Positions 1 through 64,000 of a stretch of 64,000 nt of DNA are shown in pieces (position 1 is the stretch's first letter; each line of letters opens with the position of its first letter). The position numbers were made by a program, and so were the translations under genes. The stretch spans positions 382,001 through 446,000 of the forward strand of contig NZ_OY761823.1 of the NCBI RefSeq assembly GCF_963664965.1, read 5' to 3'. The notes beneath the pieces are model-generated. The model saw nothing but the letters and a program-made list of their open reading frames with translations. It did no database searches and was not told the origin of the DNA. Source of the DNA: an uncultured Pseudodesulfovibrio sp. (GTDB lineage Bacteria; Desulfobacterota; Desulfovibrionia; Desulfovibrionales; Desulfovibrionaceae).

Positions 1-1138
1 TGCGGCCCTGTCCCTTGGACTTGACGAGTCCGAGGTCGACCAGCATCTGGGGCAGATCGGGCACATCGCCGGGAGCGTAGCGGAAGTTGGGCGCGGATTC
101 GAGGGCGCTACGCAGGGTGGTCGAGTCCACGCTCTTGAGGTCGCCTTTGCCGAACAGGGCTTCGGTGGCGGAGAGGACGCGATCCAGTTCATGCTGGCCG
201 TGAATCATGCGGGTGACTTCCTCGGCAAGGCGCTTCTGGGCGTTGCGGAGATGCGGAGCCTCTTCAAGATCCTTTTCAATGGCTGCAATCTCTTCCTGAT
301 CGAGGAAGGTGAAGAGCTTGAGGAACTTGATGACGTCGCGGTCGTCCGTGTTGATGAAGTACTGGTAGAAGGCGTAGGGCGAGGTCACCTCGGCATTGAG
401 GTAGATGGCACCCTTCTCGCTCTTGCCGAACTTCTTGCCGGACGCGGTGGTCAGCAGCGGGAAGGTCAGCGCAAAGGCCTCGGCCTGCTCGTCTTCGTGA
501 GCGGAGCGACGGCGGATGTATTCACAGCCGGTGGTGATGTTGCCCCACTGATCGCCGCCGCCGATCTGGAGACGGCAGTTGCGGGTCTTGTACAGATGGT
601 AGAAATCGTAGCTCTGGAGAATCATGTAGGAGAACTCGGTGTAGGAAATACCGACGTCGTCACGTTCGATACGGCCCTTGACCGATTCCTTCTGGAGCAT
701 CCAGTTGACCGTGAAGAACTTGCCCACGTCGCGCAGCAGCTCAATGGCGGTCAGGTCCTTGGTCCAGTCGTAGTTGTTGACGATATCAGGACGTTCACCG
801 GTGTTGCGTTCCACAAAGCGGCGAACCTGTCCCTTGATCTTCTCAAGGCGGAATTCCATCAGATCGGGATCGGAAAGATCACGTTCCTTGTCCTTGCCGG
901 AGGGGTCGCCGATACGGCCGGTTGCACCGCCCATGAGGTACAGGGGATGGTGTCCCGCCTTTTTCATGCGAACGAGGCAGAGAAGCGGAACGAGGTTGCC
1001 TACATGCAGACTTTCGGCGGTCGGGTCGAAGCCACAATACATGGTCGCGCCGGGAGAGGCGAGATACTCCCGCACCTTCTCTTCGTCCGAAACCTGATTG
1101 ATAAGCCCTCGCCACTTCAATTCGTCGAAAATATTCAT
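1..1138 (-). CDS. tyrS: Tyrosyl-tRNA synthetase (3' end beyond window)
   Basis: Charges tRNA-Tyr with tyrosine in the cytoplasm. The protein begins MNIFDELKWRGLINQ and soon shows YCGFDPTAESLHVGNLVPL, the class I signature of TyrS with the HIGH-like motif as HVGN. About 379 codons are visible and the family is usually 400-420 residues, so only the C-terminal S4-like RNA-binding end is missing past base 1. The start is the ATG at 1136-1138. It follows the YmdB-like gene by 57 bases on the same strand, so the two may be cotranscribed. The long open frame on the other strand here is a GC-rich shadow. Confidence 0.93.
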   Translation of the reverse strand, partial: MNIFDELKWRGLINQVSDEEKVREYLASPGATMYCGFDPTAESLHVGNLVPLLCLVRMKKAGHHPLYLMGGATGRIGDPSGKDKERDLSDPDLMEFRLEKIKGQVRRFVERNTGERPDIVNNYDWTKDLTAIELLRDVGKFFTVNWMLQKESVKGRIERDDVGISYTEFSYMILQSYDFYHLYKTRNCRLQIGGGDQWGNITTGCEYIRRRSAHEDEQAEAFALTFPLLTTASGKKFGKSEKGAIYLNAEVTSPYAFYQYFINTDDRDVIKFLKLFTFLDQEEIAAIEKDLEEAPHLRNAQKRLAEEVTRMIHGQHELDRVLSATEALFGKGDLKSVDSTTLRSALESAPNFRYAPGDVPDLPQMLVDLGLVKSKGQGR

Positions 1139-1195
1139 TGCTTCCTCACTGTTTCCGCGCAGTTGGAGATACTTCTCCCACACTCTCGCAGTTCT

Positions 1196-1972
1196 TTATT
1201 CATGTCGGAAAGGGGTGATCGCCACCGCCTGCCCGGTCGTATCCTCTATGTCAAAAATCGCGCCTTGTAAAATACCATTTGCAGCAGGCACTTCCAGCGC
1301 TCTGGGCAAACCTGTCAGATAGCGTTGCAGCACGTCCTCATGTTTGACACCGAGGCATGACCCCGCTGCCCCTGACATGCCGAGATCGGTCATGAAAGCC
1401 GTTCCGCCCGGCAGGACAGCGGCATCATTCGTCTGGACATGCGTATGCGTTCCGAGCACTGCGGAAACGCGCCCGTCGAGCAAATGGGCCAAGGCGGCCT
1501 TTTCGCCCGTGGCCTCGGCATGGAAATCCACGATCCGAATCGTCACTTCGTCCGGAATGGTCTCCAGAGCGGCTTCGGCAGCGGCAAACGGGCAGTCGAT
1601 GGGCTGCATGAACACGCGCCCCTGAAGATTGATGAGCGCGACCGGAGGCAGCCCGTCCGTTTCAATGATCCGCACTCCGGTTCCGGGGTTGGAATCCGGG
1701 TAGTTGTGGGCACGGGTCAGACGGTTGTCGTTCTCAAGCATGTTCCAGAGGTTCTTGAACTTCCAGATATGGTTACCCGAAGTCAGGCCGTCCAGACCGT
1801 AAGAGAAAAGCGCCTTCGCGTTGTTGGCTGACAGGCCGAATCCGCCGCTGGCGTTTTCCGCGTTGGCAAAGGCAAGGTCGATGTTTTCGGCCTCACGTAT
1901 GGCGGTGAGGTTGTCCTTGACGGCCTGACGGCCGGGGCGACCCACAATGTCGCCGAGAAAAAGTATACGCAT
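1196..1972 (-). CDS. YmdB-like (TIGR00282 family) metallophosphoesterase
   Basis: Predicted cytoplasmic calcineurin-like phosphoesterase of the YmdB/TIGR00282 family; Bacillus YmdB hydrolyses 2',3'-cyclic nucleotides. The 258 residues are full length for the family. Metal-ligand motifs are visible in order: MRILFLGDIVGRPGR at the N terminus, NAENASGGFG, TSGNHIWK (GNH) near residue 68, DFHAEATGEK near 150, and GTHTHVQTND near 175. It lies downstream of cheR and upstream of tyrS on the same strand. In other bacteria this family often sits next to rny, and here rny is two genes upstream. The substrate in this organism is not known. Confidence 0.88.
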   Translation of the reverse strand: MRILFLGDIVGRPGRQAVKDNLTAIREAENIDLAFANAENASGGFGLSANNAKALFSYGLDGLTSGNHIWKFKNLWNMLENDNRLTRAHNYPDSNPGTGVRIIETDGLPPVALINLQGRVFMQPIDCPFAAAEAALETIPDEVTIRIVDFHAEATGEKAALAHLLDGRVSAVLGTHTHVQTNDAAVLPGGTAFMTDLGMSGAAGSCLGVKHEDVLQRYLTGLPRALEVPAANGILQGAIFDIEDTTGQAVAITPFRHE

Positions 1973-2059
1973 GCTGTGTCCTGTATCTTTGACGCACGCA
2001 CGGCACGGGCCGCGTCATGAAGACGCACGCCGTGCCGAAATGCCGAAAAAGGAGTGTAA

Positions 2060-2983
2060 TCAGATTTTCTGGAAAACGGTCGGTGCAACCTGCCTCAGAG
2101 GCAGCTTCATGCCCGAAAGACTCTCGGAATGACCGATGAAGAGGTATCCGTGATATTTGAGATTGTTACAAAACTTGTTGAAAAGAACGACCTGCGTCGG
2201 GCGGTCGAAATAGATGACCACATTGCGGCAGAAAATGATGTCCTGCTCATCCTGCAAACGGAAATTGCCCATGAAGTTGAGCCGGCTGAACGAAACCTTG
2301 CGGCGAATGCATTCATCGATCTTGATGAGCGGCTTCGCCTTGTTCTTGCTCTTGAGCAGGTACTTCTTTTTCATGGCCATGGGTATGTCGTCGGCCTTTT
2401 CCATGGAATAAATGGCCCGCTGCGCCTTTTGCAGGATTTCGCTGGAAATATCCGTAGCCAAAATGGAAAAATCGAATCCTGAATGTGCAGCCGCGAATTC
2501 GGACAGCACCATGCCAAGGGTGTACGGCTCCTCACCGCTGGAACAGCCCGCGCTCCATATCCTGAGCGGAGCGGTTCCGCCGATACGGCGCGACCAGAGT
2601 TCCGGCAGCACGATGTTGTTCATGATGTCCCAGTGCTTGGGCTCCCGGAAAAAATGCGTGGTGTTGGTGGTGACCACGTCGATGAGATGTGACCGCTCTG
2701 CCTCGCGCCCCTTCTCGGAAAAGACGTAATCGCAGTATTCCTTGTAGGACTGCATGCCCAGCGCCCGCAACCGTTTCTGGAAGCGCGACTGGAGCAGCAC
2801 CTTCTTGGTGGGCGGCATCTTGATGCCGAATTCGGAATGAATCAGCTCGCTGAACCGCTTGAACTCGCCCTCGCCCATCTCGGCTCGGAACATGTTCATG
2901 GACTGGTTCACACTCTTCTTGAGCGCATCTCCATCAATGCCGGATGAAGTCTTTGCTGCGGAAGCAGGCTTGTTCTCGTTCAT
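2060..2983 (-). CDS. cheR: CheR-type protein-glutamate methyltransferase
   Basis: Methylates glutamates on chemoreceptors using S-adenosylmethionine. The CheR-N domain is seen at residues 40-100 (FKRFSELIHSEFGIKMP). It is followed by the SAM-binding core with IDVVTTNTTHFFREPKHW, RIWSAGCSSGEEPYTLGM (motif I) and IIFCRNVVIYFD. The ATG at 2983 is preferred because GGAG lies 11 bases upstream; an earlier in-frame codon would add ten residues. The protein ends with the family-typical LFIGHSESL segment and is about 307 residues. No other chemotaxis gene is adjacent, so the receptor it serves is not evident here. Confidence 0.92.
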   Translation of the reverse strand: MNENKPASAAKTSSGIDGDALKKSVNQSMNMFRAEMGEGEFKRFSELIHSEFGIKMPPTKKVLLQSRFQKRLRALGMQSYKEYCDYVFSEKGREAERSHLIDVVTTNTTHFFREPKHWDIMNNIVLPELWSRRIGGTAPLRIWSAGCSSGEEPYTLGMVLSEFAAAHSGFDFSILATDISSEILQKAQRAIYSMEKADDIPMAMKKKYLLKSKNKAKPLIKIDECIRRKVSFSRLNFMGNFRLQDEQDIIFCRNVVIYFDRPTQVVLFNKFCNNLKYHGYLFIGHSESLSGMKLPLRQVAPTVFQKI

Positions 2984-3127
2984 ATTTGCATATTCTCCAT
3001 GAGGCAATGGCACACGGCCAAAAGTGGCGTCCCACAGAACATTTACGGAAAAAAAGCATTTACGCCATGATAATCATGTCTTTTTGAAACATTTCCGGAA
3101 ACTGCTTTTTCTCCTGCCCGAAAACAA

Positions 3128-3170
3128 AAGGAACCCGGACTTCAAACGAAATCCGGGTTCCTTGTTTTTT
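3128..3170. terminator. Intrinsic terminator after rny, probably bidirectional
   Basis: A 12-bp perfect stem AAGGAACCCGGA / TCCGGGTTCCTT with a 12-base loop is flanked by T-rich sequence on the plus side and A-rich sequence on the other. It lies directly after the rny stop codon. Confidence 0.8.
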
Positions 3171-3173
3171 CAA

Positions 3174-4730
3174 CTATTTGGCGTAACCGACCGCTCGCTT
3201 CTCGCGAATGACCGTGACCCGAATCTGTCCGGGATACGTCATGTTGTTCTCAATCTTTTCCGCGATGTCCTTGCAAAGAACATACGTGTTCTCGTCGCCG
3301 ATCTTGTCGGAATCGACCATGACGCGGATCTCGCGGCCGGCCTGAATGGCGTAGGCTTTCGAGACACCGTCGAAACCGGTGGCAAGGCCTTCCAGTTCCT
3401 CAAGGCGCTTGACGTAGTTCTCAAGCAGCTCCTTGCGTGCGCCGGGACGGGCACCGGACAGGGAGTCCGCGGCCTGCACCAGATTGGCGAGGATGGACAT
3501 GGGCGGCGTGTCTTCATGGTGCGCGGCGATGGCGTGGATGATCTCCTTGGACTCGCCGTGCTTCTTGGCAATGTCCGCACCGATGATGGCGTGGGGGCCT
3601 TCGATCTCGTGGTCGACGGCCTTTCCGAGGTCATGCAGCAGGCCGGCACGCTTGGCTTCCTTTTCATTCAGTCCGAGCTCGGCAGCCATGACGCCGCACA
3701 GGAAGGCGACTTCCATGGAGTGCTGCAACACGTTCTGGCTGAATGAAGTGCGGTAGTGCAAACGCCCCAGCAGGTTGACCAGCTCCGGATGGATGCCGTG
3801 AACGCCGACGTCGAAGGTGGCCTGTTCACCGATCTCCTTGAGCTTGGTGTCCATCTCGCCTTCGACCTTGCTGACGATCTCCTCGATGCGGGCCGGATGA
3901 ATGCGGCCGTCATGGATGAGGCGTTCGAGCGCCTGCTTGGCGACTTCGCGCTTGAGCGGGCTGAATGCGGACAGGACCACGGTTTCGGGAGTATCGTCGA
4001 TGATGAGGTCAACGCCGGTAGCGGCTTCGAGAGCGCGAATGTTGCGGCCCTCGCGGCCGATGATGCGGCCTTTCATGTCTTCGGAAGGAAGGGTCACGGC
4101 AGTGACGGTCTGTTCACCGGCATAGTCACCGGCGTACCGCTGCAATGCCAGCGACAGGATTTCACGGGCTTTCTTGCTCGCGGTTTCCTTGGCCTCCATC
4201 TCGATGTTGCGAATCATCTTGGCGGCTTCGTGACGGGTGCGGGACTCGATTTCCGTCATCAGGCTTTCCTTGGCCTCTTCAACGGTCAGACCGGAAATTT
4301 CCTGAAGCTTGCGTTCATGTTCGTCAGCCTTGCGCTCAAGGTCTTCCTCAAGATCGCCGAGCTGCTTTTCATGCTTGATGAGCTGTTTTTCCAGCTCGAC
4401 CACCTGGGCTTCCTTGTCCGCGACTTTCTCGCGTTTGGCGTCCAGTCGTTCTTCCTTGCTGTGCAGGCGTCTTTCCTCGCCCTTGAGCTGACCTTCACGG
4501 TCCTTGAAGTCCCGTTCCAGTTCTTTCTTCTGACTATAGATTTCGTCCTGAGCCTGAAGACGGGCTTCCTTCTTCAAGGCTTCACTCTCTTTCCGGGCCT
4601 CTTCAACAATGCGGTCGGCCAGCCCCCGAGAGTCGGAAATCTGTTTATCGGATATGTATCGTTGGAGCAGGTATCCGACCCCCAGGCCGGCAACCGCTCC
4701 TGCGCCGATCATGGCGATTTCGGTTAACAT
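3174..4730 (-). CDS. rny: Ribonuclease Y
   Basis: Membrane-anchored endoribonuclease that starts mRNA decay. The 518 residues match the family length. In order: an N-terminal transmembrane helix (MIGAGAVAGLGVGYLLQRY), a long charged coiled coil at about residues 30-200 (repeated KEARLQAQDE, KELERDFKD), a KH domain with GRIIGREGRNIRALE near 225, and an HD domain with HSMEVAFLCG and AGLLHDLGKAVDHE. The start is the ATG at 4730, preceded by AAGGAG seven bases away. An in-frame extension further upstream runs through the 6S RNA and is not coding. The gene follows zapB-like, zapA and ssrS on the same strand. Confidence 0.96.
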   Translation of the reverse strand: MLTEIAMIGAGAVAGLGVGYLLQRYISDKQISDSRGLADRIVEEARKESEALKKEARLQAQDEIYSQKKELERDFKDREGQLKGEERRLHSKEERLDAKREKVADKEAQVVELEKQLIKHEKQLGDLEEDLERKADEHERKLQEISGLTVEEAKESLMTEIESRTRHEAAKMIRNIEMEAKETASKKAREILSLALQRYAGDYAGEQTVTAVTLPSEDMKGRIIGREGRNIRALEAATGVDLIIDDTPETVVLSAFSPLKREVAKQALERLIHDGRIHPARIEEIVSKVEGEMDTKLKEIGEQATFDVGVHGIHPELVNLLGRLHYRTSFSQNVLQHSMEVAFLCGVMAAELGLNEKEAKRAGLLHDLGKAVDHEIEGPHAIIGADIAKKHGESKEIIHAIAAHHEDTPPMSILANLVQAADSLSGARPGARKELLENYVKRLEELEGLATGFDGVSKAYAIQAGREIRVMVDSDKIGDENTYVLCKDIAEKIENNMTYPGQIRVTVIREKRAVGYAK

Positions 4731-4900
4731 GGGAACTCTCCTTATTTTATGTTGACAGACTTTGGGCGGTCTGTTGACGCCGAATGACAGCGCTTGAAAT
4801 ACGTCTGTAGCACGTATTTCGGGGGAAGGAGAAGCTGCAAATGCAGAAATCGAAAGGATGGAAAGGCGGTATATATATCCTGCTTCGGCATAAACCGGCA

Positions 4901-5086
4901 GGGAATCCCCGGGAAGCCGTGTTGCCTGTTGGTTTTGAACCTGGCATGTCCAGGTGGGCATGACTCGCGAACCTTCAGGCTTCCCACTCGCAGTGGGCGT
5001 GCTCACCAACTCGCTGGAGTCGTCGCCCTTTTTCAGAGCATTGGCTCAATAACGCTCCAGACAATCACAAACACCCCAGGGGTAAT
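4901..5086 (-). ncRNA. ssrS: 6S RNA (ssrS)
   Basis: 6S RNA binds the housekeeping RNA polymerase holoenzyme as a mimic of an open promoter. Read on the minus strand, the 186 bases carry blocks shared with E. coli 6S RNA: GTTGGTGAGCACGC followed by GAAGCCTGAA (E. coli GTTGGTGAGCATGC and GAAGCCTTAA). Near the 3' end is GGTTCAAAACCAACAGGC. A closing stem pairs CCCCTGGGG near the 5' end with CCCGGGGATTCCC at the 3' end. It lies directly downstream of zapA, the classic position of ssrS. The ends are estimated to within about ten bases. Confidence 0.88.
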
Positions 5087-5127
5087 TCTCTTCCTACCTC
5101 AAATCCACCCTTATATCGGTTGAATTT

Positions 5128-5382
5128 TCATGAGGTCTTTTCCAAAATCTCTTCGATCTTCTCTTCCAGCTGCGCGAGCTTGTGTTCACTGACCAGGAAG
5201 TCGTCAGCAAGGCTGAGGAGCAGAAAGGTCAAAGCCTTTTCCTTGCTGAGGTCACCTGCCCCGGCAATCAGCTCCTTGTACTTTTTCTCCAAATACTCCT
5301 GCGCAGCGTCAATGCGGTGGTTTTCCGCATCCGTCTTGAAGGATATATCAAGTCCAAACAGATTTAACGTGTAGCTTGGCAT
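5128..5382 (-). CDS. zapA: Cell division protein ZapA
   Basis: ZapA crosslinks FtsZ filaments at the division site. The 84 residues have the usual two-part structure. An N-terminal strand region MPSYTLNLFGLDISFKTDAE is followed by a helix with EYLEKKYKELIA. The C-terminal coiled coil (HKLAQLEEKIEEILEKTS) forms the tetramer in known ZapA proteins. It follows the zapB-like gene by 12 bases and precedes the 6S RNA gene, an arrangement also seen in many other proteobacteria. Confidence 0.93.
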   Translation of the reverse strand: MPSYTLNLFGLDISFKTDAENHRIDAAQEYLEKKYKELIAGAGDLSKEKALTFLLLSLADDFLVSEHKLAQLEEKIEEILEKTS

Positions 5383-5394
5383 CGCAAATTGCTG

Positions 5395-5571
5395 TTATTC
5401 CAACTCGTTCTGGATTTTACCCAAAAGCGTGTCGATGCGGGTTTCGATGTCGTGCCGCAGTTCCTTTTCGGCCTCGACTTCCTCCCTCAAGCGCTGGTTT
5501 TCTTGTTTCAGTCCTTCGATTTTATTTAACAACTTGTTGAATCGTTCTTCAAGTTGGCTCATTAATTCCAT
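5395..5571 (-). CDS. Short ZapB-like coiled-coil protein
   Basis: A 58-residue protein starting MELMSQLEERFNKLLNKIEG and ending GKIQNELE. It is almost wholly a heptad coiled coil with no cysteine or proline, as in ZapB, which binds ZapA at the division ring. The ATG at 5571 is used; MSQ at 5562 is an alternative with GGAA just upstream. It stops 12 bases before zapA and starts 32 bases after glmU ends, so all three are likely in one operon. The ZapB assignment rests on size, coiled coil and neighbourhood, since ZapB is poorly conserved in sequence. Confidence 0.75.
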   Translation of the reverse strand: MELMSQLEERFNKLLNKIEGLKQENQRLREEVEAEKELRHDIETRIDTLLGKIQNELE

Positions 5572-5602
5572 ATAATCTATCTATCCTCTTAATTATGACA
5601 AA

Positions 5603-6979
5603 TCAAGACTTCTTCATTCGCCGTTTGAGATTAATCTGCTTGCCGCGCGCGATGCCCGTGCCTTCGTCCGGCACGTCCTTGGTGATGGTGGACCCCGCGC
5701 CCACAAGCGCATTTTCGCCCACGGTCACCGGCGCGACCAATGCGGTATTGCTGCCGATGAAAGCACCGTCGCCGATTTTCGTGACAAACTTGTTCTTGCC
5801 GTCATAGTTGCAGGTGATGGTTCCGGCACCGATATTGGCCCCGGCCCCTACCTCGGCGTCGCCGAGGTAGGTCAGGTGGCTCGCCTTGGAACCTTCCCCG
5901 AGCACGGCCTTTTTCATCTCCACGAAATTGCCCACGCGCGCACCCACCTTGAGCACTGCGCCCGGACGAAGCCGCGCATACGGTCCGGCCCATGCGTCCG
6001 GCCCGACTTCCGCCCCTTCAATATGGCAGAATTGCTTGATGTCGCACCCCGACGCGAACGTCGAGTCCGTGATGTACGTATACGACCCCAGACGCGCACC
6101 CGCGGCAACGGTCGATGTTCCGTACACTTCGCAATGCCCGAAAATTTCCGCCCCCGGCTCCACCGTGACCTTCGGGCCGACGGTCACCGTCTCCGGGCTG
6201 TGAATGATGACGCCGCTGTCGATATGGGCCTCGACGATCTGCCGACGCAGGGCATTTTCCGCGGTCACCAATTCACGCGGGCTGTTGATACCCATGAGGC
6301 TCAGGTCATCCCCGCACTGCACGCCGTCCACGGTCAGCCCCTTGGACACCGCCAGTTCAATGAGGTCGGTGATATAGTACTCGCCACTCTTGTTGTCGTT
6401 TCCGAGTTCGCTGAGCAACGGCTCCATGCTCGAAATCTTCAGCAGGTAGATTCCCGCGTTCACTTCGCCCGTGACCGGCCCGTGGACATTCATGTCATAG
6501 TCCTTGGCCTCGACAATGGCGGAAATGCGGCGATCCTCATCGCGCACCACGCGCCCGAAAGCAGCGGGATCACGCGGGGTGATGGTCATGAACGCCAGAT
6601 CGCAGCATCCGGCCACCCCGGCCATGCGCTCAAGCGACTGCGTGGTCACCAGCGGCGTATCCCCGTTGATGACGAGGCAGTATTCGGAGCCGGTCGCCTT
6701 GACCGCATCCCATGCGACCTGCAAGGCGTGCCCGGTGCCGAGCTGTTCCTTCTGCTCCACGAAACGGCCTTCCATGCCGGGGAAAGCGGCTTCCACCATG
6801 TCGGCACCATGACCGATGACCGTCAGCACGCGTTCACCCAGAAGCGGCTCCAGCGCGGCATGCACGTAATAGAGCATGGGTTCGTTCAGCAGGGTCTGCA
6901 ACACCTTCGGCTTGGGCGAGTGCATGCGCGTCCCTTTTCCGGCGGCAAGGACCACGGCAGTGATGTTCATATCAGGCAT
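5603..6979 (-). CDS. glmU: Bifunctional GlmU (GlcN-1-P acetyltransferase / GlcNAc-1-P uridyltransferase)
   Basis: Makes UDP-GlcNAc for peptidoglycan and lipopolysaccharide. The N-terminal uridyltransferase has the nucleotide loop VVLAAGKGTRMHSPKPKVLQ at residues 8-28 and NGDTPLVT near 105. The C-terminal left-handed beta helix (hexapeptide repeats from about residue 250) contains YARLRPGA, NFVEMKKA and the catalytic region HLTYLGDAEVG. The 458 residues are full length. The start at 6979 has GGAG five bases upstream; ATG at 6970 is the alternative. It heads the run glmU, zapB-like, zapA on the minus strand. Confidence 0.96.
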   Translation of the reverse strand: MPDMNITAVVLAAGKGTRMHSPKPKVLQTLLNEPMLYYVHAALEPLLGERVLTVIGHGADMVEAAFPGMEGRFVEQKEQLGTGHALQVAWDAVKATGSEYCLVINGDTPLVTTQSLERMAGVAGCCDLAFMTITPRDPAAFGRVVRDEDRRISAIVEAKDYDMNVHGPVTGEVNAGIYLLKISSMEPLLSELGNDNKSGEYYITDLIELAVSKGLTVDGVQCGDDLSLMGINSPRELVTAENALRRQIVEAHIDSGVIIHSPETVTVGPKVTVEPGAEIFGHCEVYGTSTVAAGARLGSYTYITDSTFASGCDIKQFCHIEGAEVGPDAWAGPYARLRPGAVLKVGARVGNFVEMKKAVLGEGSKASHLTYLGDAEVGAGANIGAGTITCNYDGKNKFVTKIGDGAFIGSNTALVAPVTVGENALVGAGSTITKDVPDEGTGIARGKQINLKRRMKKS

Positions 6980-7171
6980 ATATTCTCCGGCTCAGCGGTT
7001 TGATTTCGGTGTCTCAATCAACTTGGCGCACAAATTACCCATTTGGATGAAAAAGGACAACCCAAATAGTCTGGAAAAGCCCCACTTCCCGGCAGGGGGA
7101 AAACCGTCTGTCGAATTCCGAAACACAGGCAACGCCGTCAGACGTGCATTTCTACAATGTTCTCATGAAAA

Positions 7172-8824
7172 TCAGCCGTGTACTGCTCCAACCAACAGGC
7201 CGGACACGTCCCGTGCTGCCAGCGCCCTTTCAAAGCTTTTCCCCTGCCCCTGCTCCCGTGCGATCCCATGGGCGAGAGCAAGCTCCTCCAGCCCTGATTC
7301 AAGCCGATAGGATTTGAGGTTCGCCAACGCGATTTCAAAGGCGAGCCGCCAGTCTTTCCGTTCATGCAGGGTCAGGATGGACAGGAAACCGACCCGGACC
7401 TGTTCCATACCGAGGACCGGTCGAAGCATCGTGTCCAGAAGCCGCAGCGTGGGCAGGTGCTGCGGTTCATCCACAAGCACGGTCATGAGGCATTCCGAAG
7501 CCGCCGCAGGAAGGTGCCGGGACGGATTGAACGGGAATCCTCCCCGGATGATACGCTCCCTGCGCGAAAGGTCCTTTGCCCAGAGAGTCAAAAGCTGCAC
7601 CGAATCTTCCGGCGCACGCGGCTGCCGAGCCCCGGTGGATTGCAGATGGCGGTACCAGAAGGTCTTGGCCGCATCCCAGTTCCCGGCACGCAGGGTCGCC
7701 ATGGACCCGGCAAGGTTGCACTCCGGCGAATCAACAAACAACTGCCCGCCCAGAATGGACCGGATATTCTCCTCAAGGCCCGCCGTCATCCCGGCAGCGG
7801 CCTGAACCCGCATGGCCGCTTCGGCCACTTCCGCATCCAGCGGCAATTCAGCCAGTTCCGACAGCAGTTTCCCGGCTGGCATGTCGTGCATTCCGGCTTC
7901 CCACAGGCCGCAAATTGCAAGCGTTTGCCACTTGATGCTGTCCGGTCCGGTTGCCCGATGCCGCACGGCATCGCGCGCGTATTCCAACAAACGCTGCGCC
8001 CTGTGTTCCGGCAGGTGCTCCCGCTGGACACGCTCATGTGCAGCGCGCCCCATGGCCTGCGTCAGCCGGTCTTCATGCATGTATTTCCGGAGCTTGCTGT
8101 CCATCTCGACAATGTCGGCATAGGTATCGAACTCACGCCCGGGCCTGAACAGTTCCTCCTGCTCGTCGCCCAGCGCCTGCCCCAGCACGAGACATCCGCA
8201 GGATGCGGCCTCGAACAATCGAAAATTGACTTCACCGAGAATGGATTCATTGGGAATGATCCGCGACGAGCGGTAGAGTTCCATCATGCCACCAAAATCA
8301 AGACCATCCCGAATGGCGAGATTGAAATTACCCCATTTCCTTTCGAGGTACTCCAGCATCCACTTGCGGGCAGGCCGCTGTTCGGTGACGCGTCCCACGA
8401 AAGCGAGATCGAACTCCCGCTTTCCGTCAGCGATGTCGATTTTCCTACCATACCACGGCAGCCAGCGCACATCCTTCGCCCCCTGCCGCTGGGTATCGGG
8501 AATGACCTTGCGCTGGGTAACGCAGGTCATGTCGAACAGCCGCGCATACGCGCTCTGCCAGTGTGCGTTGAGATGCGGGTCCACCCCCCAGTAAATGAGC
8601 GGGCAGTCCATTTCGTCGAGGCCGGTCACCACGGTCCGACGATTCAAGACTTCGCACTGAACCACCAGATCGGGCGTGAAACCATGCTCCGCCAACGCCT
8701 CGGGAAGGGAAAAGAACGGTGCCCGACGGGTCAGCAGATTCAAAACAGTGCATCCGGCACGCTCGAATCCGGCCCCCACGGGGAACGGCACGTCAATCAG
8801 GCAGATATTTCGTATTTCCGACAT
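7172..8824 (-). CDS. CgeB-like glycosyltransferase with C-terminal helical region
   Basis: Predicted GT4-type glycosyltransferase related to the CgeB group. The first 330 residues resemble two Rossmann-like domains. They contain PLIYWGVDPHLN near 85, the linker FDLAFVGRVTEQRPARKWMLE near 140, and the C-terminal donor-binding part FRLFEAASCGCLVLGQALGD near 205-225 (the usual EAxAxG-like site). The last 220 residues have no recognised motif and look like helical repeats. The start MSEIRNICLID at 8824 is chosen because the fold begins there; 26 further upstream residues are open but not family-like. The acceptor is unknown; flagellin or surface glycan modification would be a guess. Confidence 0.72.
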   Translation of the reverse strand: MSEIRNICLIDVPFPVGAGFERAGCTVLNLLTRRAPFFSLPEALAEHGFTPDLVVQCEVLNRRTVVTGLDEMDCPLIYWGVDPHLNAHWQSAYARLFDMTCVTQRKVIPDTQRQGAKDVRWLPWYGRKIDIADGKREFDLAFVGRVTEQRPARKWMLEYLERKWGNFNLAIRDGLDFGGMMELYRSSRIIPNESILGEVNFRLFEAASCGCLVLGQALGDEQEELFRPGREFDTYADIVEMDSKLRKYMHEDRLTQAMGRAAHERVQREHLPEHRAQRLLEYARDAVRHRATGPDSIKWQTLAICGLWEAGMHDMPAGKLLSELAELPLDAEVAEAAMRVQAAAGMTAGLEENIRSILGGQLFVDSPECNLAGSMATLRAGNWDAAKTFWYRHLQSTGARQPRAPEDSVQLLTLWAKDLSRRERIIRGGFPFNPSRHLPAAASECLMTVLVDEPQHLPTLRLLDTMLRPVLGMEQVRVGFLSILTLHERKDWRLAFEIALANLKSYRLESGLEELALAHGIAREQGQGKSFERALAARDVSGLLVGAVHG

Positions 8825-8993
8825 GCCACGTCTATACACTGTTTCCACTCGTTTATCCACGCCGTAACATCTCAAAATGTATGAGCTCCTTCTCGTATTC
8901 AACAGCCTTTGCAGACTTCACAGCCCTTTTACTTAAGGGTCAACACATTGTTTTATAACAATATTTTTTTTCGGGAAATTCCTGAAACAACCC

Positions 8994-9021
8994 TAAGCAT
9001 TCCCGACAGGGCGGCCGATAA
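8994..9021 (+). promoter_or_regulatory. Candidate sigma-28 (FliA) promoter
   Basis: GCCGATAA at 9014-9021 equals the sigma-28 -10 consensus, and TAAGCATT at 8994-9001 resembles the -35 (TAAAGTTT). The gap is 12 bases against the usual 11. It lies about 175 bases upstream of the FlgM-like gene, in a non-coding stretch (8825-9194) where nothing else is evident. Confidence 0.45.
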
Positions 9022-9194
9022 GAGAATCAACCGCGAAGGATGCATCAAACGGGATCGCATGTTCGCAACGCATCCATGATTGCGGATACCTGTCCGAACG
9101 CAATGGACAGAGGCTGCCGCAACGGGATGAGAGGGAGACTTCGGGAAGGATTGGGAGATCCTTCCCCTGACTTCAATAACCCGGGGAGGGGTTA

Positions 9195-9422
9195 ATGAAG
9201 GGTTATGATGAAAGCCGCACGCATTGTGCAGCCAATATTGAGACCGAGCGCGTGTTCGACGAGTTCGACGCCACCGAGTCCGAACGTTCCCGCAGGGACG
9301 AATCGGAAGAGCGCGCCCGAAAGATCGCCCGCCTCAGGAATGAGGTCCGCACCGGGGATTACGAGCCTGACGTGCATGACATCGCACGCCTGCTCACCTC
9401 GGCCATGGACCCCTCCCTGTAG
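9195..9422 (+). CDS. FlgM-like anti-sigma-28 factor (tentative)
   Basis: A 75-residue, highly charged protein. The C-terminal half, KIARLRNEVRTGDYEPDVHD followed by IARLLTSAMD, resembles the FlgM sigma-28-binding helices (KxxxLRxxVxxGxYxVDxxxIA). FlgM holds FliA inactive until the flagellar hook is finished. The N-terminal half is acidic and probably disordered, as in FlgM, but the protein is shorter than most (90-100 residues). GGGGAGG precedes the start by six bases. A sigma-28-like promoter upstream and a strong terminator downstream make it a single-gene unit. No other flagellar gene is near. Confidence 0.5.
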   Translation: MKGYDESRTHCAANIETERVFDEFDATESERSRRDESEERARKIARLRNEVRTGDYEPDVHDIARLLTSAMDPSL

Positions 9423-9440
9423 GATCTGACCGAACGCGAA

Positions 9441-9483
9441 AAGCCGCCGGACCGGAGACGCATCTCCGGTCCGGCGGCTTTTT
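9441..9483 (+). terminator. Strong intrinsic terminator
   Basis: A perfect 18-bp stem (9441-9458 with 9463-9480) has a four-base loop CGCA and is followed by TTTTT. It ends the FlgM-like transcript. Confidence 0.9.
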
Positions 9484-9578
9484 GGCGTCCGGATTTTCCG
9501 CATCCACCCACTGCTTTATTTGACTCACGACCGTTCCTCAGTCATATATTCAAGTAATAACTATAGAAGGTGGACGCC

Positions 9579-10760
9579 GTGGAAATCGCCCAGACGATAT
9601 TCGGCCCTGTCCTCGGATGGTGCCGCAGTCCTTTCGGGAAACTCACCCTGCTCATTCTGGCCATGCTGCTGTTCGGCACCGTGGGCTACTGGTTTTTCGA
9701 GCACTATCCCGACGGCGAAGTCCATGACCTGTTCGGCGCGCTGTGGTGGACGGTGGTCACCCTGACCACCGTGGGCTACGGCGACATGGTGCCGGGGACC
9801 ACCGGCGGCAAGATCATGGGATTCTTCGTCATGATCTGCGGCATCGGACTCGTCTCCACCCTCACAGGCAACCTGGCCTCCATGCTGGTGGAGCGAAAGG
9901 CCAGAAAGCGCAAGGGGCTGCTCAAGGTGAACCAGAAAAACCACGTTATCATCGTCGGCTGGAACGACTTCGGACTGGAATTGATTGCCGCCCTGCGGGA
10001 CAACGGAGTTCTCGGCACGGGCGACAGTTCTTCGGAAAGCCTCGCGCTCGTCAATCCACTCGGACCCGACGAACGGGAATCCATCGCCTTCCAGCTCGAC
10101 ATGGGCGATCGCCTCCATTTCGTATGGGGAAACATCACACAGGAATCCGTGCTCCAAAAAGCCCGCATGGACCGCGCCAAGGTGGTCTATCTTCTCTCCC
10201 AGCATGAAAAACAGTCACCCAAGGATGCGGATCAGGAAACGCTCTACGCGGCCCTCGCCATCCGCGAGCTCGCCCCGCAGGTTCCCATGTACGGCGAAGT
10301 CGCCCTGCCGGAAAACCGCAAGCACCTGCTCCGGGCTGGTGTCAATGAAATCCTCGTACGCGGCCAGCTCGCAAGCCTCATCCTCGGGCTCATGGGAGCG
10401 AACCCGTCCATGTGGACCTTCCTTCAGGAAGTGCTCGGCATGCGCGGCTCCAACCACATGGAGTTCCAACAGCTCAGTTCCGAGGAACAGCATCTCAACT
10501 GGGGCGAACTCATGACCCGCTTCCGGCGCGACGGACGACTGCCGCTGGCCCTGTGCCAGGTCAGCAAACAACTCTCCCTTGAAGACGTTCTCGACGAAAG
10601 CGCGGCGCTGGACCAGTTCATCCTCGAGCTCTTTGAATCCTCGGGACAGGAAACCCGCATCGGCAATACCGGCCCGCGCGTCATCGCCAACCCGCCGGAC
10701 ACGGAATCACTGGAAAGCTACGACGCGGTCCTGTTTCTCAATCCGGGAGCGACGCGATGA
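9579..10760 (+). CDS. Two-TM potassium channel with cytoplasmic RCK (TrkA-N) domain
   Basis: Predicted inner-membrane K+ channel of the MthK/Kch type. The first helix (TLLILAMLLFGTVGYWFF) and pore helix lead to the selectivity filter TLTTVGYGDMVPG near residue 65. A second helix (GFFVMICGIGLVSTLTG) follows. From about 120 the RCK domain starts with HVIIVGWNDFGLELI, a nucleotide-binding Rossmann fold. The GTG at 9579 has AAGGTGG at good distance and is preferred to the in-frame GTG at 9570. The stop overlaps the next gene's start by four bases (ATGA), so the channel is translationally coupled to a cyclic-nucleotide-binding protein. Confidence 0.85.
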   Translation: MEIAQTIFGPVLGWCRSPFGKLTLLILAMLLFGTVGYWFFEHYPDGEVHDLFGALWWTVVTLTTVGYGDMVPGTTGGKIMGFFVMICGIGLVSTLTGNLASMLVERKARKRKGLLKVNQKNHVIIVGWNDFGLELIAALRDNGVLGTGDSSSESLALVNPLGPDERESIAFQLDMGDRLHFVWGNITQESVLQKARMDRAKVVYLLSQHEKQSPKDADQETLYAALAIRELAPQVPMYGEVALPENRKHLLRAGVNEILVRGQLASLILGLMGANPSMWTFLQEVLGMRGSNHMEFQQLSSEEQHLNWGELMTRFRRDGRLPLALCQVSKQLSLEDVLDESAALDQFILELFESSGQETRIGNTGPRVIANPPDTESLESYDAVLFLNPGATR

Positions 10761-11287
10761 AAGCGGCCAACGTCACATGGGAAGCGATTTCGCTTTTCGA
10801 CGGTCTCACGTCCGAACAGATCGACAAGATCAAACCCATTTTCGATGTCCGCTCGGTCGAAACCGGCACCGACCTGATCCGTGAGGGAGAAGAGGGAGAT
10901 GAAATGTTCATCCTCATCCACGGCCGCGTACGGATCACCAAGTCCATGCTGCTCCACGACATGGCCCTGCCCATTCTCGAGGTGAACAACCCGCGCAAGG
11001 TGCTGGCCACGCTTGACGGCCACACCTACCCCATCTTCGGCGAGATAGCGCTCGTGGACCGCGACACCCGCTCCGCGACCATTCAGGTTCTCGAAGACGC
11101 CGACTTCCTCGTCACGGACCGTCCCCGCTTTTTCAAGCTCCTCGAAACGGAACCGGCACTCGGCGCACATCTTGTCATGGCCCTTGCCAAACGCATGGCC
11201 GGGACCGTCCGCAAGGGAAACAGCGAGCTTATCAAGGTTTCCACGGCACTCGCGCTCGCGCTTTCACGATACAAGACAACGCCGTAG
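10757..11287 (+). CDS. Cyclic nucleotide-binding domain protein
   Basis: A 176-residue protein made largely of one CNMP-binding (CRP-like) beta roll. It has LFDGLTSEQIDKIKPIFDVR, GTDLIREGEEGDEMFILIHG, a phosphate-binding-type region YPIFGEIALVDRDTRSATI, and the C-helix (FFKLLETEPALGAHLVMALAKRM). There is no DNA-binding domain, so it is not a CRP regulator. Coupling to the K+ channel gene suggests that it gates the channel in trans, as a split version of cyclic-nucleotide-gated channels. That is an inference from the gene order. Confidence 0.8.
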   Translation: MKAANVTWEAISLFDGLTSEQIDKIKPIFDVRSVETGTDLIREGEEGDEMFILIHGRVRITKSMLLHDMALPILEVNNPRKVLATLDGHTYPIFGEIALVDRDTRSATIQVLEDADFLVTDRPRFFKLLETEPALGAHLVMALAKRMAGTVRKGNSELIKVSTALALALSRYKTTP

Positions 11288-11361
11288 ACGACAGCACTGC
11301 CTGCTGCCAGCCCGATTCCCGAATCAGGGAGCGACTGTCCGAAAACAGTCAAAACGCCATT

Positions 11362-12819
11362 CTACCAGACGAGATATTGGTGAATTCCGGGAGAGCTGAG
11401 GAACAGTGCCGCGCCGAAAACCGCGATGACCAGCGCTCCGCATATGGAAAGACCGGCGTACATCCAATTGAACAGTTTCCTGTTGGAGCCGGTCATCCTC
11501 AGGGTCAGGCCGCGTGCGGACACCGCAACCCAGGCAAACAGCGTCGTGGTGACGCCCATGCCGACCGCCATGACCACAAGCGCACCCATGCCCGCCCAGA
11601 AGATGTCCTGCCCGATGGCAAAAGCGAGAATCACTGCCGCTCCGGGACAGGGGATCAGGCCGGTCACAAAGGAGACGGTCAGCACCTTCCTGATCTGGGC
11701 GGCATCGTCAGGATCGGGCACCGGCTCGGCGCAGGAACATGCGGTCAGCAAACCGCCCCTGAAGACATCCCGCATGGCCTTGATGGCAAGGACCACCCCC
11801 ATGAGAGCGAGAAGTGCATAACTGGCAGGAGCCAGCGCACGGCTTGCCGCCTGAAATCCTCCCATGCCGGAAGAAAAGAACAGATAGGCCACGCCAACGG
11901 CAAGGGCTGCGGACCCCATGTGGACAAAGGTGATGGTATTGCCCATGAGCGCGCCGGTGAAAAACGAACCGGGATTACTCAGGAAATAGGAACAGACCAC
12001 GGTCTTTCCATGCCCCGGACCAACGGCGTGAACCACGCCGTACACAAAGGACAGCCCCAGAAACATCCAAAGTGCGGAGCCAAAGGGGTTGTCCCTGATG
12101 TCCATGCCGAAACCGTTGAGCCTGAGGGTCAGCTCCTTCTGGAGCGACCGCACCAGAGACATGAGCCGCTCGATCGGGCCGGGAGATTCCACCGGAAGCT
12201 CGGCAGCGGGCAGGTCCGGCTTGGAGTCGGGCTGACCGGAAATGGACAGATGCACGGCCTCGGGCACGATGAACTGCCAGTAGGTGTGGTCCTTGGCCGG
12301 ACGCACCACATGGCTGACCTGAGCCATGCCATCGATTTCAAACCCGAGCTTATCCTTGAGCAGCAGGATGTCCGAATAATACTCCTTGTCGAACACGGCC
12401 GCACGGAAATCCTTTACCTTGTCAAAGGGCAGGTTCAGGGGGACCGTGAAATCATAGACGAGCCGCCCGTCCCTGAGCGAGGCCTTGAAATCCTTGGCAG
12501 TGATTTTCAACCGCTTGCCCCCGGTCTCGATCAGCGTGAAATAATTGAAGTTGGCGAGGTAGGCAAAAGCGCCTTCGCGTATTTTCTCCTGCCCGATGGT
12601 CGTGGCGAGGCTGGTGGCGTCCAGCTCCAGATCGGAAAGGATGGCGTTGGTGAAGATATCGTCGAACAGCCAGTTCTCCTGCACGGCGGCAAGACCGGAA
12701 TCGTTGATCTGAAACGTCAGGGCCGCATCCACCCAGACATGGGGATGCGCCTGAGCCTGCCGCACGGAAACGACAAGGGGCAACAACAGGAGAATGATGA
12801 TGGAAAGATACTTTTTCAT
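11362..12819 (-). CDS. DUF1007-NicO fusion: nickel/cobalt-type metal transporter
   Basis: Inner-membrane metal permease of the NicO/RcnA type with a fused periplasmic DUF1007 domain. A signal peptide (MKKYLSIIILLLLPLVVSV) leads to HPHVWVDAALTFQ, the DUF1007 start, which runs to about residue 200. The membrane part begins near 245 and carries VHAVGPGHGKTVVCSYFL (His-rich first motif) and GLIPCPGAAVILAFAI, both typical of NicO. A cytoplasmic loop has the short Cys pair TACSCAEP. At 485 residues it is complete. The metal (Ni, Co or Zn) cannot be told from sequence. It is divergent from the neighbouring binding-protein gene, with about 105 bases between. Confidence 0.83.
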   Translation of the reverse strand: MKKYLSIIILLLLPLVVSVRQAQAHPHVWVDAALTFQINDSGLAAVQENWLFDDIFTNAILSDLELDATSLATTIGQEKIREGAFAYLANFNYFTLIETGGKRLKITAKDFKASLRDGRLVYDFTVPLNLPFDKVKDFRAAVFDKEYYSDILLLKDKLGFEIDGMAQVSHVVRPAKDHTYWQFIVPEAVHLSISGQPDSKPDLPAAELPVESPGPIERLMSLVRSLQKELTLRLNGFGMDIRDNPFGSALWMFLGLSFVYGVVHAVGPGHGKTVVCSYFLSNPGSFFTGALMGNTITFVHMGSAALAVGVAYLFFSSGMGGFQAASRALAPASYALLALMGVVLAIKAMRDVFRGGLLTACSCAEPVPDPDDAAQIRKVLTVSFVTGLIPCPGAAVILAFAIGQDIFWAGMGALVVMAVGMGVTTTLFAWVAVSARGLTLRMTGSNRKLFNWMYAGLSICGALVIAVFGAALFLSSPGIHQYLVW

Positions 12820-12924
12820 GGCGTTGTGCTTTCATTAGAGCAGATGTTCATGTGTGGCAAGTCCGCTACCGGTTGTTCCGGCAGCGATTTCCATCTATCA
12901 TGGTTCAGAACTTCAACCGTGGGA

Positions 12925-13608
12925 ATGACGATGACAAGAATCCTGACCGCGCTGTGCCTGAGTATGCTGCTGGCTGTTCCCGCCGTCGCCGGAACGGTTA
13001 CCGCCGTGACGATCGACGGACTGACGTGCGCCGCCCCGGTCCTCGACGCCATCGCGCAGGAGGCCGGACTGACCACGGCACTGGTTTCGACCTCCCGCGA
13101 AAAGGCCCGTGCCGCCCTTTGCTCGGGACAGGCGGACATGGCCCTCCTGCCAGCGGACGTATCCGTCGCGAAAAAAATCAGGAACCTTGGCCCGGTATTC
13201 ACTGCGGAATACGGAGTGATCGGACGGGCGGGCAACTACTTCCGTTCGCTCAGGGAGCTTGGCGGAAAAATCGTTGCCGTGGTGCGCGGCGAAGAAAAGG
13301 ATGAACGCATTTCAAAAAGAAAAGGCATCATCCCCCGCCCGCTTGCGGGATATGAACAATGCCTGAAACTGCTCCTTGCCGGAAAGGTGGACGCCGTGGC
13401 CGGAGACATCTGCGGCATGGCCCATGCTGTAAAAAAGATGCGTATCCCCAAACAGGCTCTCGGCACCCCGTTCATTCTTTCCTCGACTCCCGTGTGCCTG
13501 TTCGTGTCAGACGGGCTGGGCGAAAACATCCGGCCAATCGATGAAACGCTTTATCTTCTGAAGAAAAAAGAGACTCTCAGAAAAATCCTTGCCCAATATT
13601 CATTATAA
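12925..13608 (+). CDS. Periplasmic solute-binding (PBP2-like) protein
   Basis: A 227-residue secreted protein with signal peptide ILTALCLSMLLAVPAVAG. The mature part resembles the type II binding fold used for oxyanions or amino acids. It shows ALCSGQADMALLPADV, AEYGVIGRAGNYFRSLREL, GKIVAVVRGEE and LLLAGKVDAVAGDICGM. No permease or ATPase gene is adjacent; the next gene (98 bases on) is a membrane histidine kinase. The protein may therefore serve as a ligand-sensing partner rather than a transporter component, which is an inference. ATG at 12931 is an alternative start. Confidence 0.6.
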   Translation: MTMTRILTALCLSMLLAVPAVAGTVTAVTIDGLTCAAPVLDAIAQEAGLTTALVSTSREKARAALCSGQADMALLPADVSVAKKIRNLGPVFTAEYGVIGRAGNYFRSLRELGGKIVAVVRGEEKDERISKRKGIIPRPLAGYEQCLKLLLAGKVDAVAGDICGMAHAVKKMRIPKQALGTPFILSSTPVCLFVSDGLGENIRPIDETLYLLKKKETLRKILAQYSL

Positions 13609-13705
13609 CATGGGTGACACAGGTTGCGTACTTGTGTAGGTAAATAGCTGAACGTGACAAAAGGACAAAAGAATTCAGTTCATTCGCATTCTTTCGGAAC
13701 AACAC

Positions 13706-15637
13706 ATGAGTTCAGATAAACCGAATATAAAAAAGCCCTTCTTTTCAAGCCGGTCCATCTCCCGGGATCTGACGGCGAGTCTTGTCGTTATCGTCCTGGT
13801 CGTGGCAACGACCATGGGCGGCTACATCTACTGGCAGCAAGGCAAGGAGATGTGGGAAACCGCTGAGGAGAAAGGCGAAGACACCATCACCAGCGTGGCG
13901 GAGATTCTTGCCGTTCCCATCTGGAATCTCGATTACGACAACGCCCGCCTGATCGGTTCCGTCTACACCCATGACGACATGGTGCAAGGCATCCGCATCT
14001 ACGGATCGCGCAACGAGGTCGTCTTTGCCCACGAAAAATTTTCCGGGTCGCAGGCGGATTTCAGCAAGGTCCGCTCCATTGTTTTCGAAGGCCGCACCAT
14101 CGGCCGCGCGGAAATAGACTTCACCCTCGCCCGTGACAAGAAACGGCTCGATGAGCAGATGCTTGTGTCCACGCTTATCATCGTGGTCGCCATCTCGGTC
14201 ATTCTCGCCATCACCGGCCTGCTGCTGCGCGTCTTCCTGAACAAGCCGCTTCAGGTCCTCCAACAGGGCATCGCCCGTGTTGCCAAGGGCGATTTCTCGT
14301 ATGAGTTCGGCGAGGTCTACCACGCGGAGCTGCTGGAAATCGCCAAGCGGTTCCGGCGCATGTCCGCTGAAATCGAAGCGCGTGAAAAGAAACTGCAAGC
14401 CATGAACAAGACCTTGCAGGAAGCCGAGGAAAAATACCGCGGCATCTTTGAAAACGCCATCGAAGGCATTTTTCAGGCCACGCCCGACGGTGTGCTGCGC
14501 CGCGCCAACCCGGCCATGGCCCGCATCTTCGGGTACGAGTCACTGGACGAATTCCTCTCCAACGTGCGGTCGCTCGGTTCCCGCATCATGGTCAACCCCG
14601 ACCACATGCAGGCCTTTTACGAACAGGTGCGCGAACGGGGTGAGGTCAAGCGGTTCGAAGCGGAATACTACCGCCGCGACGGCAAGACCATCTGGGGTTC
14701 GCTCAACGCCCGCGCCATTTACAACGACGTCGGCGAGTTCACCTTCATCGAAGGCATTCTCGAAGACATCACGGACCGCAAGAAAGCCGAACAGGATCTG
14801 GCGGACCTCAACCGCCATCTGGAACAGCTTGTCCGGGAACGCACCGAAGACCTCGTCAACAAGGCGCAGGAACTGGAGGACGCCAACCAGCGTCTGCGGG
14901 AACTGGATGAAATGAAATCCGCATTTCTCTCTTCCGTCTCCCATGAGCTGCGGACACCGCTGACATCCATTCTCGGCTTCTCCAAGCTGCTCCACAAGGA
15001 GTTTGCCAAAAACTTCGTGCCGCTGGCCGCCGATTCGAAATCCCTGACCAAAAAGGGTGACCGGATTCAGGAAAACCTGTCCATCATCAGCCACGAAGGC
15101 GAACGGTTGACCCGTCTCATCAACGACGTGCTCGACCTCAACAAGATCGAATCCGGCCGCATGGGATGGCGTGACGAACGCCTCGACATGGCCGAAATAG
15201 TGAACGTGGCAACCAACGCCGTTGCCGGCATGTTCGCGGACAATCCGAATCTCGAACTCGTGACCGAAGTGGATCAGGGCTTGCCGATCGTCATCGCCGA
15301 CCCCGACCGCATGCAGCAGATTCTCATCAACCTGCTCAACAATGCGGCCAAGTTCACCAACACGGGACAGGTCTCGGTCAAGGCGTTCCCGCGCTTCGGA
15401 CAAATTCGCGTCGAAGTCGCGGACACGGGCGTGGGCATCCAGCCCGAAGATCAGGCGCAGATATTCGAGAAATTCCACCAGACCCGCTCCGACACCATGG
15501 AAGACAAACCCAAGGGAACCGGCCTCGGCCTCACCATCTGCCGCGAGATCATCGAACACTACGGCGGTAGAATCTGGGTCGAATCCGAAGTCGGTGTCGG
15601 CTCGACATTCATCTTCACGCTCCCGTCCGCGTCCTAG
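13706..15637 (+). CDS. Membrane PAS-domain sensor histidine kinase
   Basis: Sensor kinase of 643 residues. In order: TM1 (25-42), a periplasmic domain of about 110 residues with WNLDYDNARL, TM2 (154-176), HAMP (177-228), a PAS domain (242-360) and a coiled linker. The HisKA domain follows with phospho-acceptor H413 in FLSSVSHELRTPL. The ATPase domain has NLLNNAAKF (N box), DTGVGI (G1) and GTGLGLTIC (G2). No response regulator is adjacent. The upstream periplasmic binding protein may supply the ligand. A bidirectional terminator follows, so this is the last gene of its transcript. Confidence 0.9.
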   Translation: MSSDKPNIKKPFFSSRSISRDLTASLVVIVLVVATTMGGYIYWQQGKEMWETAEEKGEDTITSVAEILAVPIWNLDYDNARLIGSVYTHDDMVQGIRIYGSRNEVVFAHEKFSGSQADFSKVRSIVFEGRTIGRAEIDFTLARDKKRLDEQMLVSTLIIVVAISVILAITGLLLRVFLNKPLQVLQQGIARVAKGDFSYEFGEVYHAELLEIAKRFRRMSAEIEAREKKLQAMNKTLQEAEEKYRGIFENAIEGIFQATPDGVLRRANPAMARIFGYESLDEFLSNVRSLGSRIMVNPDHMQAFYEQVRERGEVKRFEAEYYRRDGKTIWGSLNARAIYNDVGEFTFIEGILEDITDRKKAEQDLADLNRHLEQLVRERTEDLVNKAQELEDANQRLRELDEMKSAFLSSVSHELRTPLTSILGFSKLLHKEFAKNFVPLAADSKSLTKKGDRIQENLSIISHEGERLTRLINDVLDLNKIESGRMGWRDERLDMAEIVNVATNAVAGMFADNPNLELVTEVDQGLPIVIADPDRMQQILINLLNNAAKFTNTGQVSVKAFPRFGQIRVEVADTGVGIQPEDQAQIFEKFHQTRSDTMEDKPKGTGLGLTICREIIEHYGGRIWVESEVGVGSTFIFTLPSAS

Positions 15638-15660
15638 AACACATTCAACAAAAACAAAAA

Positions 15661-15697
15661 AAGCCCCGGAAGAGATTCTTCCGGGGCTTTTTTTTTC
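15661..15697. terminator. Bidirectional intrinsic terminator
   Basis: A 13-bp perfect stem AAGCCCCGGAAGA / TCTTCCGGGGCTT with loop GAT has T8 on the right and a run of A on the left. It serves the converging histidine kinase and rlmN genes. Confidence 0.9.
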
Positions 15698-15716
15698 ATA
15701 TTCGGTTTCTGCTTTC

Positions 15717-16754
15717 TCAGTCCTTCTGGCTGTCCGCTTTCAACTGCCCGCAGGCGGCCTTGATATCCGCGCCCATGGAGCGGCGGATGAATGCGGTGAG
15801 ACCGTGGTCCCAGAGGCGCTTCTCGAATGCTTCGACCCGATCACGGTCGGGCGCGTCATACGGCATACCCTCGGTGGCGTTGTAGGCGATGAGATTGATC
15901 TTGCCCTTTCTGCGGTCGATGAGCCGTGCCAACTGATCGGCATGCTCCATGGAGTCGTTGACGTCCTTGAGCAACAGGTATTCGAACGTGATGCGTTCGC
16001 GGTTCCGCATGGGATACGCCTTGAGCGCGGCCATGAGATCGTCCAGATGGACCTTGGCGGCCTTGGGCATGATCTTGGCGCGCAGCTCCTGCGTGGGAGC
16101 ATGAAGGGAAATGGCGGGGAGCGCCACTTCACGCTCACCAAGAATCTTGAGCTTGTCGGGGAACCCTACCGTGGACACCATGGAACGCCGCCATGAAAGG
16201 GACAGTCCGCGTTCACACGGCAGGTCATCCAGCACCTTGAGCAGGTTGTCGAGGTTGAGCAGCGGCTCGCCCATGCCCATGAACACGAGGTTCTTGAGCG
16301 GGTTCATGCCCTGATCTTCAAGGTACTGGCGGCCGACGAGCACCTGCCCGAGGATTTCCCCGTAGGTAAGGTTCCGCTCGAACCCGAGCTTTCCGGTGTT
16401 GCAGAAGGTACAGGCCATGGCACAGCCCACCTGTGTGGACAGGCATTGCGAGTAGCGGTCCTGCATGGGAATGAGCACGGTCTCGATGAGCGCGCCGTCG
16501 GTCATCCGCAGCAGGAACTTGACCGTACCGTCCCGGCTGGTCTGGACATCCGCGATGGCGGGCCAGACGATATTCGCCATGGTCGCGAGCTTTTCGCGCA
16601 ACGGTTTGGACAGGTTGGTCATGGCGCCGATATCGCGCACGCGCTTCTGCCACAGCCACTGCCATATCTGCTCGGTGCGGAAACGGGGTTCCTTGAGATC
16701 TTCGGCAACAAAGGCTTCGAGATCGTTTTTTGTCAGCTCAATAAGGTTCTGCAT
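15717..16754 (-). CDS. rlmN: Dual-specificity RNA methyltransferase RlmN
   Basis: Radical SAM enzyme that methylates C2 of A2503 in 23S rRNA and A37 in some tRNAs. The 345 residues are full length. The [4Fe-4S] ligands are in CAMACTFCNTG (CxxxCxxC) near residue 115. GMGEPLLNLDNLL follows. The C-terminal mechanistic cysteine is in ADIKAACGQLK near residue 335. The start ATG at 16754 opens MQNLIELTKNDLEAF, typical of the family. Confidence 0.96.
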   Translation of the reverse strand: MQNLIELTKNDLEAFVAEDLKEPRFRTEQIWQWLWQKRVRDIGAMTNLSKPLREKLATMANIVWPAIADVQTSRDGTVKFLLRMTDGALIETVLIPMQDRYSQCLSTQVGCAMACTFCNTGKLGFERNLTYGEILGQVLVGRQYLEDQGMNPLKNLVFMGMGEPLLNLDNLLKVLDDLPCERGLSLSWRRSMVSTVGFPDKLKILGEREVALPAISLHAPTQELRAKIMPKAAKVHLDDLMAALKAYPMRNRERITFEYLLLKDVNDSMEHADQLARLIDRRKGKINLIAYNATEGMPYDAPDRDRVEAFEKRLWDHGLTAFIRRSMGADIKAACGQLKADSQKD

Positions 16755-16895
16755 GGCGTCCCTTGTATGGTATTGGGCGGTCGTGTCAAGTCGCGGCCTT
16801 CTCCATCAGCCGCCTTGCCCCGCGCCTCACGCCCTTGCGAGACAGCCCCGCCCTGACATGATGCCGTCTGAAATTGCCCGTCTTCATCAACAAAA

Positions 16896-16926
16896 AAAGG
16901 CACCTACAAGCAATGCAGGTGCCTTT
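16896..16926 (-). terminator. Intrinsic terminator after thiE
   Basis: A stem AAAGGCACCT / AGGTGCCTTT with an 11-base loop is followed on the minus strand by TTTTT. It lies 18 bases past the thiE stop. Confidence 0.75.
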
Positions 16927-16943
16927 GTATTCTTGTAAAAGGA

Positions 16944-17594
16944 CTATGCCCCGGCTTTTTCCTGTCCGGCGCGAACCGCCTTGACCAGTTCGGCGGTTGC
17001 CTCGCGGGGCGACGAAGCCGAACAAATGGCAGATACCACGGCCACACCGTCCACACCGGACGCCGCCACTTCCATGGCATTGTCCAGATTGACACCGCCG
17101 ATGCCGACCAGCGGAAATTTCGACGTTGCCACGGCCCGACGCAGGCCGTCCGGTCCCCATGGCGCGCCTCTGGTGTCCTTCTTTGTCTGGGTCGGGAACA
17201 CCGGCCCGACACCGAGATAATCCACGGGCAGGGACTGGGCCGCGGCAATATCCTCGTCGGTATCCACGGACAGCCCCAGAATGGCATCCGGCCCGATCAG
17301 GCGGCGCACGTCTTCAACGCGCATGTCGCTCTGGCCCACATGCACCCCCTGAACCCCGGCGGCAAGGGCCACGTCCACGCGGTCATTGATCAGCAGCGGG
17401 ATGTCGAGCGGGTTGAGTCGGGCAGCAAGAGCACGGGCCAGCTCCACGAATTCGCCGGTATCCGCATCCTTTTCACGGAGCTGCACCATGGTGCAGCCGC
17501 CCGCCACGGCTTCGGCGACCACTTCTTCCAGAGAACGCCCGAGACAGAGCGCGCGGTCCGTGACCAGATAAACGGCTAAATCGGTCGGCTTCAT
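16944..17594 (-). CDS. thiE: Thiamine-phosphate synthase
   Basis: Joins hydroxymethylpyrimidine diphosphate with thiazole phosphate to form thiamine phosphate. The TIM-barrel protein of 216 residues shows YLVTDRALC, MVQLREKDADTGEF (pyrophosphate site), PLLINDRVDVALA, GVHVGQSDM, YLGVGPVFPTQTKKD and VGIGGVNLDN, all family signatures. Its start overlaps the thiM stop by four bases, so it is translationally coupled to the thiazole kinase that supplies its substrate. Confidence 0.95.
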   Translation of the reverse strand: MKPTDLAVYLVTDRALCLGRSLEEVVAEAVAGGCTMVQLREKDADTGEFVELARALAARLNPLDIPLLINDRVDVALAAGVQGVHVGQSDMRVEDVRRLIGPDAILGLSVDTDEDIAAAQSLPVDYLGVGPVFPTQTKKDTRGAPWGPDGLRRAVATSKFPLVGIGGVNLDNAMEVAASGVDGVAVVSAICSASSPREATAELVKAVRAGQEKAGA

Positions 17595-18406
17595 GAGAGC
17601 GCCACCTCCAGCCGGTCGGCCACGACCTGTTCGTCGATCTGGTACAGGGCGTCCAGAAAATGCATTTGCAGACTGCCCGGTCCCGGAGAAATCTCGGCAG
17701 CCATGGCCCCTGCCATGTTCATGACCGCGGCAGTGTCCAAGGCGGCCTGGAACGGGTCTTCCTGAACCGCTGCCAGCGCGCCGGTCAGAGCGGTGCAGGT
17801 ACAGCCGAGTCCCGTGACGCGGGGCATCATGTCCGAGCCGCCCTTCAGTCTGGCCTCGCGGCCTTCATGAACCACGAGATCGACTTCCCCGCTGATCAGC
17901 ACGGCACAGCCGTAACGCTTGTTGAGCGCATGGGCCGCGGCAGCAGCCTCTTCCACGCCGTGCAGGGTATCCACGCCTTTGGGACGTCCCTCATCCCCGG
18001 CAACGACCATGATCTCCGAGGCATTGCCGCGAAGTATCCGGGGCCGGTACTTTTCCAGCAGTTCAACGGGCAGTTCCGTGCGGAGCGGATTGACTCCGGC
18101 GGCCACGGGATCGAGCACGATGGGCTTGCCCTGCTCCACGGCCCGGGCCATGGCGACGTGCATGCCTTCGATGTAATCCGGCTGAAGCGTGCCCAGATTG
18201 ACAACCAGCGCACGGGACAGGTCCAGCAGGCCGGGAAGGTCATCCACAGGGTGGCTCATGGCGGGAGAGGCTCCCAGCGCAAGCAGGGCATTGGCCGTGT
18301 TGTTGGTGACGACGTAGTTGGTGATATTGAGCACCATGGGCGCGGTTTCGCGGACGGCCCTGATGTCGTTCCAGACAGCGGAAATCATGGATTCGGAAGC
18401 AGGCAT
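17591..18406 (-). CDS. thiM: Hydroxyethylthiazole kinase
   Basis: Phosphorylates salvaged hydroxyethylthiazole for thiamine synthesis. The 271 residues have a ribokinase-like fold: VLNITNYVVTNNTANALLALGASPAMSH (split here as VLNITNYVVTNNTANAL and GASPAMSH), LVVNLGTL, PIVLDPVAAGVNPLR, RGNASEI and the catalytic glycine region GLGCTCTALTGA. In that last region the Cys is typical of ThiM. It starts within the stop codon of the thiamine-binding gene (TGATG) and overlaps thiE, so three genes form a tight salvage operon. Confidence 0.95.
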   Translation of the reverse strand: MPASESMISAVWNDIRAVRETAPMVLNITNYVVTNNTANALLALGASPAMSHPVDDLPGLLDLSRALVVNLGTLQPDYIEGMHVAMARAVEQGKPIVLDPVAAGVNPLRTELPVELLEKYRPRILRGNASEIMVVAGDEGRPKGVDTLHGVEEAAAAAHALNKRYGCAVLISGEVDLVVHEGREARLKGGSDMMPRVTGLGCTCTALTGALAAVQEDPFQAALDTAAVMNMAGAMAAEISPGPGSLQMHFLDALYQIDEQVVADRLEVALS

Positions 18407-18705
18407 CAGAGACGTTCCTCCACACTCTTCACTTTTCGGGTCATGCGGTCCTCGCCCCCGGCCTTGGAATCAACGGCCATGGTCAGGTACACCCGGCTGT
18501 TGTCCTCGTGCAGGGCGTCATGGCACTTTTTGATGACCGCCATGATCTCGTCGAACTCCCCTTCCAGAACGGTCCCCATGGCCCCCAGCTGGTAGGGAAT
18601 GCCGGACTTCTCAACTATCCGGATCACCCGGGCGACATACGGCGAAAGCGACTCTTCGCCCCCCTTGCCCATCGGAAAAATCGTAAACGTTACAACACAA
18701 CTCAT
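18406..18705 (-). CDS. MTH1187/YkoF-like thiamine-binding protein
   Basis: A 99-residue protein of the MTH1187 (DUF77) family, which folds like YkoF and binds thiamine or its precursor. Visible features are VVTFTIFPMGKGGEESLSPY, GIPYQLGAMGTVLEGEFDEI and a C-terminal charged helix. It is the first gene of the thiM-thiE operon and overlaps thiM by one base. It probably buffers or delivers the salvaged pyrimidine or thiazole moiety. No TPP riboswitch could be recognised upstream. Confidence 0.85.
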   Translation of the reverse strand: MSCVVTFTIFPMGKGGEESLSPYVARVIRIVEKSGIPYQLGAMGTVLEGEFDEIMAVIKKCHDALHEDNSRVYLTMAVDSKAGGEDRMTRKVKSVEERL

Positions 18706-18795
18706 GATTGGTCGTCCTTTGCTGATTGATTTGAATGGGGAATTCTCAGCCTTCGACGAAGTGCGGTCAAGCGGAAACTCTTTTTAATCAGGAAA

Positions 18796-18880
18796 GTGGC
18801 AGATGGTACGGACTCCGCGTCATTCGCGGATAGCCCCGGCTCCCTTGCCGAGGGAGGTCTTCGGCGCGGTGGGCTTGGGC
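18796..18880 (-). pseudogene. Displaced fragment of the effector-like gene at 20320-21129
   Basis: Read on the minus strand this stretch encodes PKPTAPKTSLGKGAGAIRE and then a stop. That nearly repeats PKPAAPKTSLGKGAGAIRE in the intact gene at 20320-21129. There is no start codon. It looks like the most distal remnant of displaced C-terminal cassettes, retaining only the conserved junction segment. Confidence 0.65.
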
Positions 18881-18886
18881 AAAAAC

Positions 18887-18917
18887 AAGGGGCACCACTC
18901 TTATGGTGCCCCTTTAG
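18887..18917 (-). terminator. Intrinsic terminator after the small membrane protein
   Basis: A stem AAGGGGCACCA / TGGTGCCCCTT is followed on the minus strand by TGTTTTTG. It lies just past the stop of the 73-residue membrane protein. Confidence 0.8.
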
Positions 18918-19139
18918 TTATTCCTTTTTTTCCCGCGTGTCTTTCTGGTATTCGGGATTGCGACGGAAGGTACTCCAAGTGCTTATTGCATTCCGCATAC
19001 CTCCCCAAAACAAGAGAACCCATACAACAAATGTCAATTCCCACAATCCATAATACCATTGAACAAACGCAGCTCCAATAGTGCCGAGAATTACTCCAAC
19101 AGCTAAATCCAAGTATAATGACTTTGTTATTTTTTTCAT
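18918..19139 (-). CDS. Small two-helix membrane protein, candidate immunity protein
   Basis: A 73-residue protein starting MKKITKSLYLDLAVGV. It has two hydrophobic helices (LAVGVILGTIGAAFVQWYYGL and LTFVVWVLLFWGG, the first given in part) and a charged C-terminal tail rich in Lys and Glu. No family is recognised. Its ATG overlaps the stop of the orphan cassette upstream (TGATG), and a terminator follows. Toxin-immunity pairs are commonly arranged this way, and the predicted membrane location would suit protection against a pore-forming tip. This is an inference from position. Confidence 0.55.
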   Translation of the reverse strand: MKKITKSLYLDLAVGVILGTIGAAFVQWYYGLWELTFVVWVLLFWGGMRNAISTWSTFRRNPEYQKDTREKKE

Positions 19140-19508
19140 CACCACGCTTCGTCAGCATCTGTAAAAAAGCCAATTACAGGTCCTGCAATACCGAGGCCTG
19201 CTCCGAGAGTTTTCCCGTACAAGCCTCCGTGATTAAGCACCTGTTTTACTCCTTCCAAACCAATTTCCCATGCCACCGGCATGCGTCACCCCTTGCACTT
19301 TCTGTGCAGGTGTTTTCTTCTTCTCCCACGGGGAGCCATGCCTCGGATCTTCAGTTTCCTGATTTGAATTCATGATCTCCTGTCTCTTTTCCCAATTATT
19401 CAAACCTAGCGCATCCTGCGCCGAGTTCCTCGGCTTGGTCGTGCCTTGGGATTTCTCTTTCTCCTCAATATCTTGTTTATGGCGAATATCCGAAAAGTCC
19501 CCACGAAA
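19139..19508 (-). pseudogene. Orphan C-terminal effector cassette, frameshifted
   Basis: On the minus strand the 5' part encodes EEKEKSQGTTKPRNSAQDA, almost identical to EEKEKSQGATKPRNSAQDA in the intact gene at 20320-21129. It then diverges (NNWEKRQEIMNSNQETED). That frame stops near 19240. A second frame, open from 19282, gives MPVAWEIGLEGVKQVLNHGG and the hydrophobic Gly-rich LGAGLGIAGPVIGFFTDADE before its stop at 19139. There is no upstream start codon (a TAG precedes it). It is best read as a displaced, frameshifted tip with its own downstream immunity-like gene. Confidence 0.6.
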
Positions 19509-19781
19509 CCTCTACCCAAAGGGATAAAAGGCTTTCAGGGAAGGCGATAAAAACGGTTAACAACAAAAGAACAATACTTTTCAGTGAATTCCGATAAAGA
19601 AACACACTGAGCAGCAAGAATATCAGCTACGGCAACCGCAACGTATAGCACAATGTTGAAGCCTCATACCAGCATCCTAGACAGTCAGCCGAAGCGGCCG
19701 CTGCAATGGCAAAACAGATTGTGAGGAGGCAGCAAAGCCGCCTTGCGGTCTGTATTCCGTTAACCACTGGATTATGCCTTT

Positions 19782-20090
19782 TCAAAACCACTCAGCGTCT
19801 TTCTTGAAAAATCTAAAAAAAAGCATCTTGTAACAAGTTTTCATTACATACAAACTATATGGAATTGCTACATATACAAACGAATATGACATGCTCAATC
19901 CCGGTGAACGTTCTGATGCATAAATAGATGTGCAAATAACAATCACATGTATGCAAAGAAATCTGTAGTCTTTCGCTTTGTCCAGAAAAAAGATCAATCC
20001 ACCATGCACGGCAATGAGAGCAATGCAAGTCATATATATTGTGAAAAGATAGGTATCTAAAAAATCGAAATAAATATTTATATATTCCAT
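19782..20090 (-). CDS. AT-rich multi-helix membrane protein, candidate immunity protein
   Basis: A 102-residue protein with about four predicted membrane helices (LFTIYMTCIALIAVHGGLIF, FLCIHVIVICTSIYA, FVYVAIPYSLYVM) and a basic C-terminal end. No family is recognised. The codons are far more AT-rich than those of neighbouring genes, as for recently acquired toxin-immunity genes. No clear ribosome binding site is seen before the ATG at 20090. It follows the effector-like gene across an inverted repeat, which suggests an immunity role. The 273 bases between it and the orphan cassette (19509-19781) hold nothing recognisable. Confidence 0.5.
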   Translation of the reverse strand: MEYINIYFDFLDTYLFTIYMTCIALIAVHGGLIFFLDKAKDYRFLCIHVIVICTSIYASERSPGLSMSYSFVYVAIPYSLYVMKTCYKMLFFRFFKKDAEWF

Positions 20091-20102
20091 ATCTAATTAT
20101 AT

Positions 20103-20130
20103 TTGTGCGGAGACATCCGTCTCCGCACAA
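20103..20130. repeat. Perfect inverted repeat between effector and membrane gene
   Basis: TTGTGCGGAGAC and GTCTCCGCACAA pair over 12 bp with a four-base loop. No T run follows on either strand, so terminator function is uncertain. It separates the effector-like gene from its candidate immunity gene. Confidence 0.7.
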
Positions 20131-20133
20131 GTG

Positions 20134-20319
20134 TTAGTTGCCGTAAATAGAACGGCGATGCTCCAAAATGCGTTTACCAAGCTCCTTGGCAAGGGATTCA
20201 TATTCATTCATCCCTTCCTTAACCTGTTTTATCGCATTGCTTTTTGTTTTTACAAAACTCTTTGCAGGGCCTGTCATAACCTTTGACGCCTTTGCGCCAA
20301 GCGCACCTTTTTTCAACAT
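20134..20319 (-). CDS. C-terminal continuation of the effector-like gene after an in-frame TAG
   Basis: This 61-residue basic open frame (MLKKGALGAKASKVMTGPAK to RRSIYGN) starts at the codon directly after the TAG of the upstream gene and in the same frame (TAGATG). It may be the natural end of a 332-residue protein cut by a nonsense mutation, or a separately restarted product. It has ten lysines, little hydrophobic sequence, and no recognised motif. No separate ribosome binding site is obvious. Confidence 0.45.
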   Translation of the reverse strand: MLKKGALGAKASKVMTGPAKSFVKTKSNAIKQVKEGMNEYESLAKELGKRILEHRRSIYGN

Positions 20320-21129
20320 CTACGGTATAAGAGCATCCATTACAATTTCCGTAGCCTTATCAAGAGTCAGTTTGCCAACGTCCTTCGACACCTCTACCGC
20401 CGCTTTGCTTCCAAATTCCAGCCCCTTGTGCAGGTCTTCATTAGTCACAAGTTCCTGCCCGGTCTTAGTCAGAGCCTTGCCGATGCCAGACCACATCCGG
20501 TCTCTCGCGTCTGCCATGTCGGCGTGAGTCAGCGGCTTGTCTTCCTTTTTGCGAGCCATCTCCTTTTCGGCTCGCTTGAGGTCTTCTGCATTCTGCACGG
20601 AATTCCTCGGCATGGCTTTTTCAAGCTGATTCAAATCCCGCGCATCCTGCGCCGAATTCCTCGGCTTGGTCGCACCCTGAGATTTTTCCTTCTCCTCAAG
20701 CTCGCGGATCGCCCCGGCTCCCTTACCGAGGGAAGTCTTCGGCGCGGCGGGCTTGGGCGCACCGTCACCCTTTTCGGCGGCTGCGGGCTGGGCAAACAAC
20801 TCCGCCTTGGCGGCATCCTCTCTCCTGAAAAGAAAATTATGCCGGGTCGGCGGCTTGTTCCGTTTGGCTCCCGGCTTGTCGTGCTCGCCGTAATCGTGAT
20901 TCAGTGAGGCATCCGCGCCCTCGTCCGAGGGGTGCCAGTCCTGCGGCTTGCGGGTCAGCCACCAGTCGGTCATACGGTTCGGGGAATGGTATTTCCTGTG
21001 GATGTTCCCGTCACGCCGGACCGGCTCGTACGTGTTGTCCGCATAGCGAATCCACTCGCGATCCATCTTGCCGGTATTCCTGTTATATTCCAGTTTTGTA
21101 TACTTGTCAGTATTAAACATGTTATTCAT
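20320..21129 (-). CDS. Phage-operon terminal gene with exchangeable C terminus (effector-like)
   Basis: A hydrophilic protein of about 269 residues, family not recognised. Residues 1-110 are rich in Asp, His, Lys and Trp (RMTDWWLTRKPQDWHPSDEG). A low-complexity linker follows with PKPAAPKTSLGKGAGAIRE and EEKEKSQGATKPRNSAQDA. The C-terminal helix-rich end has TGQELVTNEDLHKGLEFGSK. The two linker motifs recur downstream in orphan fragments with different continuations, the pattern of polymorphic effectors. The start at 21129 has AGGAAA upstream. It is the last gene of the podovirus-like operon. Confidence 0.55.
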   Translation of the reverse strand: MNNMFNTDKYTKLEYNRNTGKMDREWIRYADNTYEPVRRDGNIHRKYHSPNRMTDWWLTRKPQDWHPSDEGADASLNHDYGEHDKPGAKRNKPPTRHNFLFRREDAAKAELFAQPAAAEKGDGAPKPAAPKTSLGKGAGAIRELEEKEKSQGATKPRNSAQDARDLNQLEKAMPRNSVQNAEDLKRAEKEMARKKEDKPLTHADMADARDRMWSGIGKALTKTGQELVTNEDLHKGLEFGSKAAVEVSKDVGKLTLDKATEIVMDALIP

Positions 21130-21148
21130 ATGCAATTTCCTATGATCC

Positions 21149-21183
21149 GGGCCGGAGACCGGCTGATCTCCGGCCCGCTTTTG
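21149..21183 (+). other. GC-rich hairpin between scaffold-like and effector-like genes
   Basis: GGGCCGGAGA pairs with TCTCCGGCCC over ten bp with an eight-base loop. A short T run (CTTTT) follows only on the plus strand, opposite to the genes around it. It could block antisense transcription or act as a processing or weak termination hairpin for the phage operon. Confidence 0.55.
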
Positions 21184-21194
21184 GTTATGACCGC

Positions 21195-22031
21195 CTATGC
21201 AGGACGGCCGGATTCGTGCTTGCCGGGGTACAGGAGCTTGAAGCCTTCGCGAATTTTGCGGATATACGCATCATCGCGCTTGTACGGATCGCTGTAACGC
21301 GGATCGAGCATCATCTCCTCCAGTTTCTCGCGGGACAAATCCTCGCCCCAGCCACGCGTGGAGCCGCGCAGACCGCTTTCCAGCACCAGCGGCGCGATCT
21401 TGGCAAACGCGCTGATGACCGCGGCATGGTCGCCCGCGCCCGTGGATTCCAGCGCCCTGACAAGCTCGTCGCCGCCGATGACCTCGGCCGCACGCAGGGC
21501 ATTGTCGAGAACCGACGGCATGTCGCCGCGATGCACCGCACGCAGGGAGTCCAGCTCACTGTCGCGAAGCTGCTGCGCCTGCGATTCCAGTTCATGATGC
21601 TTGTCCATGACAATGGGCAGGAACCACGAGTACAGACCGGCAACCTGTTTCGGGGTCAGGCCGAGTTCGTGGGACTTGGTGCGGAACCCTTCGAGCATGG
21701 CTTCCTGAAGCTCATACCCCTCGGGCAGGTCGAATTCCGGCAGTTCATAGCCGTCTGCCCCTTCCGGGCGGCCAAGGGCGGCGTAAAAGGCGCTCACCTC
21801 GTCCGGTTCGGCACCGTCACCGGGCAGGCGGACATAGCCCTCCGGGGTCTTGCCGAGCAGCCGCTGGGCATGCACAAGCGCCTTCACGGCCTCGTCCTTG
21901 GAAGTATAGCTCGCCAGACACGGGTGGTCGCGCAGGGCGATCTCCTGCTCCTCGCCGTTCTCATTGACGTGTTTCACTTTCCAGTCTGCGGGCATGGTCC
22001 TCTGCCACTTGTTTTCAATCTGCTTATTCAT
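21195..22031 (-). CDS. Podovirus scaffold/capsid-assembly-like protein
   Basis: A 278-residue acidic protein. Its central part, YELPEFDLPEGYELQEAML and following, matches the pattern of phage assembly (scaffold) proteins placed after the portal gene in BPP-1-like podoviruses. That pattern is a GRPEGADGYELP segment, then a long helix with KHHELESQAQQLRDSE. The N-terminal KALVHAQRLLGKTPEGYVRLPG is also typical of such proteins. In the phage it would guide prohead assembly. The expected next gene, the major capsid protein, is absent. It overlaps the Bbp19-like gene by four bases. Confidence 0.65.
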   Translation of the reverse strand: MNKQIENKWQRTMPADWKVKHVNENGEEQEIALRDHPCLASYTSKDEAVKALVHAQRLLGKTPEGYVRLPGDGAEPDEVSAFYAALGRPEGADGYELPEFDLPEGYELQEAMLEGFRTKSHELGLTPKQVAGLYSWFLPIVMDKHHELESQAQQLRDSELDSLRAVHRGDMPSVLDNALRAAEVIGGDELVRALESTGAGDHAAVISAFAKIAPLVLESGLRGSTRGWGEDLSREKLEEMMLDPRYSDPYKRDDAYIRKIREGFKLLYPGKHESGRPA

Positions 22032-22255
22032 CTTTCTTTCTCCTTTTCGATGAAGTTGGTTTCGTCGAGCATGTGTTTCACATGCAGGACCAGTGAACGG
22101 CGGCCCTCATTGAACTGGGTCCGCCCGGGATCGGTGGAAAAGGACGGGCGCAGAAAACAGCCCCGCTTTTCCAGGTCAAACATGACGGTCTCGCCGTCTG
22201 CCGATTCAAAGAGCCGCCGATAGGCACGGTGCAGTTCCAGAGGATCAATCCGCAT
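22028..22255 (-). CDS. Bbp19-like small phage protein
   Basis: A 75-residue protein starting MRIDPLELHRAYRRLFESAD and containing RTQFNEGRRSLVLHVKHML. That is the pattern of the Bbp19 family found between portal and scaffold genes of BPP-1-like podoviruses. It has no known enzymatic role. It overlaps the portal gene by 11 bases at one end and the scaffold-like gene by four at the other, so the phage gene order is intact here. Confidence 0.7.
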   Translation of the reverse strand: MRIDPLELHRAYRRLFESADGETVMFDLEKRGCFLRPSFSTDPGRTQFNEGRRSLVLHVKHMLDETNFIEKEKER

Positions 22256-24071
22256 GGTTCACCTCCGCGACCTCAGGCTCGGCACCAACCATAGCACCAA
22301 GCGCATCGTCCGGGCCGCCCTGCATCTGCTCCATGAGGCCGCCCAGCACGCCCGCACCGTCGCCCGGTTCGTCGCCGGGAGTCTGCGGGACACCGTTCTC
22401 TGCCACGGCCTGCACGCCGCCCTTGAGCATGGCGAACAGTTCGGTCAGCACGTTGGGCCGGTCCACATACGATTCGGACAGGGTCTTTGCGATGGCTGCA
22501 CCCTGCGCGATGGTCTGGGTAAGCTGCGCGGTGCTCATGGACCGGCTCTTCCCGGCACGGGCCGCTTCCACGTCCGGTTCGGGCTTGAGGTAATCCGGCG
22601 GGGTGCCGAACAGCTCCGCCACATGGCGCGTGACACGGTCGGTCTCGAAGTTGTCCATGATGCCGAAGGCGTCGCTGCCGCCCACGAGCGGGGCGAGGTA
22701 ATCCATGGTCTGCGCCAGCCCCTGCGCCTCGTACTGTTTCTGGGCACGGGCAACGGGCGAGGTGTAGCGGACCTCGATGTCGTCCGGGGCCAGCCCTTCA
22801 GGGAACGGCGGCAGCGCGTTCATGCGGAGCATAATGTGGAACACGCGGCGCACGAGCGGACCGAGTAATTCGGTCTGGAGCCGCCCAAGGACCGGGCCGA
22901 GCACGCGCATTTTCTCGCTCTGGCGGATGACCGCCTCGGTAGCGGTGACCGCCGGACCTTCGGGCGCGAGCTGATCGCCAAGGAAGATGCGGCGGATGGA
23001 TTCACGCCGCTGGTTCATCATCTCCTCGGTGGCCCCGAGGTCCACGCGCACGGGCAGGGCTTCGATGCGGTCCGAGGAACCGGCGCGGTAGTACGACAGC
23101 CCGCCGGGACCGGACCTGACCGGGCCGAGAAAGCCGTCATCCGGCACCATGAGCGGCGGATCAGCCATCTTTTCGGCGGCCATGAGCGCGGTCCTGCCCA
23201 TGGCGTTGAGCACGCGGGTATCGGACAAGGCGGTCTGCCCGGGTCCGCGCCCGTATATCTCCCCTGCGGCCTTGCCCCAGCGCGGGACGAGGTACGGCAT
23301 CTCAAGGTAGCCGGACTCTTCGAGAATATTCCCGGTGGCGACTTCCATGTAGATGGAGGCAAACGGGAAATTGGCCGCGCCAAAGCCGGACGGGTCGCGA
23401 TCGGTACGCGGAAAGACCGCATGCAGGATCTCGATTTTCTCCTCCGGCTTTTCCGGCACCTTGCGCTTCACTTCGTCCGAGAGCGCAGCGCCCCACATCT
23501 GGGACGCCTGCCGGACAGAGACCTCGTAGCGACGATACACGGTATCCACCATGCCGCGTGCGGATTCGGCCACGAACACCTCGCCCAGCGGACGGGTGGA
23601 GAAACGGGCCACGGACTGCGTGTCCGCCTCCACGTACATGACCGCCGTGCCCAGCAGGGCTACATCCAGATACAGCTCGTGCACGTTGGTCTGAAAGCCG
23701 GTGTCTTCGGTGTTGAACAGGGAGATCATCCGGTCCCGCGCCTGTTGCAGGAACCGGCGGACCTCCTTCACATCGCCAATTTCCGGGTCACACGCGCGGA
23801 TTTCAAACCACGGCATCGCGGGATTGGTCAGCAGCCCGCCCAGCGACGAGGCAAGCAGTTCCAGCGCGTGCATGGGCGTGGAATCGAAAATACGCTCGTC
23901 GCCGGTGCCACCGGCACGAAAGCCGCCGGAACCGGGCACGGCAAAGCTGTCCTTGCGCGGCAACATATATTCCGAGAGTTCCTTCCACGACGGCACCCAC
24001 GGCTGACGGGCCTCTTCAAGCCCCTTGAACCGGGTCAGCAGGGAGCGTGCGAGTTCTTCTTTCCTGTCCAT
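22245..24071 (-). CDS. Podovirus head-tail connector (portal) protein
   Basis: A 608-residue portal of the T7 gp8 / BPP-1 Bbp20 type, the dodecameric ring through which DNA enters the head. Family features are WKELSEYMLPRKDSF near residue 25 and FDSTPMHALELLASSLGGLL near 65. YRRYEVSVRQASQMWG near 205 and YGRGPGQTALSDTRVLNAM near 285 follow. QSEKMRVLGPVLGRLQTELL near 380 (given in part) completes the set. The length is complete, with no frameshift. GGAGAG precedes the ATG at 24071. The C terminus is Gly- and Asp-rich and variable. No terminase gene is found upstream. Confidence 0.85.
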   Translation of the reverse strand: MDRKEELARSLLTRFKGLEEARQPWVPSWKELSEYMLPRKDSFAVPGSGGFRAGGTGDERIFDSTPMHALELLASSLGGLLTNPAMPWFEIRACDPEIGDVKEVRRFLQQARDRMISLFNTEDTGFQTNVHELYLDVALLGTAVMYVEADTQSVARFSTRPLGEVFVAESARGMVDTVYRRYEVSVRQASQMWGAALSDEVKRKVPEKPEEKIEILHAVFPRTDRDPSGFGAANFPFASIYMEVATGNILEESGYLEMPYLVPRWGKAAGEIYGRGPGQTALSDTRVLNAMGRTALMAAEKMADPPLMVPDDGFLGPVRSGPGGLSYYRAGSSDRIEALPVRVDLGATEEMMNQRRESIRRIFLGDQLAPEGPAVTATEAVIRQSEKMRVLGPVLGRLQTELLGPLVRRVFHIMLRMNALPPFPEGLAPDDIEVRYTSPVARAQKQYEAQGLAQTMDYLAPLVGGSDAFGIMDNFETDRVTRHVAELFGTPPDYLKPEPDVEAARAGKSRSMSTAQLTQTIAQGAAIAKTLSESYVDRPNVLTELFAMLKGGVQAVAENGVPQTPGDEPGDGAGVLGGLMEQMQGGPDDALGAMVGAEPEVAEVNHAD

Positions 24072-24073
24072 CG

Positions 24074-24391
24074 CTACTCTCCAAGCCGTGTCTTGAGCTG
24101 TTTGGTGTCGACAGCCGCCTTTTCCCGAAGCCCTGCCCCGCCGTTGGCCAGCGTGGTCTTGGGCGCGTTTCCGGCAGCAGCCCGTTTCTGCTCGACGGAA
24201 CGGGCCTCAGTGACCTTTTCGCGCTCACGCTTACGGATTTCCGCTTCCTTCTTGCGCTGTTCTTCTTCCTGCGCCCTGCGCTCCGCCTCGATCTGAGCAG
24301 CCCTGTCCGGCACATCCGGTTTCCGCTGCTGATTCACCATTCCACCGACAAGGCCGATAACCGAACTGATAATGGGAACACTTCCACCCAT
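24074..24391 (-). CDS. Small Arg/Glu-rich protein heading the phage operon
   Basis: A 105-residue protein. A short hydrophobic N terminus (MGGSVPIISSVIGLVGGMV) is followed by a long charged helix (IEAERRAQEEEQRKKEAEI) and the segment NAPKTTLANGGAGLREKAAV. That last segment resembles the PKTSLGKGAGAIRE linker of the effector-like gene at 20320, so the two may share an origin or binding partner. The start ATG at 24391 has GGAGG eight bases upstream. It is the first gene after the control element and ends three bases before the portal gene. Confidence 0.55.
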   Translation of the reverse strand: MGGSVPIISSVIGLVGGMVNQQRKPDVPDRAAQIEAERRAQEEEQRKKEAEIRKREREKVTEARSVEQKRAAAGNAPKTTLANGGAGLREKAAVDTKQLKTRLGE

Positions 24392-24461
24392 GATAAAATC
24401 CTCCATTTCCCAACGGTCTTGATTTGCCTCGCATGGAGGCCCGCGGGAATTGGCGAAAAGC

Positions 24462-24556
24462 ATACCCCCGGTTTTCAGGCCGGGATGAAAACGGGCGAAA
24501 AAGACCCCAAAACGGGCGAAAAAAGCATAACTTGGAGGGTTGACAGGGGTTGGAAA
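24462..24556 (-). promoter_or_regulatory. Duplicated control element, copy 1 (phage operon)
   Basis: About 95 bases, nearly repeated at 27459-27554 in front of the rhs gene. On the minus strand it has two direct repeats of TTTTTTCGCCCGTTTTG or close variants, and ends in GAAAACCGGGGGTAT. It lies 71 bases upstream of the first phage-like gene. Another single unit (AAAACGGGCGAAAAAGG on the plus strand) is at 24661-24677. The placement suggests a promoter or operator, but no -10/-35 pair was identified with confidence. Confidence 0.6.
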
Positions 24557-24579
24557 CGGGGACGATTTCGGGCAGCCCC

Positions 24580-24660
24580 CACAAATCCACAGGACAGCGG
24601 ATTTGGACGTCGGTTCCTCACCGACGCCGCGAAGCGGTGAGCCACAGGACGTGGCGAATC
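24580..24660. repeat. 81-bp small mobile repeat, copy 1
   Basis: Starts CACAAATCCACAGGACAGCG and ends GGCGAATC. The matching copy at 28150-28230 is also 81 bp long. It contains an internal palindrome (AATCC...GGATT around AGGACAGC) and a second variable hairpin. No open frame is present. Confidence 0.7.
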
Positions 24661-24724
24661 AAAACGGGCGAAAAAGGGGTAAGCTGAAGAAGGGACGGCT
24701 TGTTGGGAAGGACGGTTTCAGACG

Positions 24725-24757
24725 AAAAAGGCCCCCAGCAGAAAACTGCGGGGGCTT
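24725..24757 (-). terminator. Intrinsic terminator after second immunity-like gene
   Basis: The stem CTGCGGGGGC pairs with GCCCCC-GCAG (one bulged A) with loop AAAA. It is followed on the minus strand by CTTTTTCG. It lies about 90 bases past the stop at 24848. Confidence 0.7.
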
Positions 24758-24847
24758 ATATTCAGAAAAGAGGACATCCGGTTATCGGGGGAGCAGGAAA
24801 ATCATTCAAGATCGGGCGCGGTCATGCAGGCCGCCTGCGAATCCTCA

Positions 24848-25348
24848 TTATTTAGGCCAGTATGCTGGAGATACTTCACATTGGATATCTTTATAAGCGA
24901 TTAGTTGCGTTATAGGTGATTCAAGTTCCACTTCAAGCGTAACAATATCATGTTCTTGGTAGGGAAGATCAAATGTAAATAAAACGATGTTGCAAACCCC
25001 ATTGCGGTTTTGCCCCATCATTGGTTGTTGAGATATTGGTATTGTTTTTGATTCAAGCTCTACTCCCTTTGAGTAGAATGAATATCGGATTGAGCCATCC
25101 AGATTGTTGTACACCTCGGACATCAAATTATCACAAGGGAAAGTCAGAAAAAAACCATGTCGAACTTGATATGTTGATTTCAACTCGGCCCGAATTGAAC
25201 TTCCTGGTTCCTGCACATCAAAAGAACTTGTGAAAATTGGACGATAAAAAGAATCTGCGTTAAACCAAACCGCAAGTTCATTTCTATTGGCATTTGCCCA
25301 AAAGGCAAGGCCGATTAGACAGAGTATCAACAAGATTGCTTTTTTCAT
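24848..25348 (-). CDS. Exported protein, candidate immunity protein for the orphan Rhs tip
   Basis: A 166-residue protein with an N-terminal signal or anchor (KAILLILCLIGLAFWANA). A beta-rich domain of about 140 residues follows, ending DIQCEVSPAYWPK, with cysteines in FPCDNLM, GVCNIVLF and IQCEV. No family was recognised with confidence; a DUF5625-like immunity fold is possible. It lies directly after the orphan Rhs C-terminal cassette and before a terminator. A periplasmic location would fit an inhibitor of a toxin acting on the cell wall or envelope. Function is inferred from position only. Confidence 0.5.
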   Translation of the reverse strand: MKKAILLILCLIGLAFWANANRNELAVWFNADSFYRPIFTSSFDVQEPGSSIRAELKSTYQVRHGFFLTFPCDNLMSEVYNNLDGSIRYSFYSKGVELESKTIPISQQPMMGQNRNGVCNIVLFTFDLPYQEHDIVTLEVELESPITQLIAYKDIQCEVSPAYWPK

Positions 25349-25399
25349 TCTTTATCCTAAAGGCGAGGCTTACGCCCCGCCTTCATTATCTGTTTCAGG

Positions 25400-26006
25400 T
25401 TAACGTTGGCGATCGCCTCGATTCAAAAGCCCATACCTGTCACGCATTTTGTCTGCATAGTCCTGACAATTATTCTTTTTACCACCGATGCCCAGCAGGT
25501 TGTACTCTTGTTTTCCCAAGCTATCGACGACACGACGCATGCGTTTGTCATCATAACTTTTATCTTCTAACTTGTAATTCCGGATGTCTTCCTTGTCACG
25601 CTGTACACCATCTTTGAACAACCCAACATCATTGCCAGAACCATCTTCAAAGAAACCGTGTTCGTGAGCGATTTCTGTATTCGCGGCATCATCTATCGGG
25701 TTGTCGGAAAAGATGCCCAACAGAGGCAGTCCACCTAATCCTCTTTTCCCAAATCGAAACAACCCCAACGGGTCCACCCCGTTGACCGGATCATCCAGAC
25801 AATACCCATACCAGTCCGGATCACCGCCCGCGTCACCAATCGGATCGGGCGCGGTCCAGCGACTGGTGTACGTATCATAATCGCGGAACCCGAACCTGAC
25901 GAAGCCCAGATCGCGGTCATGCAGGCCGGCTGCGAAGCCGAGAGGGATGGTAAAATCGGGATTGCTGTCCTCGATGATGCCGCCGAACGGGTCGTACTGG
26001 ATAGCC
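25400..26006 (-). pseudogene. Orphan Rhs C-terminal cassette (displaced tip)
   Basis: The minus-strand frame opens without a start at KAIQYDPFGGIIEDSNP and repeats about 80 residues of the Rhs core of the intact gene (RFGFRDYDTYTSRWTAPDPI). It ends the shared part at PVNGVDPLGL, the Rhs core boundary. The new tip of about 125 residues has a His in TEIAHEHGFFEDGSGND, then NYKLEDKSYDDKRMRRVVD, and a Cys in NNCQDYADKMRDRYG. A His followed by NCQ suggests a circularly permuted NlpC/P60-like (LRAT-type) fold. The tip would be expressed only if recombined onto the intact rhs gene. Confidence 0.75.
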
Positions 26007-26016
26007 TTTATCAGTA

Positions 26017-26052
26017 ATAAAAAAAGTGAGGCTACCTAGCAGGTAACCTCAC
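26017..26052 (-). terminator. Intrinsic terminator separating first immunity gene from orphan tip
   Basis: On the minus strand, stem GTGAGGTTACC / GGTAGCCTCAC (one mismatch) with loop TGCTA is followed by TTTTTTTATT. It lies directly after the stop at 26058 and before the orphan Rhs cassette, so the orphan should receive little transcription. Confidence 0.8.
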
Positions 26053-26057
26053 AACTG

Positions 26058-26291
26058 TCATGATTTAATGAGCTTTATTCCAAAATATATTAACGGTAAA
26101 GCCGTGAGATATACTCCAAAAGAAAAACCCAAAAATCCCGGACTTGTCTGCCAATCATAAACAAGAGTGGCTCCTGCCAATAATAACAAAAGGGTACCCT
26201 TGATTTTATTATTGAAAACAAATTTGCTACCTGAGCAAATTCCACTTGTTTTTTTTGACCCCGATTTCTTTTCGTTCATCGAGTAAGACAT
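26058..26291 (-). CDS. Small membrane protein, candidate Rhs immunity protein
   Basis: A protein of about 77 residues, starting MSYSMNEKKSGSKKTSGICS. Two hydrophobic helices (LLLLLAGATLVYDW and FGVYLTALPLIYFGIKLI) follow. The start overlaps the 3' end of rhs by 65 bases. AGAGGAAG lies about nine bases before the ATG at 26291, and starts at 26279 or 26315 are also possible. Tight coupling to rhs and a terminator just downstream support an immunity role. The Rhs tip it would neutralise is itself hydrophobic and Gly-rich. No family is recognised. Confidence 0.6.
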   Translation of the reverse strand: MSYSMNEKKSGSKKTSGICSGSKFVFNNKIKGTLLLLLAGATLVYDWQTSPGFLGFSFGVYLTALPLIYFGIKLIKS

Positions 26292-27405
26292 CACTACCAT
26301 CTTCCTCTTCGGCATTTAAAATTTCATACGCAGTACCTTTCAAAAGTCCAGTCGGGAAACCGATTGCAGCACCGCCTATGGCCCCAGGCACAGCCCCTAT
26401 TCCTAATATAGGAATACCTGTCGCTGCACCGGTTGCAGCACCAACCCCCATCCCCCAAAGACCTTTTTCAAGAATACGCCCCCCGACCCCTTTTTTCCCT
26501 TTAAGCCCCAACGGGTCCACCCCGTTGACCGGATCATCCAGACAATACCCATACCAGTCCGGATCACCGCCCGCATCGCCAATCGGATCGGGCGCGGTCC
26601 AGCGACTGGTGTACGTGTCGTAGTCTCGAAACCCGAACCTGACGAAGCCCAGATCCCGGTCGTGCAGACCGCCTGCGAAGCCGAGGGGGATTTTGAAGCC
26701 GGGATTGCTGTCCTCGATGATGCCGCCGAACGGGTCGTACTGGATAGCCTTTATCACGTTGCCGCTTGTGTCGGCAACAACGCGGAGGCTGCCGACCTGA
26801 TCGTGGAAGAGGTAAGCCACCCCGCCGTCGTCACGGCGCATGGCGTAGGGCGTGCGTTCATCATCTTCGTAGGCGAATTCGTAAGAATTTCGACCGTCCC
26901 AGTATCCGGCAAGGCGGATGAAATCGAGCCATTCGTACGCCTCGACCAATTCGCCGTTGCAATATTTAGCGATACGGCGGCCTTCGTCGTTGTGACGGAA
27001 GGTGAAGGTGCGGCCCGCGTCCTTCTGGTCGGATTTCAGCAGGCGGTAATCCGGTGAATACTCGTACAGCGTGTATTTGCCCTTGTGATTCCACATGCTG
27101 CGGAAGCCGTTGTCGTCGTGCATGTAGCTGTTTTTCCCGGCCCGCGAGAGGCGATTGTCCATGTCGTATTCATAGCGGCGGAGGTCGCCTTCCACGGATT
27201 TGGGGAAGCTGTCGCACGTGCGGCGTCCGGCACGGTCATACCAGCAATCGCAGACGGGCCAGCCGTTGCGTTCGCATTTGGCGAGGCGGCCCGCCTTGTC
27301 GTAGGCGTAGGTCCATGTGACGGGTTCGCCCGCCACGGTTTCGGTTTTTTCGATAATGCGACCCTGTGGGTCGTGGTTCAACTCATAACTGTACGGCACT
27401 GCCAT
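26227..27405 (-). CDS. Short Rhs/YD-repeat protein with variable toxin-like tip
   Basis: A 392-residue protein made of YD repeats (YDKAGRLAKCERNG, YDRAGRRTCDSF, YEYDMDNRLSRAGKN) and the Rhs core. The core has FHDQVGSLRVVADTSGNVIK and RFGFRDYDTYTSRWTAPDPI, then the boundary PVNGVDPLGL. The tip after the core, about 80 residues, is hydrophobic and Gly-rich (GVGAATGAATGIPILGIGAV), so a membrane-acting toxin is plausible. Typical Rhs proteins exceed 1000 residues; here the N-terminal delivery part is absent. The ATG at 27405 follows GGAGA at seven bases. The duplicated control element lies 54 bases upstream. Confidence 0.8.
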   Translation of the reverse strand: MAVPYSYELNHDPQGRIIEKTETVAGEPVTWTYAYDKAGRLAKCERNGWPVCDCWYDRAGRRTCDSFPKSVEGDLRRYEYDMDNRLSRAGKNSYMHDDNGFRSMWNHKGKYTLYEYSPDYRLLKSDQKDAGRTFTFRHNDEGRRIAKYCNGELVEAYEWLDFIRLAGYWDGRNSYEFAYEDDERTPYAMRRDDGGVAYLFHDQVGSLRVVADTSGNVIKAIQYDPFGGIIEDSNPGFKIPLGFAGGLHDRDLGFVRFGFRDYDTYTSRWTAPDPIGDAGGDPDWYGYCLDDPVNGVDPLGLKGKKGVGGRILEKGLWGMGVGAATGAATGIPILGIGAVPGAIGGAAIGFPTGLLKGTAYEILNAEEEDGSDVLLDERKEIGVKKNKWNLLR

Positions 27406-27458
27406 AATTTTCTCCATGTTTTCGTCTTTGCGGGTCATTCCGAAAGATCGCGGAGAGT

Positions 27459-27554
27459 ATACCCCCGGTTTTCGGAGGAGGATGAAAACGGGCGATTTGG
27501 ACCCCAAAACGGGCGAAAAAGGCATAACTTGGATACTTGACAGGGTTTTGGAAA
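27459..27554 (-). promoter_or_regulatory. Duplicated control element, copy 2 (rhs)
   Basis: Matches 24462-24556 over about 95 bases with a few changes, including ATACCCCCGGTTTTC at one end and the paired AAAACGGGCGA repeats. Position and orientation relative to the first downstream gene are the same as in copy 1. This suggests shared transcriptional control of rhs and the phage-like operon. Confidence 0.6.
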
Positions 27555-27599
27555 GGCAGGAAAGGCAAAAGGCAGAAATCCAGTCGCTTTCGCTCCTTT

Positions 27600-28320
27600 C
27601 ATGCCCTCCCGGCGGGGTTCTTTCTTTTTCCAAAGCAGAAAAGAAAGAACGAAAGAAACTGCTTTTGTTCTGAGCTTCACCGCCTGGTATCTTCGGAGTC
27701 AAGAATCTGATCAAACCGGGCCGCTCCCGAATCCAGTCGCCGGGGACGGCTCCGGGATTTGATAAAGCCGCGGCCACGTTTTGTCAGCTTCTAGGCTTCG
27801 AAGCTAAGGGCTATTGCCGGTCTTCGTGTGGAAGAAACTTGAAAGGCAAGCAGGGACACAATAGGTGAATTTTCGTTGCCGCACTTGCCTTTCGCTATCT
27901 TAACAACCGAAGTACCCCGACTAGCCAATTAAACCTCACAAGCCTTAGAAGCTGACTGAGAGGGGAAGGCGGCTTTAGTGGCGGAACCCGTATAAATCGA
28001 CATAATTCCGTACCCAACGGAATGGCAGGGCCAACGCTTTTCATGGCGTGGAGCCGCCCCGATCAGATCAGATTCTCGGCGGTGAGGACTTGGCGGGTAA
28101 ATCAAGCGAAAGCCGAGCTTCTTTGGTACTTTCTTGGGGCGGCTCAGCCACAAATCCGCAGGACAGCGGATTTGGACGTTGCGGTCCTCCGCAACGCCCC
28201 GCAGGGGTGAGGCCCAGGACGGGCCGAATCAAAAAGTACCGCCGTCCGCGTAGGACATGGAGGGAGCGTAAGCGACTGGATTTTGGCCTTTCGTCTTTCT
28301 CTGTCTCAGAAAAAATAAAC
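27600..28320. repeat. Long intergenic repeat, copy A
   Basis: No gene is credible in this stretch. It shares long blocks with 32750-33167 and 37221-37700. These include GGGGTTCTTTCTTTTTCCAA (27615 on), CCAATTAAACCTCACAAGCC, CCGTACCCAACGGAATGGCA, and the GGTAC...GTACC hairpin arms. The hairpin here is split by an inserted 81-bp element (28150-28230). A sub-block around 27690-27780 is present in inverted orientation in copy C. The rest of the 27406-28378 gap holds only the control element. Confidence 0.75.
28150..28230. repeat. 81-bp small mobile repeat, copy 2, inside a hairpin of copy A
   Basis: Same length as, and similar to, 24580-24660. It interrupts the repeat hairpin between GGCTCAGCCA and AAAAAGTACC, which are contiguous in copies B and C. 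It contains two short palindromes and no coding frame. Confidence 0.7.
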
Positions 28321-28378
28321 AACATCCCCTACAAACTATCGTAGAAAACCCCACCCTTCATGTGCTATACCTGTGTAC

Positions 28379-29515
28379 ATGAAAACAAGAGCGATAATCA
28401 TTTTCCTTTTCGTGGCCAGCCTGTTCGCCCTGCCGGGCTGTAGTTCCGAACCCGCCGCCGTTGCGAACCGAGCTTCATCCTATTTCCCCGCCAGCACGGT
28501 GCAGGTGCAGAAAAAACCGCTGCCCCGCTTCTTTGATGCCGTGGGCACGGTGCAGGCGCAGACCGAAATCCGCGTGGAAGCGCAGGTGACCGGACGGGTG
28601 CTCAAGATACTGGTCCGCCCCGGCGACAAGGTCAAAGCCGGTGACCCGATGCTGACTCTGGACAGCCGCGCGTCACAGGCCCGCCTCGACCGCTCCAAAC
28701 AGGCGAGCCAGTCTGCTGCGAGCATGGCAGGACAGGCGCGGGATGCGCTGGCTGCGGCAAAGGCCGCATTCACTAAGGCTGAGTCAACGTATCAGCGCAT
28801 GAAAACGCTTTACGACCAGAAAGTCGTAACCGCCGAAGAAGTGGAAAAGGCGGAGTCCGCATTCCTGCAAGCACAGGCCGGACTGGGACAGGCCAAGGGA
28901 GGTCTGGCGGCGGCACAGGCCCGCGGGCGCGAAGCTGCCAAGGTGGTGCAGGAAGCCGAGATCGGCCTTGGCTACACCACCATCACGGCGCAGGCGGACG
29001 GCGAAGTCGCCAAACGGCTTGTCGATCCCGGCGACCTCGCCTTTCCCGGCAAGGAGCTGCTCACGCTCCAGACGGGTGGTACCCTGCGCCTTGAGGCCAT
29101 GGTCCGCGAAAGCCTGATCACGCGCGTTCATTTGGGAGATACGCTCGGCGTGACCGTCTCCGCGCTGGAAGGCAGTGAACCGCTGTCCGCCGTGGTGGAC
29201 GAGATTGAACCGCTGGCCGACCCGGTGACGCGCTCCTTTCTGGTCAAGGCACGACTGCCCGAAGTTCCGGGGCTGTATCCCGGCATGTTCGGCCGGTTGA
29301 TGGTACCGCTCGGTGATCGCGAAGCCGTACTCATCCCGGAATCCGTCGTGGTACGCGTGGGCCAGCTTGAAACCGTGATGGTCAAGTCAGGCAACACATG
29401 GGGGTCCGTCTTCATCCGCACCGGCGCACGGATCGGCGACAACGTGGAAGTGCTGTCCGGCCTGTCTGGCGGCGAGACACTCGGCCTCGGCAACAGGCAG
29501 GAGGCGGCACAATGA
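28379..29515 (+). CDS. RND efflux periplasmic adaptor (membrane fusion) lipoprotein
   Basis: Bridges an RND pump to an outer-membrane channel. The N terminus is a lipoprotein signal (IIFLFVASLFALPGC, lipobox with Cys at about residue 21). Next is the barrel-lipoyl half VTGRVLKILVRPGDKVKAGD, then a coiled-coil hairpin at about 95-190 (TYQRMKTLYDQKVVTAEEVE). YTTITAQADGEVAKRLVDPG and a beta barrel follow. The ATG at 28379 is preferred to the GTG at 28373. The stop overlaps the pump gene by four bases. No TolC-like gene is adjacent. Confidence 0.9.
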   Translation: MKTRAIIIFLFVASLFALPGCSSEPAAVANRASSYFPASTVQVQKKPLPRFFDAVGTVQAQTEIRVEAQVTGRVLKILVRPGDKVKAGDPMLTLDSRASQARLDRSKQASQSAASMAGQARDALAAAKAAFTKAESTYQRMKTLYDQKVVTAEEVEKAESAFLQAQAGLGQAKGGLAAAQARGREAAKVVQEAEIGLGYTTITAQADGEVAKRLVDPGDLAFPGKELLTLQTGGTLRLEAMVRESLITRVHLGDTLGVTVSALEGSEPLSAVVDEIEPLADPVTRSFLVKARLPEVPGLYPGMFGRLMVPLGDREAVLIPESVVVRVGQLETVMVKSGNTWGSVFIRTGARIGDNVEVLSGLSGGETLGLGNRQEAAQ

Positions 29516-32500
29516 GCGGCGCAGGCCGCACGGACGGCTTCCTCGCATCCATAGTCCGTTTTTTCCTGACATCACAGATGTCCATCATACTGGCGCTGGC
29601 CGCGATCATGCTCGGCATTGCCGCCATACTGGTGACGCCGCGTGAAGAGGAGCCGCAGATCGTCGTGCCCATGGCGGACGTGATCGTGCAGGTTCCGGGC
29701 GCATCCGCCGAGGAAGTGGAAAAGCTCGTCACCACGCCGCTCGAACGGCTACTGTGGCAGATCGACGGTGTCGAATACGTGTATTCGACCTCGCGCAAGG
29801 ACATGTCCACGGTCACGGTGCGGTTCTTTGTGGGCGAAGACCGCGAGGATTCGCTCATCAAACTGCACAATACCATTCTCAAGAACGCTGACCTTGCGCC
29901 GTCCATCGTGTCCGGCTGGGTGGTCAAACCCGTGGAGATCGACGATGTTCCCATCGTCACGCTCACGGTCCATGCGGACCACGGCTTTGAAAGCCGCTAC
30001 ACGGATTACGACCTCCGCCGCATGGCCGAGGAGCTGTTCCACCGCCTCGCCGAAGTCGAAGACGTATCCCGCGTGAGCCTGCATTCGGGCCGCAGCCGGG
30101 AGGTGCGCGTGGAAATCCGGCCTGAACGGCTGACCGGATTCAACGTGTCCGCGCTGGAAGTGTTCCGGGCACTCAAGGGGGCGGACCGCTCCATGACCGC
30201 AGGCAATTTCGTGTCCGGGGACAGGGAAACGCCCGTGGTCAGCCAGTCGTTCCTGCTGTCCGCCGAAGATGCGGCCTCGCTCGTAGTCGGCGTGTTCGAC
30301 AACCGCCCAGTCTATCTGCGCGACGTAGCCGACATACTCGACGGCCCGCAGGAACCGCAGAGCTATTCGCGCATCGGATTTTCCAACGCCTACCTGACGA
30401 AGATCGGACAGGAAAACGCCGCCCCGTCACGCCCTGCCGTGACCCTTGCCCTCTCCAAGAAGAAAGGTGTCAATGCCGTTGCAGTGGCAAAGGACGTGCT
30501 GAAACGGGTGGAACAGCTCCGCGCGGAGGTTTTGCCGCAGGGCGTGTCCATCACCGTGACCCGCGACTACGGCGAAACAGCACAGGCAAAGGTCAACGAA
30601 CTGCTCTCCTCGCTGCTGTTTGCCATCATCACCGTGGTCGCCCTGCTCGCGTTCGCGCTGGGCTGGCGCGAGGCGCTCGTGGTGGCGCTGGCCGTGCCCA
30701 TGAGCTTTTCCCTCGCCCTGTTCGTGAACTACCTGTTCGGCTACACCATCAACCGCGTAACGCTGTTCGCGCTCATCCTGTCTCTCGGTCTGGTGGTGGA
30801 CGATCCCATCACCAATGTGGACAACATCCAGCGGCACATCCGGCTCGGGCTGAAAGGTCCGCTCGACGCCACGCTGGACGCGGTAAAGGAAGTCCTTCCG
30901 CCGGTCATCATGTCCACGCTGGCGATCATCGTATCATTCACGCCGCTCTTTTTCATCACCGGCATGATGGGACCGTACATGGCCCCCATGGCAGCCAACG
31001 TGCCGCTCACGGTCACCTTCTCCACCGTGGCCGCGCTGACCGTGGTGCCGTGGATGGCATACATGCTCCTGCGTAACCGAAAATTCACGGACACCAAGAC
31101 CGAAGCAGCCAGAGGACAGGGAGCCAATCCCCGGCTCCTCGCACTGTATGAACGGGCCATCACGCCGTTCCTCACGTCCCCGCGCAACCGCCGCTTACTC
31201 ATGGCGGGCATTGTCGGCGGACTGATCGTATGTGCCGGACTGGTCGTCCTGCGGCTGGTGCCGCTCAAGATGCTGCCTTTTGACAACAAGAACGAGCTGC
31301 AACTGCTGGTGGACATGGACGAGGGAACCACGCTCGAACGCACCGACCGCGTACTGCGCGACTTCGAAACCTTCCTGCGAACGGTGCCTGAGGTGACAAA
31401 CTACGTCACCTATTCCGGTTCGCCGTCACCCATGGATTTCAACGGTATGGTGCGCCATTACTACTGGCGCAACCAGTCCAATTTCGCGGATATCCGCATC
31501 AACCTCGCGGACAAGTCCGAACGGAGCATGCAGAGCCACGCCATCGGCCTGCGACTGCGGAACGAACTGCACGCCATTGCCCAAAAGCACGGCGCAAACG
31601 TCAAGCTCATTGAGACACCGCCCGGACCGCCGGTCATCTCCACCCTGACAACCGAGATATACGGCCGCCCAGAACTGCCCTATTCCTCGCTCATCAGCGG
31701 GGCAAAACATGTGGAATCGCTCATGGCGGATCAGCCCGGACTGGTCGATCTGGACGACTCGACCGAGACCGACCGGATGATGATCGACTTCGTGCTCGAC
31801 AAGGAAAAGGCCGCACTGCACGGCGTGTCTGCCGCAGACGTGGTGGACACCCTCCGGCTGGCCCTCACGGGCAGCATCCCGGCGTCCGTCCATCTGCCAC
31901 GGGAACGGCAGCCCCTGCCCGTACGCATGGTCCTGCCCGTGGAACTGCGGACCGGCGCGGACCGGCTCGGCGAAGTACGTATGAAGACACCGTCCGGGGG
32001 CATGGTGCCGCTGGCCGAGGTGGGCGTGTTCCGGGAAGTCCCGGCAGAGCAGCCCATCTACCACAAGAACCTCAAGCGGGTGGTATATGTCTTTGCCGAA
32101 ACCGCGGGCATTCCTCCGGGCGAGGCCGTGCTCGACCTTCAGTCAGAACTCAACGACACGCCCATGCCACCCGGTACCGAGGCCGAATGGGCAGGCGAAG
32201 GTGAATGGAAGATCACCCTCGACGTGTTCCGTGATCTCGGCATTGCCAACGCAGCCGCGCTCGCCGGCATCTACATTCTGCTGGTGGCGGAAACAGGCTC
32301 ATTCCTCATGCCGCTGCTCATCATGTCCGCCATTCCGCTGACCCTGCTCGGCATCCTGCCGGGATTCTGGCTGCTCAACCTCATCGCGGGCGGCACGGTG
32401 GGCGGGTTTGGCGACCCGGTGTTCTTCACCGCCACCTCCATGATCGGCATGATCGCACTGGGCGGCATCGTGATCCGCAATTCACTGGTGCTCATCGACT

Positions 32501-32745
32501 TCATCCAGACCGAACTGAAATCCGGCAAACCGCTCCGGGATGCCATCATCCAATCCGGGGCAGTACGCATGCGGCCCATCGTGCTGACCGCGCTGACCAC
32601 GGCGCTCGGCGCATGGCCCATCACACTTGATCCGATCTTCTCGGGATTGGCGTGGGCGCTCATCTTCGGGTTGATGGCCTCGACGTTGTTTACGCTGGTG
32701 GTGGTGCCGAGTGGGTATTATGCTTTGTATGGAGATAAGAAATAA
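29512..32745 (+). CDS. RND family efflux pump permease
   Basis: Proton-driven inner-membrane efflux pump of the AcrB/HAE1 superfamily with 1077 residues. TM1 is near residues 15-35 (SIILALAAIMLGIAAILVTP). The first large periplasmic domain contains VPGASAEEVEKLVTTPLER. The TM4-5 region carries the proton-relay LSLGLVVDDPITNVDN, with the Asp pair characteristic of RND pumps. The second half repeats the fold, ending FSGLAWALIFGLMASTLFTL. The ATG at 29512 overlaps the adaptor stop (ATGA). Substrate unknown. A long intergenic repeat follows directly, and no terminator was identified. Confidence 0.93.
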   Translation: MSGAGRTDGFLASIVRFFLTSQMSIILALAAIMLGIAAILVTPREEEPQIVVPMADVIVQVPGASAEEVEKLVTTPLERLLWQIDGVEYVYSTSRKDMSTVTVRFFVGEDREDSLIKLHNTILKNADLAPSIVSGWVVKPVEIDDVPIVTLTVHADHGFESRYTDYDLRRMAEELFHRLAEVEDVSRVSLHSGRSREVRVEIRPERLTGFNVSALEVFRALKGADRSMTAGNFVSGDRETPVVSQSFLLSAEDAASLVVGVFDNRPVYLRDVADILDGPQEPQSYSRIGFSNAYLTKIGQENAAPSRPAVTLALSKKKGVNAVAVAKDVLKRVEQLRAEVLPQGVSITVTRDYGETAQAKVNELLSSLLFAIITVVALLAFALGWREALVVALAVPMSFSLALFVNYLFGYTINRVTLFALILSLGLVVDDPITNVDNIQRHIRLGLKGPLDATLDAVKEVLPPVIMSTLAIIVSFTPLFFITGMMGPYMAPMAANVPLTVTFSTVAALTVVPWMAYMLLRNRKFTDTKTEAARGQGANPRLLALYERAITPFLTSPRNRRLLMAGIVGGLIVCAGLVVLRLVPLKMLPFDNKNELQLLVDMDEGTTLERTDRVLRDFETFLRTVPEVTNYVTYSGSPSPMDFNGMVRHYYWRNQSNFADIRINLADKSERSMQSHAIGLRLRNELHAIAQKHGANVKLIETPPGPPVISTLTTEIYGRPELPYSSLISGAKHVESLMADQPGLVDLDDSTETDRMMIDFVLDKEKAALHGVSAADVVDTLRLALTGSIPASVHLPRERQPLPVRMVLPVELRTGADRLGEVRMKTPSGGMVPLAEVGVFREVPAEQPIYHKNLKRVVYVFAETAGIPPGEAVLDLQSELNDTPMPPGTEAEWAGEGEWKITLDVFRDLGIANAAALAGIYILLVAETGSFLMPLLIMSAIPLTLLGILPGFWLLNLIAGGTVGGFGDPVFFTATSMIGMIALGGIVIRNSLVLIDFIQTELKSGKPLRDAIIQSGAVRMRPIVLTALTTALGAWPITLDPIFSGLAWALIFGLMASTLFTLVVVPSGYYALYGDKK

Positions 32746-32749
32746 GAGA

Positions 32750-33167
32750 AAGGCAAGCAGGGAAGCAATCGGTGGATTTTCGGGACCGCACTTGTCTTTC
32801 GCTCCCTTAACAACCGAAGTGCCCCGGCTAGCCAATTAAACCTCACAAGCCATAGAAGCTGACTGATCGGGGAAGGCGGCTTTGACGGCGGAACACGTAT
32901 GAATCGACATAATCCCGTACCCAACGGAATGGCAGGCACTGCGCTTTTCATGGAGTGGAGCCGCCCCGATCAGATCAGATTCTCGGCGGTGAGGACTTGG
33001 CGGGTAAATCAATGTAAAGCCGAGCTTTTTGGTACTTTTTGGGGCGGCCCAGCCAAAAAGTACCGCCGTCCGCGTAGGACATGTAAGGAGCGTCAGCGAC
33101 TGGCTTTTTGCCTTTCTTCCTTTGTCTTTTCCTCTGAAAAAAACAAAAGACAAAGAGCCCTCCCGGC
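32750..33167. repeat. Long intergenic repeat, copy B (left part)
   Basis: Shares with copies A and C the blocks CCAATTAAACCTCACAAGCC, CCGTACCCAACGGAATGGCA, the hairpin GGTACTTTTTGG (33031-33042) with CCAAAAAGTACC (33053-33064), and GCCGTCCGCGTAGGACATG. It is interrupted at 33167 by the transposon and resumes at 37221. No credible gene is present in 32746-33253. Confidence 0.75.
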
Positions 33168-33192
33168 GCAAGGCGTTTTCCATAAATGTTGA
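33168..33192 (+). repeat. Left terminal inverted repeat of the transposon
   Basis: 25 bp, exact inverse of 37196-37220. It is followed inside by CGAAAACGCC, where the two ends diverge. Confidence 0.9.
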
Positions 33193-33213
33193 CGAAAACG
33201 CCAAAAAAGAGCT

Positions 33214-33249
33214 ATAACCCCCTGTAAGCTAACGCTAATAGGGGGTTAT
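33214..33249 (+). promoter_or_regulatory. Hairpin covering the transposase ribosome binding site
   Basis: ATAACCCCCT (33214-33223) pairs with AGGGGGTTAT (33240-33249) over ten bp. The right arm contains AGGGGG, the only Shine-Dalgarno-like sequence, nine bases before the ATG at 33254. Read-in transcripts from outside would fold and hide the site, as in known IS elements. It could also act as a weak terminator. Confidence 0.65.
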
Positions 33250-33253
33250 TCTT

Positions 33254-35026
33254 ATGGGTAAAATATTTTCCCAGGTTGCCAAGCCACGTATCCCTGCCCC
33301 TAGTGACGGCATTCAAGTAAACTTCTGCAAGAATCCGAAATGTAAGAACTATGGTCGCCCGGCGAAGCCGAAGGTGTCCCGTGGAAAAGTCGCCGCTGGC
33401 AAACAGAGGCTGACAGACAGCTACAATGTGGCCGGTGGGGGGCGTGATATGCCCTTATTGCACTGCAAAGAGTGCGATGAGCGTCCACCTATGAAAAGCA
33501 ATACGGGTGTCGCCCAAGAACTTGCACGGTTCAAATCCCTTCTCGCAGAAAATGACAGTGGTTGTCAAAACCCCGAATGTGAAAACCACGGCGTGTCATT
33601 GCGGGCAAGGAGGCGATATCAAAAGTTCGGCAAAACCCCTTCGGGCGACCCAAGGTACAGGTGCAAGGCCTGTGGTAAGACCTTTTCCGTCGGTCCGGCT
33701 TCCAGGCGGCATAAGAAGTCAGAGAAAAACAGGCTGATTTTCATGCTGGCTGTCAACAAGACGCCAATCCGGCGAATGTGTGAAATAGCGGACCTGCAAG
33801 CCAAATACGTCTATAAAAAACTGGACTTCCTCCATACCCAGTGCGTTCGCTTCCTAGCCGCCCGAGAGCGCAGGCTATTGACCAGCGTTCATCCTAAACG
33901 ATTGCATTTGAGTGTTGACCGCCAGGACCACTTCGCCAACTGGCTGGACCGCAATATCAAGAAGAATATCGTGTTTCAGGCCATTGGCACCGCCGACAAC
34001 ATCACTGGATATGTTTTTGCCAGCCACCTGAACTATGATCCCGCTTTGACCCATGACGTTGTGGAGAAGGAAGCCCGTACTTGTGGCGACCTGCATCTAC
34101 CCGTGGCTTTCAGGCAACACGCCAGGCTTTGGCTTGGACAGGATTATCTGAAGGCAATGTACCGGACCGCCAAGCGGTACAATAAGGACATTGTGGGTGA
34201 CACCCTGCTGGCGAAGGTCATGGAGACGTACAAGCGGGCTGGCAACCGGCCCGACGTGGAAGACCTTGAAGCCGTGACTGCTTCCATGCAACTGCCCAAG
34301 AATGGGGTTCAGGTCAGGGCGGACTACACCATGTACGGGCATTTTTTCTATCTGGCCCACCTATTCCGCAAAGTGGGCAGGATACGGTTTTACTTGGACC
34401 AGGAGTCAGGCATCCGTGCGGCGTGTCTTTCTGCCTTCATGAAGCAGGTCAAGAACAGGACGTGTGACGCTTTCTACGTGTCGATCAACAAGGACATGAC
34501 CAATGATGAGCGGGAGCAATGCGTCAAAGCCAGTCGCAAACGTTTCAAGACGTTCAAGGAGCGTTATCCTGGCCTTACCGACAACGAAATGATCAAACTG
34601 ATGGTCAAACGGAACATGAAGACCATGAAGCAGATCGGCCAGTACAAGGACTTGTGGTTGGAACACCCTTATCCTAACAAAAGCGAACCAGAAAAGATGG
34701 TCAGCTACCAGACCGACCTCGGGGACTATGACGAGGACTTGGTTGCCGACATGTACATGCGGGCATCCATGGCGGGCATTGATCGCTTCTTTATGCAAGC
34801 CAGGCGCAGGAGTTCCTATCTGGAACGGGGTATCCACACTTCCAGCCGAAGCGGTGGTGTGTGGCATGGTTATGCCCCGTATGACCCACGGATGATCGGG
34901 AAAAGTCTGGATATGCTTCGCTTCTATTACAACTATGTGCATGTCGGAAAAAACAAGGAAACCCCAGCTATGAAACTAGGGCTGGCGGATGGTCCTGTCA
35001 AAGTTGAAGATTTGTTGTATGAATGA
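33254..35026 (+). CDS. Zinc-ribbon DDE transposase (IS1/IS1595-like N terminus)
   Basis: A 590-residue protein. The first Cys cluster is C25, C30, C71, C74 (HCKECDERP). The second is C104, C109, C137, C140 (RYRCKACGKTFSVG), a zinc ribbon like that of IS1 InsA and IS1595 transposases. A helix-turn-helix follows at about 155-195. The RNase H-like core has candidate Asp residues at D222 (HLSVDRQ) and D382 (RFYLDQESG). The C-terminal FYYNYVHVGKNKETPAMKLG resembles the end of many IS transposases. It is long for IS1 or IS1595, so it may belong to a separate group. Genes downstream are cargo. Confidence 0.75.
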   Translation: MGKIFSQVAKPRIPAPSDGIQVNFCKNPKCKNYGRPAKPKVSRGKVAAGKQRLTDSYNVAGGGRDMPLLHCKECDERPPMKSNTGVAQELARFKSLLAENDSGCQNPECENHGVSLRARRRYQKFGKTPSGDPRYRCKACGKTFSVGPASRRHKKSEKNRLIFMLAVNKTPIRRMCEIADLQAKYVYKKLDFLHTQCVRFLAARERRLLTSVHPKRLHLSVDRQDHFANWLDRNIKKNIVFQAIGTADNITGYVFASHLNYDPALTHDVVEKEARTCGDLHLPVAFRQHARLWLGQDYLKAMYRTAKRYNKDIVGDTLLAKVMETYKRAGNRPDVEDLEAVTASMQLPKNGVQVRADYTMYGHFFYLAHLFRKVGRIRFYLDQESGIRAACLSAFMKQVKNRTCDAFYVSINKDMTNDEREQCVKASRKRFKTFKERYPGLTDNEMIKLMVKRNMKTMKQIGQYKDLWLEHPYPNKSEPEKMVSYQTDLGDYDEDLVADMYMRASMAGIDRFFMQARRRSSYLERGIHTSSRSGGVWHGYAPYDPRMIGKSLDMLRFYYNYVHVGKNKETPAMKLGLADGPVKVEDLLYE

Positions 35027-35157
35027 TTTTCCTATGAGGATTGATTGACTCCTGCACACAGAATATCGTATTTTCATGAGTGATCCAGAGGGGTTGAAAA
35101 GCATGTTGACTTCTTGTGGATGACGTGAGCATACGTGTCTAGAAGTCTTGTAGAGAA

Positions 35158-36153
35158 ATGGAACCAAAGGGAATGATGAATAATCAGGATAATAGATTTT
35201 CTTCGGTAGAGTTGTGTGCGGGGGCTGGTGGGCAAGCCCTTGGTCTTGAACAGGCAGGATTTTCCCACGAGGCCTTGATCGAAATAGAAAAGCCAGCTTG
35301 TAACACCCTGTTGCACAACAGGCCTGAATGGAATGTCTTGAATATGGATTTACGGGACTTCTCGGGGACACCCTATAAAGGCGTGGACCTGGTTGCTGGT
35401 GGCGTTCCTTGTCCCCCTTTTTCAAAGGCAGGGAAACAACTTGGTGCAAAGGATGAAAGGGACTTGTTCCCGGAAGCTGTCAGGATTGCAGACGAGGTTC
35501 GTCCGAAGGCTATCCTTCTTGAAAATGTTAGGGGTTTTTTGGATGACGTTTTTGCCGACTATCGCAATAAGTTGAAGAGCAAGTTGAAAAAACTTGGATA
35601 CGCTGTCGACTGGAAGCTGTTGAACGCTTCTGATTTCGGTGTGTCACAGCTTCGCCCCCGTGTGGCCATTGTCGCAGTGCAGAAACAGTATGCCGATACA
35701 TTTGCTTGGCCGGAACCTGGGCTGATTAAGCCTAAAACGGTAGGCGAATTGCTGTATGACCTTATGGCAGAAGATGGTTGGCGTGGGGCCAAAACGTGGA
35801 TGGAACGGGCGGATGACATCGCCCCCACGCTTGTGGGCGGTTCCAAGAAGCATGGAGGCCCTGACTTGGGGCCGACACGGGCAAGGAAGGCCTGGGCGTC
35901 CCTTGGGGTAGATGGGAGCAACGTCGTTTATGATCCGCCCGAAAGAGATTTTGTGGGAATGCCTAGATTGACCGTCAAGATGACCGCCCGTGTTCAAGGT
36001 TTCCCTGACGAGTGGCACATCACAGGCAAGAAGACCCCGGCATATCGTCAGATCGGCAATGCCTTTCCGCCGCCGGTGGCCCGTGCAGTCGCTGAAAAAG
36101 TGTTTGAGTGCCTCAGTGTTTCCAACATCTTCAAGTTGAGTAAGTCCGCATGA
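35158..36153 (+). CDS. C5-cytosine DNA methyltransferase of the RM system
   Basis: Methylates cytosine in the recognition site to protect DNA. Motif I is ELCAGAGGQALGLEQAGF near residue 19. Motif IV is GGVPCPPFSKAG with catalytic C85. Motif VI is LENVRGF near 121. Motif VIII is SQLRPRVAIVA, and motif X is YRQIGNAFPPPVA near the end. The variable target-recognition region lies at about 200-275. Its stop overlaps the endonuclease start by four bases. ATG at 35176, with AAAGGGA upstream, is an alternative start. The pair is inside the transposon. Confidence 0.92.
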   Translation: MEPKGMMNNQDNRFSSVELCAGAGGQALGLEQAGFSHEALIEIEKPACNTLLHNRPEWNVLNMDLRDFSGTPYKGVDLVAGGVPCPPFSKAGKQLGAKDERDLFPEAVRIADEVRPKAILLENVRGFLDDVFADYRNKLKSKLKKLGYAVDWKLLNASDFGVSQLRPRVAIVAVQKQYADTFAWPEPGLIKPKTVGELLYDLMAEDGWRGAKTWMERADDIAPTLVGGSKKHGGPDLGPTRARKAWASLGVDGSNVVYDPPERDFVGMPRLTVKMTARVQGFPDEWHITGKKTPAYRQIGNAFPPPVARAVAEKVFECLSVSNIFKLSKSA

Positions 36154-37166
36154 GTAGTGTTATCAGCCGCATTGTCGCCGAGTTTAAAAACATGTCCAAA
36201 AATGGCGGGGAAGTATCTTGCCCCTTCTATTTTTTGAAAAAGACAGACAAAGGCTTTCAAGCGTCAAATGCAGATGGGCAGTGCATTATTGCCCGCAGGT
36301 TGTCGGAAATACTTAACGTTAAAAAGTGGCAACAGCTTGTGGATGAGGAGAATCCCTATTTGCTAAACAGCGATGGGAAACCCGCAAAGAAGCCATTTGT
36401 AGGACAAACGTGCGGCAAGGCATTTGAGTATCTGGTCAAACACTTTATTGAAGAGTCTTTCGTCAAGCATTTAAACTTCTTGCGGCCGGGATCATATACC
36501 GTTCTCTTGGATAAGGACCTAAAGGACTTCGAACAATACAAACATTTGAGAGATTTTGATGAAGTTTTGGCCTTCATCCCACCAGAAGCAAAATCCTTGC
36601 GGGATAGACTGGAGGCCGCTTTTTCGTCGTACGCAGTTTCGCCAGATATTCTTGTTTTGGCTGAAAAGAACGACCGGGATCAAGTAAACGAAAAATGGGA
36701 AGATCAGTCTGGCATAAAAAGAGGTTATCCACTTATTTCTGACACCGACGCTCCCCATACGAATCTGTTGAAAAAAGCCGAAGACGAAAATCTTCCTAAT
36801 GTTCACGCCATTGTGAGCATCAAGTGGACCATGCGTAGCGACAGAGCACAAAATGCACGTACAGAAGGTGTTTTTTCAGCACAAGAACGAAGAGGTAAGG
36901 CCCCACATTTTGTTGTAGTTACAGGGGAACCACGACCTTCTAGGATACGTTCCCTCGCACTTGGGTCTGACATTGATTGTGTTTACCACGCTTTCTTGCC
37001 AGAGTTGATGCAAGCCATTGAGACCGTGAACCCAGGCAAGAAAGGCAAGTTTGTTGAATCAGAAAGAAGATGGCTTGAAACAATGCTAGAAATGAATCGA
37101 CTTCGTGACATTTCGACCTTCCTTTTGACCTTGTGTTGTAGGTCGCCTGCCAAGAACGCCAAATAG
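36150..37166 (+). CDS. NgoMIV/Cfr10I-like type II restriction endonuclease
   Basis: A 338-residue enzyme with the rearranged active site known in NgoMIV and Cfr10I: E93 (AFEYLVKHF), PD at 165-166 (SPDILVL), S223-x-K225 (VSIKW), then E239 after 13 residues. R229, D231 and R232 (MRSDRAQN) sit at the same spacing from the lysine as the NgoMIV residues that read CCGG. LGSDIDCVYHAFLPEL near the end is also family-like. It therefore probably cuts a site with a CCGG core. It is translationally coupled to the methyltransferase. Confidence 0.85.
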   Translation: MSSVISRIVAEFKNMSKNGGEVSCPFYFLKKTDKGFQASNADGQCIIARRLSEILNVKKWQQLVDEENPYLLNSDGKPAKKPFVGQTCGKAFEYLVKHFIEESFVKHLNFLRPGSYTVLLDKDLKDFEQYKHLRDFDEVLAFIPPEAKSLRDRLEAAFSSYAVSPDILVLAEKNDRDQVNEKWEDQSGIKRGYPLISDTDAPHTNLLKKAEDENLPNVHAIVSIKWTMRSDRAQNARTEGVFSAQERRGKAPHFVVVTGEPRPSRIRSLALGSDIDCVYHAFLPELMQAIETVNPGKKGKFVESERRWLETMLEMNRLRDISTFLLTLCCRSPAKNAK

Positions 37167-37196
37167 CCCCGGAGTAAAATCCGGGGCTATATTTTT
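37163..37196 (+). terminator. Intrinsic terminator just inside the right transposon end
   Basis: The stem ATAGCCCCGGA / TCCGGGGCTAT with a six-base loop is followed by ATTTTTC. It overlaps the endonuclease stop codon and would stop transcripts before they leave the element. Confidence 0.88.
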
Positions 37197-37220
37197 CAAC
37201 ATTTATGGAAAACGCCTTGC
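37196..37220 (-). repeat. Right terminal inverted repeat of the transposon
   Basis: 25 bp, exact inverse of 33168-33192. It is followed outside by TCCCGGC, the second copy of the target duplication. Confidence 0.9.
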
Positions 37221-37700
37221 TCCCGGCGGGGTTCTTTCTTTTTCCAAAGCAGAAAAGAAAGAACGAAAGAAACTGCTTTTGTTCGTAACATCACCGCCTA
37301 ATATCATCGAAGCTAAGGGCTAGTGTAGGTCTTCGTGCAGAAGAAATGTAAAAGGCAAGCAAGGAAACAAAAGTCGATTTTTCGTTGCCGCACTTGCCTT
37401 CAAACAACTTGGCAGCCGAAGGCGAGGACGAGCCAATCAGACCTCACCGGTACTAGAAACTGACCAAACAATGGCTGCGGCTTTTTCGAATCACGGAGCC
37501 GCTTCGGCGACTTGATTCGGGAGCAGCTTGTTTGGATCAGATTCTTGGACAGGTGAGAGTCCGGCGGGTAAATCAAGGTAAAGCCGAGCTTTTTGGTACT
37601 TTTTGGGGCGGCCCAGCCAAAAAGTACCGCCGTCCGCGCAGGACACGGAAGGAGCGAAAGCGACTGGCTCCCTGCCTTTCTATCTTTCTTTCCCTTCAAA
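37221..37700. repeat. Long intergenic repeat, copy B right part and copy C
   Basis: 37221-37345 continues copy B (GGGGTTCTTTCTTTTTCCAA and following). Copy C follows with GGCAAGCAAGG..., the GGTACTTTTTGG (37595-37606) / CCAAAAAGTACC (37617-37628) hairpin and GCCGTCCGCGCAGGACACG. 37440-37550 holds a block that is inverted relative to copy A. No credible gene lies in 37167-37784. Confidence 0.75.
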
Positions 37701-37784
37701 AAAAGTGCGAATATGAAGCCTTACTTTCATATTCGCACACACTCGCGAAGCGCGCCAAAAAGTCTTAAACCGCCGGAGGCATTC

Positions 37785-38942
37785 CTACTCAATAAATCGG
37801 GTAAAATCCGCTTTGAGAATCGCCTTGAGGGCTTCGGCATTTTCTGCGCTGGTACGGGTAAAAACCATGGCAAACAACGGGTAGGCGGCGTAGTCCATTT
37901 TCCGCAGTTCAAGCACTTCCTCGAACTGGCCGCAGAACCCGTCGTAGTCGATGCCCGTGATGGCGGAACGGTCCACATCACCCGGCACATCGCCGATAAC
38001 CATGGCGTAGATGTTGCCGCGCCGCGCTTCAAGGATGGCGGGCCAGTCGGGACGGATGTTCCCGAAGTAGTATTCGTATGGGCTGAAACCCCATGCGTGG
38101 TGGGTCATGTCGGTAACGCACCAGCCTGCGAAACGGAGCGGGTTGGCCTCGATGGGGATGATCTCGCCGGAAGCGGTTTCGCGCACCTCGATATGGGTGC
38201 AGAAATTTCTGAACGAGCAGGCCTGCCCGATGCGGGTGACCATCTCGGTGAACGGTTCCAGCTTGGCCTCGATGATCTCCGGGGAGGTGTAGTAAAGGCG
38301 GTCCGACACGTCGTCTTCGGACGCGAACTGATGGTAGAGAATGTTGGTGATGACTGCCCTGCCGCTGTCGTCGTAATAGACGTCAATGGCGTATTCCTCG
38401 CCGTCGATACCCTGCTCAAGGATGAACTCGCCGGAGTTCACGACCTCTTCGGGATATTCCGCGTTGAGGCTCTCGCGCTCCTGCCGGATCTTTTCAACCA
38501 CCTCCGGCCACTGGGACGGTTCGAAAACCATGTGCACGCCGAGGCTGAAAAATCCGCGGGCGGGCTTGGCAACGAACGGATACGGCATGTCCGAGACATC
38601 AAAGGAATCCAGATCGTCCGGCGTTACCCGAGCAAAGCGGTAGCCCGGATACAGCGCGGCCACGGTCTCGCGGAACAGCGCCTTGTCCTTGCAGATTTCA
38701 ATCTGGCGGGCGAGATCGCTCTGCCCCGCGTTTCGCAGAATCACATCCAGACCGTTTTCGGAGTTGGTGTAGACACGCTCCCCGGCCAGAATACGGCGGG
38801 CAAACTCGGTCTCGTCAATAAAGGAAGCGGTCGACCCGTTCATGAACGTGCGGGCTGCCGGGGTATCCACCACGGAACGCTCCATGGTTTCGATATTCTG
38901 CCTCAAAAACTCGGAAACATAGGGATTATCGAGAAGAAACAT
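37785..38942 (-). CDS. ATP-grasp domain protein
   Basis: A 385-residue protein with an ATP-grasp fold in its middle and end. Visible are YPFVAKPARGFFSLGVHMVF (ATP-binding lysine and glycine loop) near 125, EFILEQGIDGEEYAIDVYYD near 190, and the metal-site region IPIEANPLRFAGW near 280. Such enzymes join a carboxylate to an amine or thiol. The substrate is not evident. The ATG at 38942 directly follows the TAA of the upstream sigma-54 regulator (TAAATG), so the two are coupled. Its role may be in signalling or a peptide-like product controlled by that regulator. Confidence 0.8.
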   Translation of the reverse strand: MFLLDNPYVSEFLRQNIETMERSVVDTPAARTFMNGSTASFIDETEFARRILAGERVYTNSENGLDVILRNAGQSDLARQIEICKDKALFRETVAALYPGYRFARVTPDDLDSFDVSDMPYPFVAKPARGFFSLGVHMVFEPSQWPEVVEKIRQERESLNAEYPEEVVNSGEFILEQGIDGEEYAIDVYYDDSGRAVITNILYHQFASEDDVSDRLYYTSPEIIEAKLEPFTEMVTRIGQACSFRNFCTHIEVRETASGEIIPIEANPLRFAGWCVTDMTHHAWGFSPYEYYFGNIRPDWPAILEARRGNIYAMVIGDVPGDVDRSAITGIDYDGFCGQFEEVLELRKMDYAAYPLFAMVFTRTSAENAEALKAILKADFTRFIE

Positions 38943-40322
38943 TTATTTCGCTTTTCCTGCAAGCTCGTATTTTTTGAGTTTGTACTGAAGGTTGGATTTG
39001 GAAAGGCCGAGCATTTCCGCGGCCTTGACCTGCACGAATTCGGCGCGGACAAGGGCGCGCTTGACCAGTGCCCCTTCGATCTTGTCCATGGTCTCGGCCA
39101 GATTGAGCTTGGAAGGCAGCAGGTCCACAGCGGACTTGAACTGGGCTTCCTCGTCCTTGATTTCCGGCGGCAGATCGTCGGCGTCAATGGTCTCACTGCG
39201 GGCGAGAACGGTGCAGCGCTCGACCACGTTCTCAAGCTGACGCACGTTACCCGGCCATTCGTAGGCGGTCAGGTAATCCATGGCAGCACCCGAGAAACCG
39301 GAAATCTCCACCTGATTTTCCTTGGTGTACTTTTCAAGGAAGTGGGCGGCGAGCAGCGGGATATCCTCGCGGCGTTCGCGCAGGGGCGGCATGAAAAGGG
39401 ACACCACGTTGAGACGGTAGAACAGGTCCTCGCGGAACTCGCCCTTGCTCACGGCCTCCTGCAAATTCTTGTTGGTGGCAGCCACGATGCGGATGTCCAC
39501 ATCAAAGGTCTCAGCTCCGCCCACTCGCTCGATCTGGTGCTCCTGCAACACGCGTAGCAGCTTGACCTGCAATTCGGGGGTCAGTTCGCCGATCTCGTCG
39601 AGGAACAGAGTGCCCTTGTTGGCCTGCTCGAAACGGCCCTTACGCATGGCGGTCGCGCCGGTGAACGAACCTTTTTCATGACCGAACAGTTCAGATTCGA
39701 GCACGCCGGGGTTGAGCGCCATGCAGTTGACCGTGACAAACGGTTCGTCACGACGGGGCGAAGAATTGTGAATGGCACGGGCAACGAGTTCCTTGCCTGT
39801 ACCGGACTCGCCGAGAACCAGGACCGTGGACTTGGAGGGTGCGGCACGGTCAACCATATCCATGACCTGCTGCATGCCTTTGCCGCGGGCGATGATATTG
39901 CCCTTGGAATACTTGTCGCGAATTTCGCGCTTGAGGCGGATGTTTTCCTGCTGCGTGGCGGCAAACTGCTTGGCCTTGGAAATGGAAAGAAGCAGCTCCT
40001 CGTTGGCGAACGGCTTGGTGATGTAGTCGAACGCGCCGATACGCATGGCCTCGACAGCGGCTTCGATGGAACCGAAGGCGGTCATGATGAGCACCGGGAT
40101 ATGCGGGTAATTCTTCTTGCAGTGCTCCAGCACGTCCTGTCCGGTGAGACCGGGCATCTTCATGTCGGTGAGCACGATGTCCACCTCGGATTCCTCGAGA
40201 TAGGCGAGTCCCATTTCCGGATCGGACAGGGTGGTCACGTTGTACCCCTCGTCATCAAGGATGGATTCGAGAATGAGCAGATAGTTTTTCTCGTCGTCGA
40301 GAACCAGTATGTTCGCGGGCAT
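38943..40322 (-). CDS. NtrC-family sigma-54 response regulator
   Basis: A 459-residue activator. The receiver domain (1-120) has acceptor D53 in IVLTDMKMPG. The AAA+ domain carries Walker A GESGTGKELVAR, the sigma-54 contact loop as GSFTGA (usually GAFTGA), and Walker B TLFLDEIGEL. The C-terminal Fis-type helix-turn-helix is AAEMLGLSKSNLQYKLKKYE. The ATG at 40322 has GGAG at six bases. No kinase is adjacent; the coupled ATP-grasp gene follows. Ser for Ala in the GAFTGA loop is tolerated in some activators. Confidence 0.92.
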   Translation of the reverse strand: MPANILVLDDEKNYLLILESILDDEGYNVTTLSDPEMGLAYLEESEVDIVLTDMKMPGLTGQDVLEHCKKNYPHIPVLIMTAFGSIEAAVEAMRIGAFDYITKPFANEELLLSISKAKQFAATQQENIRLKREIRDKYSKGNIIARGKGMQQVMDMVDRAAPSKSTVLVLGESGTGKELVARAIHNSSPRRDEPFVTVNCMALNPGVLESELFGHEKGSFTGATAMRKGRFEQANKGTLFLDEIGELTPELQVKLLRVLQEHQIERVGGAETFDVDIRIVAATNKNLQEAVSKGEFREDLFYRLNVVSLFMPPLRERREDIPLLAAHFLEKYTKENQVEISGFSGAAMDYLTAYEWPGNVRQLENVVERCTVLARSETIDADDLPPEIKDEEAQFKSAVDLLPSKLNLAETMDKIEGALVKRALVRAEFVQVKAAEMLGLSKSNLQYKLKKYELAGKAK

Positions 40323-40500
40323 TATTTCTCCGGTGCTTGCCGTTTTTTTTGCATGAAACAGGAACGCGAAAGGCGTCCGGTGCACGGCAGGATAAATCAA
40401 GACGCCCGGAAAACCAAGTAGGGATATGCAACGACGGCCCGCCGCCTCTGCCGCGCCTTTCATGGTGGATTGTCAATCCGGCCCGTGCTAGCATTGCCCC

Positions 40501-41082
40501 ATGCAACAGGATGAAAAGAAAAAGCTGCGCGAAACCCTGCTGAAACGGCGCACCGCCCTGACAAAGGAACAGGTCCGCGACGGCAGCCAGGGAGCCGTTG
40601 AACTCATACGGACTCTGACGGAATGGAAGAACGCCTGCGAAGTGCTCATCTACTGGCCCATCCGGGGCGAAGTGGATGTCCGCCCGCTCTCCATGGAACT
40701 GTGGCAACGCGGCTGCCGCGTACTCATGCCCCGCTGCCGACCCGACGCGTACGGTCAAATGGACATCGCCTGTGCCGCCTGCGAGGACGACCTCACCCCG
40801 GGCGCGTTTTCCATCATGGAGCCGGACGCGGACAAGTGTCCGGCAGTCGCGTCCTGCCAGCCCGACATCGCCATCATCCCGGCGATCTGCTTCGATCGGC
40901 GCGGCTACCGGCTGGGCTACGGCGGCGGCTACTATGACCGCCTGCTCACCACGGACGACATGAAAGACACCCTGAGAATCGGGCTCGGATACAATTTCCA
41001 GCTTGTGGAACAACTCCCCACCCAGCCGTGGGACATGCCCGTGGACATCGTCTGCACGGATGAGGAACTATGGCGCCCATAG
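40501..41082 (+). CDS. 5-formyltetrahydrofolate cyclo-ligase
   Basis: Converts 5-formyl-THF to 5,10-methenyl-THF with ATP. The 193 residues include KKKLRETLLKRRTALTKEQV, YWPIRGEVDVRPL, PAICFDRRGYRLGYGGGYYD (the glycine-rich ATP/folate loop) and LPTQPWDMPVDIVCTDEELW at the end. It overlaps the next gene by 13 bases. In E. coli its homologue sits after ssrS; here the ssrS locus is 35 kb away. Confidence 0.94.
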   Translation: MQQDEKKKLRETLLKRRTALTKEQVRDGSQGAVELIRTLTEWKNACEVLIYWPIRGEVDVRPLSMELWQRGCRVLMPRCRPDAYGQMDIACAACEDDLTPGAFSIMEPDADKCPAVASCQPDIAIIPAICFDRRGYRLGYGGGYYDRLLTTDDMKDTLRIGLGYNFQLVEQLPTQPWDMPVDIVCTDEELWRP

Positions 41083-41837
41083 CTTTTTTCCCTTTTGAAT
41101 TCATCGGCATCCCCAACGTGGGATGTGCCTTCACGTCCCGACGCGGCGGCGTCTCGGAACCACCCCACGATTCAGCCAATCTCTCCTTTGAGGTGGAGGA
41201 CGAAAAGGACGCGGTGAGTGAAAACCGCCGTCTCATCCATGACCGCCTCGGCCTGACCGGCTGGTGCGAATGCAAGCAAATTCACGGCGACGCCATCCAT
41301 TTCGACCCGAAACCGGCACAGCCCGAGGATATGCCCGTGCTTGAAGGGGACGGCATGACCACGGCCACTCCGGGTCACGGTCTCGTCATCAAGACCGCAG
41401 ACTGCCAGCCCGTGCTCCTTGCCCACCGCTCGGGCAAATTCATCGCGGGCCTGCATGTGGGCTGGCGCGGCAACAAGTGCAACTTCCCGGCTTCGGGCGT
41501 GCGCCGTTTCTGCGAGACGTACGACCTCAAGGCGCAGGACATCTTCGCGGTCCGCGGTCCGAGCCTCAGCCCCTCGGCCAGCCAGTTCATCAATTTCGAG
41601 GACGATTTCGGCACCGGTTTCCAGAAATACTATTCCCCGGAGACGCAGACCGCCGACCTCTGGCGCATGACCCGCGACCAACTGGCAGGGGCCGGAGTGC
41701 CGGAAGATCAAATTTTCGGCATGGATCTCTGCACCATGGGGCTTGACGACACCTTCTTTTCCTACCGCAAATCCTGCGCGTCCCCGGTCAGGGGCACCGG
41801 ACGGCAGGCAGGCATCATCTGGATCAAATCAGCATAG
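41070..41837 (+). CDS. pgeF: Peptidoglycan editing factor / polyphenol oxidase family (PgeF, YfiH)
   Basis: A 255-residue protein of the YfiH/LACC1 family, copper- or zinc-associated enzymes implicated in removing misincorporated residues from peptidoglycan precursors. Signatures are CAFTSRRGGVSEPPHDSANL, CKQIHGDAIHF, VIKTADCQPVLLAHRSGKFI (metal Cys), GLHVGWRGNKCNF (His) and SFRKSCASPVRGTGRQAG (seen as FSYRKSCASP). The start overlaps the cyclo-ligase end, so they are cotranscribed. Confidence 0.92.
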   Translation: MAPIAFFPFEFIGIPNVGCAFTSRRGGVSEPPHDSANLSFEVEDEKDAVSENRRLIHDRLGLTGWCECKQIHGDAIHFDPKPAQPEDMPVLEGDGMTTATPGHGLVIKTADCQPVLLAHRSGKFIAGLHVGWRGNKCNFPASGVRRFCETYDLKAQDIFAVRGPSLSPSASQFINFEDDFGTGFQKYYSPETQTADLWRMTRDQLAGAGVPEDQIFGMDLCTMGLDDTFFSYRKSCASPVRGTGRQAGIIWIKSA

Positions 41838-41850
41838 GACACGAACTTTC

Positions 41851-42027
41851 ATGGGTATTCTCATCAAGCTCATCATCATTCTCGGCCTTGTCTTCCTGAT
41901 TGCAGGCATGTTCACCAAGTCCAAAAAGCAGCGCGTCGAGCGCCGCAACCGGACCACCAACATCCTGCTCATCGTCATTATCATCATGCTCGCCATCTCG
42001 ATCGTCACCGGCTTCATCAACCGCTAG
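41851..42027 (+). CDS. Small two-helix membrane protein
   Basis: A 58-residue protein: MGILIKLIIILGLVFLIAGM, a basic loop (KSKKQRVERRNR), then a second helix (ILLIVIIIMLAISIVTGF). Positive charges between the helices favour a cytoplasmic loop. It lies 13 bases after pgeF and nine before the radical SAM gene, on the same strand. No family or function is recognised. Confidence 0.7.
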   Translation: MGILIKLIIILGLVFLIAGMFTKSKKQRVERRNRTTNILLIVIIIMLAISIVTGFINR

Positions 42028-42036
42028 GCCCGAAAC

Positions 42037-43398
42037 ATGACCCGCCCTCAATTTCCCGAGATCGCATGGTCCGGCTCCGGCACCGGCCCGCGCATTCTCG
42101 CCATCAACCCGTGGATTTTCGATTTTGCGGCCTTCAATGTCTGGTCCCGCCCGGTCGGACTGCTCGCCTGTCTCGACATGCTGCGGGGAGCCGGGGCGAC
42201 CGTAGCCCTCATGGACTGCCTCGACCGAACATGGGAAAACGTCAAATGGCCGAAACCGGGCAAGTATGCCACCGGCCATTATCCCAAGGAAGAACTGCCG
42301 CTGCCGGACGAATTGTCCTTCATGGACCGCCGCTACAGCCGCTACGGCCTGCCGCGCGACGTGGTCCGGGAAGCCCTCGCATCCCTCGATCCCGCACCGG
42401 ACGCGGTCATGGTCTCATCCATCATGACCTACTGGTACCCCGGCGCACTCGACGCCCTTTCCATGGCCGCGGAACTCTGGCCCGACGCTCCCCGTCTGCT
42501 GGGCGGCGGCTACGCCACACTCTGTTCCGAACACGCCGAGCAGCACGCCGACACCGACCTGATTCTGAAAGGGAGCCTCGAAATCCCGGCAAACTGGGCC
42601 GCACTCTGGAACCGGCTCGGGCACCCGGCCCCGCCCCTGCCGGACAACGCTGGGCTGTCCCTCGCCCTCGACCTGTACAACGCGCCGCGCTACGCCCCCA
42701 TCCTCGGATCACGCGGCTGCCCGTTCACCTGTGAATACTGCGCCAGCCACGCCCTGTATCCCGGCTTTACCCAAGGTGACCCGGAATCGATCCTTGCCTC
42801 CATCATGGCGGAATATGACCGCGGCGTCCGCGATTTCGCCTTTTACGACGACGCCCTGCTCGTGAATCCGGACCGCTGGCTCTGGCCCGTGCTCGACGCC
42901 ATCACGAAAAAACAGCTTGATCTCCGCCTGCACACACCCAACGCCATGCACATCCGCCGACTCTCCCCCGAAGTCTGCCAGCGGCTCAAGGCGGCTGGAC
43001 TCCACACGGTGCGCCTCGGTCTCGAGACCACGGATTTCGACCACCGCCACGACGTGAAGCTCACCCGTCAGGAGTGGGAAGACGGCGCACGAAATCTGGT
43101 TGAAGCGGGCTTCGACCTCGACGACATCGGCGTCTACATCCTTTTCGGCCTTCCGGGCCAGAATCTCGACAACGTCAAGGACGCCGTGCAACACGTCCGC
43201 GCCTTCGGGTTCCGGCCGCATCTGGCACACTACACCCCGATCCCCGGCAGCCCCATGTTTGAAGAAGCGTGCAAGGCCTCGCCCTATCCGCTCGCCGACG
43301 ACCCGCTGTTCCAGAACAATTCCATCTGGCCGTGCGTCACCGGCGGCTTCAACTGGGATGCGGCCAGACGCTGGAAAATGCTGCTGCACGGAGAGTAA
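42037..43398 (+). CDS. B12-binding-like radical SAM protein
   Basis: A 453-residue protein. The N-terminal 170 residues resemble a cobalamin-binding-like Rossmann domain (ILAINPWIFDFAAFNV, RPVGLLACLDMLRGAG). The radical SAM core follows with cluster ligands in GSRGCPFTCEYCASHALYPG (CxxxCxxC). EYDRGVRDFAFYDDALL and GLHTVRLGLETTDFDHRHDV come next, then GVYILFGLPGQNLDNVKDAV, as in many uncharacterised B12-radical SAM enzymes. The substrate cannot be assigned. Confidence 0.85.
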   Translation: MTRPQFPEIAWSGSGTGPRILAINPWIFDFAAFNVWSRPVGLLACLDMLRGAGATVALMDCLDRTWENVKWPKPGKYATGHYPKEELPLPDELSFMDRRYSRYGLPRDVVREALASLDPAPDAVMVSSIMTYWYPGALDALSMAAELWPDAPRLLGGGYATLCSEHAEQHADTDLILKGSLEIPANWAALWNRLGHPAPPLPDNAGLSLALDLYNAPRYAPILGSRGCPFTCEYCASHALYPGFTQGDPESILASIMAEYDRGVRDFAFYDDALLVNPDRWLWPVLDAITKKQLDLRLHTPNAMHIRRLSPEVCQRLKAAGLHTVRLGLETTDFDHRHDVKLTRQEWEDGARNLVEAGFDLDDIGVYILFGLPGQNLDNVKDAVQHVRAFGFRPHLAHYTPIPGSPMFEEACKASPYPLADDPLFQNNSIWPCVTGGFNWDAARRWKMLLHGE

Positions 43399-43459
43399 AC
43401 GGACAAACAGTCGTGTTCCGGCCTTTCGCTTTTCCCCGTCCCTGTGCTAGGCTCTTTCC

Positions 43460-44212
43460 ATGTCCAATCACGCTCTTGAAAATGCGGCAAAGGCACTGGC
43501 AAAAGCACAGTGCGCCATAGCCTTCACCGGCGCGGGAATCTCCGTGGAGTCGGGCATCCCGCCGTTTCGCGGTCCCGGCGGCGTCTGGTCCAGATACGAC
43601 CCGGACAAATTCGAAAAGAGCTATTTCAAACGCCATCCACAGGAAGTCTGGCCGCTGCTCAAGGAAATCTTTTTCGACATGCTGGGCAAGGCCAAGCCCA
43701 ATGCGGCCCACTACGCACTGGCCAAGCTGGAGGCGGAAGGAAAACTCGCGGCCGTGGTGACGCAGAACATCGACGGCCTGCATCAGGCCGCAGGAAGCAG
43801 GACCGTGTACGAGTACCACGGCTCGACCCGGCGTATGCAGTGCCTCGACTGCCGGGAGTTTTTCGACACGCCGTCCATTTCGCTGGACAGACTGCCGCCG
43901 CCCTGCCCCAAATGCGGCGGACTGCTCAAACCGGATTTCGTCTTTTTTTCCGAAGCCATCCCTCTTGATGTGCACATGGAAGCCACGGCACTGGCAAAGC
44001 AGAGCGACCTCTGCCTGATCGTCGGAACAGGCGGACAGGTCATGCCAGCGGGCCGCATTCCGTATATAGTAAAAAACGCGGGCGGCACGATCATCGAGAT
44101 CAATCTCTACGAATCGGACTACAGCTACCGCACCAGCGACTACTATCTGGAAGGAAAGGCAGGCACACTTCTGCCCATGCTTATCGAAAAGTTATCGGAA
44201 TTTCAAAGCTGA
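43460..44212 (+). CDS. NAD-dependent protein deacylase (sirtuin)
   Basis: Removes acyl groups from lysines, consuming NAD. The 250 residues carry AFTGAGISVESGIPPFRG (NAD loop), VVTQNIDGLHQAAGSR, the catalytic His in YEYHGSTRRMQC, zinc ligands CLDC and CPKC, and LKPDFVFFSEAIP and VGTGGQVMPAG. Tyr and Arg common in CobB-type desuccinylases were not checked position by position. It is 61 bases after the radical SAM gene. Confidence 0.94.
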   Translation: MSNHALENAAKALAKAQCAIAFTGAGISVESGIPPFRGPGGVWSRYDPDKFEKSYFKRHPQEVWPLLKEIFFDMLGKAKPNAAHYALAKLEAEGKLAAVVTQNIDGLHQAAGSRTVYEYHGSTRRMQCLDCREFFDTPSISLDRLPPPCPKCGGLLKPDFVFFSEAIPLDVHMEATALAKQSDLCLIVGTGGQVMPAGRIPYIVKNAGGTIIEINLYESDYSYRTSDYYLEGKAGTLLPMLIEKLSEFQS

Positions 44213-44238
44213 TATTAATCAACAGAGTATCAAGACCA

Positions 44239-44955
44239 TCAGCTCATTTCAGGCTCGCTTTTCCACGCAAAGAGCGGGTTCAGCGGCTTCATGTTCACAA
44301 AGTCCACCCGCACGGCGGTAAAGGCTCCGGCAAAAGGCGGATACAGCCATGAGTTGATCTTGCTGCGGAGTCCGGGACGTCCCCATGTCTGCATGGGACC
44401 GGGCAGCACGGACCGGGCGATGGTGGGCGAAAACCCCGTGGCCTTTCGGATCAGGTCCTGCATCTCGCACCACGTAAACCAATTCGCCTTGCTCAGGGTG
44501 GAGTCCGAGGAGCGGACGTTCATGGAATAATACAGGGAATTCTTGTTCAGGAATCCGATGAGCATCCCTTTCTCGGCCACACGGGCGGCCTCGGCCAGCA
44601 TGGCCTCGGGGTCAGCAGTGAATTCGAGCACGGTCCAGAGATAGGCATAGTCGAATTCGTTTTCGGAGAACGGCAGAAGCTCGCCGTCTCCGATATGGAG
44701 ATCAGCCCGATTGGCGAGCCGGTTCCGCGCCACCATGATCATTTCCGGGCTTTTGTCGATGCCGGAGACATCAAATCCCATCTGGTACAGCGTCTCAAGG
44801 AACAGTCCGGTTCCACAGCCGACCTCAAGCAGCTTGTGCCTGCGCCGGGGCCAGCCCGCAAGCACAACCTGCAACAGCCGCACTTCCCGATCAAGGGCAA
44901 ACTGCCCTTCGGGTGTGCTGAACCACTGTTCATATTTTTCCGGATTCCACGCCAT
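44239..44955 (-). CDS. SAM-dependent class I methyltransferase
   Basis: A protein of about 238 residues starting MAWNPEKYEQWFSTPEGQFA. Motif I is LLEVGCGTGLFLETL. The acidic post-I residue is in DVSGIDKSPEMI, and FDYAYLWTVLEF follows. The fold is that of UbiE/MenG-like methyltransferases. The start at 44955 is chosen from the family-typical opening; an open frame extends to 45012. The substrate is not known. It lies between the NtrX-like regulator upstream (same strand) and the sirtuin gene, which converges on it. Confidence 0.85.
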   Translation of the reverse strand: MAWNPEKYEQWFSTPEGQFALDREVRLLQVVLAGWPRRRHKLLEVGCGTGLFLETLYQMGFDVSGIDKSPEMIMVARNRLANRADLHIGDGELLPFSENEFDYAYLWTVLEFTADPEAMLAEAARVAEKGMLIGFLNKNSLYYSMNVRSSDSTLSKANWFTWCEMQDLIRKATGFSPTIARSVLPGPMQTWGRPGLRSKINSWLYPPFAGAFTAVRVDFVNMKPLNPLFAWKSEPEMS

Positions 44956-45047
44956 GACGCTGCCAGCCTTTCCCCTCAAAAACATACTGTCTACTCTGCC
45001 AAGTATGGTCATCCCGCCAGAGCGTGTAAAGAGGCAACGGTAAAAAT

Positions 45048-46469
45048 CTAATCCGTCTGGATCTTGTACGCCTTGAGCTTGCGGTAGAGGGAACTGCGCT
45101 CCAGCCCGACGGCCTTGGCAAGCTGTGAGATATTGCCCTCGAATTCCCGGAGCTTGGCCTCAAGGAACTTGGCCTCGAACTCGGCCCGAGCCTGCTTGAG
45201 ATCGTCCGGCCCATCCGCGATAATGGCTTCATACATTTCCGACTCACCCGCTTCCTGCCTCACCTCTTCCGACGCTGCCGCAGCCGGGACCGCAGATACA
45301 CCGGACAGGAACTCCGGCGGAAGCCGATCTGCCGAAACCGTCTCCCCGGCATACATGATGAACATGCGTTCCACGAAATTCTTCAGCTCACGCACATTTC
45401 CGGGCCATTGATAGTTTTTGAGTGTTTCCAATGCCCCGGAATCAAAAGAAATTGGTTTAAAACCATGCTGTCGCACCAACATCTCGACAAAGTCGTTGAT
45501 GAGCAGCGTGACATCCCCGGCCCGTTCCCGCAGGGGCGGCACTTCGAGCGGGAACACCTTGAGGCGGTAATACAAGTCCTCACGAAAATTCCCGGCCTCG
45601 ATCTCACCAAGCAAATCCTTGTTGGTCGCGGCAATCACGCGCACGTCAACCCGAATCGTCTTTCGCCCGCCCACATGCTCGAACGACTGCTCCTGCAAGA
45701 TACGCAGTATCTTTGCCTGCGTCTTGAGGCTCATGTCCCCGATCTCGTCAAGGAACAGGGTACCGCCGTTCGCCAGCTCGAACTTGCCTTCCTGCGCCCT
45801 GTCAGCTCCGGTAAACGCGCCCTTTTCATGGCCGAACAATTCGCTTTCGATGAGTTCTTCCGGGATGGCCGCGCAGTTGACCGCCACCAGTGGCTTGTCA
45901 CTGCGGCCTGATTGATTGTGGATGGAACGGGCCACGATTTCCTTGCCGGTTCCGTTCTCCCCGGTAATCAGCACCCACGAATCCGTGGGAGCGACCCGGG
46001 AAATAACGTCGTTGAGCAAAGCGATCGGTCCGGACTCACCGGTCAGCTTGATAGGCTGTTCCGTGCTGATGCGCGTCTTGAGCGCGAGGTTTTCCTGACG
46101 CAGACGGGAAAATTCTATGGCATTGCGCGTGGCCACCACCACCTTTTCCAGTGACAGCGGCTTTTCTATGAAATCGAAGGCACCGATCTTGAGCGCCTTG
46201 ACCGCGGTCTCAATGGTACCGTGACCGGAAATCATGATGACAGGAAGCCCTTCATGATCCTTGGTGATGTTCTCCAGCACTTCCAGCCCGTCCATACCGG
46301 GCAGCCAGATATCGAGGAACACCATGTCCGGTATGTCCGTGCCAAGCAGTTCAAGCCCCTGCTCGCCGGACTCGGCCTCCACCACATCATGGCCGTCATC
46401 CTCAAGGATGCCCCGCAAAGAGAAACGGATGCCTTCTTCGTCATCTATGATAAGTATCTGCCCGCCCAT
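45048..46469 (-). CDS. NtrX-like sigma-54 response regulator
   Basis: A 473-residue regulator. The receiver has D53 in MVFLDIWLPGMDG. The IWLP after the Asp is typical of NtrX. The AAA+ domain has GENGTGKEIVAR, canonical GAFTGA, and TLFLDEIGDM. The C terminus ends in a Fis helix-turn-helix (LAKAVGLERSSLYRKLKAYK). No kinase (NtrY) is adjacent in this window. The ATG start at 46469 is the one used. The 218 bases upstream hold a hairpin (GCACCTTCGGC/GCCGAAGGTCC) and the mltD terminator. Confidence 0.9.
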   Translation of the reverse strand: MGGQILIIDDEEGIRFSLRGILEDDGHDVVEAESGEQGLELLGTDIPDMVFLDIWLPGMDGLEVLENITKDHEGLPVIMISGHGTIETAVKALKIGAFDFIEKPLSLEKVVVATRNAIEFSRLRQENLALKTRISTEQPIKLTGESGPIALLNDVISRVAPTDSWVLITGENGTGKEIVARSIHNQSGRSDKPLVAVNCAAIPEELIESELFGHEKGAFTGADRAQEGKFELANGGTLFLDEIGDMSLKTQAKILRILQEQSFEHVGGRKTIRVDVRVIAATNKDLLGEIEAGNFREDLYYRLKVFPLEVPPLRERAGDVTLLINDFVEMLVRQHGFKPISFDSGALETLKNYQWPGNVRELKNFVERMFIMYAGETVSADRLPPEFLSGVSAVPAAAASEEVRQEAGESEMYEAIIADGPDDLKQARAEFEAKFLEAKLREFEGNISQLAKAVGLERSSLYRKLKAYKIQTD

Positions 46470-46624
46470 CTGTGCTCCGGTATGGTGAATGAACCAATGA
46501 AATCAACAGCCGATTCCCTGTCATAAATGACTGCGGCAATTGATTCAAGGAATTTGCCTCCTATGACTCAAGAACCACTCGGCACCTTCGGCGGGTGAGG
46601 CTGCCGAAGGTCCGGCTCGGGCAA

Positions 46625-46663
46625 AGAAAAAACGGCGCATGCTCAATGAGCGTGCGCCGTTTG
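46625..46663 (-). terminator. Intrinsic terminator after the transglycosylase gene
   Basis: On the minus strand, AAACGGCGCACGCTCA pairs with TGAGCATGCGCCGTTT (one mismatch) and is followed by TTTTCTTT. It lies 26 bases past the stop at 46689. Confidence 0.75.
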
Positions 46664-46688
46664 CTGATCTAATTCGGGTGTTGACGTT

Positions 46689-48287
46689 CTACTGAACGTA
46701 GACCTTCAGGCGCTGGCCCGCGTAAATGGTGCTTCTGGAATTCAGGGTGTTCCACTTGCGGAGTTCGCTGATGGTCACGCCGAACTTGCGGGCGATGGAC
46801 GTCAGGTTGTCGCCTCGGCGGACCTTGTAACGGACGAGCTGCGTCTTGACCTTACCCGCGTCCTTGACGGCCTGCTTGGTGGCCGCGCCGGAATTATTCG
46901 GGATGTACAGCTTCTGGCCGACCTTGAGACGGCTGGAGCGGAGTCCGTTGGAACGCTTGACCGTGGAAACCGTAGTGCCGAACTTTCTGGAGATGGACCA
47001 GAGGGTGTCGCCGTTACGCACGATATAATTGCCACGTTTGGCAGCAATGGCGCGGGTCTTGGACCTTGAAGCAGGGCGGGATGCCGCGACCTTGCGGCTG
47101 TTTCCGCTGCCCGGAACCATCACGTACTGACCGGGGCGCAGGTTATTGGAACGGGTGTTGTTGACTTTCTTGAGCACCGAGACCGGCACACGGTAGCGGC
47201 GGGAAATGCGCCACCATGAGTCGCCGTTGCGTACACGATGACGGGTGTAGCCCGCATACGGACGGGAACCGGGATCGGCCAGATAGGCCATCATCTTGTC
47301 GGCCTTGCCCACGGGCAGGTAGGCGGTGGCCTCCATGTGCGGCGGGCTGACCTGACGGCGAAACGCCGGGTTGTGGCGATGAAATTCGCTCCACGACATG
47401 CCACCGGCCCGCGCAAGGGCGAGCAGATCGGTGCCGCCGGGAACCTTGACCGGAACGATCTCCTCTTCCATGTCCCATGAGACGGGCTTGAAACCGAGGG
47501 TGTCGAGGTTCTGGAAAATCTTGGAAATGGCGATGAACTTGGGAACATAATGGCGCGTCTCGGTCTTGAGGCGCGTGCGGCGCGGCAGTTTGCGGTTCTT
47601 CTTGGTCAGCTCGAAGAAATCGTTGACCCCGGCCTTTTTCAGTGCGCGGGAAATCTTGCCTTCACCGGCATTGTACGCGGCAAGGGCGAGATACCAGTCT
47701 CCAAACCTGTCATAGAGGTCCCGGAGATGGCGGGCGGCCGCATCAGTGGACTTGTAGGGGTCGCGGCGTTCGTCGATCCACCAATCGGACTTGAGACCGT
47801 AAAGACGGCCCGTGCCTTTCATGAACTGCCACATTCCGCCTGCACCGGCCCACGAATAGGCCCGGACGTTGTATCCGGACTCCGTGAACGGCAGCAGCAC
47901 GAGATCCTGCGGCAGGCCGTACTTGGTGAATACGCGGCGAACATGCGGCAGATACGGCTGGGAACGTTCCAGCCAGCGCGTCATGGTCTTGCGCGCCTTG
48001 TGAGTGAAATAGGTGAAATATTTTTCGACTTCCTTGGTCTCGTGGGCCTCGAGATCAAAGAGGAGACCGAAGCGGGCGTTCAGCACTGCCTGCTCGGTTT
48101 CAGTCAGGTCGTCATCGGCGTCGGGAGTAGCCGCAACCTCCGGCTCAAGGGCCTCGGCGTCGGCAGGAACCTCGCTCTCGGCGGGTTCGGACAAAGTGGT
48201 GTCAACCGGCTTCTTGTAACAACCGGCCAGCATGCCGGCCGCCAGCAAGGCGACAAGAAACAGGCGCAACGATTTGAATACTTCCAA
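46689..48287 (-). CDS. MltD-like membrane-bound lytic transglycosylase with LysM repeats
   Basis: Cleaves glycan strands in the periplasm. The lipoprotein signal LFLVALLAAGMLAGC ends in a lipobox. A family 23 (SLT) domain follows, with the catalytic Glu in LPFTESGYNVRAYSWAGAGG and the partner YNAGEGKISRAL. Three LysM domains follow: RVRNGDSWWRISRRY, IVRNGDTLWSISRKFG and KVRRGDNLTSIARKFG. The start is taken as TTG at 48287 because GGAGG sits five bases upstream; the upstream in-frame ATG at 48320 lacks one. The acidic linker after the signal is unusually Ala/Glu rich. Confidence 0.88.
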   Translation of the reverse strand: MEVFKSLRLFLVALLAAGMLAGCYKKPVDTTLSEPAESEVPADAEALEPEVAATPDADDDLTETEQAVLNARFGLLFDLEAHETKEVEKYFTYFTHKARKTMTRWLERSQPYLPHVRRVFTKYGLPQDLVLLPFTESGYNVRAYSWAGAGGMWQFMKGTGRLYGLKSDWWIDERRDPYKSTDAAARHLRDLYDRFGDWYLALAAYNAGEGKISRALKKAGVNDFFELTKKNRKLPRRTRLKTETRHYVPKFIAISKIFQNLDTLGFKPVSWDMEEEIVPVKVPGGTDLLALARAGGMSWSEFHRHNPAFRRQVSPPHMEATAYLPVGKADKMMAYLADPGSRPYAGYTRHRVRNGDSWWRISRRYRVPVSVLKKVNNTRSNNLRPGQYVMVPGSGNSRKVAASRPASRSKTRAIAAKRGNYIVRNGDTLWSISRKFGTTVSTVKRSNGLRSSRLKVGQKLYIPNNSGAATKQAVKDAGKVKTQLVRYKVRRGDNLTSIARKFGVTISELRKWNTLNSRSTIYAGQRLKVYVQ

Positions 48288-48646
48288 ATTTTCCTCCGGC
48301 TTCCTGCATTTCGTTATCAAAAAAAAATGAACGTGGGAAGTCTAGAAAAAGTCTTAATGTCTAAAAATGGTGTGCTTATCAGCTATCCCACCTTGCGGCG
48401 GATTGCAATAGCGCGCTAAAACCCCTACATAGGCGCTTCGCAAAACGCAACCATGTGCAGGTTGCCGACAGCGGCCCGATTGTGTCACTTTTTCCAAAAG
48501 CCATTTCGCCGCGCCCGTAACCATACGCCGAGCCTGCTTTTTTCTGGACATCACACTCGAATCCGGCGTCACAACCTGCACAACGAATATCTTTCAACCC
48601 TGAGCATGTGCAGTTTCCGGCTGCACTTTTTACACAAGGAATCACG
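48288..48646. other. Intergenic region without a recognised gene
   Basis: About 360 bases between divergent genes. It contains an A8 tract near 48320 and short CG-rich segments. No convincing RNA gene, coding frame with a ribosome binding site, or repeat was seen. Confidence 0.5.
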
Positions 48647-49405
48647 ATGCAGAACAACAACCGGGGCAAAAAAGACGGAAAAACCTATGTCGTCGGCAAC
48701 AAGCCGGTCATGGAACTCCTCAGGGACGACCCTTCACGAGTGGACTTCGTCGCGTTCAGAAAAGGGAAGCACGACAAACACCTCGAAGAAGTGCTGGCCC
48801 TGTGCAAGGCCCAGAACGTCCCGTTCAAGTCCGTTTCCACCAAGGACCTCGACTTCATGTACCGGGGCAATCATCAGGGCATTGCCGCACGATGCGCCGC
48901 CCTGTCCTACACCCCGCTGGAGACCATGCTCGAGACCGCGCCCGACGCACCCCTGCCGCTCATCATCGCGCTCGACCAGGTGCAGGACACCGGTAATGTC
49001 GGCGTGCTCGCCCGCACCCTCTACGCCCTCGGCGGCGCAGGCCTGATCGTCTGCCAGCACCACGGCGCTTACCTCGGCGCAGGAGCCGTCCGCTCCAGCG
49101 CGGGCGCGCTCAACAAGCTGCCGGTAGCCAAGGTCGGCAACATGGCCAACGCCATCAAGGACGCCGTGAACTATGACTATACAGTATACTGCGCCCGCGC
49201 CGGCCAGAACTCGCTCGACGCCTACACAGCGGACCTCGAGACCCCGGCGGTGCTCATCCTCGGCAACGAGGAAAAAGGCATTCGTCCCGGCGTCGCCAAG
49301 TTCTCCCACCACAGCATCCAGATTCCCTTCCTGCGCGAATTCGATTCCCTCAACGTGGCACAGGCCGGAGCCATTCTCGTCTCGGAGTTCGCGAAGCGGC
49401 TGTAA
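48647..49405 (+). CDS. TrmH/SpoU-family rRNA 2'-O-methyltransferase (RlmB-like)
   Basis: Methylates a ribose 2'-OH, most likely G2251 of 23S rRNA as RlmB. The 252 residues have the small N-terminal substrate domain (YVVGNKPVMELL). The SPOUT knot motifs are LIIALDQVQDTGNVGVLART, AGAVRSSAGALNKLPVAKV, LILGNEEKGI and FDSLNVAQAGAILVSEF. The ATG at 48647 has AAGGA upstream. Confidence 0.9.
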   Translation: MQNNNRGKKDGKTYVVGNKPVMELLRDDPSRVDFVAFRKGKHDKHLEEVLALCKAQNVPFKSVSTKDLDFMYRGNHQGIAARCAALSYTPLETMLETAPDAPLPLIIALDQVQDTGNVGVLARTLYALGGAGLIVCQHHGAYLGAGAVRSSAGALNKLPVAKVGNMANAIKDAVNYDYTVYCARAGQNSLDAYTADLETPAVLILGNEEKGIRPGVAKFSHHSIQIPFLREFDSLNVAQAGAILVSEFAKRL

Positions 49406-49442
49406 AACCGACAGCACATACCGCATCAGATGACATTGAACA

Positions 49443-49475
49443 AACGCCCCTCGGATAATAGAGGGGCGTTTTTTT
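49443..49475 (+). terminator. Intrinsic terminator after the methyltransferase
   Basis: AACGCCCCTC pairs with GAGGGGCGTT around an eight-base loop and is followed by T5. The remainder of 49476-49748 holds nothing recognisable apart from presumed promoter sequence for the downstream operon. Confidence 0.9.
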
Positions 49476-49748
49476 CGTAAAAAGCCTTTCCTCCTCCGCC
49501 TTTTCCCTCCAAACCAGTCCGCCATTTCGCCCCGGTTTTATTGCCCCACCCCGGCGTGGGTGCAAAACTGTGGTAAAGAAATTCCATTATGTCTATTTAG
49601 GCATATTACTAAGCATATCAATACAATAGGTTACAAAATCCAGCCCGAAAAGAGGCTGTGCAAGACCTGCGAAAAGACCGGATTTTTTGCCTGTTTACCT
49701 CAGAGCGTCCATAAAAAGGACAACTGAAGAAATGTAAGAGGTACGCTT

Positions 49749-49979
49749 ATGCGCCAATTCAACAACCAGAGTTCGGCTGTCTCCACGGCCCCCGCACGGC
49801 CCTTTTCCGGGCTGGGTTTCGCCATGGAGTCCGTCAGCGCCGCAGCACAGGAGATGACTGTCGTCTACTTCCGTCAAGATGACGGGGGCGACGTCTTTTC
49901 CGTGATGCCGACACTTGTCGCGCAGCCGAGCGGCTACTTACTGCTTGTGGCACTGGGCCGCGAGATTCGCGGGCGATGA
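49749..49979 (+). CDS. Hypothetical 76-residue leader protein of the formate dehydrogenase operon
   Basis: The open frame starts MRQFNNQSSAVSTAPARPFS and ends LLLVALGREIRGR. AGAGG lies about seven bases before the ATG, and the stop is 26 bases before fdhA. It contains an acidic stretch (YFRQDDGGDVF) and no signal peptide, cysteine motif or known domain. Its tight position before fdhA makes expression likely, but conservation is untested. It could be a small regulatory or accessory protein, or a chance frame in GC-rich DNA. Confidence 0.4.
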   Translation: MRQFNNQSSAVSTAPARPFSGLGFAMESVSAAAQEMTVVYFRQDDGGDVFSVMPTLVAQPSGYLLLVALGREIRGR

Positions 49980-50004
49980 CCCGCAGTTAACATCAGGAGG
50001 TCGA

Positions 50005-53000
50005 ATGCATACCAATCGTAGAAACTTCCTCAAGCTCTCCGCTGTCGCGGCCACGGCCACGGCTTTCGGCGGACTCGGGCTTGGCTGCACCCCCAAGGCG
50101 AAGATCGCCGACCGGGCCGCCGCCATGTCGCCGAAGTGGAGCAAACAGACCACCAGCGCATGCTGCTACTGTGCAGTCGGCTGCGGTCTCGTCGTCAACA
50201 CGTCCCTCAAGGACAACCGGGCCATCAACGTCGAAGGCGACCCGGACCATCCCGTCAACGAAGGTTCCCTGTGTGCCAAGGGCGCGTCCATCTGGCAGCT
50301 CGCCGAGAATGACCGCCGCCCGGATTCCGTGCTGTACCGCGCACCCTATTCTTCCAAATTCCAGAAAATCTCCCTGCACAAGGCACTGGAGATGATCGCT
50401 GAACGGGTCAAGAAAACCCGCGACGAGACCTTCACCCGCACCAATGCAAAGGGTCAGGTCGTCAACCGCTGCGACGGCATCGCCTCGCTCGGTTCCGCCG
50501 CTCTCGACAACGAGGAGTGCTGGGCCTACCAGACAATGCTCCGCAGCCTCGGCCTGGTGTACATAGAGCATCAGGCGCGTATCTGACACAGCGCAACTGT
50601 TGCGGCTCTGGCAGAGTCGTTCGGACGCGGTGCGATGACCAATCACTGGATCGATATCCAGAACGCTGATTGCATTCTCATAATGGGCAGTAACGCTGCC
50701 GAAAACCATCCCATTTCCTTCAAGTGGGTGACCAAGGCGCAGGAAAAGGGCGCGACCCTGATCCACGTCGATCCCCGTTTCACCAGAACATCGGCCAAGG
50801 CCGACATGCACGCGAACATCCGCTCCGGATCGGATATTGCGGTCCTCGGCGGCATGATCAAGTACATTCTGGACAAGGACCTCATTTTCAAGGAATACGT
50901 GGTCAACTACACCAACGCCTCCTTCATCATCGGTGACGATTATGAATTCAACGACGGTGTGTTCGCAGGCTACGATCCCAAGACCCAGACATACGACAAG
51001 TCCAAATGGGCATTCGCCATGGATGCCAAGGGCAACCCCAAAAAGGACCCGACCCTCAAGGACCCCAGATGCGTCTACCAGATGCTCAAGCAGCATTACG
51101 AACGGTACAATCTGGATGAAGTCTCCAAGATCTCCGGCATGCCCAAGGACAAACTCGTCGCCCTGTACGAGACCTACGCAGCCACCGGCAAGTCCAACAA
51201 GGCCGGTACCATCATGTACGCAATGGGCTGGACCCAGCACACCGTCGGCGTGCAGAACATCCGCTCCATGGCCATGATCCAGCTGCTGCTCGGCAACATC
51301 GGTATCGCCGGTGGCGGCGTCAACGCACTGCGCGGCGAATCCAACGTTCAGGGTTCTACCGACCATTGCCTGCTGTACCACATCCTGCCCGGTTACCTGA
51401 AAACTCCCAAGGCGTCCCAGCCCACGTTCGATGCCTACAACAAGGCGTACACTCCGGTCTCCAACGACCCGATGTCCGCCAACTGGTGGTCCAACTATCC
51501 CAAGTATTCGGCCTCGCTCCTCAAGGCCATGTGGATGGATGAAGACCCAGCAGACTCCTACCAGTACCTGCCGCGCCTCGACTCCGGCTCGGCCCGCGAA
51601 TACTCGTGGCTGACCCTGTTCGACAAGATGAGCAAGGGCCAGTTCAAGGGGCTGTTCGCATGGGGCATGAACCCGGCCTGTTCCGGTGCCAACTCCAACA
51701 AGACCAGAGAGGCCATGGCCGAACTGGACTGGCTGGTCAACGTCAACATCTTCCCCAACGAAACCGGCTGGTTCTGGGAAGGTCCCGGCATGGACCCCAA
51801 AAAGATCAAGACCGAAGTCTTCTTCCTGCCCTGTGCAGTCTCCATTGAGAAGGAAGGCTCCATCACCAACTCCGGCCGCTGGATGCAGTGGCGCTACAAG
51901 GGACCCGACGCACCGCACGGCCTCAAGCCGGACGGCGACCTCATGTACGAACTGATGAACGAAATTCGCGACCTGTACAAAAAGGAAGGCGGCGTCCACA
52001 CCGACCCGATCACCAAGCTGTCATGGGACGGCATTGCCACCAACGGCATCTTCGACCCGCACAAGACAGCCAAGCTCATCAACGGCTTCTTCACCCGCGA
52101 CATCGAGGTCAAGGGCAAGCAGTTCAAGAAGGGCGATCAGGTGCCGAGTTTCGCATACCTCCAGGCCGACGGTTCCACGACCTCGGGCAACTGGCTGTAC
52201 TGCAACTCCTACACCGCCAAGGGCAACATGGCCGCACGCCGCAGCCTCGCCCAAACTGAAGAACAGGCGAAGATCGGCCTGTACCCGAACTTCTCGTGGT
52301 GCTGGCCCGTCAACCGCCGCATCCTGTACAACAGAGCGTCCGTCGACCTTCAGGGCAAGCCGTGGAACCCGGAAAAGCCGGTCATCGAATGGACCGGTCC
52401 CAAGACCAAGTGGAAGGGCGACGTGCCCGACGGCGGCTGGGCTCCGGGCACCAAGTACGCATTCATCATGCGTAAGCACGGCTTCGGCCAGCTGTTCGGC
52501 CCGGGCCGCGCAGACGGTCCGCTGCCCGAATACTACGAACCGCTGGAATGTCCGGTGAAGTCACACCCGTTCTCCAGCACATTGCACAACCCCACCGCCC
52601 TTTCCTTCGAATCGGAAGAAAAGGCCGTGTGCAACCCCAAGTTCCCGTTCATCGGCACCACCTACCGTGTCACCGAACACTGGCAGACCGGTCTCATGAC
52701 CCGTAACTGCGACTGGCTCACCGAGTGTGAACCGCAGGTGTTTGTGGAAATGAGCCCGGAACTTGCGGAACTCAGGGGAATCGAAAACGGTGAAAAGGTC
52801 ATGGTTGATTCGGTCCGCGGCTCCATCTGGGCCAAGGCCATCGTGACCAAGCGGCTGAGGCCGTTCACCATTCAGGGTGCAACCGTCCATCAGGTCGGCC
52901 TGCCCTGGCACTTCGGCTGGACATGGCCCAAGGACGGCGGCGATTCTGCCAATATCCTGACCCCGTCCGTCGGTGACCCGAACACCGGCATCCCTGAAAC

Positions 53001-53034
53001 CAAGGCCTTCATGGTCAACGTCCGCAAGGCGTAA
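50005..53034 (+). CDS. fdhA: Selenocysteine formate dehydrogenase, catalytic subunit
   Basis: Periplasmic enzyme oxidising formate to CO2, with Mo or W bis-MGD and one [4Fe-4S] cluster. The Tat signal is MHTNRRNFLKLSAV. The cluster ligands are CCYCAVGCGLVV and GSLCAKGAS. An in-frame TGA at 50584-50586 (codon 194) lies in IEHQARI-Sec-HSATVAALAESFG, the invariant active-site context. The frame then runs on to 53034, giving 1009 residues. AGGAGG precedes the ATG. Naive gene finding splits it in two. fdhB follows after 14 bases. No cytochrome subunit or fdhD/fdhE is nearby. Confidence 0.95.
50584..50614 (+). promoter_or_regulatory. Sec codon with bacterial SECIS-like hairpin
   Basis: Downstream of the TGA, CTGTT (50597-50601) can pair with GGCAG (50610-50614) around the loop GCGGCTCT. 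The loop resembles the GGTCT loop recognised by SelB in E. coli fdhF. The loop lies about 16 bases after the TGA, within the usual distance. Confidence 0.6.
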
Positions 53035-53048
53035 AGGAGGAATGAGAC

Positions 53049-53774
53049 ATGAGTAAGACATTCTTCATCGACCTGACCAAGTGTACGGCCTGCCGCGGTT
53101 GTCAGGTTGCCTGCAAGCAATGGAAAAAGCTCCCTGCCGAAAAGACAGAGAACTGGGGTTCCCACCAGAATCCCAAGGACCTCTCCGGCAAGACCCTGAA
53201 ACTGGTCCGCTTCAACGAAGTCGAAAAGGACGGAAAGATGAACTGGCTGTTCTTCCCGGAACAGTGCCGCCACTGCGTTGAGCCGCCGTGCCTCGATTCC
53301 ATGACCGTGCCCGGTTCCATCGTGCACGATCAGGAGACCGGTGCCGTGGTCTACACCAGCCTGACCGCCAAGGAACCTGACAAGGAATCCTTCCGCAACG
53401 GCTGCCCGTACGACATCCCGCGCATCAACGAGGAAACCGGCGAAGTGGTCAAATGCGACATGTGCATCGACCGCGTGAAGATCGGCATGCTGCCCGCATG
53501 CGTGCAGACCTGCCCCACCGGAGCCATGAACTTCGGCGACCGCGACGAAATGCTCGCCTTGGCCGAGGCCAGCCTGGAAAAGGCACAGGTCAAGTTCCCG
53601 GACGCCGAACTCATCGACCCGGACGAAGTGCGCGTCATCTACCTCGTACAGACTGCCTCCGAAGACTACTACGAGTTCCTCTCCGCTGACGCGTCTTCCA
53701 AGCAGAACGGTCCCATGAGCAGAAAGCAGTTCCTTGCCAAGATCGGCCGCCCGATCAAAAGCATGAAGAGCTGA
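53049..53774 (+). CDS. fdhB: Formate dehydrogenase iron-sulfur subunit
   Basis: Electron-transfer subunit with ferredoxin-like clusters; 241 residues. Cys motifs in order are CTACRGCQVACKQW, EQCRHCVEPPC, NGCPYDIPR and KCDMCIDRVKIGMLPACVQTC followed by PTGAM. These provide ligands for about four [4Fe-4S] clusters. AGGAGG precedes the ATG. There is no signal peptide, so it is presumably exported with the Tat-bearing catalytic subunit. Terminators follow. Confidence 0.95.
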   Translation: MSKTFFIDLTKCTACRGCQVACKQWKKLPAEKTENWGSHQNPKDLSGKTLKLVRFNEVEKDGKMNWLFFPEQCRHCVEPPCLDSMTVPGSIVHDQETGAVVYTSLTAKEPDKESFRNGCPYDIPRINEETGEVVKCDMCIDRVKIGMLPACVQTCPTGAMNFGDRDEMLALAEASLEKAQVKFPDAELIDPDEVRVIYLVQTASEDYYEFLSADASSKQNGPMSRKQFLAKIGRPIKSMKS

Positions 53775-53794
53775 CAAAACCTCAACTCCCCGGC

Positions 53795-53828
53795 GCGGAC
53801 CATCCGGTCCGCGTCGGGCCTCCCTTTT
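53795..53828 (+). terminator. Weak terminator after fdhB
   Basis: GCGCGGAC pairs with GTCCGCGT-type sequence around ATCC (53795-53816), followed by CCTTTTT a few bases later. Confidence 0.55.
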
Positions 53829-53968
53829 TCTCCCGGCCCGTTCACCATGTTCGCCGCCCCCTCTGGAATGAGAGTCCAGTCGACACGAACGGCGGACATG
53901 GTCCACTGACCGGGAACACCTCCGTAAGCACGCGGCCGGACCTGCCGTGAATGCCTACGGAATTCTCA

Positions 53969-54005
53969 CGGCCCCGGTAACTGCTATTACGCCGGGGCCG
54001 TTTTT
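53969..54005 (+). terminator. Second terminator downstream of fdhAB
   Basis: CGGCCCCGG (53969-53977) pairs with CCGGGGCCG (53992-54000), followed by TTTTT. The stretch 53829-53968 between the two hairpins has no recognised gene. Confidence 0.85.
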
Positions 54006-54064
54006 GCTCTTCATTCAGGGGAAAATCAGAAGTCAGCCGCCTGACTGACGGATATCTTAGGGGT

Positions 54065-54598
54065 CTACCCATCCGCTCCTGAGTCCGAAGGGCAGAGCCA
54101 TGCCACCACGCATGCCGTGACTACAGCTCCGACCAGACTCATCAGAACAAAAACAGACGCGAATTCCCATCCGAACGAGGCGAAAAGGACCGGGAAAAGA
54201 GCGGGCTTGACCGCTCGGCAGCCGATAAAGTTGGCAACGATGAAAACGGAAGCCCCCTTGTCCCTGAGGCTCTTGAAGAGCGGATACCACGCATAGACAG
54301 GCCCCATGGACACGATGCCTGCAAGCGAAGACAGCAAAAGCCCTTTCAGGCCGACACCCGTGCTCAGGAAACGCGCCACCAGAGCGGGTGACAAAAACCG
54401 ATTGAGCAGCACCATCATGGCTACGGCAATACAGATGGGCAGGGCCAATTGCCCGAACATGCTTCCGGATATCCGCAGGGCGCGCCCGGTCTGTTCAGGA
54501 GCGAACAACAGGCCGACGCCATACAGACACCCCACCCCGAACGGAAACAGCCATGGCCGAACCACGCGTACAAAGGAGGATTTTTCACCCTGTTTCAT
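54065..54598 (-). CDS. Permease-like membrane protein, second half of a split transporter
   Basis: A protein of about 177 residues starting MKQGEKSSFVRVVRPWLF, with five or so membrane helices. GLKGLLLSSLAGIVSMGPVY followed by WYPLFKSLRDKGAS is the type of re-entrant or conserved loop found in DUF318/ArsP-like permeases. ANFIGCRAVKPALFPVLFAS carries a conserved Cys. Its ATG overlaps the stop of the upstream gene (ATGA). The two proteins together would equal one full permease. The substrate is unknown. Confidence 0.65.
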   Translation of the reverse strand: MKQGEKSSFVRVVRPWLFPFGVGCLYGVGLLFAPEQTGRALRISGSMFGQLALPICIAVAMMVLLNRFLSPALVARFLSTGVGLKGLLLSSLAGIVSMGPVYAWYPLFKSLRDKGASVFIVANFIGCRAVKPALFPVLFASFGWEFASVFVLMSLVGAVVTACVVAWLCPSDSGADG

Positions 54599-55380
54599 GC
54601 CAGCCCTCCTGCCCACAGGCCAACGCACAAAGCCATAAACACCGCCACGACAAAGCCAATTCCGTTGCGAAGCAGTGTAAAACGCCACCCCAGAGCAGCG
54701 GCCTCGGCAGGCAACTGAATCACCCCCACGTTGACCCATGTCAGCATCAGGGCCATTGCCCCCGCCACTCCCACGCCGAATTGCAGAAGGCTCTCACCAA
54801 TGACGTAGCTGTTCACGGGATTTCCGGCCAGTATGCTGCCTACTGCGCCTCCCCAAAGTGAATCTTCGAGAATCGAGCCGGAAAAAAGCGAAAGCAGGTT
54901 CTCACGAGAAACAACCCCTCTGAACAATCCCAGCAGCAGAATTACGCCGATGAGCCGGGGCAGAAGGGAATGAAACTGGCGCAGACTCTTGTGGACCGCC
55001 TCCCGCCACTCTTCCGGTGCGAGCCACTCCTGCGGCTCGACTTTCTCCGTCCCCCCGGCTTCCTCGCGGGACGCCAAATAGTCGGCTACGGCCTCGGCAG
55101 CAGTGCCCGATACGCCTGTGACGACATCTACGGACTGTTTCTGCATGGCGTTGACGAGATGCGGTGCAACATGCCCCACAAGGAGCGCCTGTGCCCCCTT
55201 GCTCACGGCAAGGGAAACAGCGGCGACTCCGGCTCCGGGACCGGATGAGCGGGGCGGCCCGTCCAAAGCCTCGAAGGACATGTCGTCGGTTTCTACTATC
55301 AGCAGATGGGCGGCGGTCCCCAGCTTGTGTTCCACGGAACCGTCCAGATCGGGACGGGAAGTCGGAATGGCTATTATCAT
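54595..55380 (-). CDS. NifX/DUF35-like cofactor-binding domain fused to permease half
   Basis: A 261-residue protein. The first 120 residues look like the dinitrogenase-iron-molybdenum cofactor-binding (NifX/NafY/MTH1175) fold: IAIPTSRPDLDGSVEHKLGT, AAHLLIVETDD and GAQALLVGHVAPHLVNAM. From about 145, LLPRLIGVILLLGLFRGVVS and SLWGGAVGSILAGNPVNSYV form membrane helices like those of the DUF318-type permeases. It is coupled to the second half downstream. A metal or metallo-ligand substrate is an inference from the first domain. Confidence 0.68.
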   Translation of the reverse strand: MIIAIPTSRPDLDGSVEHKLGTAAHLLIVETDDMSFEALDGPPRSSGPGAGVAAVSLAVSKGAQALLVGHVAPHLVNAMQKQSVDVVTGVSGTAAEAVADYLASREEAGGTEKVEPQEWLAPEEWREAVHKSLRQFHSLLPRLIGVILLLGLFRGVVSRENLLSLFSGSILEDSLWGGAVGSILAGNPVNSYVIGESLLQFGVGVAGAMALMLTWVNVGVIQLPAEAAALGWRFTLLRNGIGFVVAVFMALCVGLWAGGLA

Positions 55381-55632
55381 GGCACGTCACAACTGTTGAA
55401 AATTCAATTCCCTCACAAACCAATCTGACGCGATTCCAACTCAATGTACAGTCTGAATAAATATACCCGCCTCCCTTCAGCGCGCCTGTTTTGTGCAAAA
55501 GTGCCTCACTGATAATATGGGTTGCCTTGATTACGTATTTAACCGAATATGAAAAAAGTTATCCTTATTTGCTTTCTGTATTCACAAAAGACGAATAAAA
55601 ACCCCGCCTCACGGGTCTTTCAAGGAGACGCC

Positions 55633-56175
55633 ATGCAACGGACAAGAACCATCATATTGACGATCTGCGCCCTGTTTACCCTGACGTCCGCAGCACTTGC
55701 CGGGACACCGTTCCCGGACGTGGACCTCAAGGGCCAACTGACTGCCGAGCAGAAGGAATATCTCGGCGTGACGACCGACACGTTCAAGGTCTCGGACATC
55801 AAGGCGGACTACCTGTTCGTCGAGGCCTTCAGCATGTACTGTCCCATCTGTCAGAGAGATGCACCGAAAATAAACGAACTGTATGATATCATATCAAAAA
55901 TGGATACAGCGAAATCAATCAAGTTCATCGGCCTTGCCACAGGCAACACCGGTTTTGAAACCGCGTTCTACCAAAAGAAATACGATGTCCGATTTCCGCT
56001 CTTCGAAGATGCGGACTACGTCATTCACGGAGCGCTTGACGAAATCGGAACGCCTTCGTTCTATGTCGTCAAAAAAACCGGTTCAACTCTTGAGACACTC
56101 TTTTTCAAGGAGGGTGAAGCCAAGGACAAGGACGTCCTGCTGCAAGCCATCAAACAAGCCACAGGCCTGAAATAG
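55633..56175 (+). CDS. Secreted TlpA-like thioredoxin-fold protein
   Basis: A 180-residue periplasmic protein with signal peptide TIILTICALFTLTSAALA. The mature part has DYLFVEAFSMYCPICQRDAP, with the redox motif CPIC, and cis-Pro in EIGTPSFYVVKK. Such proteins reduce disulfides or peroxides in the periplasm. The ATG at 55633 has AAGGAG upstream. A second secreted thiol protein follows after 13 bases, so the two form an operon. The redox partner is unknown. Confidence 0.8.
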   Translation: MQRTRTIILTICALFTLTSAALAGTPFPDVDLKGQLTAEQKEYLGVTTDTFKVSDIKADYLFVEAFSMYCPICQRDAPKINELYDIISKMDTAKSIKFIGLATGNTGFETAFYQKKYDVRFPLFEDADYVIHGALDEIGTPSFYVVKKTGSTLETLFFKEGEAKDKDVLLQAIKQATGLK

Positions 56176-56188
56176 CGGAGAAACCTTC

Positions 56189-56764
56189 ATGCGATTGCAC
56201 ATTCTGAGCACACTGGCGCTCATCCTGCTTGTCTCAACGGCTTTTGCCGGGAAAATGGAGACCTATGATGCCGGGCAACTCAAACCCACGGACTCCACGC
56301 TCAAGGTTGCGGTGGGCGACACGGCACCGGACTTCGAACTGCCCGCCGTTCAGGGCGGCAAAATACGCCTGAGCGACTACCGGGGCAAAAACACCATTGT
56401 CCTTTCCTTTGTACCCGCCGCGTGGACCCCGGTCTGCTCGGACCAGTGGCCTGGATACAACATCGCGCAGGAGATGTTCGCGGCTCATGGTGCCATCATC
56501 GTCGGCATCTCGGTGGACAACATCCCGTCCCAACACGCATGGTCCGAAGCCATGAACACCCTCACCTTCCCGGTGCTCTCGGATTTCTGGCCACATGGCG
56601 CGGTCGCCGACTCCTTCGGCGTCCTCCGCACCGACGGCATGGCGGAGCGCGCCCTGTTCGTGATCGATAAAAAGGGCATCATTCGTTACATCGACGTCCA
56701 CGACATCAACAAGCGGCCCGACCTCGGCCTGCTGCTGGAACAAGTGGAAAAGGCCGCACGGTAG
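56189..56764 (+). CDS. Secreted peroxiredoxin (AhpC/TSA family)
   Basis: A 191-residue protein with signal peptide (RLHILSTLALILLVSTAFAG). The peroxiredoxin domain is GDTAPDFELPAVQGGKIRLS, then the peroxidatic Cys in FVPAAWTPVCSDQWPGYN (the usual P-T-x-x-C as TPVC), and LFVIDKKGIIRYI. It would remove H2O2 or organic peroxides in the periplasm, perhaps reduced by the TlpA-like neighbour. A bidirectional terminator follows. Confidence 0.88.
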   Translation: MRLHILSTLALILLVSTAFAGKMETYDAGQLKPTDSTLKVAVGDTAPDFELPAVQGGKIRLSDYRGKNTIVLSFVPAAWTPVCSDQWPGYNIAQEMFAAHGAIIVGISVDNIPSQHAWSEAMNTLTFPVLSDFWPHGAVADSFGVLRTDGMAERALFVIDKKGIIRYIDVHDINKRPDLGLLLEQVEKAAR

Positions 56765-56784
56765 CCATTGCCATCACATCAAAA

Positions 56785-56820
56785 AAAAGCCCCGAAAGCA
56801 CAAGCTTTCGGGGCTTTTCA
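56785..56820. terminator. Bidirectional intrinsic terminator
   Basis: AAAAGCCCCGAAAGC pairs with GCTTTCGGGGCTTTT over 15 bp with a four-base loop. A-rich and T-rich flanks let it serve the converging peroxiredoxin and CBS genes. Confidence 0.92.
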
Positions 56821-56837
56821 TTCATATCAATTAACAA

Positions 56838-57512
56838 CTAGACAACGCGGTGAACCGGGTCCACGACCCAGAACTGGACCTGGAATTTCTCTTCCATTCC
56901 AGCCTGAAGACGCTTGAAATCGGGCTTTTCCATGTCGCGGATGCGGATGTAGACGTCCTTCATCTCCACGGTCTCGGGCTCGTTGCGGGTCAGGATGGAC
57001 ATGATGCGCGCGTTGTTTTCCCGAAGGAACTCGATCACGGGCAGCAGGGAACCGGGGGCATTGGAGATTTGCAGGCAGACCTGCGTGCCGCCCTCATTGA
57101 CACCGGTGATGTCCACCAACACCTTGAACACGTCCGTATCAGTGAGAATGCCGACAGGGCGTTTCTCATCATCAACCACAGGCAGACCGCCGAAGTTGCC
57201 TTCCAGCATGAGAACCGCCGCTTTCTCAACGGTTTCATCTTCCCGGATGGTCGTGACCTTCTTGGTCATGATGTCCTTGATCTTGATTTCGGACAGCAGA
57301 TAGTACAGCTCATGCATGTCGAGCGTGGTCGCCTTGGACGGCGAGGCGTCCTTGATGTCACGGTCGGAAATGATTCCGATGATGCGGCCTTCGCCATCAA
57401 CCACGGGCACACGGCTGATACCCTTGTCCTTCATGACCTTCGAGGCCTTCATCATGGACCTGTCCGCCGTGATGGTCACTACGTCCTTGCTCATCCAGTT
57501 ACTCACCAGCAT
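56838..57512 (-). CDS. CBS-pair protein with C-terminal ACT domain
   Basis: A 224-residue cytoplasmic protein. Two CBS motifs (residues 1-60 MLVSNWMSKDVVTITADRSM and 75-135 IKDIMTKKVTTIREDETVEK) bind adenine nucleotides in known relatives. The last 75 residues resemble an ACT domain (VCLQISNAPGSLLPVIEFLR), often a small-molecule amino-acid sensor. AcuB-like proteins have this design. The downstream operon encodes a branched-chain-amino-acid-type binding protein divergent from it. Role unknown. Confidence 0.82.
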   Translation of the reverse strand: MLVSNWMSKDVVTITADRSMMKASKVMKDKGISRVPVVDGEGRIIGIISDRDIKDASPSKATTLDMHELYYLLSEIKIKDIMTKKVTTIREDETVEKAAVLMLEGNFGGLPVVDDEKRPVGILTDTDVFKVLVDITGVNEGGTQVCLQISNAPGSLLPVIEFLRENNARIMSILTRNEPETVEMKDVYIRIRDMEKPDFKRLQAGMEEKFQVQFWVVDPVHRVV

Positions 57513-57755
57513 GTGTATCCCTCCTGTGTAGTCTCCGCGCTGAAGCGTGTGTATTCATGAGTTTTCAATTCCATATATCCATAACTCCGCGTTTTGGCTA
57601 GTACTTGAGAACCACGGAAAGAAACAACCGCCCGCAGGTCCTTTTCCGGGGCACAACCGTGGGGAAAACAAACCACCTTGTTTTTTCAGGACACAGGCAG
57701 TACGAAATACAAGTGTTATCCTATTAGGGGAAATACTGAAACTCTGGAGCCCGCT

Positions 57756-58982
57756 GTGAATATCGTTTTCCGGCTGCTGACCATATTGGGCCTGATTCTG
57801 GCCCTGACCGCCTGCAATTCTTCGGACAACATCCATGGAAACCGATGGAGTGCGCCCGGAGTATCCGACACGGAAATCCGGCTCGGCTCGTCACTGGCCC
57901 TCACCGGACATGCGGGCTATCTGGGCACCCAGACCCTGCGCGGCGCCGAAGCCTATCTGCGCCACGTCAACGATCACGGGGGCATCTTCGGTCGCAAGAT
58001 ACTTGTAGAGGCCAAGGATGACTTCTACGATCCGCCGCACTGCCTCGCCAACACCCAGCGATTCATCATAGATAACGAAGTATTCGCCCTGTTCTGCTAT
58101 GTGGGCACCCCGACCACGGTCAAGGTGCTGCCTCTGGTGGAGGAAGCGCACATCCCGCTCATCGGCATGTTCACCGGGGCCAATGCCCTGCGCCAGCCCT
58201 TCAACCGCTATGTCATCAACATCCGGGCCTCCTACTATCAGGAAACCGAAGCCACTGTCCGTCATCTTGTGGAAGACCTCGGCATCCGGCGCATTGCGGT
58301 CTTTTATCAATACGACGCCTACGGATTCGACGGACTGATCGGCACGGAACTGGCGCTCAAGGATTTCGGCATCGAACCCGTTGCCCGCGGGTCTTACACC
58401 CGAGGCACGCTGGATGTCGAAGAAGGGCTGGAACGCATCCGGAAATCCGGTGCCGAAGCCGTGGTCATGGTCGGGACCTACGGTGCCTGCGCCCGGTTCA
58501 TCACGCTTTCCCACGACAAGGGATATGACCCCATTTTCTACAACGTTTCGTTTGTCGGCGCAGAAGAACTGGCCCGACGTATCGGACCGGACAGCAAAGC
58601 CACGGTACTCATGTCGCAAGTGGTTCCGCAGCCGGAATCCACGGGAACAGAAGAAGACAGCGCCGCAGGACAATATGTAACCCTGCTCAAGCGGTATTTC
58701 CCGGATGACACCCCCAGCTTTGTCGGGCTGGAAGGATACCTCAACGCCCGCATTCTCGTTGAGGGGCTGAAAAAGGCCGGTCCGAACCTGACGCGCGAAG
58801 GATTCATCGACGCCATAGAATCCATCCGGGACTTCAAACTTGGCCCCGGCATGTCCATCACCTATGGCCCGCAGGACCGGCAGGGACTGGAACAGGTTCA
58901 CTTCACCCGCCTCGACCATGGCCGGTTCATGCCCTTCTCGGACTGGGAAAGCCTCAAGGGAAGACAAGGAGACGCACAATGA
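57756..58982 (+). CDS. ABC-type substrate-binding lipoprotein (LivK/type I fold)
   Basis: A 408-residue lipoprotein. The signal VFRLLTILGLILALTAC ends in the lipobox Cys. The type I periplasmic-binding fold follows: IRLGSSLALTGHAGYLGTQT, AEAYLRHVNDHGGIFGRKIL, GTPTTVKVLPLVEEAHIPLI and FYQYDAYGFDGLIGTELALK. The start is GTG at 57756 with GGAG seven bases upstream. No permease genes are near. Its stop overlaps the histidine kinase gene, so it is probably the sensory subunit of that two-component system, as in other sensors that use binding proteins. Confidence 0.83.
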   Translation: MNIVFRLLTILGLILALTACNSSDNIHGNRWSAPGVSDTEIRLGSSLALTGHAGYLGTQTLRGAEAYLRHVNDHGGIFGRKILVEAKDDFYDPPHCLANTQRFIIDNEVFALFCYVGTPTTVKVLPLVEEAHIPLIGMFTGANALRQPFNRYVINIRASYYQETEATVRHLVEDLGIRRIAVFYQYDAYGFDGLIGTELALKDFGIEPVARGSYTRGTLDVEEGLERIRKSGAEAVVMVGTYGACARFITLSHDKGYDPIFYNVSFVGAEELARRIGPDSKATVLMSQVVPQPESTGTEEDSAAGQYVTLLKRYFPDDTPSFVGLEGYLNARILVEGLKKAGPNLTREGFIDAIESIRDFKLGPGMSITYGPQDRQGLEQVHFTRLDHGRFMPFSDWESLKGRQGDAQ

Positions 58983-61003
58983 GTCTCCGCGAAAAAATCC
59001 TCGCCCGTTTCGCCCTCATGGGCATCAGGGAGAAACTGCTTTTCTCCATGCTCGTGGCAATTCTCTTCATCAGTGCCGCCATCGCGCTTCTGGCAAGGTA
59101 CATTCTCATCAGTTCACTCACGCACGAACTGGAAATGCGCGGCAAAGCCATTGCCCATTCCGTGGCCGAACGGGGCGGCTCATATATTCTCGACAACAAC
59201 GTCCCGCGTCTTCTGACACTCATTTTCGATGAAACCCGCATCCATCAGCGCAAGCATCTCATCTCGTACATATTCATTCAGGATCATTCCGGGAAAGTTC
59301 TTGCCCACACCATGATCCGCAATCTGCCCGAAAGGCTTCTCGACAACGAGCTCCCTCCGGGCCAGCAAGACTATATCAAACTGATCTCACTGGACGGCCA
59401 GCCCGTGTACGACGTGGCCGCAGCCATCAACGAAGGACTCTACCGCATCGGCACGGTTCATGTCGGCCTGAACAAGAGTCATATCGACGCACTGGTCGGC
59501 AAATTGCGCGTGGCCTTTCTCGGATTCATCTCCGCCGTGGTTCTTATCACCATTTTCCTCAGTTCATGGCTGACCCGGTACATCACGCGGCCCATTCGCG
59601 ACCTGACAAGGGTCTCGGACGAAATCAGCCGGGGCAACTTCGATATCCCTCCTTCTCTCTGCCCTGAGGAGGACTGGGACACATCACGGTGTCCGGCCTT
59701 TACCAATACGGACCTGCCGTGCTGGCACTTTGACGAATCCCGCACCTCTCCGGCCAGCGAGGACGTGGACGGGGAAGTCCACCGCAAGTGCGCCCAGTGT
59801 GCGTTCTACCGCAAGCACGAAGGCGATGAAGTGGTTCAGCTCGGCGACTCATTCCGAAACATGGTCTGGTCCATCAAGCTCTACCGCCGCCGCCTGCGTG
59901 AATCCGAAGAAAAATACCGCTCCCTGTTCGATTCCGGCCCGGACCCGATCTTTGTCGTGGACTGCGAAACCGGAGCCATCCGCGATGCCAACCCGCGGGC
60001 ACGGGAACTGTACAATCACACCAAGGAAGAACTGATCGGGAAAAGTTTTGTCGATCTCGGCCCGGATCACAATGCAGACTGCCTGAACCTGTTCAACGAC
60101 GGCGGCAGTAGCTGCATCTATTTTCCGAAACTCCTGCACTACAAGAAGGGCAACGAGCCGTTCTTCGTCAACATGCACGCCTGCCCCATTTCCTACCGTG
60201 GGCGGCATGCCATCATCATTGCGGTTGCGGACATTACCGAGATCATCGAAAAGGACGCCCAGCTCATTCAGGCCGGAAAGATGAAATCCCTTGGTGAAAT
60301 GAGCGCAGGTGTTGCCCACGAGATCAACCAGCCGCTCAACGCCATCAAGATGGGCAGCGAATTCCTCAGCCTGATGCAGGAAGAAGGCAAAACCGTACCC
60401 AAGGAACAATTCGTGGAAGTGGTTCAGGAAATATCGACGCAGGTTGACCGCGCAGCAGAGATCATCAACACACTGCGGTCCTTTGGACGCAAGTCGGACA
60501 TCATTGAAGAACAGGTCAACCTCAACCAGCCGATTGAAGCGGTCCTGTCCATGGTTCGCCGACAATTCGAACTCGACAACATACGCTTCAACCTTGAATT
60601 ATCGGAAGATATACCGGAAATCACAGCGCACTCCAACAGACTGCAACAGGTTGTTTTCAATCTGGTCGCCAACGCTCGGGACGCAATCAACGACAAGTGC
60701 TCCCCCCATGAATCCGACTGTGTGCGCCGCATCTCCATCCGCACGGGAAGCGAAGAACAACTGGTGTTTGCCGAGATCGAAGACTCGGGGGCGGGCATTG
60801 CGGATGGCGACCTGCACAAGGTGTTCGAACCGTTCTTCACCACCAAGGAAACAGGACAGGGAATGGGGCTTGGCCTTGCCATTACCTACGGCATTGTGAA
60901 AGACTACGGCGGGGAAATCCGCATTCAAAGTGAAAAAGACAAAGGGACTGTGTTCCGCATGGAATTTCCTGTTGCGGGACCGCGAGGAGGTTCCACCAAA
61001 TGA
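58979..61003 (+). CDS. PAS histidine kinase with Cys-rich (two-CW-like) region
   Basis: A 674-residue kinase. TM1 is at 21-40, then a periplasmic domain to about 175 and TM2 at 176-198. HAMP follows to about 220. A short Cys region has C228, C238, C248, C271 and C274 (DLPCWHFDES and CAQCAFY), a probable metal or cluster site. PAS is at 310-420. H447 is in MSAGVAHEINQPLNAIK. NLVANARDA, DSGAGI and GMGLGLAI mark the ATPase. It overlaps both neighbours by four bases, in a three-gene sensory operon. Confidence 0.88.
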   Translation: MSLREKILARFALMGIREKLLFSMLVAILFISAAIALLARYILISSLTHELEMRGKAIAHSVAERGGSYILDNNVPRLLTLIFDETRIHQRKHLISYIFIQDHSGKVLAHTMIRNLPERLLDNELPPGQQDYIKLISLDGQPVYDVAAAINEGLYRIGTVHVGLNKSHIDALVGKLRVAFLGFISAVVLITIFLSSWLTRYITRPIRDLTRVSDEISRGNFDIPPSLCPEEDWDTSRCPAFTNTDLPCWHFDESRTSPASEDVDGEVHRKCAQCAFYRKHEGDEVVQLGDSFRNMVWSIKLYRRRLRESEEKYRSLFDSGPDPIFVVDCETGAIRDANPRARELYNHTKEELIGKSFVDLGPDHNADCLNLFNDGGSSCIYFPKLLHYKKGNEPFFVNMHACPISYRGRHAIIIAVADITEIIEKDAQLIQAGKMKSLGEMSAGVAHEINQPLNAIKMGSEFLSLMQEEGKTVPKEQFVEVVQEISTQVDRAAEIINTLRSFGRKSDIIEEQVNLNQPIEAVLSMVRRQFELDNIRFNLELSEDIPEITAHSNRLQQVVFNLVANARDAINDKCSPHESDCVRRISIRTGSEEQLVFAEIEDSGAGIADGDLHKVFEPFFTTKETGQGMGLGLAITYGIVKDYGGEIRIQSEKDKGTVFRMEFPVAGPRGGSTK

Positions 61004-61725
61004 CGGAACATAAAGAGAAAATACTGGTCATCGACGACGAGCGCCCCACGCTGAAAATGTTCACCCTGCTGCTCTCGGCATATGGCTACGAAATACTAAC
61101 AGCAGAAAACGGACGGGACGGGCTGGAACTGTTCAAAAAGGAGCGCCCCGGCCTCATCCTTACCGACATCAAGATGCCCCTCATGGATGGCATAGAAGTT
61201 CTCAAGGAAATCAAACAGTTGTCTCCGAATGCCGAAGTCATCGTCATCACGGGACATGGTGACATGGACCTTGCCATTCAGGCGCTCAATCTCGATGCGA
61301 CCGACTTCATCAACAAGCCGCTCCAGCGGGAAGCTCTTGAGCATGCCCTTGAACGCGCCACCGAACGCCTCGCCATCGCCAAAAGCGAAGAAGGACAGGT
61401 TTCGGTCGAAGTCCGCCCTGCCGCCGTGGTCGTGGGTGTGCGGGGCAACGTCACGGGCAACACCATCCCCCACCTGACCGAGGCCTTTGCCGAGGCAAAA
61501 GGCGTAGGCAAGGACGTCATACTCATCGATTTCGAAGAAAACGCCTCCATCAACGGCGCAGGCATCACCGGCCTGTCCGACCTGCTCAAGGAAAACCGCG
61601 ACGCAGGCGTACGCGTGGTGCTGGCCGGCCTTTCAAGCAACTTCCGCACCGTTTTCGAGATGATCGGCATCACCAAACTCGCCGACCTTTTCGACAATGA
61701 AGATGAAGCGCTGCGGGCACAGTAA
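61000..61725 (+). CDS. Response regulator with C-terminal STAS domain
   Basis: A 241-residue protein. The receiver (1-125) has D56 in LILTDIKMPLMDG and the lysine in DFINKPLQRE. The C-terminal part (about 135-240) resembles a STAS anti-sigma-antagonist domain (AAVVVGVRGNVTGNTIPHLT, ILIDFEENASINGAGITGLSD and a serine-rich region). No DNA-binding domain is present, so output is likely through protein partners of a partner-switching pathway. The usual phosphorylatable Ser position reads N-G-A here. Overlaps the kinase by four bases. Confidence 0.82.
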   Translation: MTEHKEKILVIDDERPTLKMFTLLLSAYGYEILTAENGRDGLELFKKERPGLILTDIKMPLMDGIEVLKEIKQLSPNAEVIVITGHGDMDLAIQALNLDATDFINKPLQREALEHALERATERLAIAKSEEGQVSVEVRPAAVVVGVRGNVTGNTIPHLTEAFAEAKGVGKDVILIDFEENASINGAGITGLSDLLKENRDAGVRVVLAGLSSNFRTVFEMIGITKLADLFDNEDEALRAQ

Positions 61726-61955
61726 GGACAAGCAAAAGCCCCTTACCGCTTGCAAATCGTTAAGTTACCGACTTTGCATCTTGCTATTTTCTAATGATAT
61801 ATAACTGACGAGTTGCGGTTACCGGATCAAGGTGCCCGCAAGTTTTATCGCTGCCCGATCGCATCCCCCATCGCGGAAAAACATCACTCTCCCTCTTAAG
61901 TCTTTTTCAAAAGGGACCGAATAGACAATGACCCAACCGGGGTCAGGGAGCAATT

Positions 61956-62342
61956 ATGGGAAGTGTTGTCGCGCTGGATCATTTCCGGCAGTCCGTCAGG
62001 GAAAAAAGCAAGAAGCTGCACATACCGCCTCGACCGGAAATTTCCGGCGGCGAAATATGGGGCCGCGACTACCGCGAAGTTGAAGCGATCGTCTTCGGCC
62101 TGCTCAAGGTGCGGGCCATGGTCGCCCATCACGCCGAAGAGCACGACAAGACCTTTGACCATTTTTGCGTCGAAGCCCTTGATGCGGCCTACCACATCCT
62201 CGATGTCGGGCACGCCCGCCTCAAGGCCTCCATCAAACCGCTCAAGGAATGGATTCTCGACGCCATGACCGAGGACAACAAGCGCGACATGTCCTGGTGT
62301 CTGGTCATCCTCGACCTTATCGAAAAATCTCCCGTCAAATAA
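61956..62342 (+). CDS. Hypothetical protein (128 residues)
   Basis: Not recognised. It is mostly helical and hydrophilic, with a central HHAEEHDKTFDHFCVEAL region rich in His and acid residues and a second half with LKEWILDAMTEDNK. GGGAG lies six bases before the ATG at 61956. It stands alone with a terminator after it at 62408. The His/Glu-rich centre could bind metal, but this is only a possibility. Confidence 0.65.
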   Translation: MGSVVALDHFRQSVREKSKKLHIPPRPEISGGEIWGRDYREVEAIVFGLLKVRAMVAHHAEEHDKTFDHFCVEALDAAYHILDVGHARLKASIKPLKEWILDAMTEDNKRDMSWCLVILDLIEKSPVK

Positions 62343-62407
62343 GTATCGATAAGCGTCAATTTTATTTTTACATATATTAACAAGCTATTAAAGACTGACG
62401 ATAGCCG

Positions 62408-62437
62408 ACGACCCGGGATGAATCCGGGTCGTTTTTT
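62408..62437 (+). terminator. Intrinsic terminator
   Basis: ACGACCCGG pairs with CCGGGTCGT around a seven-base loop and is followed by T6. It ends the 128-residue protein gene. Confidence 0.85.
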
Positions 62438-62592
62438 CGTTTTTCAGGCTGAATCGTACCCTGAATCAGCTGCCTCCGCAGCCCCTGCCGGACTTTCGGC
62501 GCACTCTCCGCTCCCTGCCGCTCACCCGGCCAATTCCCCCCTTCCCCGAAATTCTCATTGCTCCCGGCGCACACTCCCGTATTAATAAGGAC

Positions 62593-63411
62593 ATGAGTGC
62601 GGACCCCACGGCCCAAAGCGGCCCCCTGATCCTGCTCTCGGCAGGCAGCCTGTTCCACCTTCCCCTGAAGCTCATTGCGCGCATCGGACGGGACGCTGGC
62701 TTTGCGGGCATGGAACTCATCATGAATTCCCCCAAGCTCACGCCGGAATCCGGCCTGCAAGCCATCGACGACGTATTGCCCATTCGAAGCCTGCATGCGC
62801 CGTTTCGCGACTGGGCGGACTGGGGCGGACATCTCGCCTCATGGAAAGCCACCACCGCACTTGCCAACGCCCTGCCTCAGGCGGATCACATCACCATGCA
62901 CCCGCCCGGATCACGCCTTGCCAACATGATCCAGAACCGCTGGTTCGAGAAAGCCTGCGACCTCCCCCTGCTCCTCGACGCCAAGGGCCGCATCCAGTTC
63001 TCGCTGGAGAACATGCCGTGGGCCGAGCACTCGCCCTTTGGCAAGGACCCGCTGGACCGGCTCATGGCGCAATGCCGCGACAAGAACGTGGGCCTCACGT
63101 ACGATGTCTGCCACATGGGCGTATCGGGCCGCGACGTCATGGAGGCCATACGCAAGGTTCCCACCGACCTGCTCTACAACATCCACTACTCTGACGCCAA
63201 AGGGTACACCGAGCACCTCACGCCGGGAAACGGCGACCTGCCGCTGGATGCATTCCTCCGCCACCTCGGTTCGATCGGCTATGACCGTTATGTCACGCTG
63301 GAGCTTGAGCCGGCGGCCTTCCCGGACGACCTTGACGGAACCGTGGCGATCCTTTCCACCATCCGGCAGGACATGCAAAAACATCTGGAAGCCGGACGCC
63401 TCGCGGCATGA
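62593..63411 (+). CDS. TIM-barrel sugar phosphate isomerase/epimerase family protein
   Basis: A 272-residue protein of the AP endonuclease 2 superfamily: AGFAGMELIMNSPK, LPIRSLHAPFRDWADW, DHITMHPPGSRLANM, RIQFSLENMPWAEHSPFG (metal Glu), VGLTYDVCHMGVSGRD (Asp/His), YNIHYSDAKGYTEHLTPGNG and YVTLELEPAAFPD. The metal site is complete for the family. The substrate is unknown. No ribosome binding site was obvious for the ATG at 62593. Confidence 0.85.
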   Translation: MSADPTAQSGPLILLSAGSLFHLPLKLIARIGRDAGFAGMELIMNSPKLTPESGLQAIDDVLPIRSLHAPFRDWADWGGHLASWKATTALANALPQADHITMHPPGSRLANMIQNRWFEKACDLPLLLDAKGRIQFSLENMPWAEHSPFGKDPLDRLMAQCRDKNVGLTYDVCHMGVSGRDVMEAIRKVPTDLLYNIHYSDAKGYTEHLTPGNGDLPLDAFLRHLGSIGYDRYVTLELEPAAFPDDLDGTVAILSTIRQDMQKHLEAGRLAA

Positions 63412-63570
63412 TTTCCGGGCAGACCGAGCATTATAAATAAATATCAATTCACCTTTTTGGCAAAAAAAGACTTGCCTCATTTCGACTATATGTATAGACC
63501 GCATTCTCCCGCGACATATGCGCCGCAAGGCTTTTATCGCGGTACCCGCTCTCGGGAAACATGAGGAACC

Positions 63571-64000
63571 ATGAAGAAACTTCTCGTAATAATTACTCTT
63601 ATTCTCGCGGCCAGCATGTCCGGCGGCTGTGCCGTGATTCCGGCCATCGTGACCACAGGTGCGTCCATGGCCGTACCGCAGAGCGCATCCCTCGCCATCA
63701 CTGCCGTGGGCACTGCACACAAGACCGTTCTTGTGGCCGCAGACGAACGGCACATGGACGACATGCTCTCCGACAAGATCACCACAATCACGGCGCAGGC
63801 TGTCATCATGGCCGAAACCGGAACCGACATGGAAGCCACCTGCCTCAACGGCGATCTCTATGTCGTCGGCGAATACGCCACCCCGGCTGACCGCGACAGC
63901 GTCATCGACGAACTCCAGCGCATCAAGGGCGTCAAATCCGTCAAGGGCGTGCTCAAGCAGATGCCCACCTCCCTTGTGGCGCTTGTCGAGCCGACCATCA
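63571..64000 (+). CDS. BON-domain lipoprotein (cut by window end)
   Basis: The 143 visible codons encode a lipoprotein signal (LLVIITLILAASMSGGC). A BON-type domain follows, with RHMDDMLSDKITTITAQAVI and TCLNGDLYVVGEYATPADR, then VKGVLKQMP. BON proteins bind membranes or help keep the outer membrane intact; the OsmY/DolP group is related. GAGG lies just before the ATG at 63571. The frame is still open at base 64000. Confidence 0.8.
   Translation, partial: MKKLLVIITLILAASMSGGCAVIPAIVTTGASMAVPQSASLAITAVGTAHKTVLVAADERHMDDMLSDKITTITAQAVIMAETGTDMEATCLNGDLYVVGEYATPADRDSVIDELQRIKGVKSVKGVLKQMPTSLVALVEPTI

Follow-up and report, generated by a model that had tools for sequence, protein, structure and literature searches.

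Which mobile unit carries the NgoMIV-like restriction–modification (R-M) pair found in this window (the whole analysed stretch of DNA, 64,000 nucleotides), and does the same kind of unit carry such genes elsewhere? R-M systems come and go between close strains, and their vehicle is often unseen; according to PMC4176335, about 80% of R-M families are each found in less than one-third of strains. Our analysis indicates that the locus is very probably a complete, probably autonomous DNA transposon with a type II R-M system, and that it belongs to an IS-like family that prefers terminators and has exchangeable, often defensive cargo. The original prediction had overlooked both the terminator-like target and the recurrence of R-M cargo in the family.

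Boundaries and Target Duplication

The transposon occupied positions 33169–37219 (4051 bp) and showed 24-bp perfect inverted ends and a 9-bp target duplication. The repeat and end searches placed the left terminal inverted repeat, CAAGGCGTTTTCCATAAATGTTGA, at 33169–33192 (+ strand) and its perfect reverse complement at 37196–37219 (− strand). These repeats had been described as 25 bp long; they were indeed perfect, but the 25th base (33168/37220) belonged to the duplicated target. A duplication was present as well, but the proposed 7-bp TCCCGGC was the inner part of the 9-bp CTCCCGGCG, whose copies were located at 33160–33168 and 37220–37228 by end and repeat search and flank comparison. Flank comparison also gave the uninterrupted target copy that had been anticipated near 27605. 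The stretch 27603–27698 (+ strand) showed a 91.7% match with the right flank of the element and ran unbroken across GCCCTCCCGGCGGGGTTC, with a single CTCCCGGCG. An exhaustive end search covered left ends up to 900 bp upstream of the transposase and right ends up to 12.5 kb downstream of it; the best end pair in the window showed 24/25 end matches and a 9/9 direct repeat, and the runner-up showed 14/25 and 8/9. The transposase and both R-M genes were in one orientation on the + strand, as the original prediction stated, and the ends, duplication and gene content agreed with its reading of the locus as a complete transposon with NgoMIV-like R-M cargo.

The window copy presumably arrived by transposition and may still be mobile. 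It might instead be a dead or immobile remnant of complete appearance, as the transposase was present in one copy in its own genome and no empty site of the window copy was found in a close strain. This is unlikely, since the open frame was intact, the triad candidates were present, the ends and duplication were perfect, and an 85% relative with a nearly identical left end was observed at a different place in P. pelocollis.

Restriction–Modification Genes of the Window Element

The first cargo gene (35158–36153, + strand) encoded a C5 cytosine DNA methyltransferase of 331 aa, with PF00145 (E = 4.6e-69) and the PC, ENV and QxRxR motifs of the C5 class, present here as PCPP, ENV and QLRPR. Overlapping it by 4 bases, the second gene (36150–37166, + strand) encoded an NgoMIV-family restriction endonuclease of 338 aa (PF09015, E = 1.5e-51; PDB 1fiu, E = 9e-34). 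Its residues E93, D166 and K225 aligned with E70, D140 and K187 of 1fiu, which we take to be the active-site residues of NgoMIV, and the stretch RSDRAQNAR was identical. Going by these matches, the pair would be active and specific for GCCGGC, its predicted site. GCCGGC was absent from the element and had 11 occurrences elsewhere in the window, counts too small to weigh. The NgoMIV-type nuclease alone was found in 2 of 199 genomes of the host's own bacterial family.

Transposase and Its Relatives

The transposase was a 590-aa open reading frame (33254–35026, + strand), of the length originally given. It showed two C4 zinc ribbons (C25/C30/C71/C74 and C104/C109/C137/C140), an InsA-like helix-turn-helix (HTH) and a candidate DDE triad. 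Among the aligned transposases D222 was conserved in 30 of 30, D382 in 27 of 30 and E524 in 27 of 30. These three residues may be the catalytic triad of a putative RNase-H fold; the assignment rests on conservation because InsB of IS1 gave no alignment with the transposase (hhalign probability 0.2).

An IS1-like zinc ribbon had been predicted and was present, but the likeness was small. The IS1 transposase model NF033558 covered residues 122–196 only (35.2 bits against a cut-off of 100, E = 1.1e-8), and InsA of IS1 (IS1A, E. coli K-12) matched residues 120–190 (hhalign 92%, E = 6.7e-7). Among the NCBIfam models only the zinc domain NF050000, common to IS1 and IS1595, reached its cut-off; the IS1595 transposase model was absent among the profile matches. 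Of 219 PDB profile matches, the 60 listed comprised zinc-finger proteins plus a single carbamoyltransferase regulatory chain, aligned to approximately residues 99–163 only. Plain IS1 membership was rejected, as the whole-protein model stayed below its cut-off and InsB did not align.

A full-length relative was found in the dfrG transposon Tn7491. PMC10763498 places its first sighting in Tn6198 of Listeria, also uses the spelling Tn4791, and gives it 27-bp ends, a 9-bp duplication and evidence of movement. The two transposases were homologous over their full length (hhalign probability 100, E = 3e-43, 534 columns), with approximately 23% identity at 97% coverage (tblastn). By these comparisons Tn7491 appears to be the nearest named element. 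The suggestion that the family may be undescribed was thus weakened by a named relative, and favoured by the openly licensed literature searched, where among the matches listed nothing concerned the core family or R-M cargo of an IS1-like element. The family could already be catalogued, for example as an ISfinder group near IS1/IS1595 or around Tn7491, with only the members found here being new. Tn7491 itself and the RefSeq-type label "insertion element protein" on relatives point in that direction. We consider this possible but somewhat doubtful, since all NCBIfam models except the common zinc domain fell below cut-off and no such group was described among the openly licensed papers listed.

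Family Members and Natural Empty Sites

Transposase-seeded searches gave 25 core loci, and both ends were placed in 22 of them. The family showed transposases of approximately 570–630 aa, ends of approximately 25 bp (C(A/T)AGCCgtt...TGTTGA) and 9-bp duplications. Direct repeats without mismatch, 9 bp or longer, flanked 19 of the 22 bounded elements; L014 had no duplication, L015 an imperfect one, and L062 showed 8/9. Similar ends around different cargo, proposed earlier as a check, were found across the family. Natural empty sites were observed for two members: the L013 element was absent from pZM1P1 and pPSEST01, and the L016 element from two Rhizobium plasmids. A search for an empty site of the Polaromonas element found none. 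The proposed empty-site check was therefore borne out, precisely and in related plasmids, for two family members and not for the window copy itself.

Matches occurred in 4/199, 4/395, 7/399, 2/123 and 4/248 genomes (differing E limits, centre genomes included), and in 15/398 of a further set, 8 of the 15 being Vibrio-type. Plasmid searches matched 129 records, and the regions of seven (H1, H2, H3, H4, H6, H8 and H9) were examined; H5 repeated H4, H7 was left out, and the other Gram-positive records were represented by the phage copy H62. Two Staphylococcus phage records matched in the phage collection, and the one examined was the dfrG copy. A viral route was also considered and rejected, with no relative in one scan of viral contigs. 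L010 (a short weak match) and the fragments L028, L041, L055, L056, L058 and L077 were left out of the elements; L046 and L057 were merged as pieces of L078, L008 as a repeat of L002 and L009 as a repeat of L025. Element counts exclude nine Vibrio-type loci and L079–L084, of which L081 was a strong match.

Terminator-Like Target Sites

Folding of the window empty site showed a terminator-like hairpin interrupted by the element, with its left half at 33151–33168 (AAAGAGCCC...) and its right half and T run at 37229–37245 (+ strand; stem 13.4, tail 7/8, centre offset 0.5 nt). Taken alone, this stem was only moderately rare (p = 0.0175 against all and 0.0066 against intergenic positions), and the 50-nt folding energy was not unusual (p = 0.38). 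Across the family, terminator-like hairpins were found in 16 of 24 rebuilt empty sites and in 20 of 9600 control positions (Fisher 2.1e-35), with thresholds fixed after the first sites were seen, controls without a separate class of tail-less hairpins, and 9 bp assumed for L015 despite its imperfect repeat. The stricter test was failed by eight sites (L003, L004, L016, L017, L020, L060, L062 and L068), of which L062 passed a looser one.

Such a distribution could also reflect survivorship, if the element inserted widely, perhaps into AT-rich gaps or palindromes of any kind, and only gene-sparing copies survived selection. Harmless insertions are the intergenic ones, L003 and others lay in short palindromes or without a hairpin, and the L060 insertion was inside a recombinase gene. 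However, an earlier run with intergenic controls gave 11/19 empty sites against 18/5492 control positions, and in 14 of the 16 terminator-like sites the cut lay no more than 1 nt from the hairpin axis, a centring not expected from selection for gaps. We therefore regard survivorship as very unlikely and favour a preference of the family for terminators. Among the matches listed in the openly licensed literature, neither terminator-targeting transposons nor this site preference was described.

Predicted Hairpins Inside the Element

Before the transposase, a hairpin ATAACCCCCT...AGGGGGTTAT (33214–33249, + strand) was predicted to pair its likely ribosome-binding site AGGGGG, with a fold z of −7.0 against mononucleotide shuffles. 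A ribosome-site-masking hairpin was predicted in 20 of 24 core loci and 14 of 153 control ORFs, where start codons were guessed for L004, L014, L066 and L068, L005 was left out, and the shuffles kept single-base content only. Just inside the right end, fold prediction gave a terminator-like hairpin with a T run (37163–37195, + strand); right-end hairpins were below z −2 in 10 of 19 elements, a count with no control set. Over shuffles, neither terminator-like sites in the element region (9 vs 5.4 expected) nor promoter-like sites inside the element (2 vs 4.5) were in excess.

Cargo Across the Family

The 22 bounded core elements carried unrelated type II, IIB or IIG R-M systems in 10 cases, other defence-type genes in 3, other cargo in 5 and none in 4. 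Sister transposases bore unrelated R-M systems (PstI in L003, NotI in L059, N4-type in L065), and L006, with R-M, paired with L007, without cargo, in a transposase tree that was built by a quick method and has long branches and deep forks left open. The ApeA-like protein of L025 and the AbiU2-like proteins of L026 were assigned by Pfam and had no PADLOC match. Since the content between two ends is cargo, bounded elements offer a way to defence genes, for example the nucleases without assignment in L062 and L065 and the cargo island of L026.

The R-M genes might be ordinary defence-island neighbours or chance passengers rather than characteristic cargo. Nine of the 22 bounded elements had no recognised defence gene, some cargo was metabolic (L060, L067), and R-M is also carried by Tn7-like and other mobile elements. 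We nevertheless find this improbable, as 10 of the 22 enclosed R-M genes and methylases were in clear excess. Three methylase families gave 39 matches, including fragments and element-borne genes, in 8 genomes (about 32.4 Mb), so that about 0.05 were expected in the 40.9 kb cargo of 19 elements; 7 were observed, or 6 without the window element. A phmmer search with the R-M queries found no match among 968 flank ORFs, a weak control because the queries were the cargo itself, blind to other R-M families; weight is therefore placed on the methylase background counts. The family is scattered among bacteria, and many of the members sampled lie exactly mid-hairpin in terminators and bear differing defence systems; this suggests one way in which such systems spread without damage to host genes.

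Proposed Working of the Element

The proposed working builds on the observed ends and duplications, the natural empty sites of two members and the terminator and cargo statistics, together with a predicted masking hairpin. The zinc ribbons and HTH would bind the transposon ends, and the DDE-type domain (candidates D222, D382 and E524) would make a 9-bp staggered cut. An intrinsic terminator would be the preferred target, cut symmetrically about the hairpin axis, and the element would thereby land between genes. The ribosome-site-masking hairpin would limit transposase synthesis from outside transcripts, and the one just inside the right end would close off the cargo. As this cargo appears exchangeable and is often R-M or other defence, upkeep by defence or addiction should be favoured.

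A wider proposal is that an undescribed superfamily homes to terminators as a structure. Its transposition complex would recognise either the hairpin itself or the transcription complex in the act of terminating, cutting 9 bp symmetrically about the axis, and its Pseudomonadota/Desulfobacterota branch would be a vehicle that swaps R-M and other defence systems in and out and spreads them to safe sites that are numerous per bacterial genome. We regard this proposal as evenly poised between right and wrong. A compact transposon family in which R-M is the commonest recognised cargo, and which can land safely at the same kind of site again and again, would offer a direct, testable route for R-M movement. 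If true, the terminator-hairpin reading would mean an unusual, gene-sparing target choice and possibly a useful insertion tool.

Comparison with Known Systems

IS1 makes target duplications of 8–9 bp, typically 9 bp. The window element shared with IS1 a duplication in this range and an InsA-type zinc ribbon and HTH, but differed in its single-frame 590-aa transposase, second zinc ribbon, lack of an InsB match, and cargo. The IS1595 family shows 8-bp duplications and shorter transposases, in contrast to the 9-bp duplications here, and the match to it was limited to the zinc domain. Siguier 2009 is said to be the paper defining tIS. As used in PMC7986276 and PMC12888890, tIS denotes an IS with passenger genes, and the window element resembled the IS1595 family and other tIS in being such an IS-like unit.

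With Tn7491 the window element shared a full-length homologous transposase, a 9-bp duplication and a passenger gene after the transposase (copy L020). The ends differed, CAAGGCG...TGTTGA in Tn7491 and TAAGTAGTTCAG... in the window element; the passenger of Tn7491 was a resistance gene, and L020 lay off a strong hairpin. L019 of Pontibacillus showed ends similar to those of Tn7491, yet it was on a strong hairpin.

Tn7-like transposons likewise carry much defence cargo, most commonly R-M (PMC8649781). The window element, however, had a single transposase gene and lacked other transposition genes, and the target of its family was a class of hairpins rather than one att site. TnGBS, ISLre2 and ISKra4 also choose a transcription signal, namely sigma-A promoters (PMC3942029); their targets are promoters, not terminators, and the word "terminator" does not occur in that text. 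The PluTI element, the R-M transposon of Rhizobium leguminosarum and the IS-linked PaeR7I similarly link R-M to transposable elements. In these units, as described in PMC3031569, the R-M genes are flanked by IS copies, whereas in the window they lay inside a single element with its own transposase.

Limits and Gene Content of the Window Element

The transposon with an NgoMIV-like restriction-modification (R-M) pair, originally predicted at 33168..37220, was confirmed in its ends, direct repeat, and gene content. Its limits were refined to 33169-37219 (4051 bp). The inverted ends were perfect as predicted, but over 24 bp rather than 25, and the duplication at the outer flanks was a 9-bp direct repeat on each side, CTCCCGGCG, rather than TCCCGGC. 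In an exhaustive end search, this pair scored 24/25 + 9/9, and the runner-up 14/25 + 8/9. The uninterrupted target expected near 27605 was found as an unbroken copy of an extragenic repeat (27603-27698) containing one CTCCCGGCG. The long repeat family, the source of the element's target site, lies between window genes at 27435-28315, 32749-33168, and 37220-37704. An ORF at 26227-27777 (minus strand), with RHS-like repeats as judged by eye, has its listed start inside the extragenic repeat region.

Gene calls and family profiles agreed with the proposed single orientation: the transposase (590 aa) is followed by a C5 methyltransferase, which has the motifs of its class, and an endonuclease of the NgoMIV family. 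Endonuclease residues E93, D166, and K225 aligned with the NgoMIV active-site residues E70, D140, and K187. The transposase is single-copy in the host genome, and an 85% relative was found in P. pelocollis. Type II R-M systems are known to defend their hosts against phage and to penalise their own loss; the pair in this element would do the same.

Family Census and Transposase

Relatives were sought with the transposase or its alignment alone, so cargo had no influence on their choice. The search covered genome contigs, plasmids, the window's own family and phylum, second copies in genomes with matches, and one order and one phylum around two of the matches. It yielded 25 core loci (window, L002-L007, L013-L017, L025-L027, L059-L068), a count that leaves out matches from later samples. 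Both ends were placed in 22 of these; L002, L005, and L006 were limited by contig extent. Of the 22 bounded elements, 19 were flanked by perfect direct repeats 9 bp or longer, the exceptions being L062 (8/9), L015 (imperfect), and L014 (none). Element size ranged from 1.9 to 17.7 kb. As a search for similar ends with different cargo had been expected to show, relatives shared an end pattern around differing cargo (majority consensus C(A/T)AG(C/G)C...TGTTGA, with variants).

The transposase has two C4 zinc ribbons, and the second carries an HTH matching InsA of IS1, which upholds the IS1-like zinc ribbon initially noticed in the 590-residue protein. D222 (30/30 aligned transposases), D382 (27/30), and E524 (27/30) are presumably the DDE residues.

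Natural Empty Sites

The element of L013 (Pseudomonas plasmid) was missing from pZM1P1 (flank identities 98.9% and 99.2%) and pPSEST01 (98.6% and 83.4%), both with a single CCTGTATCG within an intact hairpin. The L016 element (Rhizobium phaseoli) was missing at the same place in TAL182 (flanks 99.9% and 99.7%; single GCTGATCCCC). Judged from the coordinates of the alignment alone, it was missing in R650 too (one flank 99.9%, the other 97.0% over 201 bases). Therefore, the end-to-end unit with its 9-10-bp duplication was what had been inserted. The proposed empty-site check thus gave precise sites for L013 and L016, but for the window copy only the paralogous uninterrupted repeat.

Terminator-like Hairpins as Probable Target Sites

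In the rebuilt empty sites, stem-loops with an A run ahead and a T run behind were seen, that is, predicted bidirectional intrinsic terminators. Stem and tail thresholds, fixed after the first sites were seen, were passed by 16/24 empty sites (core 14/21) vs 20/9600 random same-locus positions, a control set without separate tail-less hairpins (Fisher 2.1e-35). A looser tail threshold gave 17/24 vs 44/9600, and intergenic controls only (an earlier set) 11/19 vs 18/5492. For 14 of the 16 passing sites, the duplication was centred no more than 1 nt away from the hairpin axis. Terminator-like examples are L066 (AAAAAGCCCCGCATAAGCGGGGCTTTTT), L063 (AAAACCCTTTGCATTATCACAATGCAAAGGGTTTTT), L027 (AAAAAAACCCCGTCTCAAAAGAGGCGGGGTTTTTTT), and the window (AAAGAGCCCTCCCGGCGGGGTTCTTTCTTTTT), whose stem taken alone was moderately rare (p 0.0175 vs all positions, 0.0066 vs intergenic). 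The distant members L019 and L078 were likewise at such sites; L003, L004, L016, L017, L020, L060, L062, and L068 failed the stricter test. The enzyme may read a hairpin, a palindrome, or a transcription complex in the act of terminating.

We infer that the transposase would bring the ends together and cleave the target with a 9-bp stagger centred on the terminator hairpin. A hairpin predicted to mask the ribosome-binding site directly before the transposase start had z < -2 in 20/24 core loci vs 14/153 control ORFs. At the right end, 10/19 elements, including the window's, have a stable hairpin immediately inward of the repeat (counted without a control set). An element with both hairpins could occupy a broken terminator yet escape being driven by it.

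The L078 element (3.9 kb, likewise centred on a terminator) encodes a transposase relative of 850 aa with a fused N-terminal RNase_T exonuclease domain (5947-8499); RNase_T is a separate gene in L062. In 9/9 Vibrio-type loci (L018 7209-9470, L069-L076), a homologue of ~487-515 aa lies immediately 3' of a deoD-like gene. Recognisable ends were absent at all nine, and both aligned homologues (L018, L070) had lost the second Asp and the Glu. The Vibrio-type protein thus appears to be a transposase that was domesticated and stayed behind at the deoD terminator.

Cargo

Among the 22 bounded elements, 10 carried R-M genes, 3 other defence-type genes, 5 other or unrecognised genes (L014, L063, L064, L067, L068), and 4 no cargo (L007, L013, L016, L017); a recognised defence gene was thus absent from 9. 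The R-M cargo consisted of C5 methyltransferase + NgoMIV (window), N6 methylase + BsuBI/PstI (L003), D12 + NotI (L059), IIG-like proteins (L004, L060, L061), a BcgI-like IIG-type methylase-nuclease with specificity subunit (L066), an N4/N6 methylase with a common nuclease candidate (L062, L065), and an N4/N6 methylase with a weak REase_II match plus an Xre/RES toxin-antitoxin pair (L027). The nuclease candidates (L062 9137-10153, L065 10775-11704) are 44% identical, adjoin the N4/N6 methylases, and had no Pfam match; that of L062 gave a weak REase_II match. They form a candidate unassigned type II nuclease family. Next to the transposase of the unbounded L006 lie genes for a D12 methylase and for a protein matching REase_II (E 1e-51).

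L015 carried Mokosh MkoC (PADLOC E 2e-157) and L025 an ApeA-like protein (Pfam only). The L026 island held two AbiU2-type HEPN proteins, a DndB/DpdB-like protein, and a GHKL ATPase, together with weak matches to a Swt1-like HEPN and to radical-SAM. The cargo island with these gene kinds at L094 5384-13821 may be an unlisted defence system. The DUF6035/DUF7830/CoiA-nuclease protein of bounded L064 (7773-9143) had no PADLOC match.

The 40.9 kb of cargo in 19 elements held 7 methylases, or 6 without the window, which was picked for its R-M genes, vs ~0.05 expected because the background is ~1.2/Mb (18 + 10 + 11 matches of three families in 8 genomes, ~32.4 Mb). In a quick tree, L003, L059, and L065 formed one clade with PstI-, NotI-, and N4-type cargo, respectively; L006 (R-M) paired with cargo-free L007, and L013 (no cargo) with L066. 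Neighbours with unrelated systems therefore indicate repeated gain or exchange of cargo.

Comparison with Known Systems

IS1 membership of the window transposase was rejected, as neither the whole-protein model nor the alignment to InsB supported it. The transposase of the dfrG transposon Tn7491 is homologous across its full length (~23% identity), and its report (PMC10763498) describes 9-bp duplications too, with evidence of movement. R-M cargo is already known on Tn7-like elements (PMC8649781), as are R-M units flanked by IS (PMC3031569). Terminator homing may deserve more attention if an assay confirms it. As far as searches of openly licensed papers show, terminators as hairpin-centred targets are new, and so is a compact IS-like family whose commonest recognised cargo is R-M.
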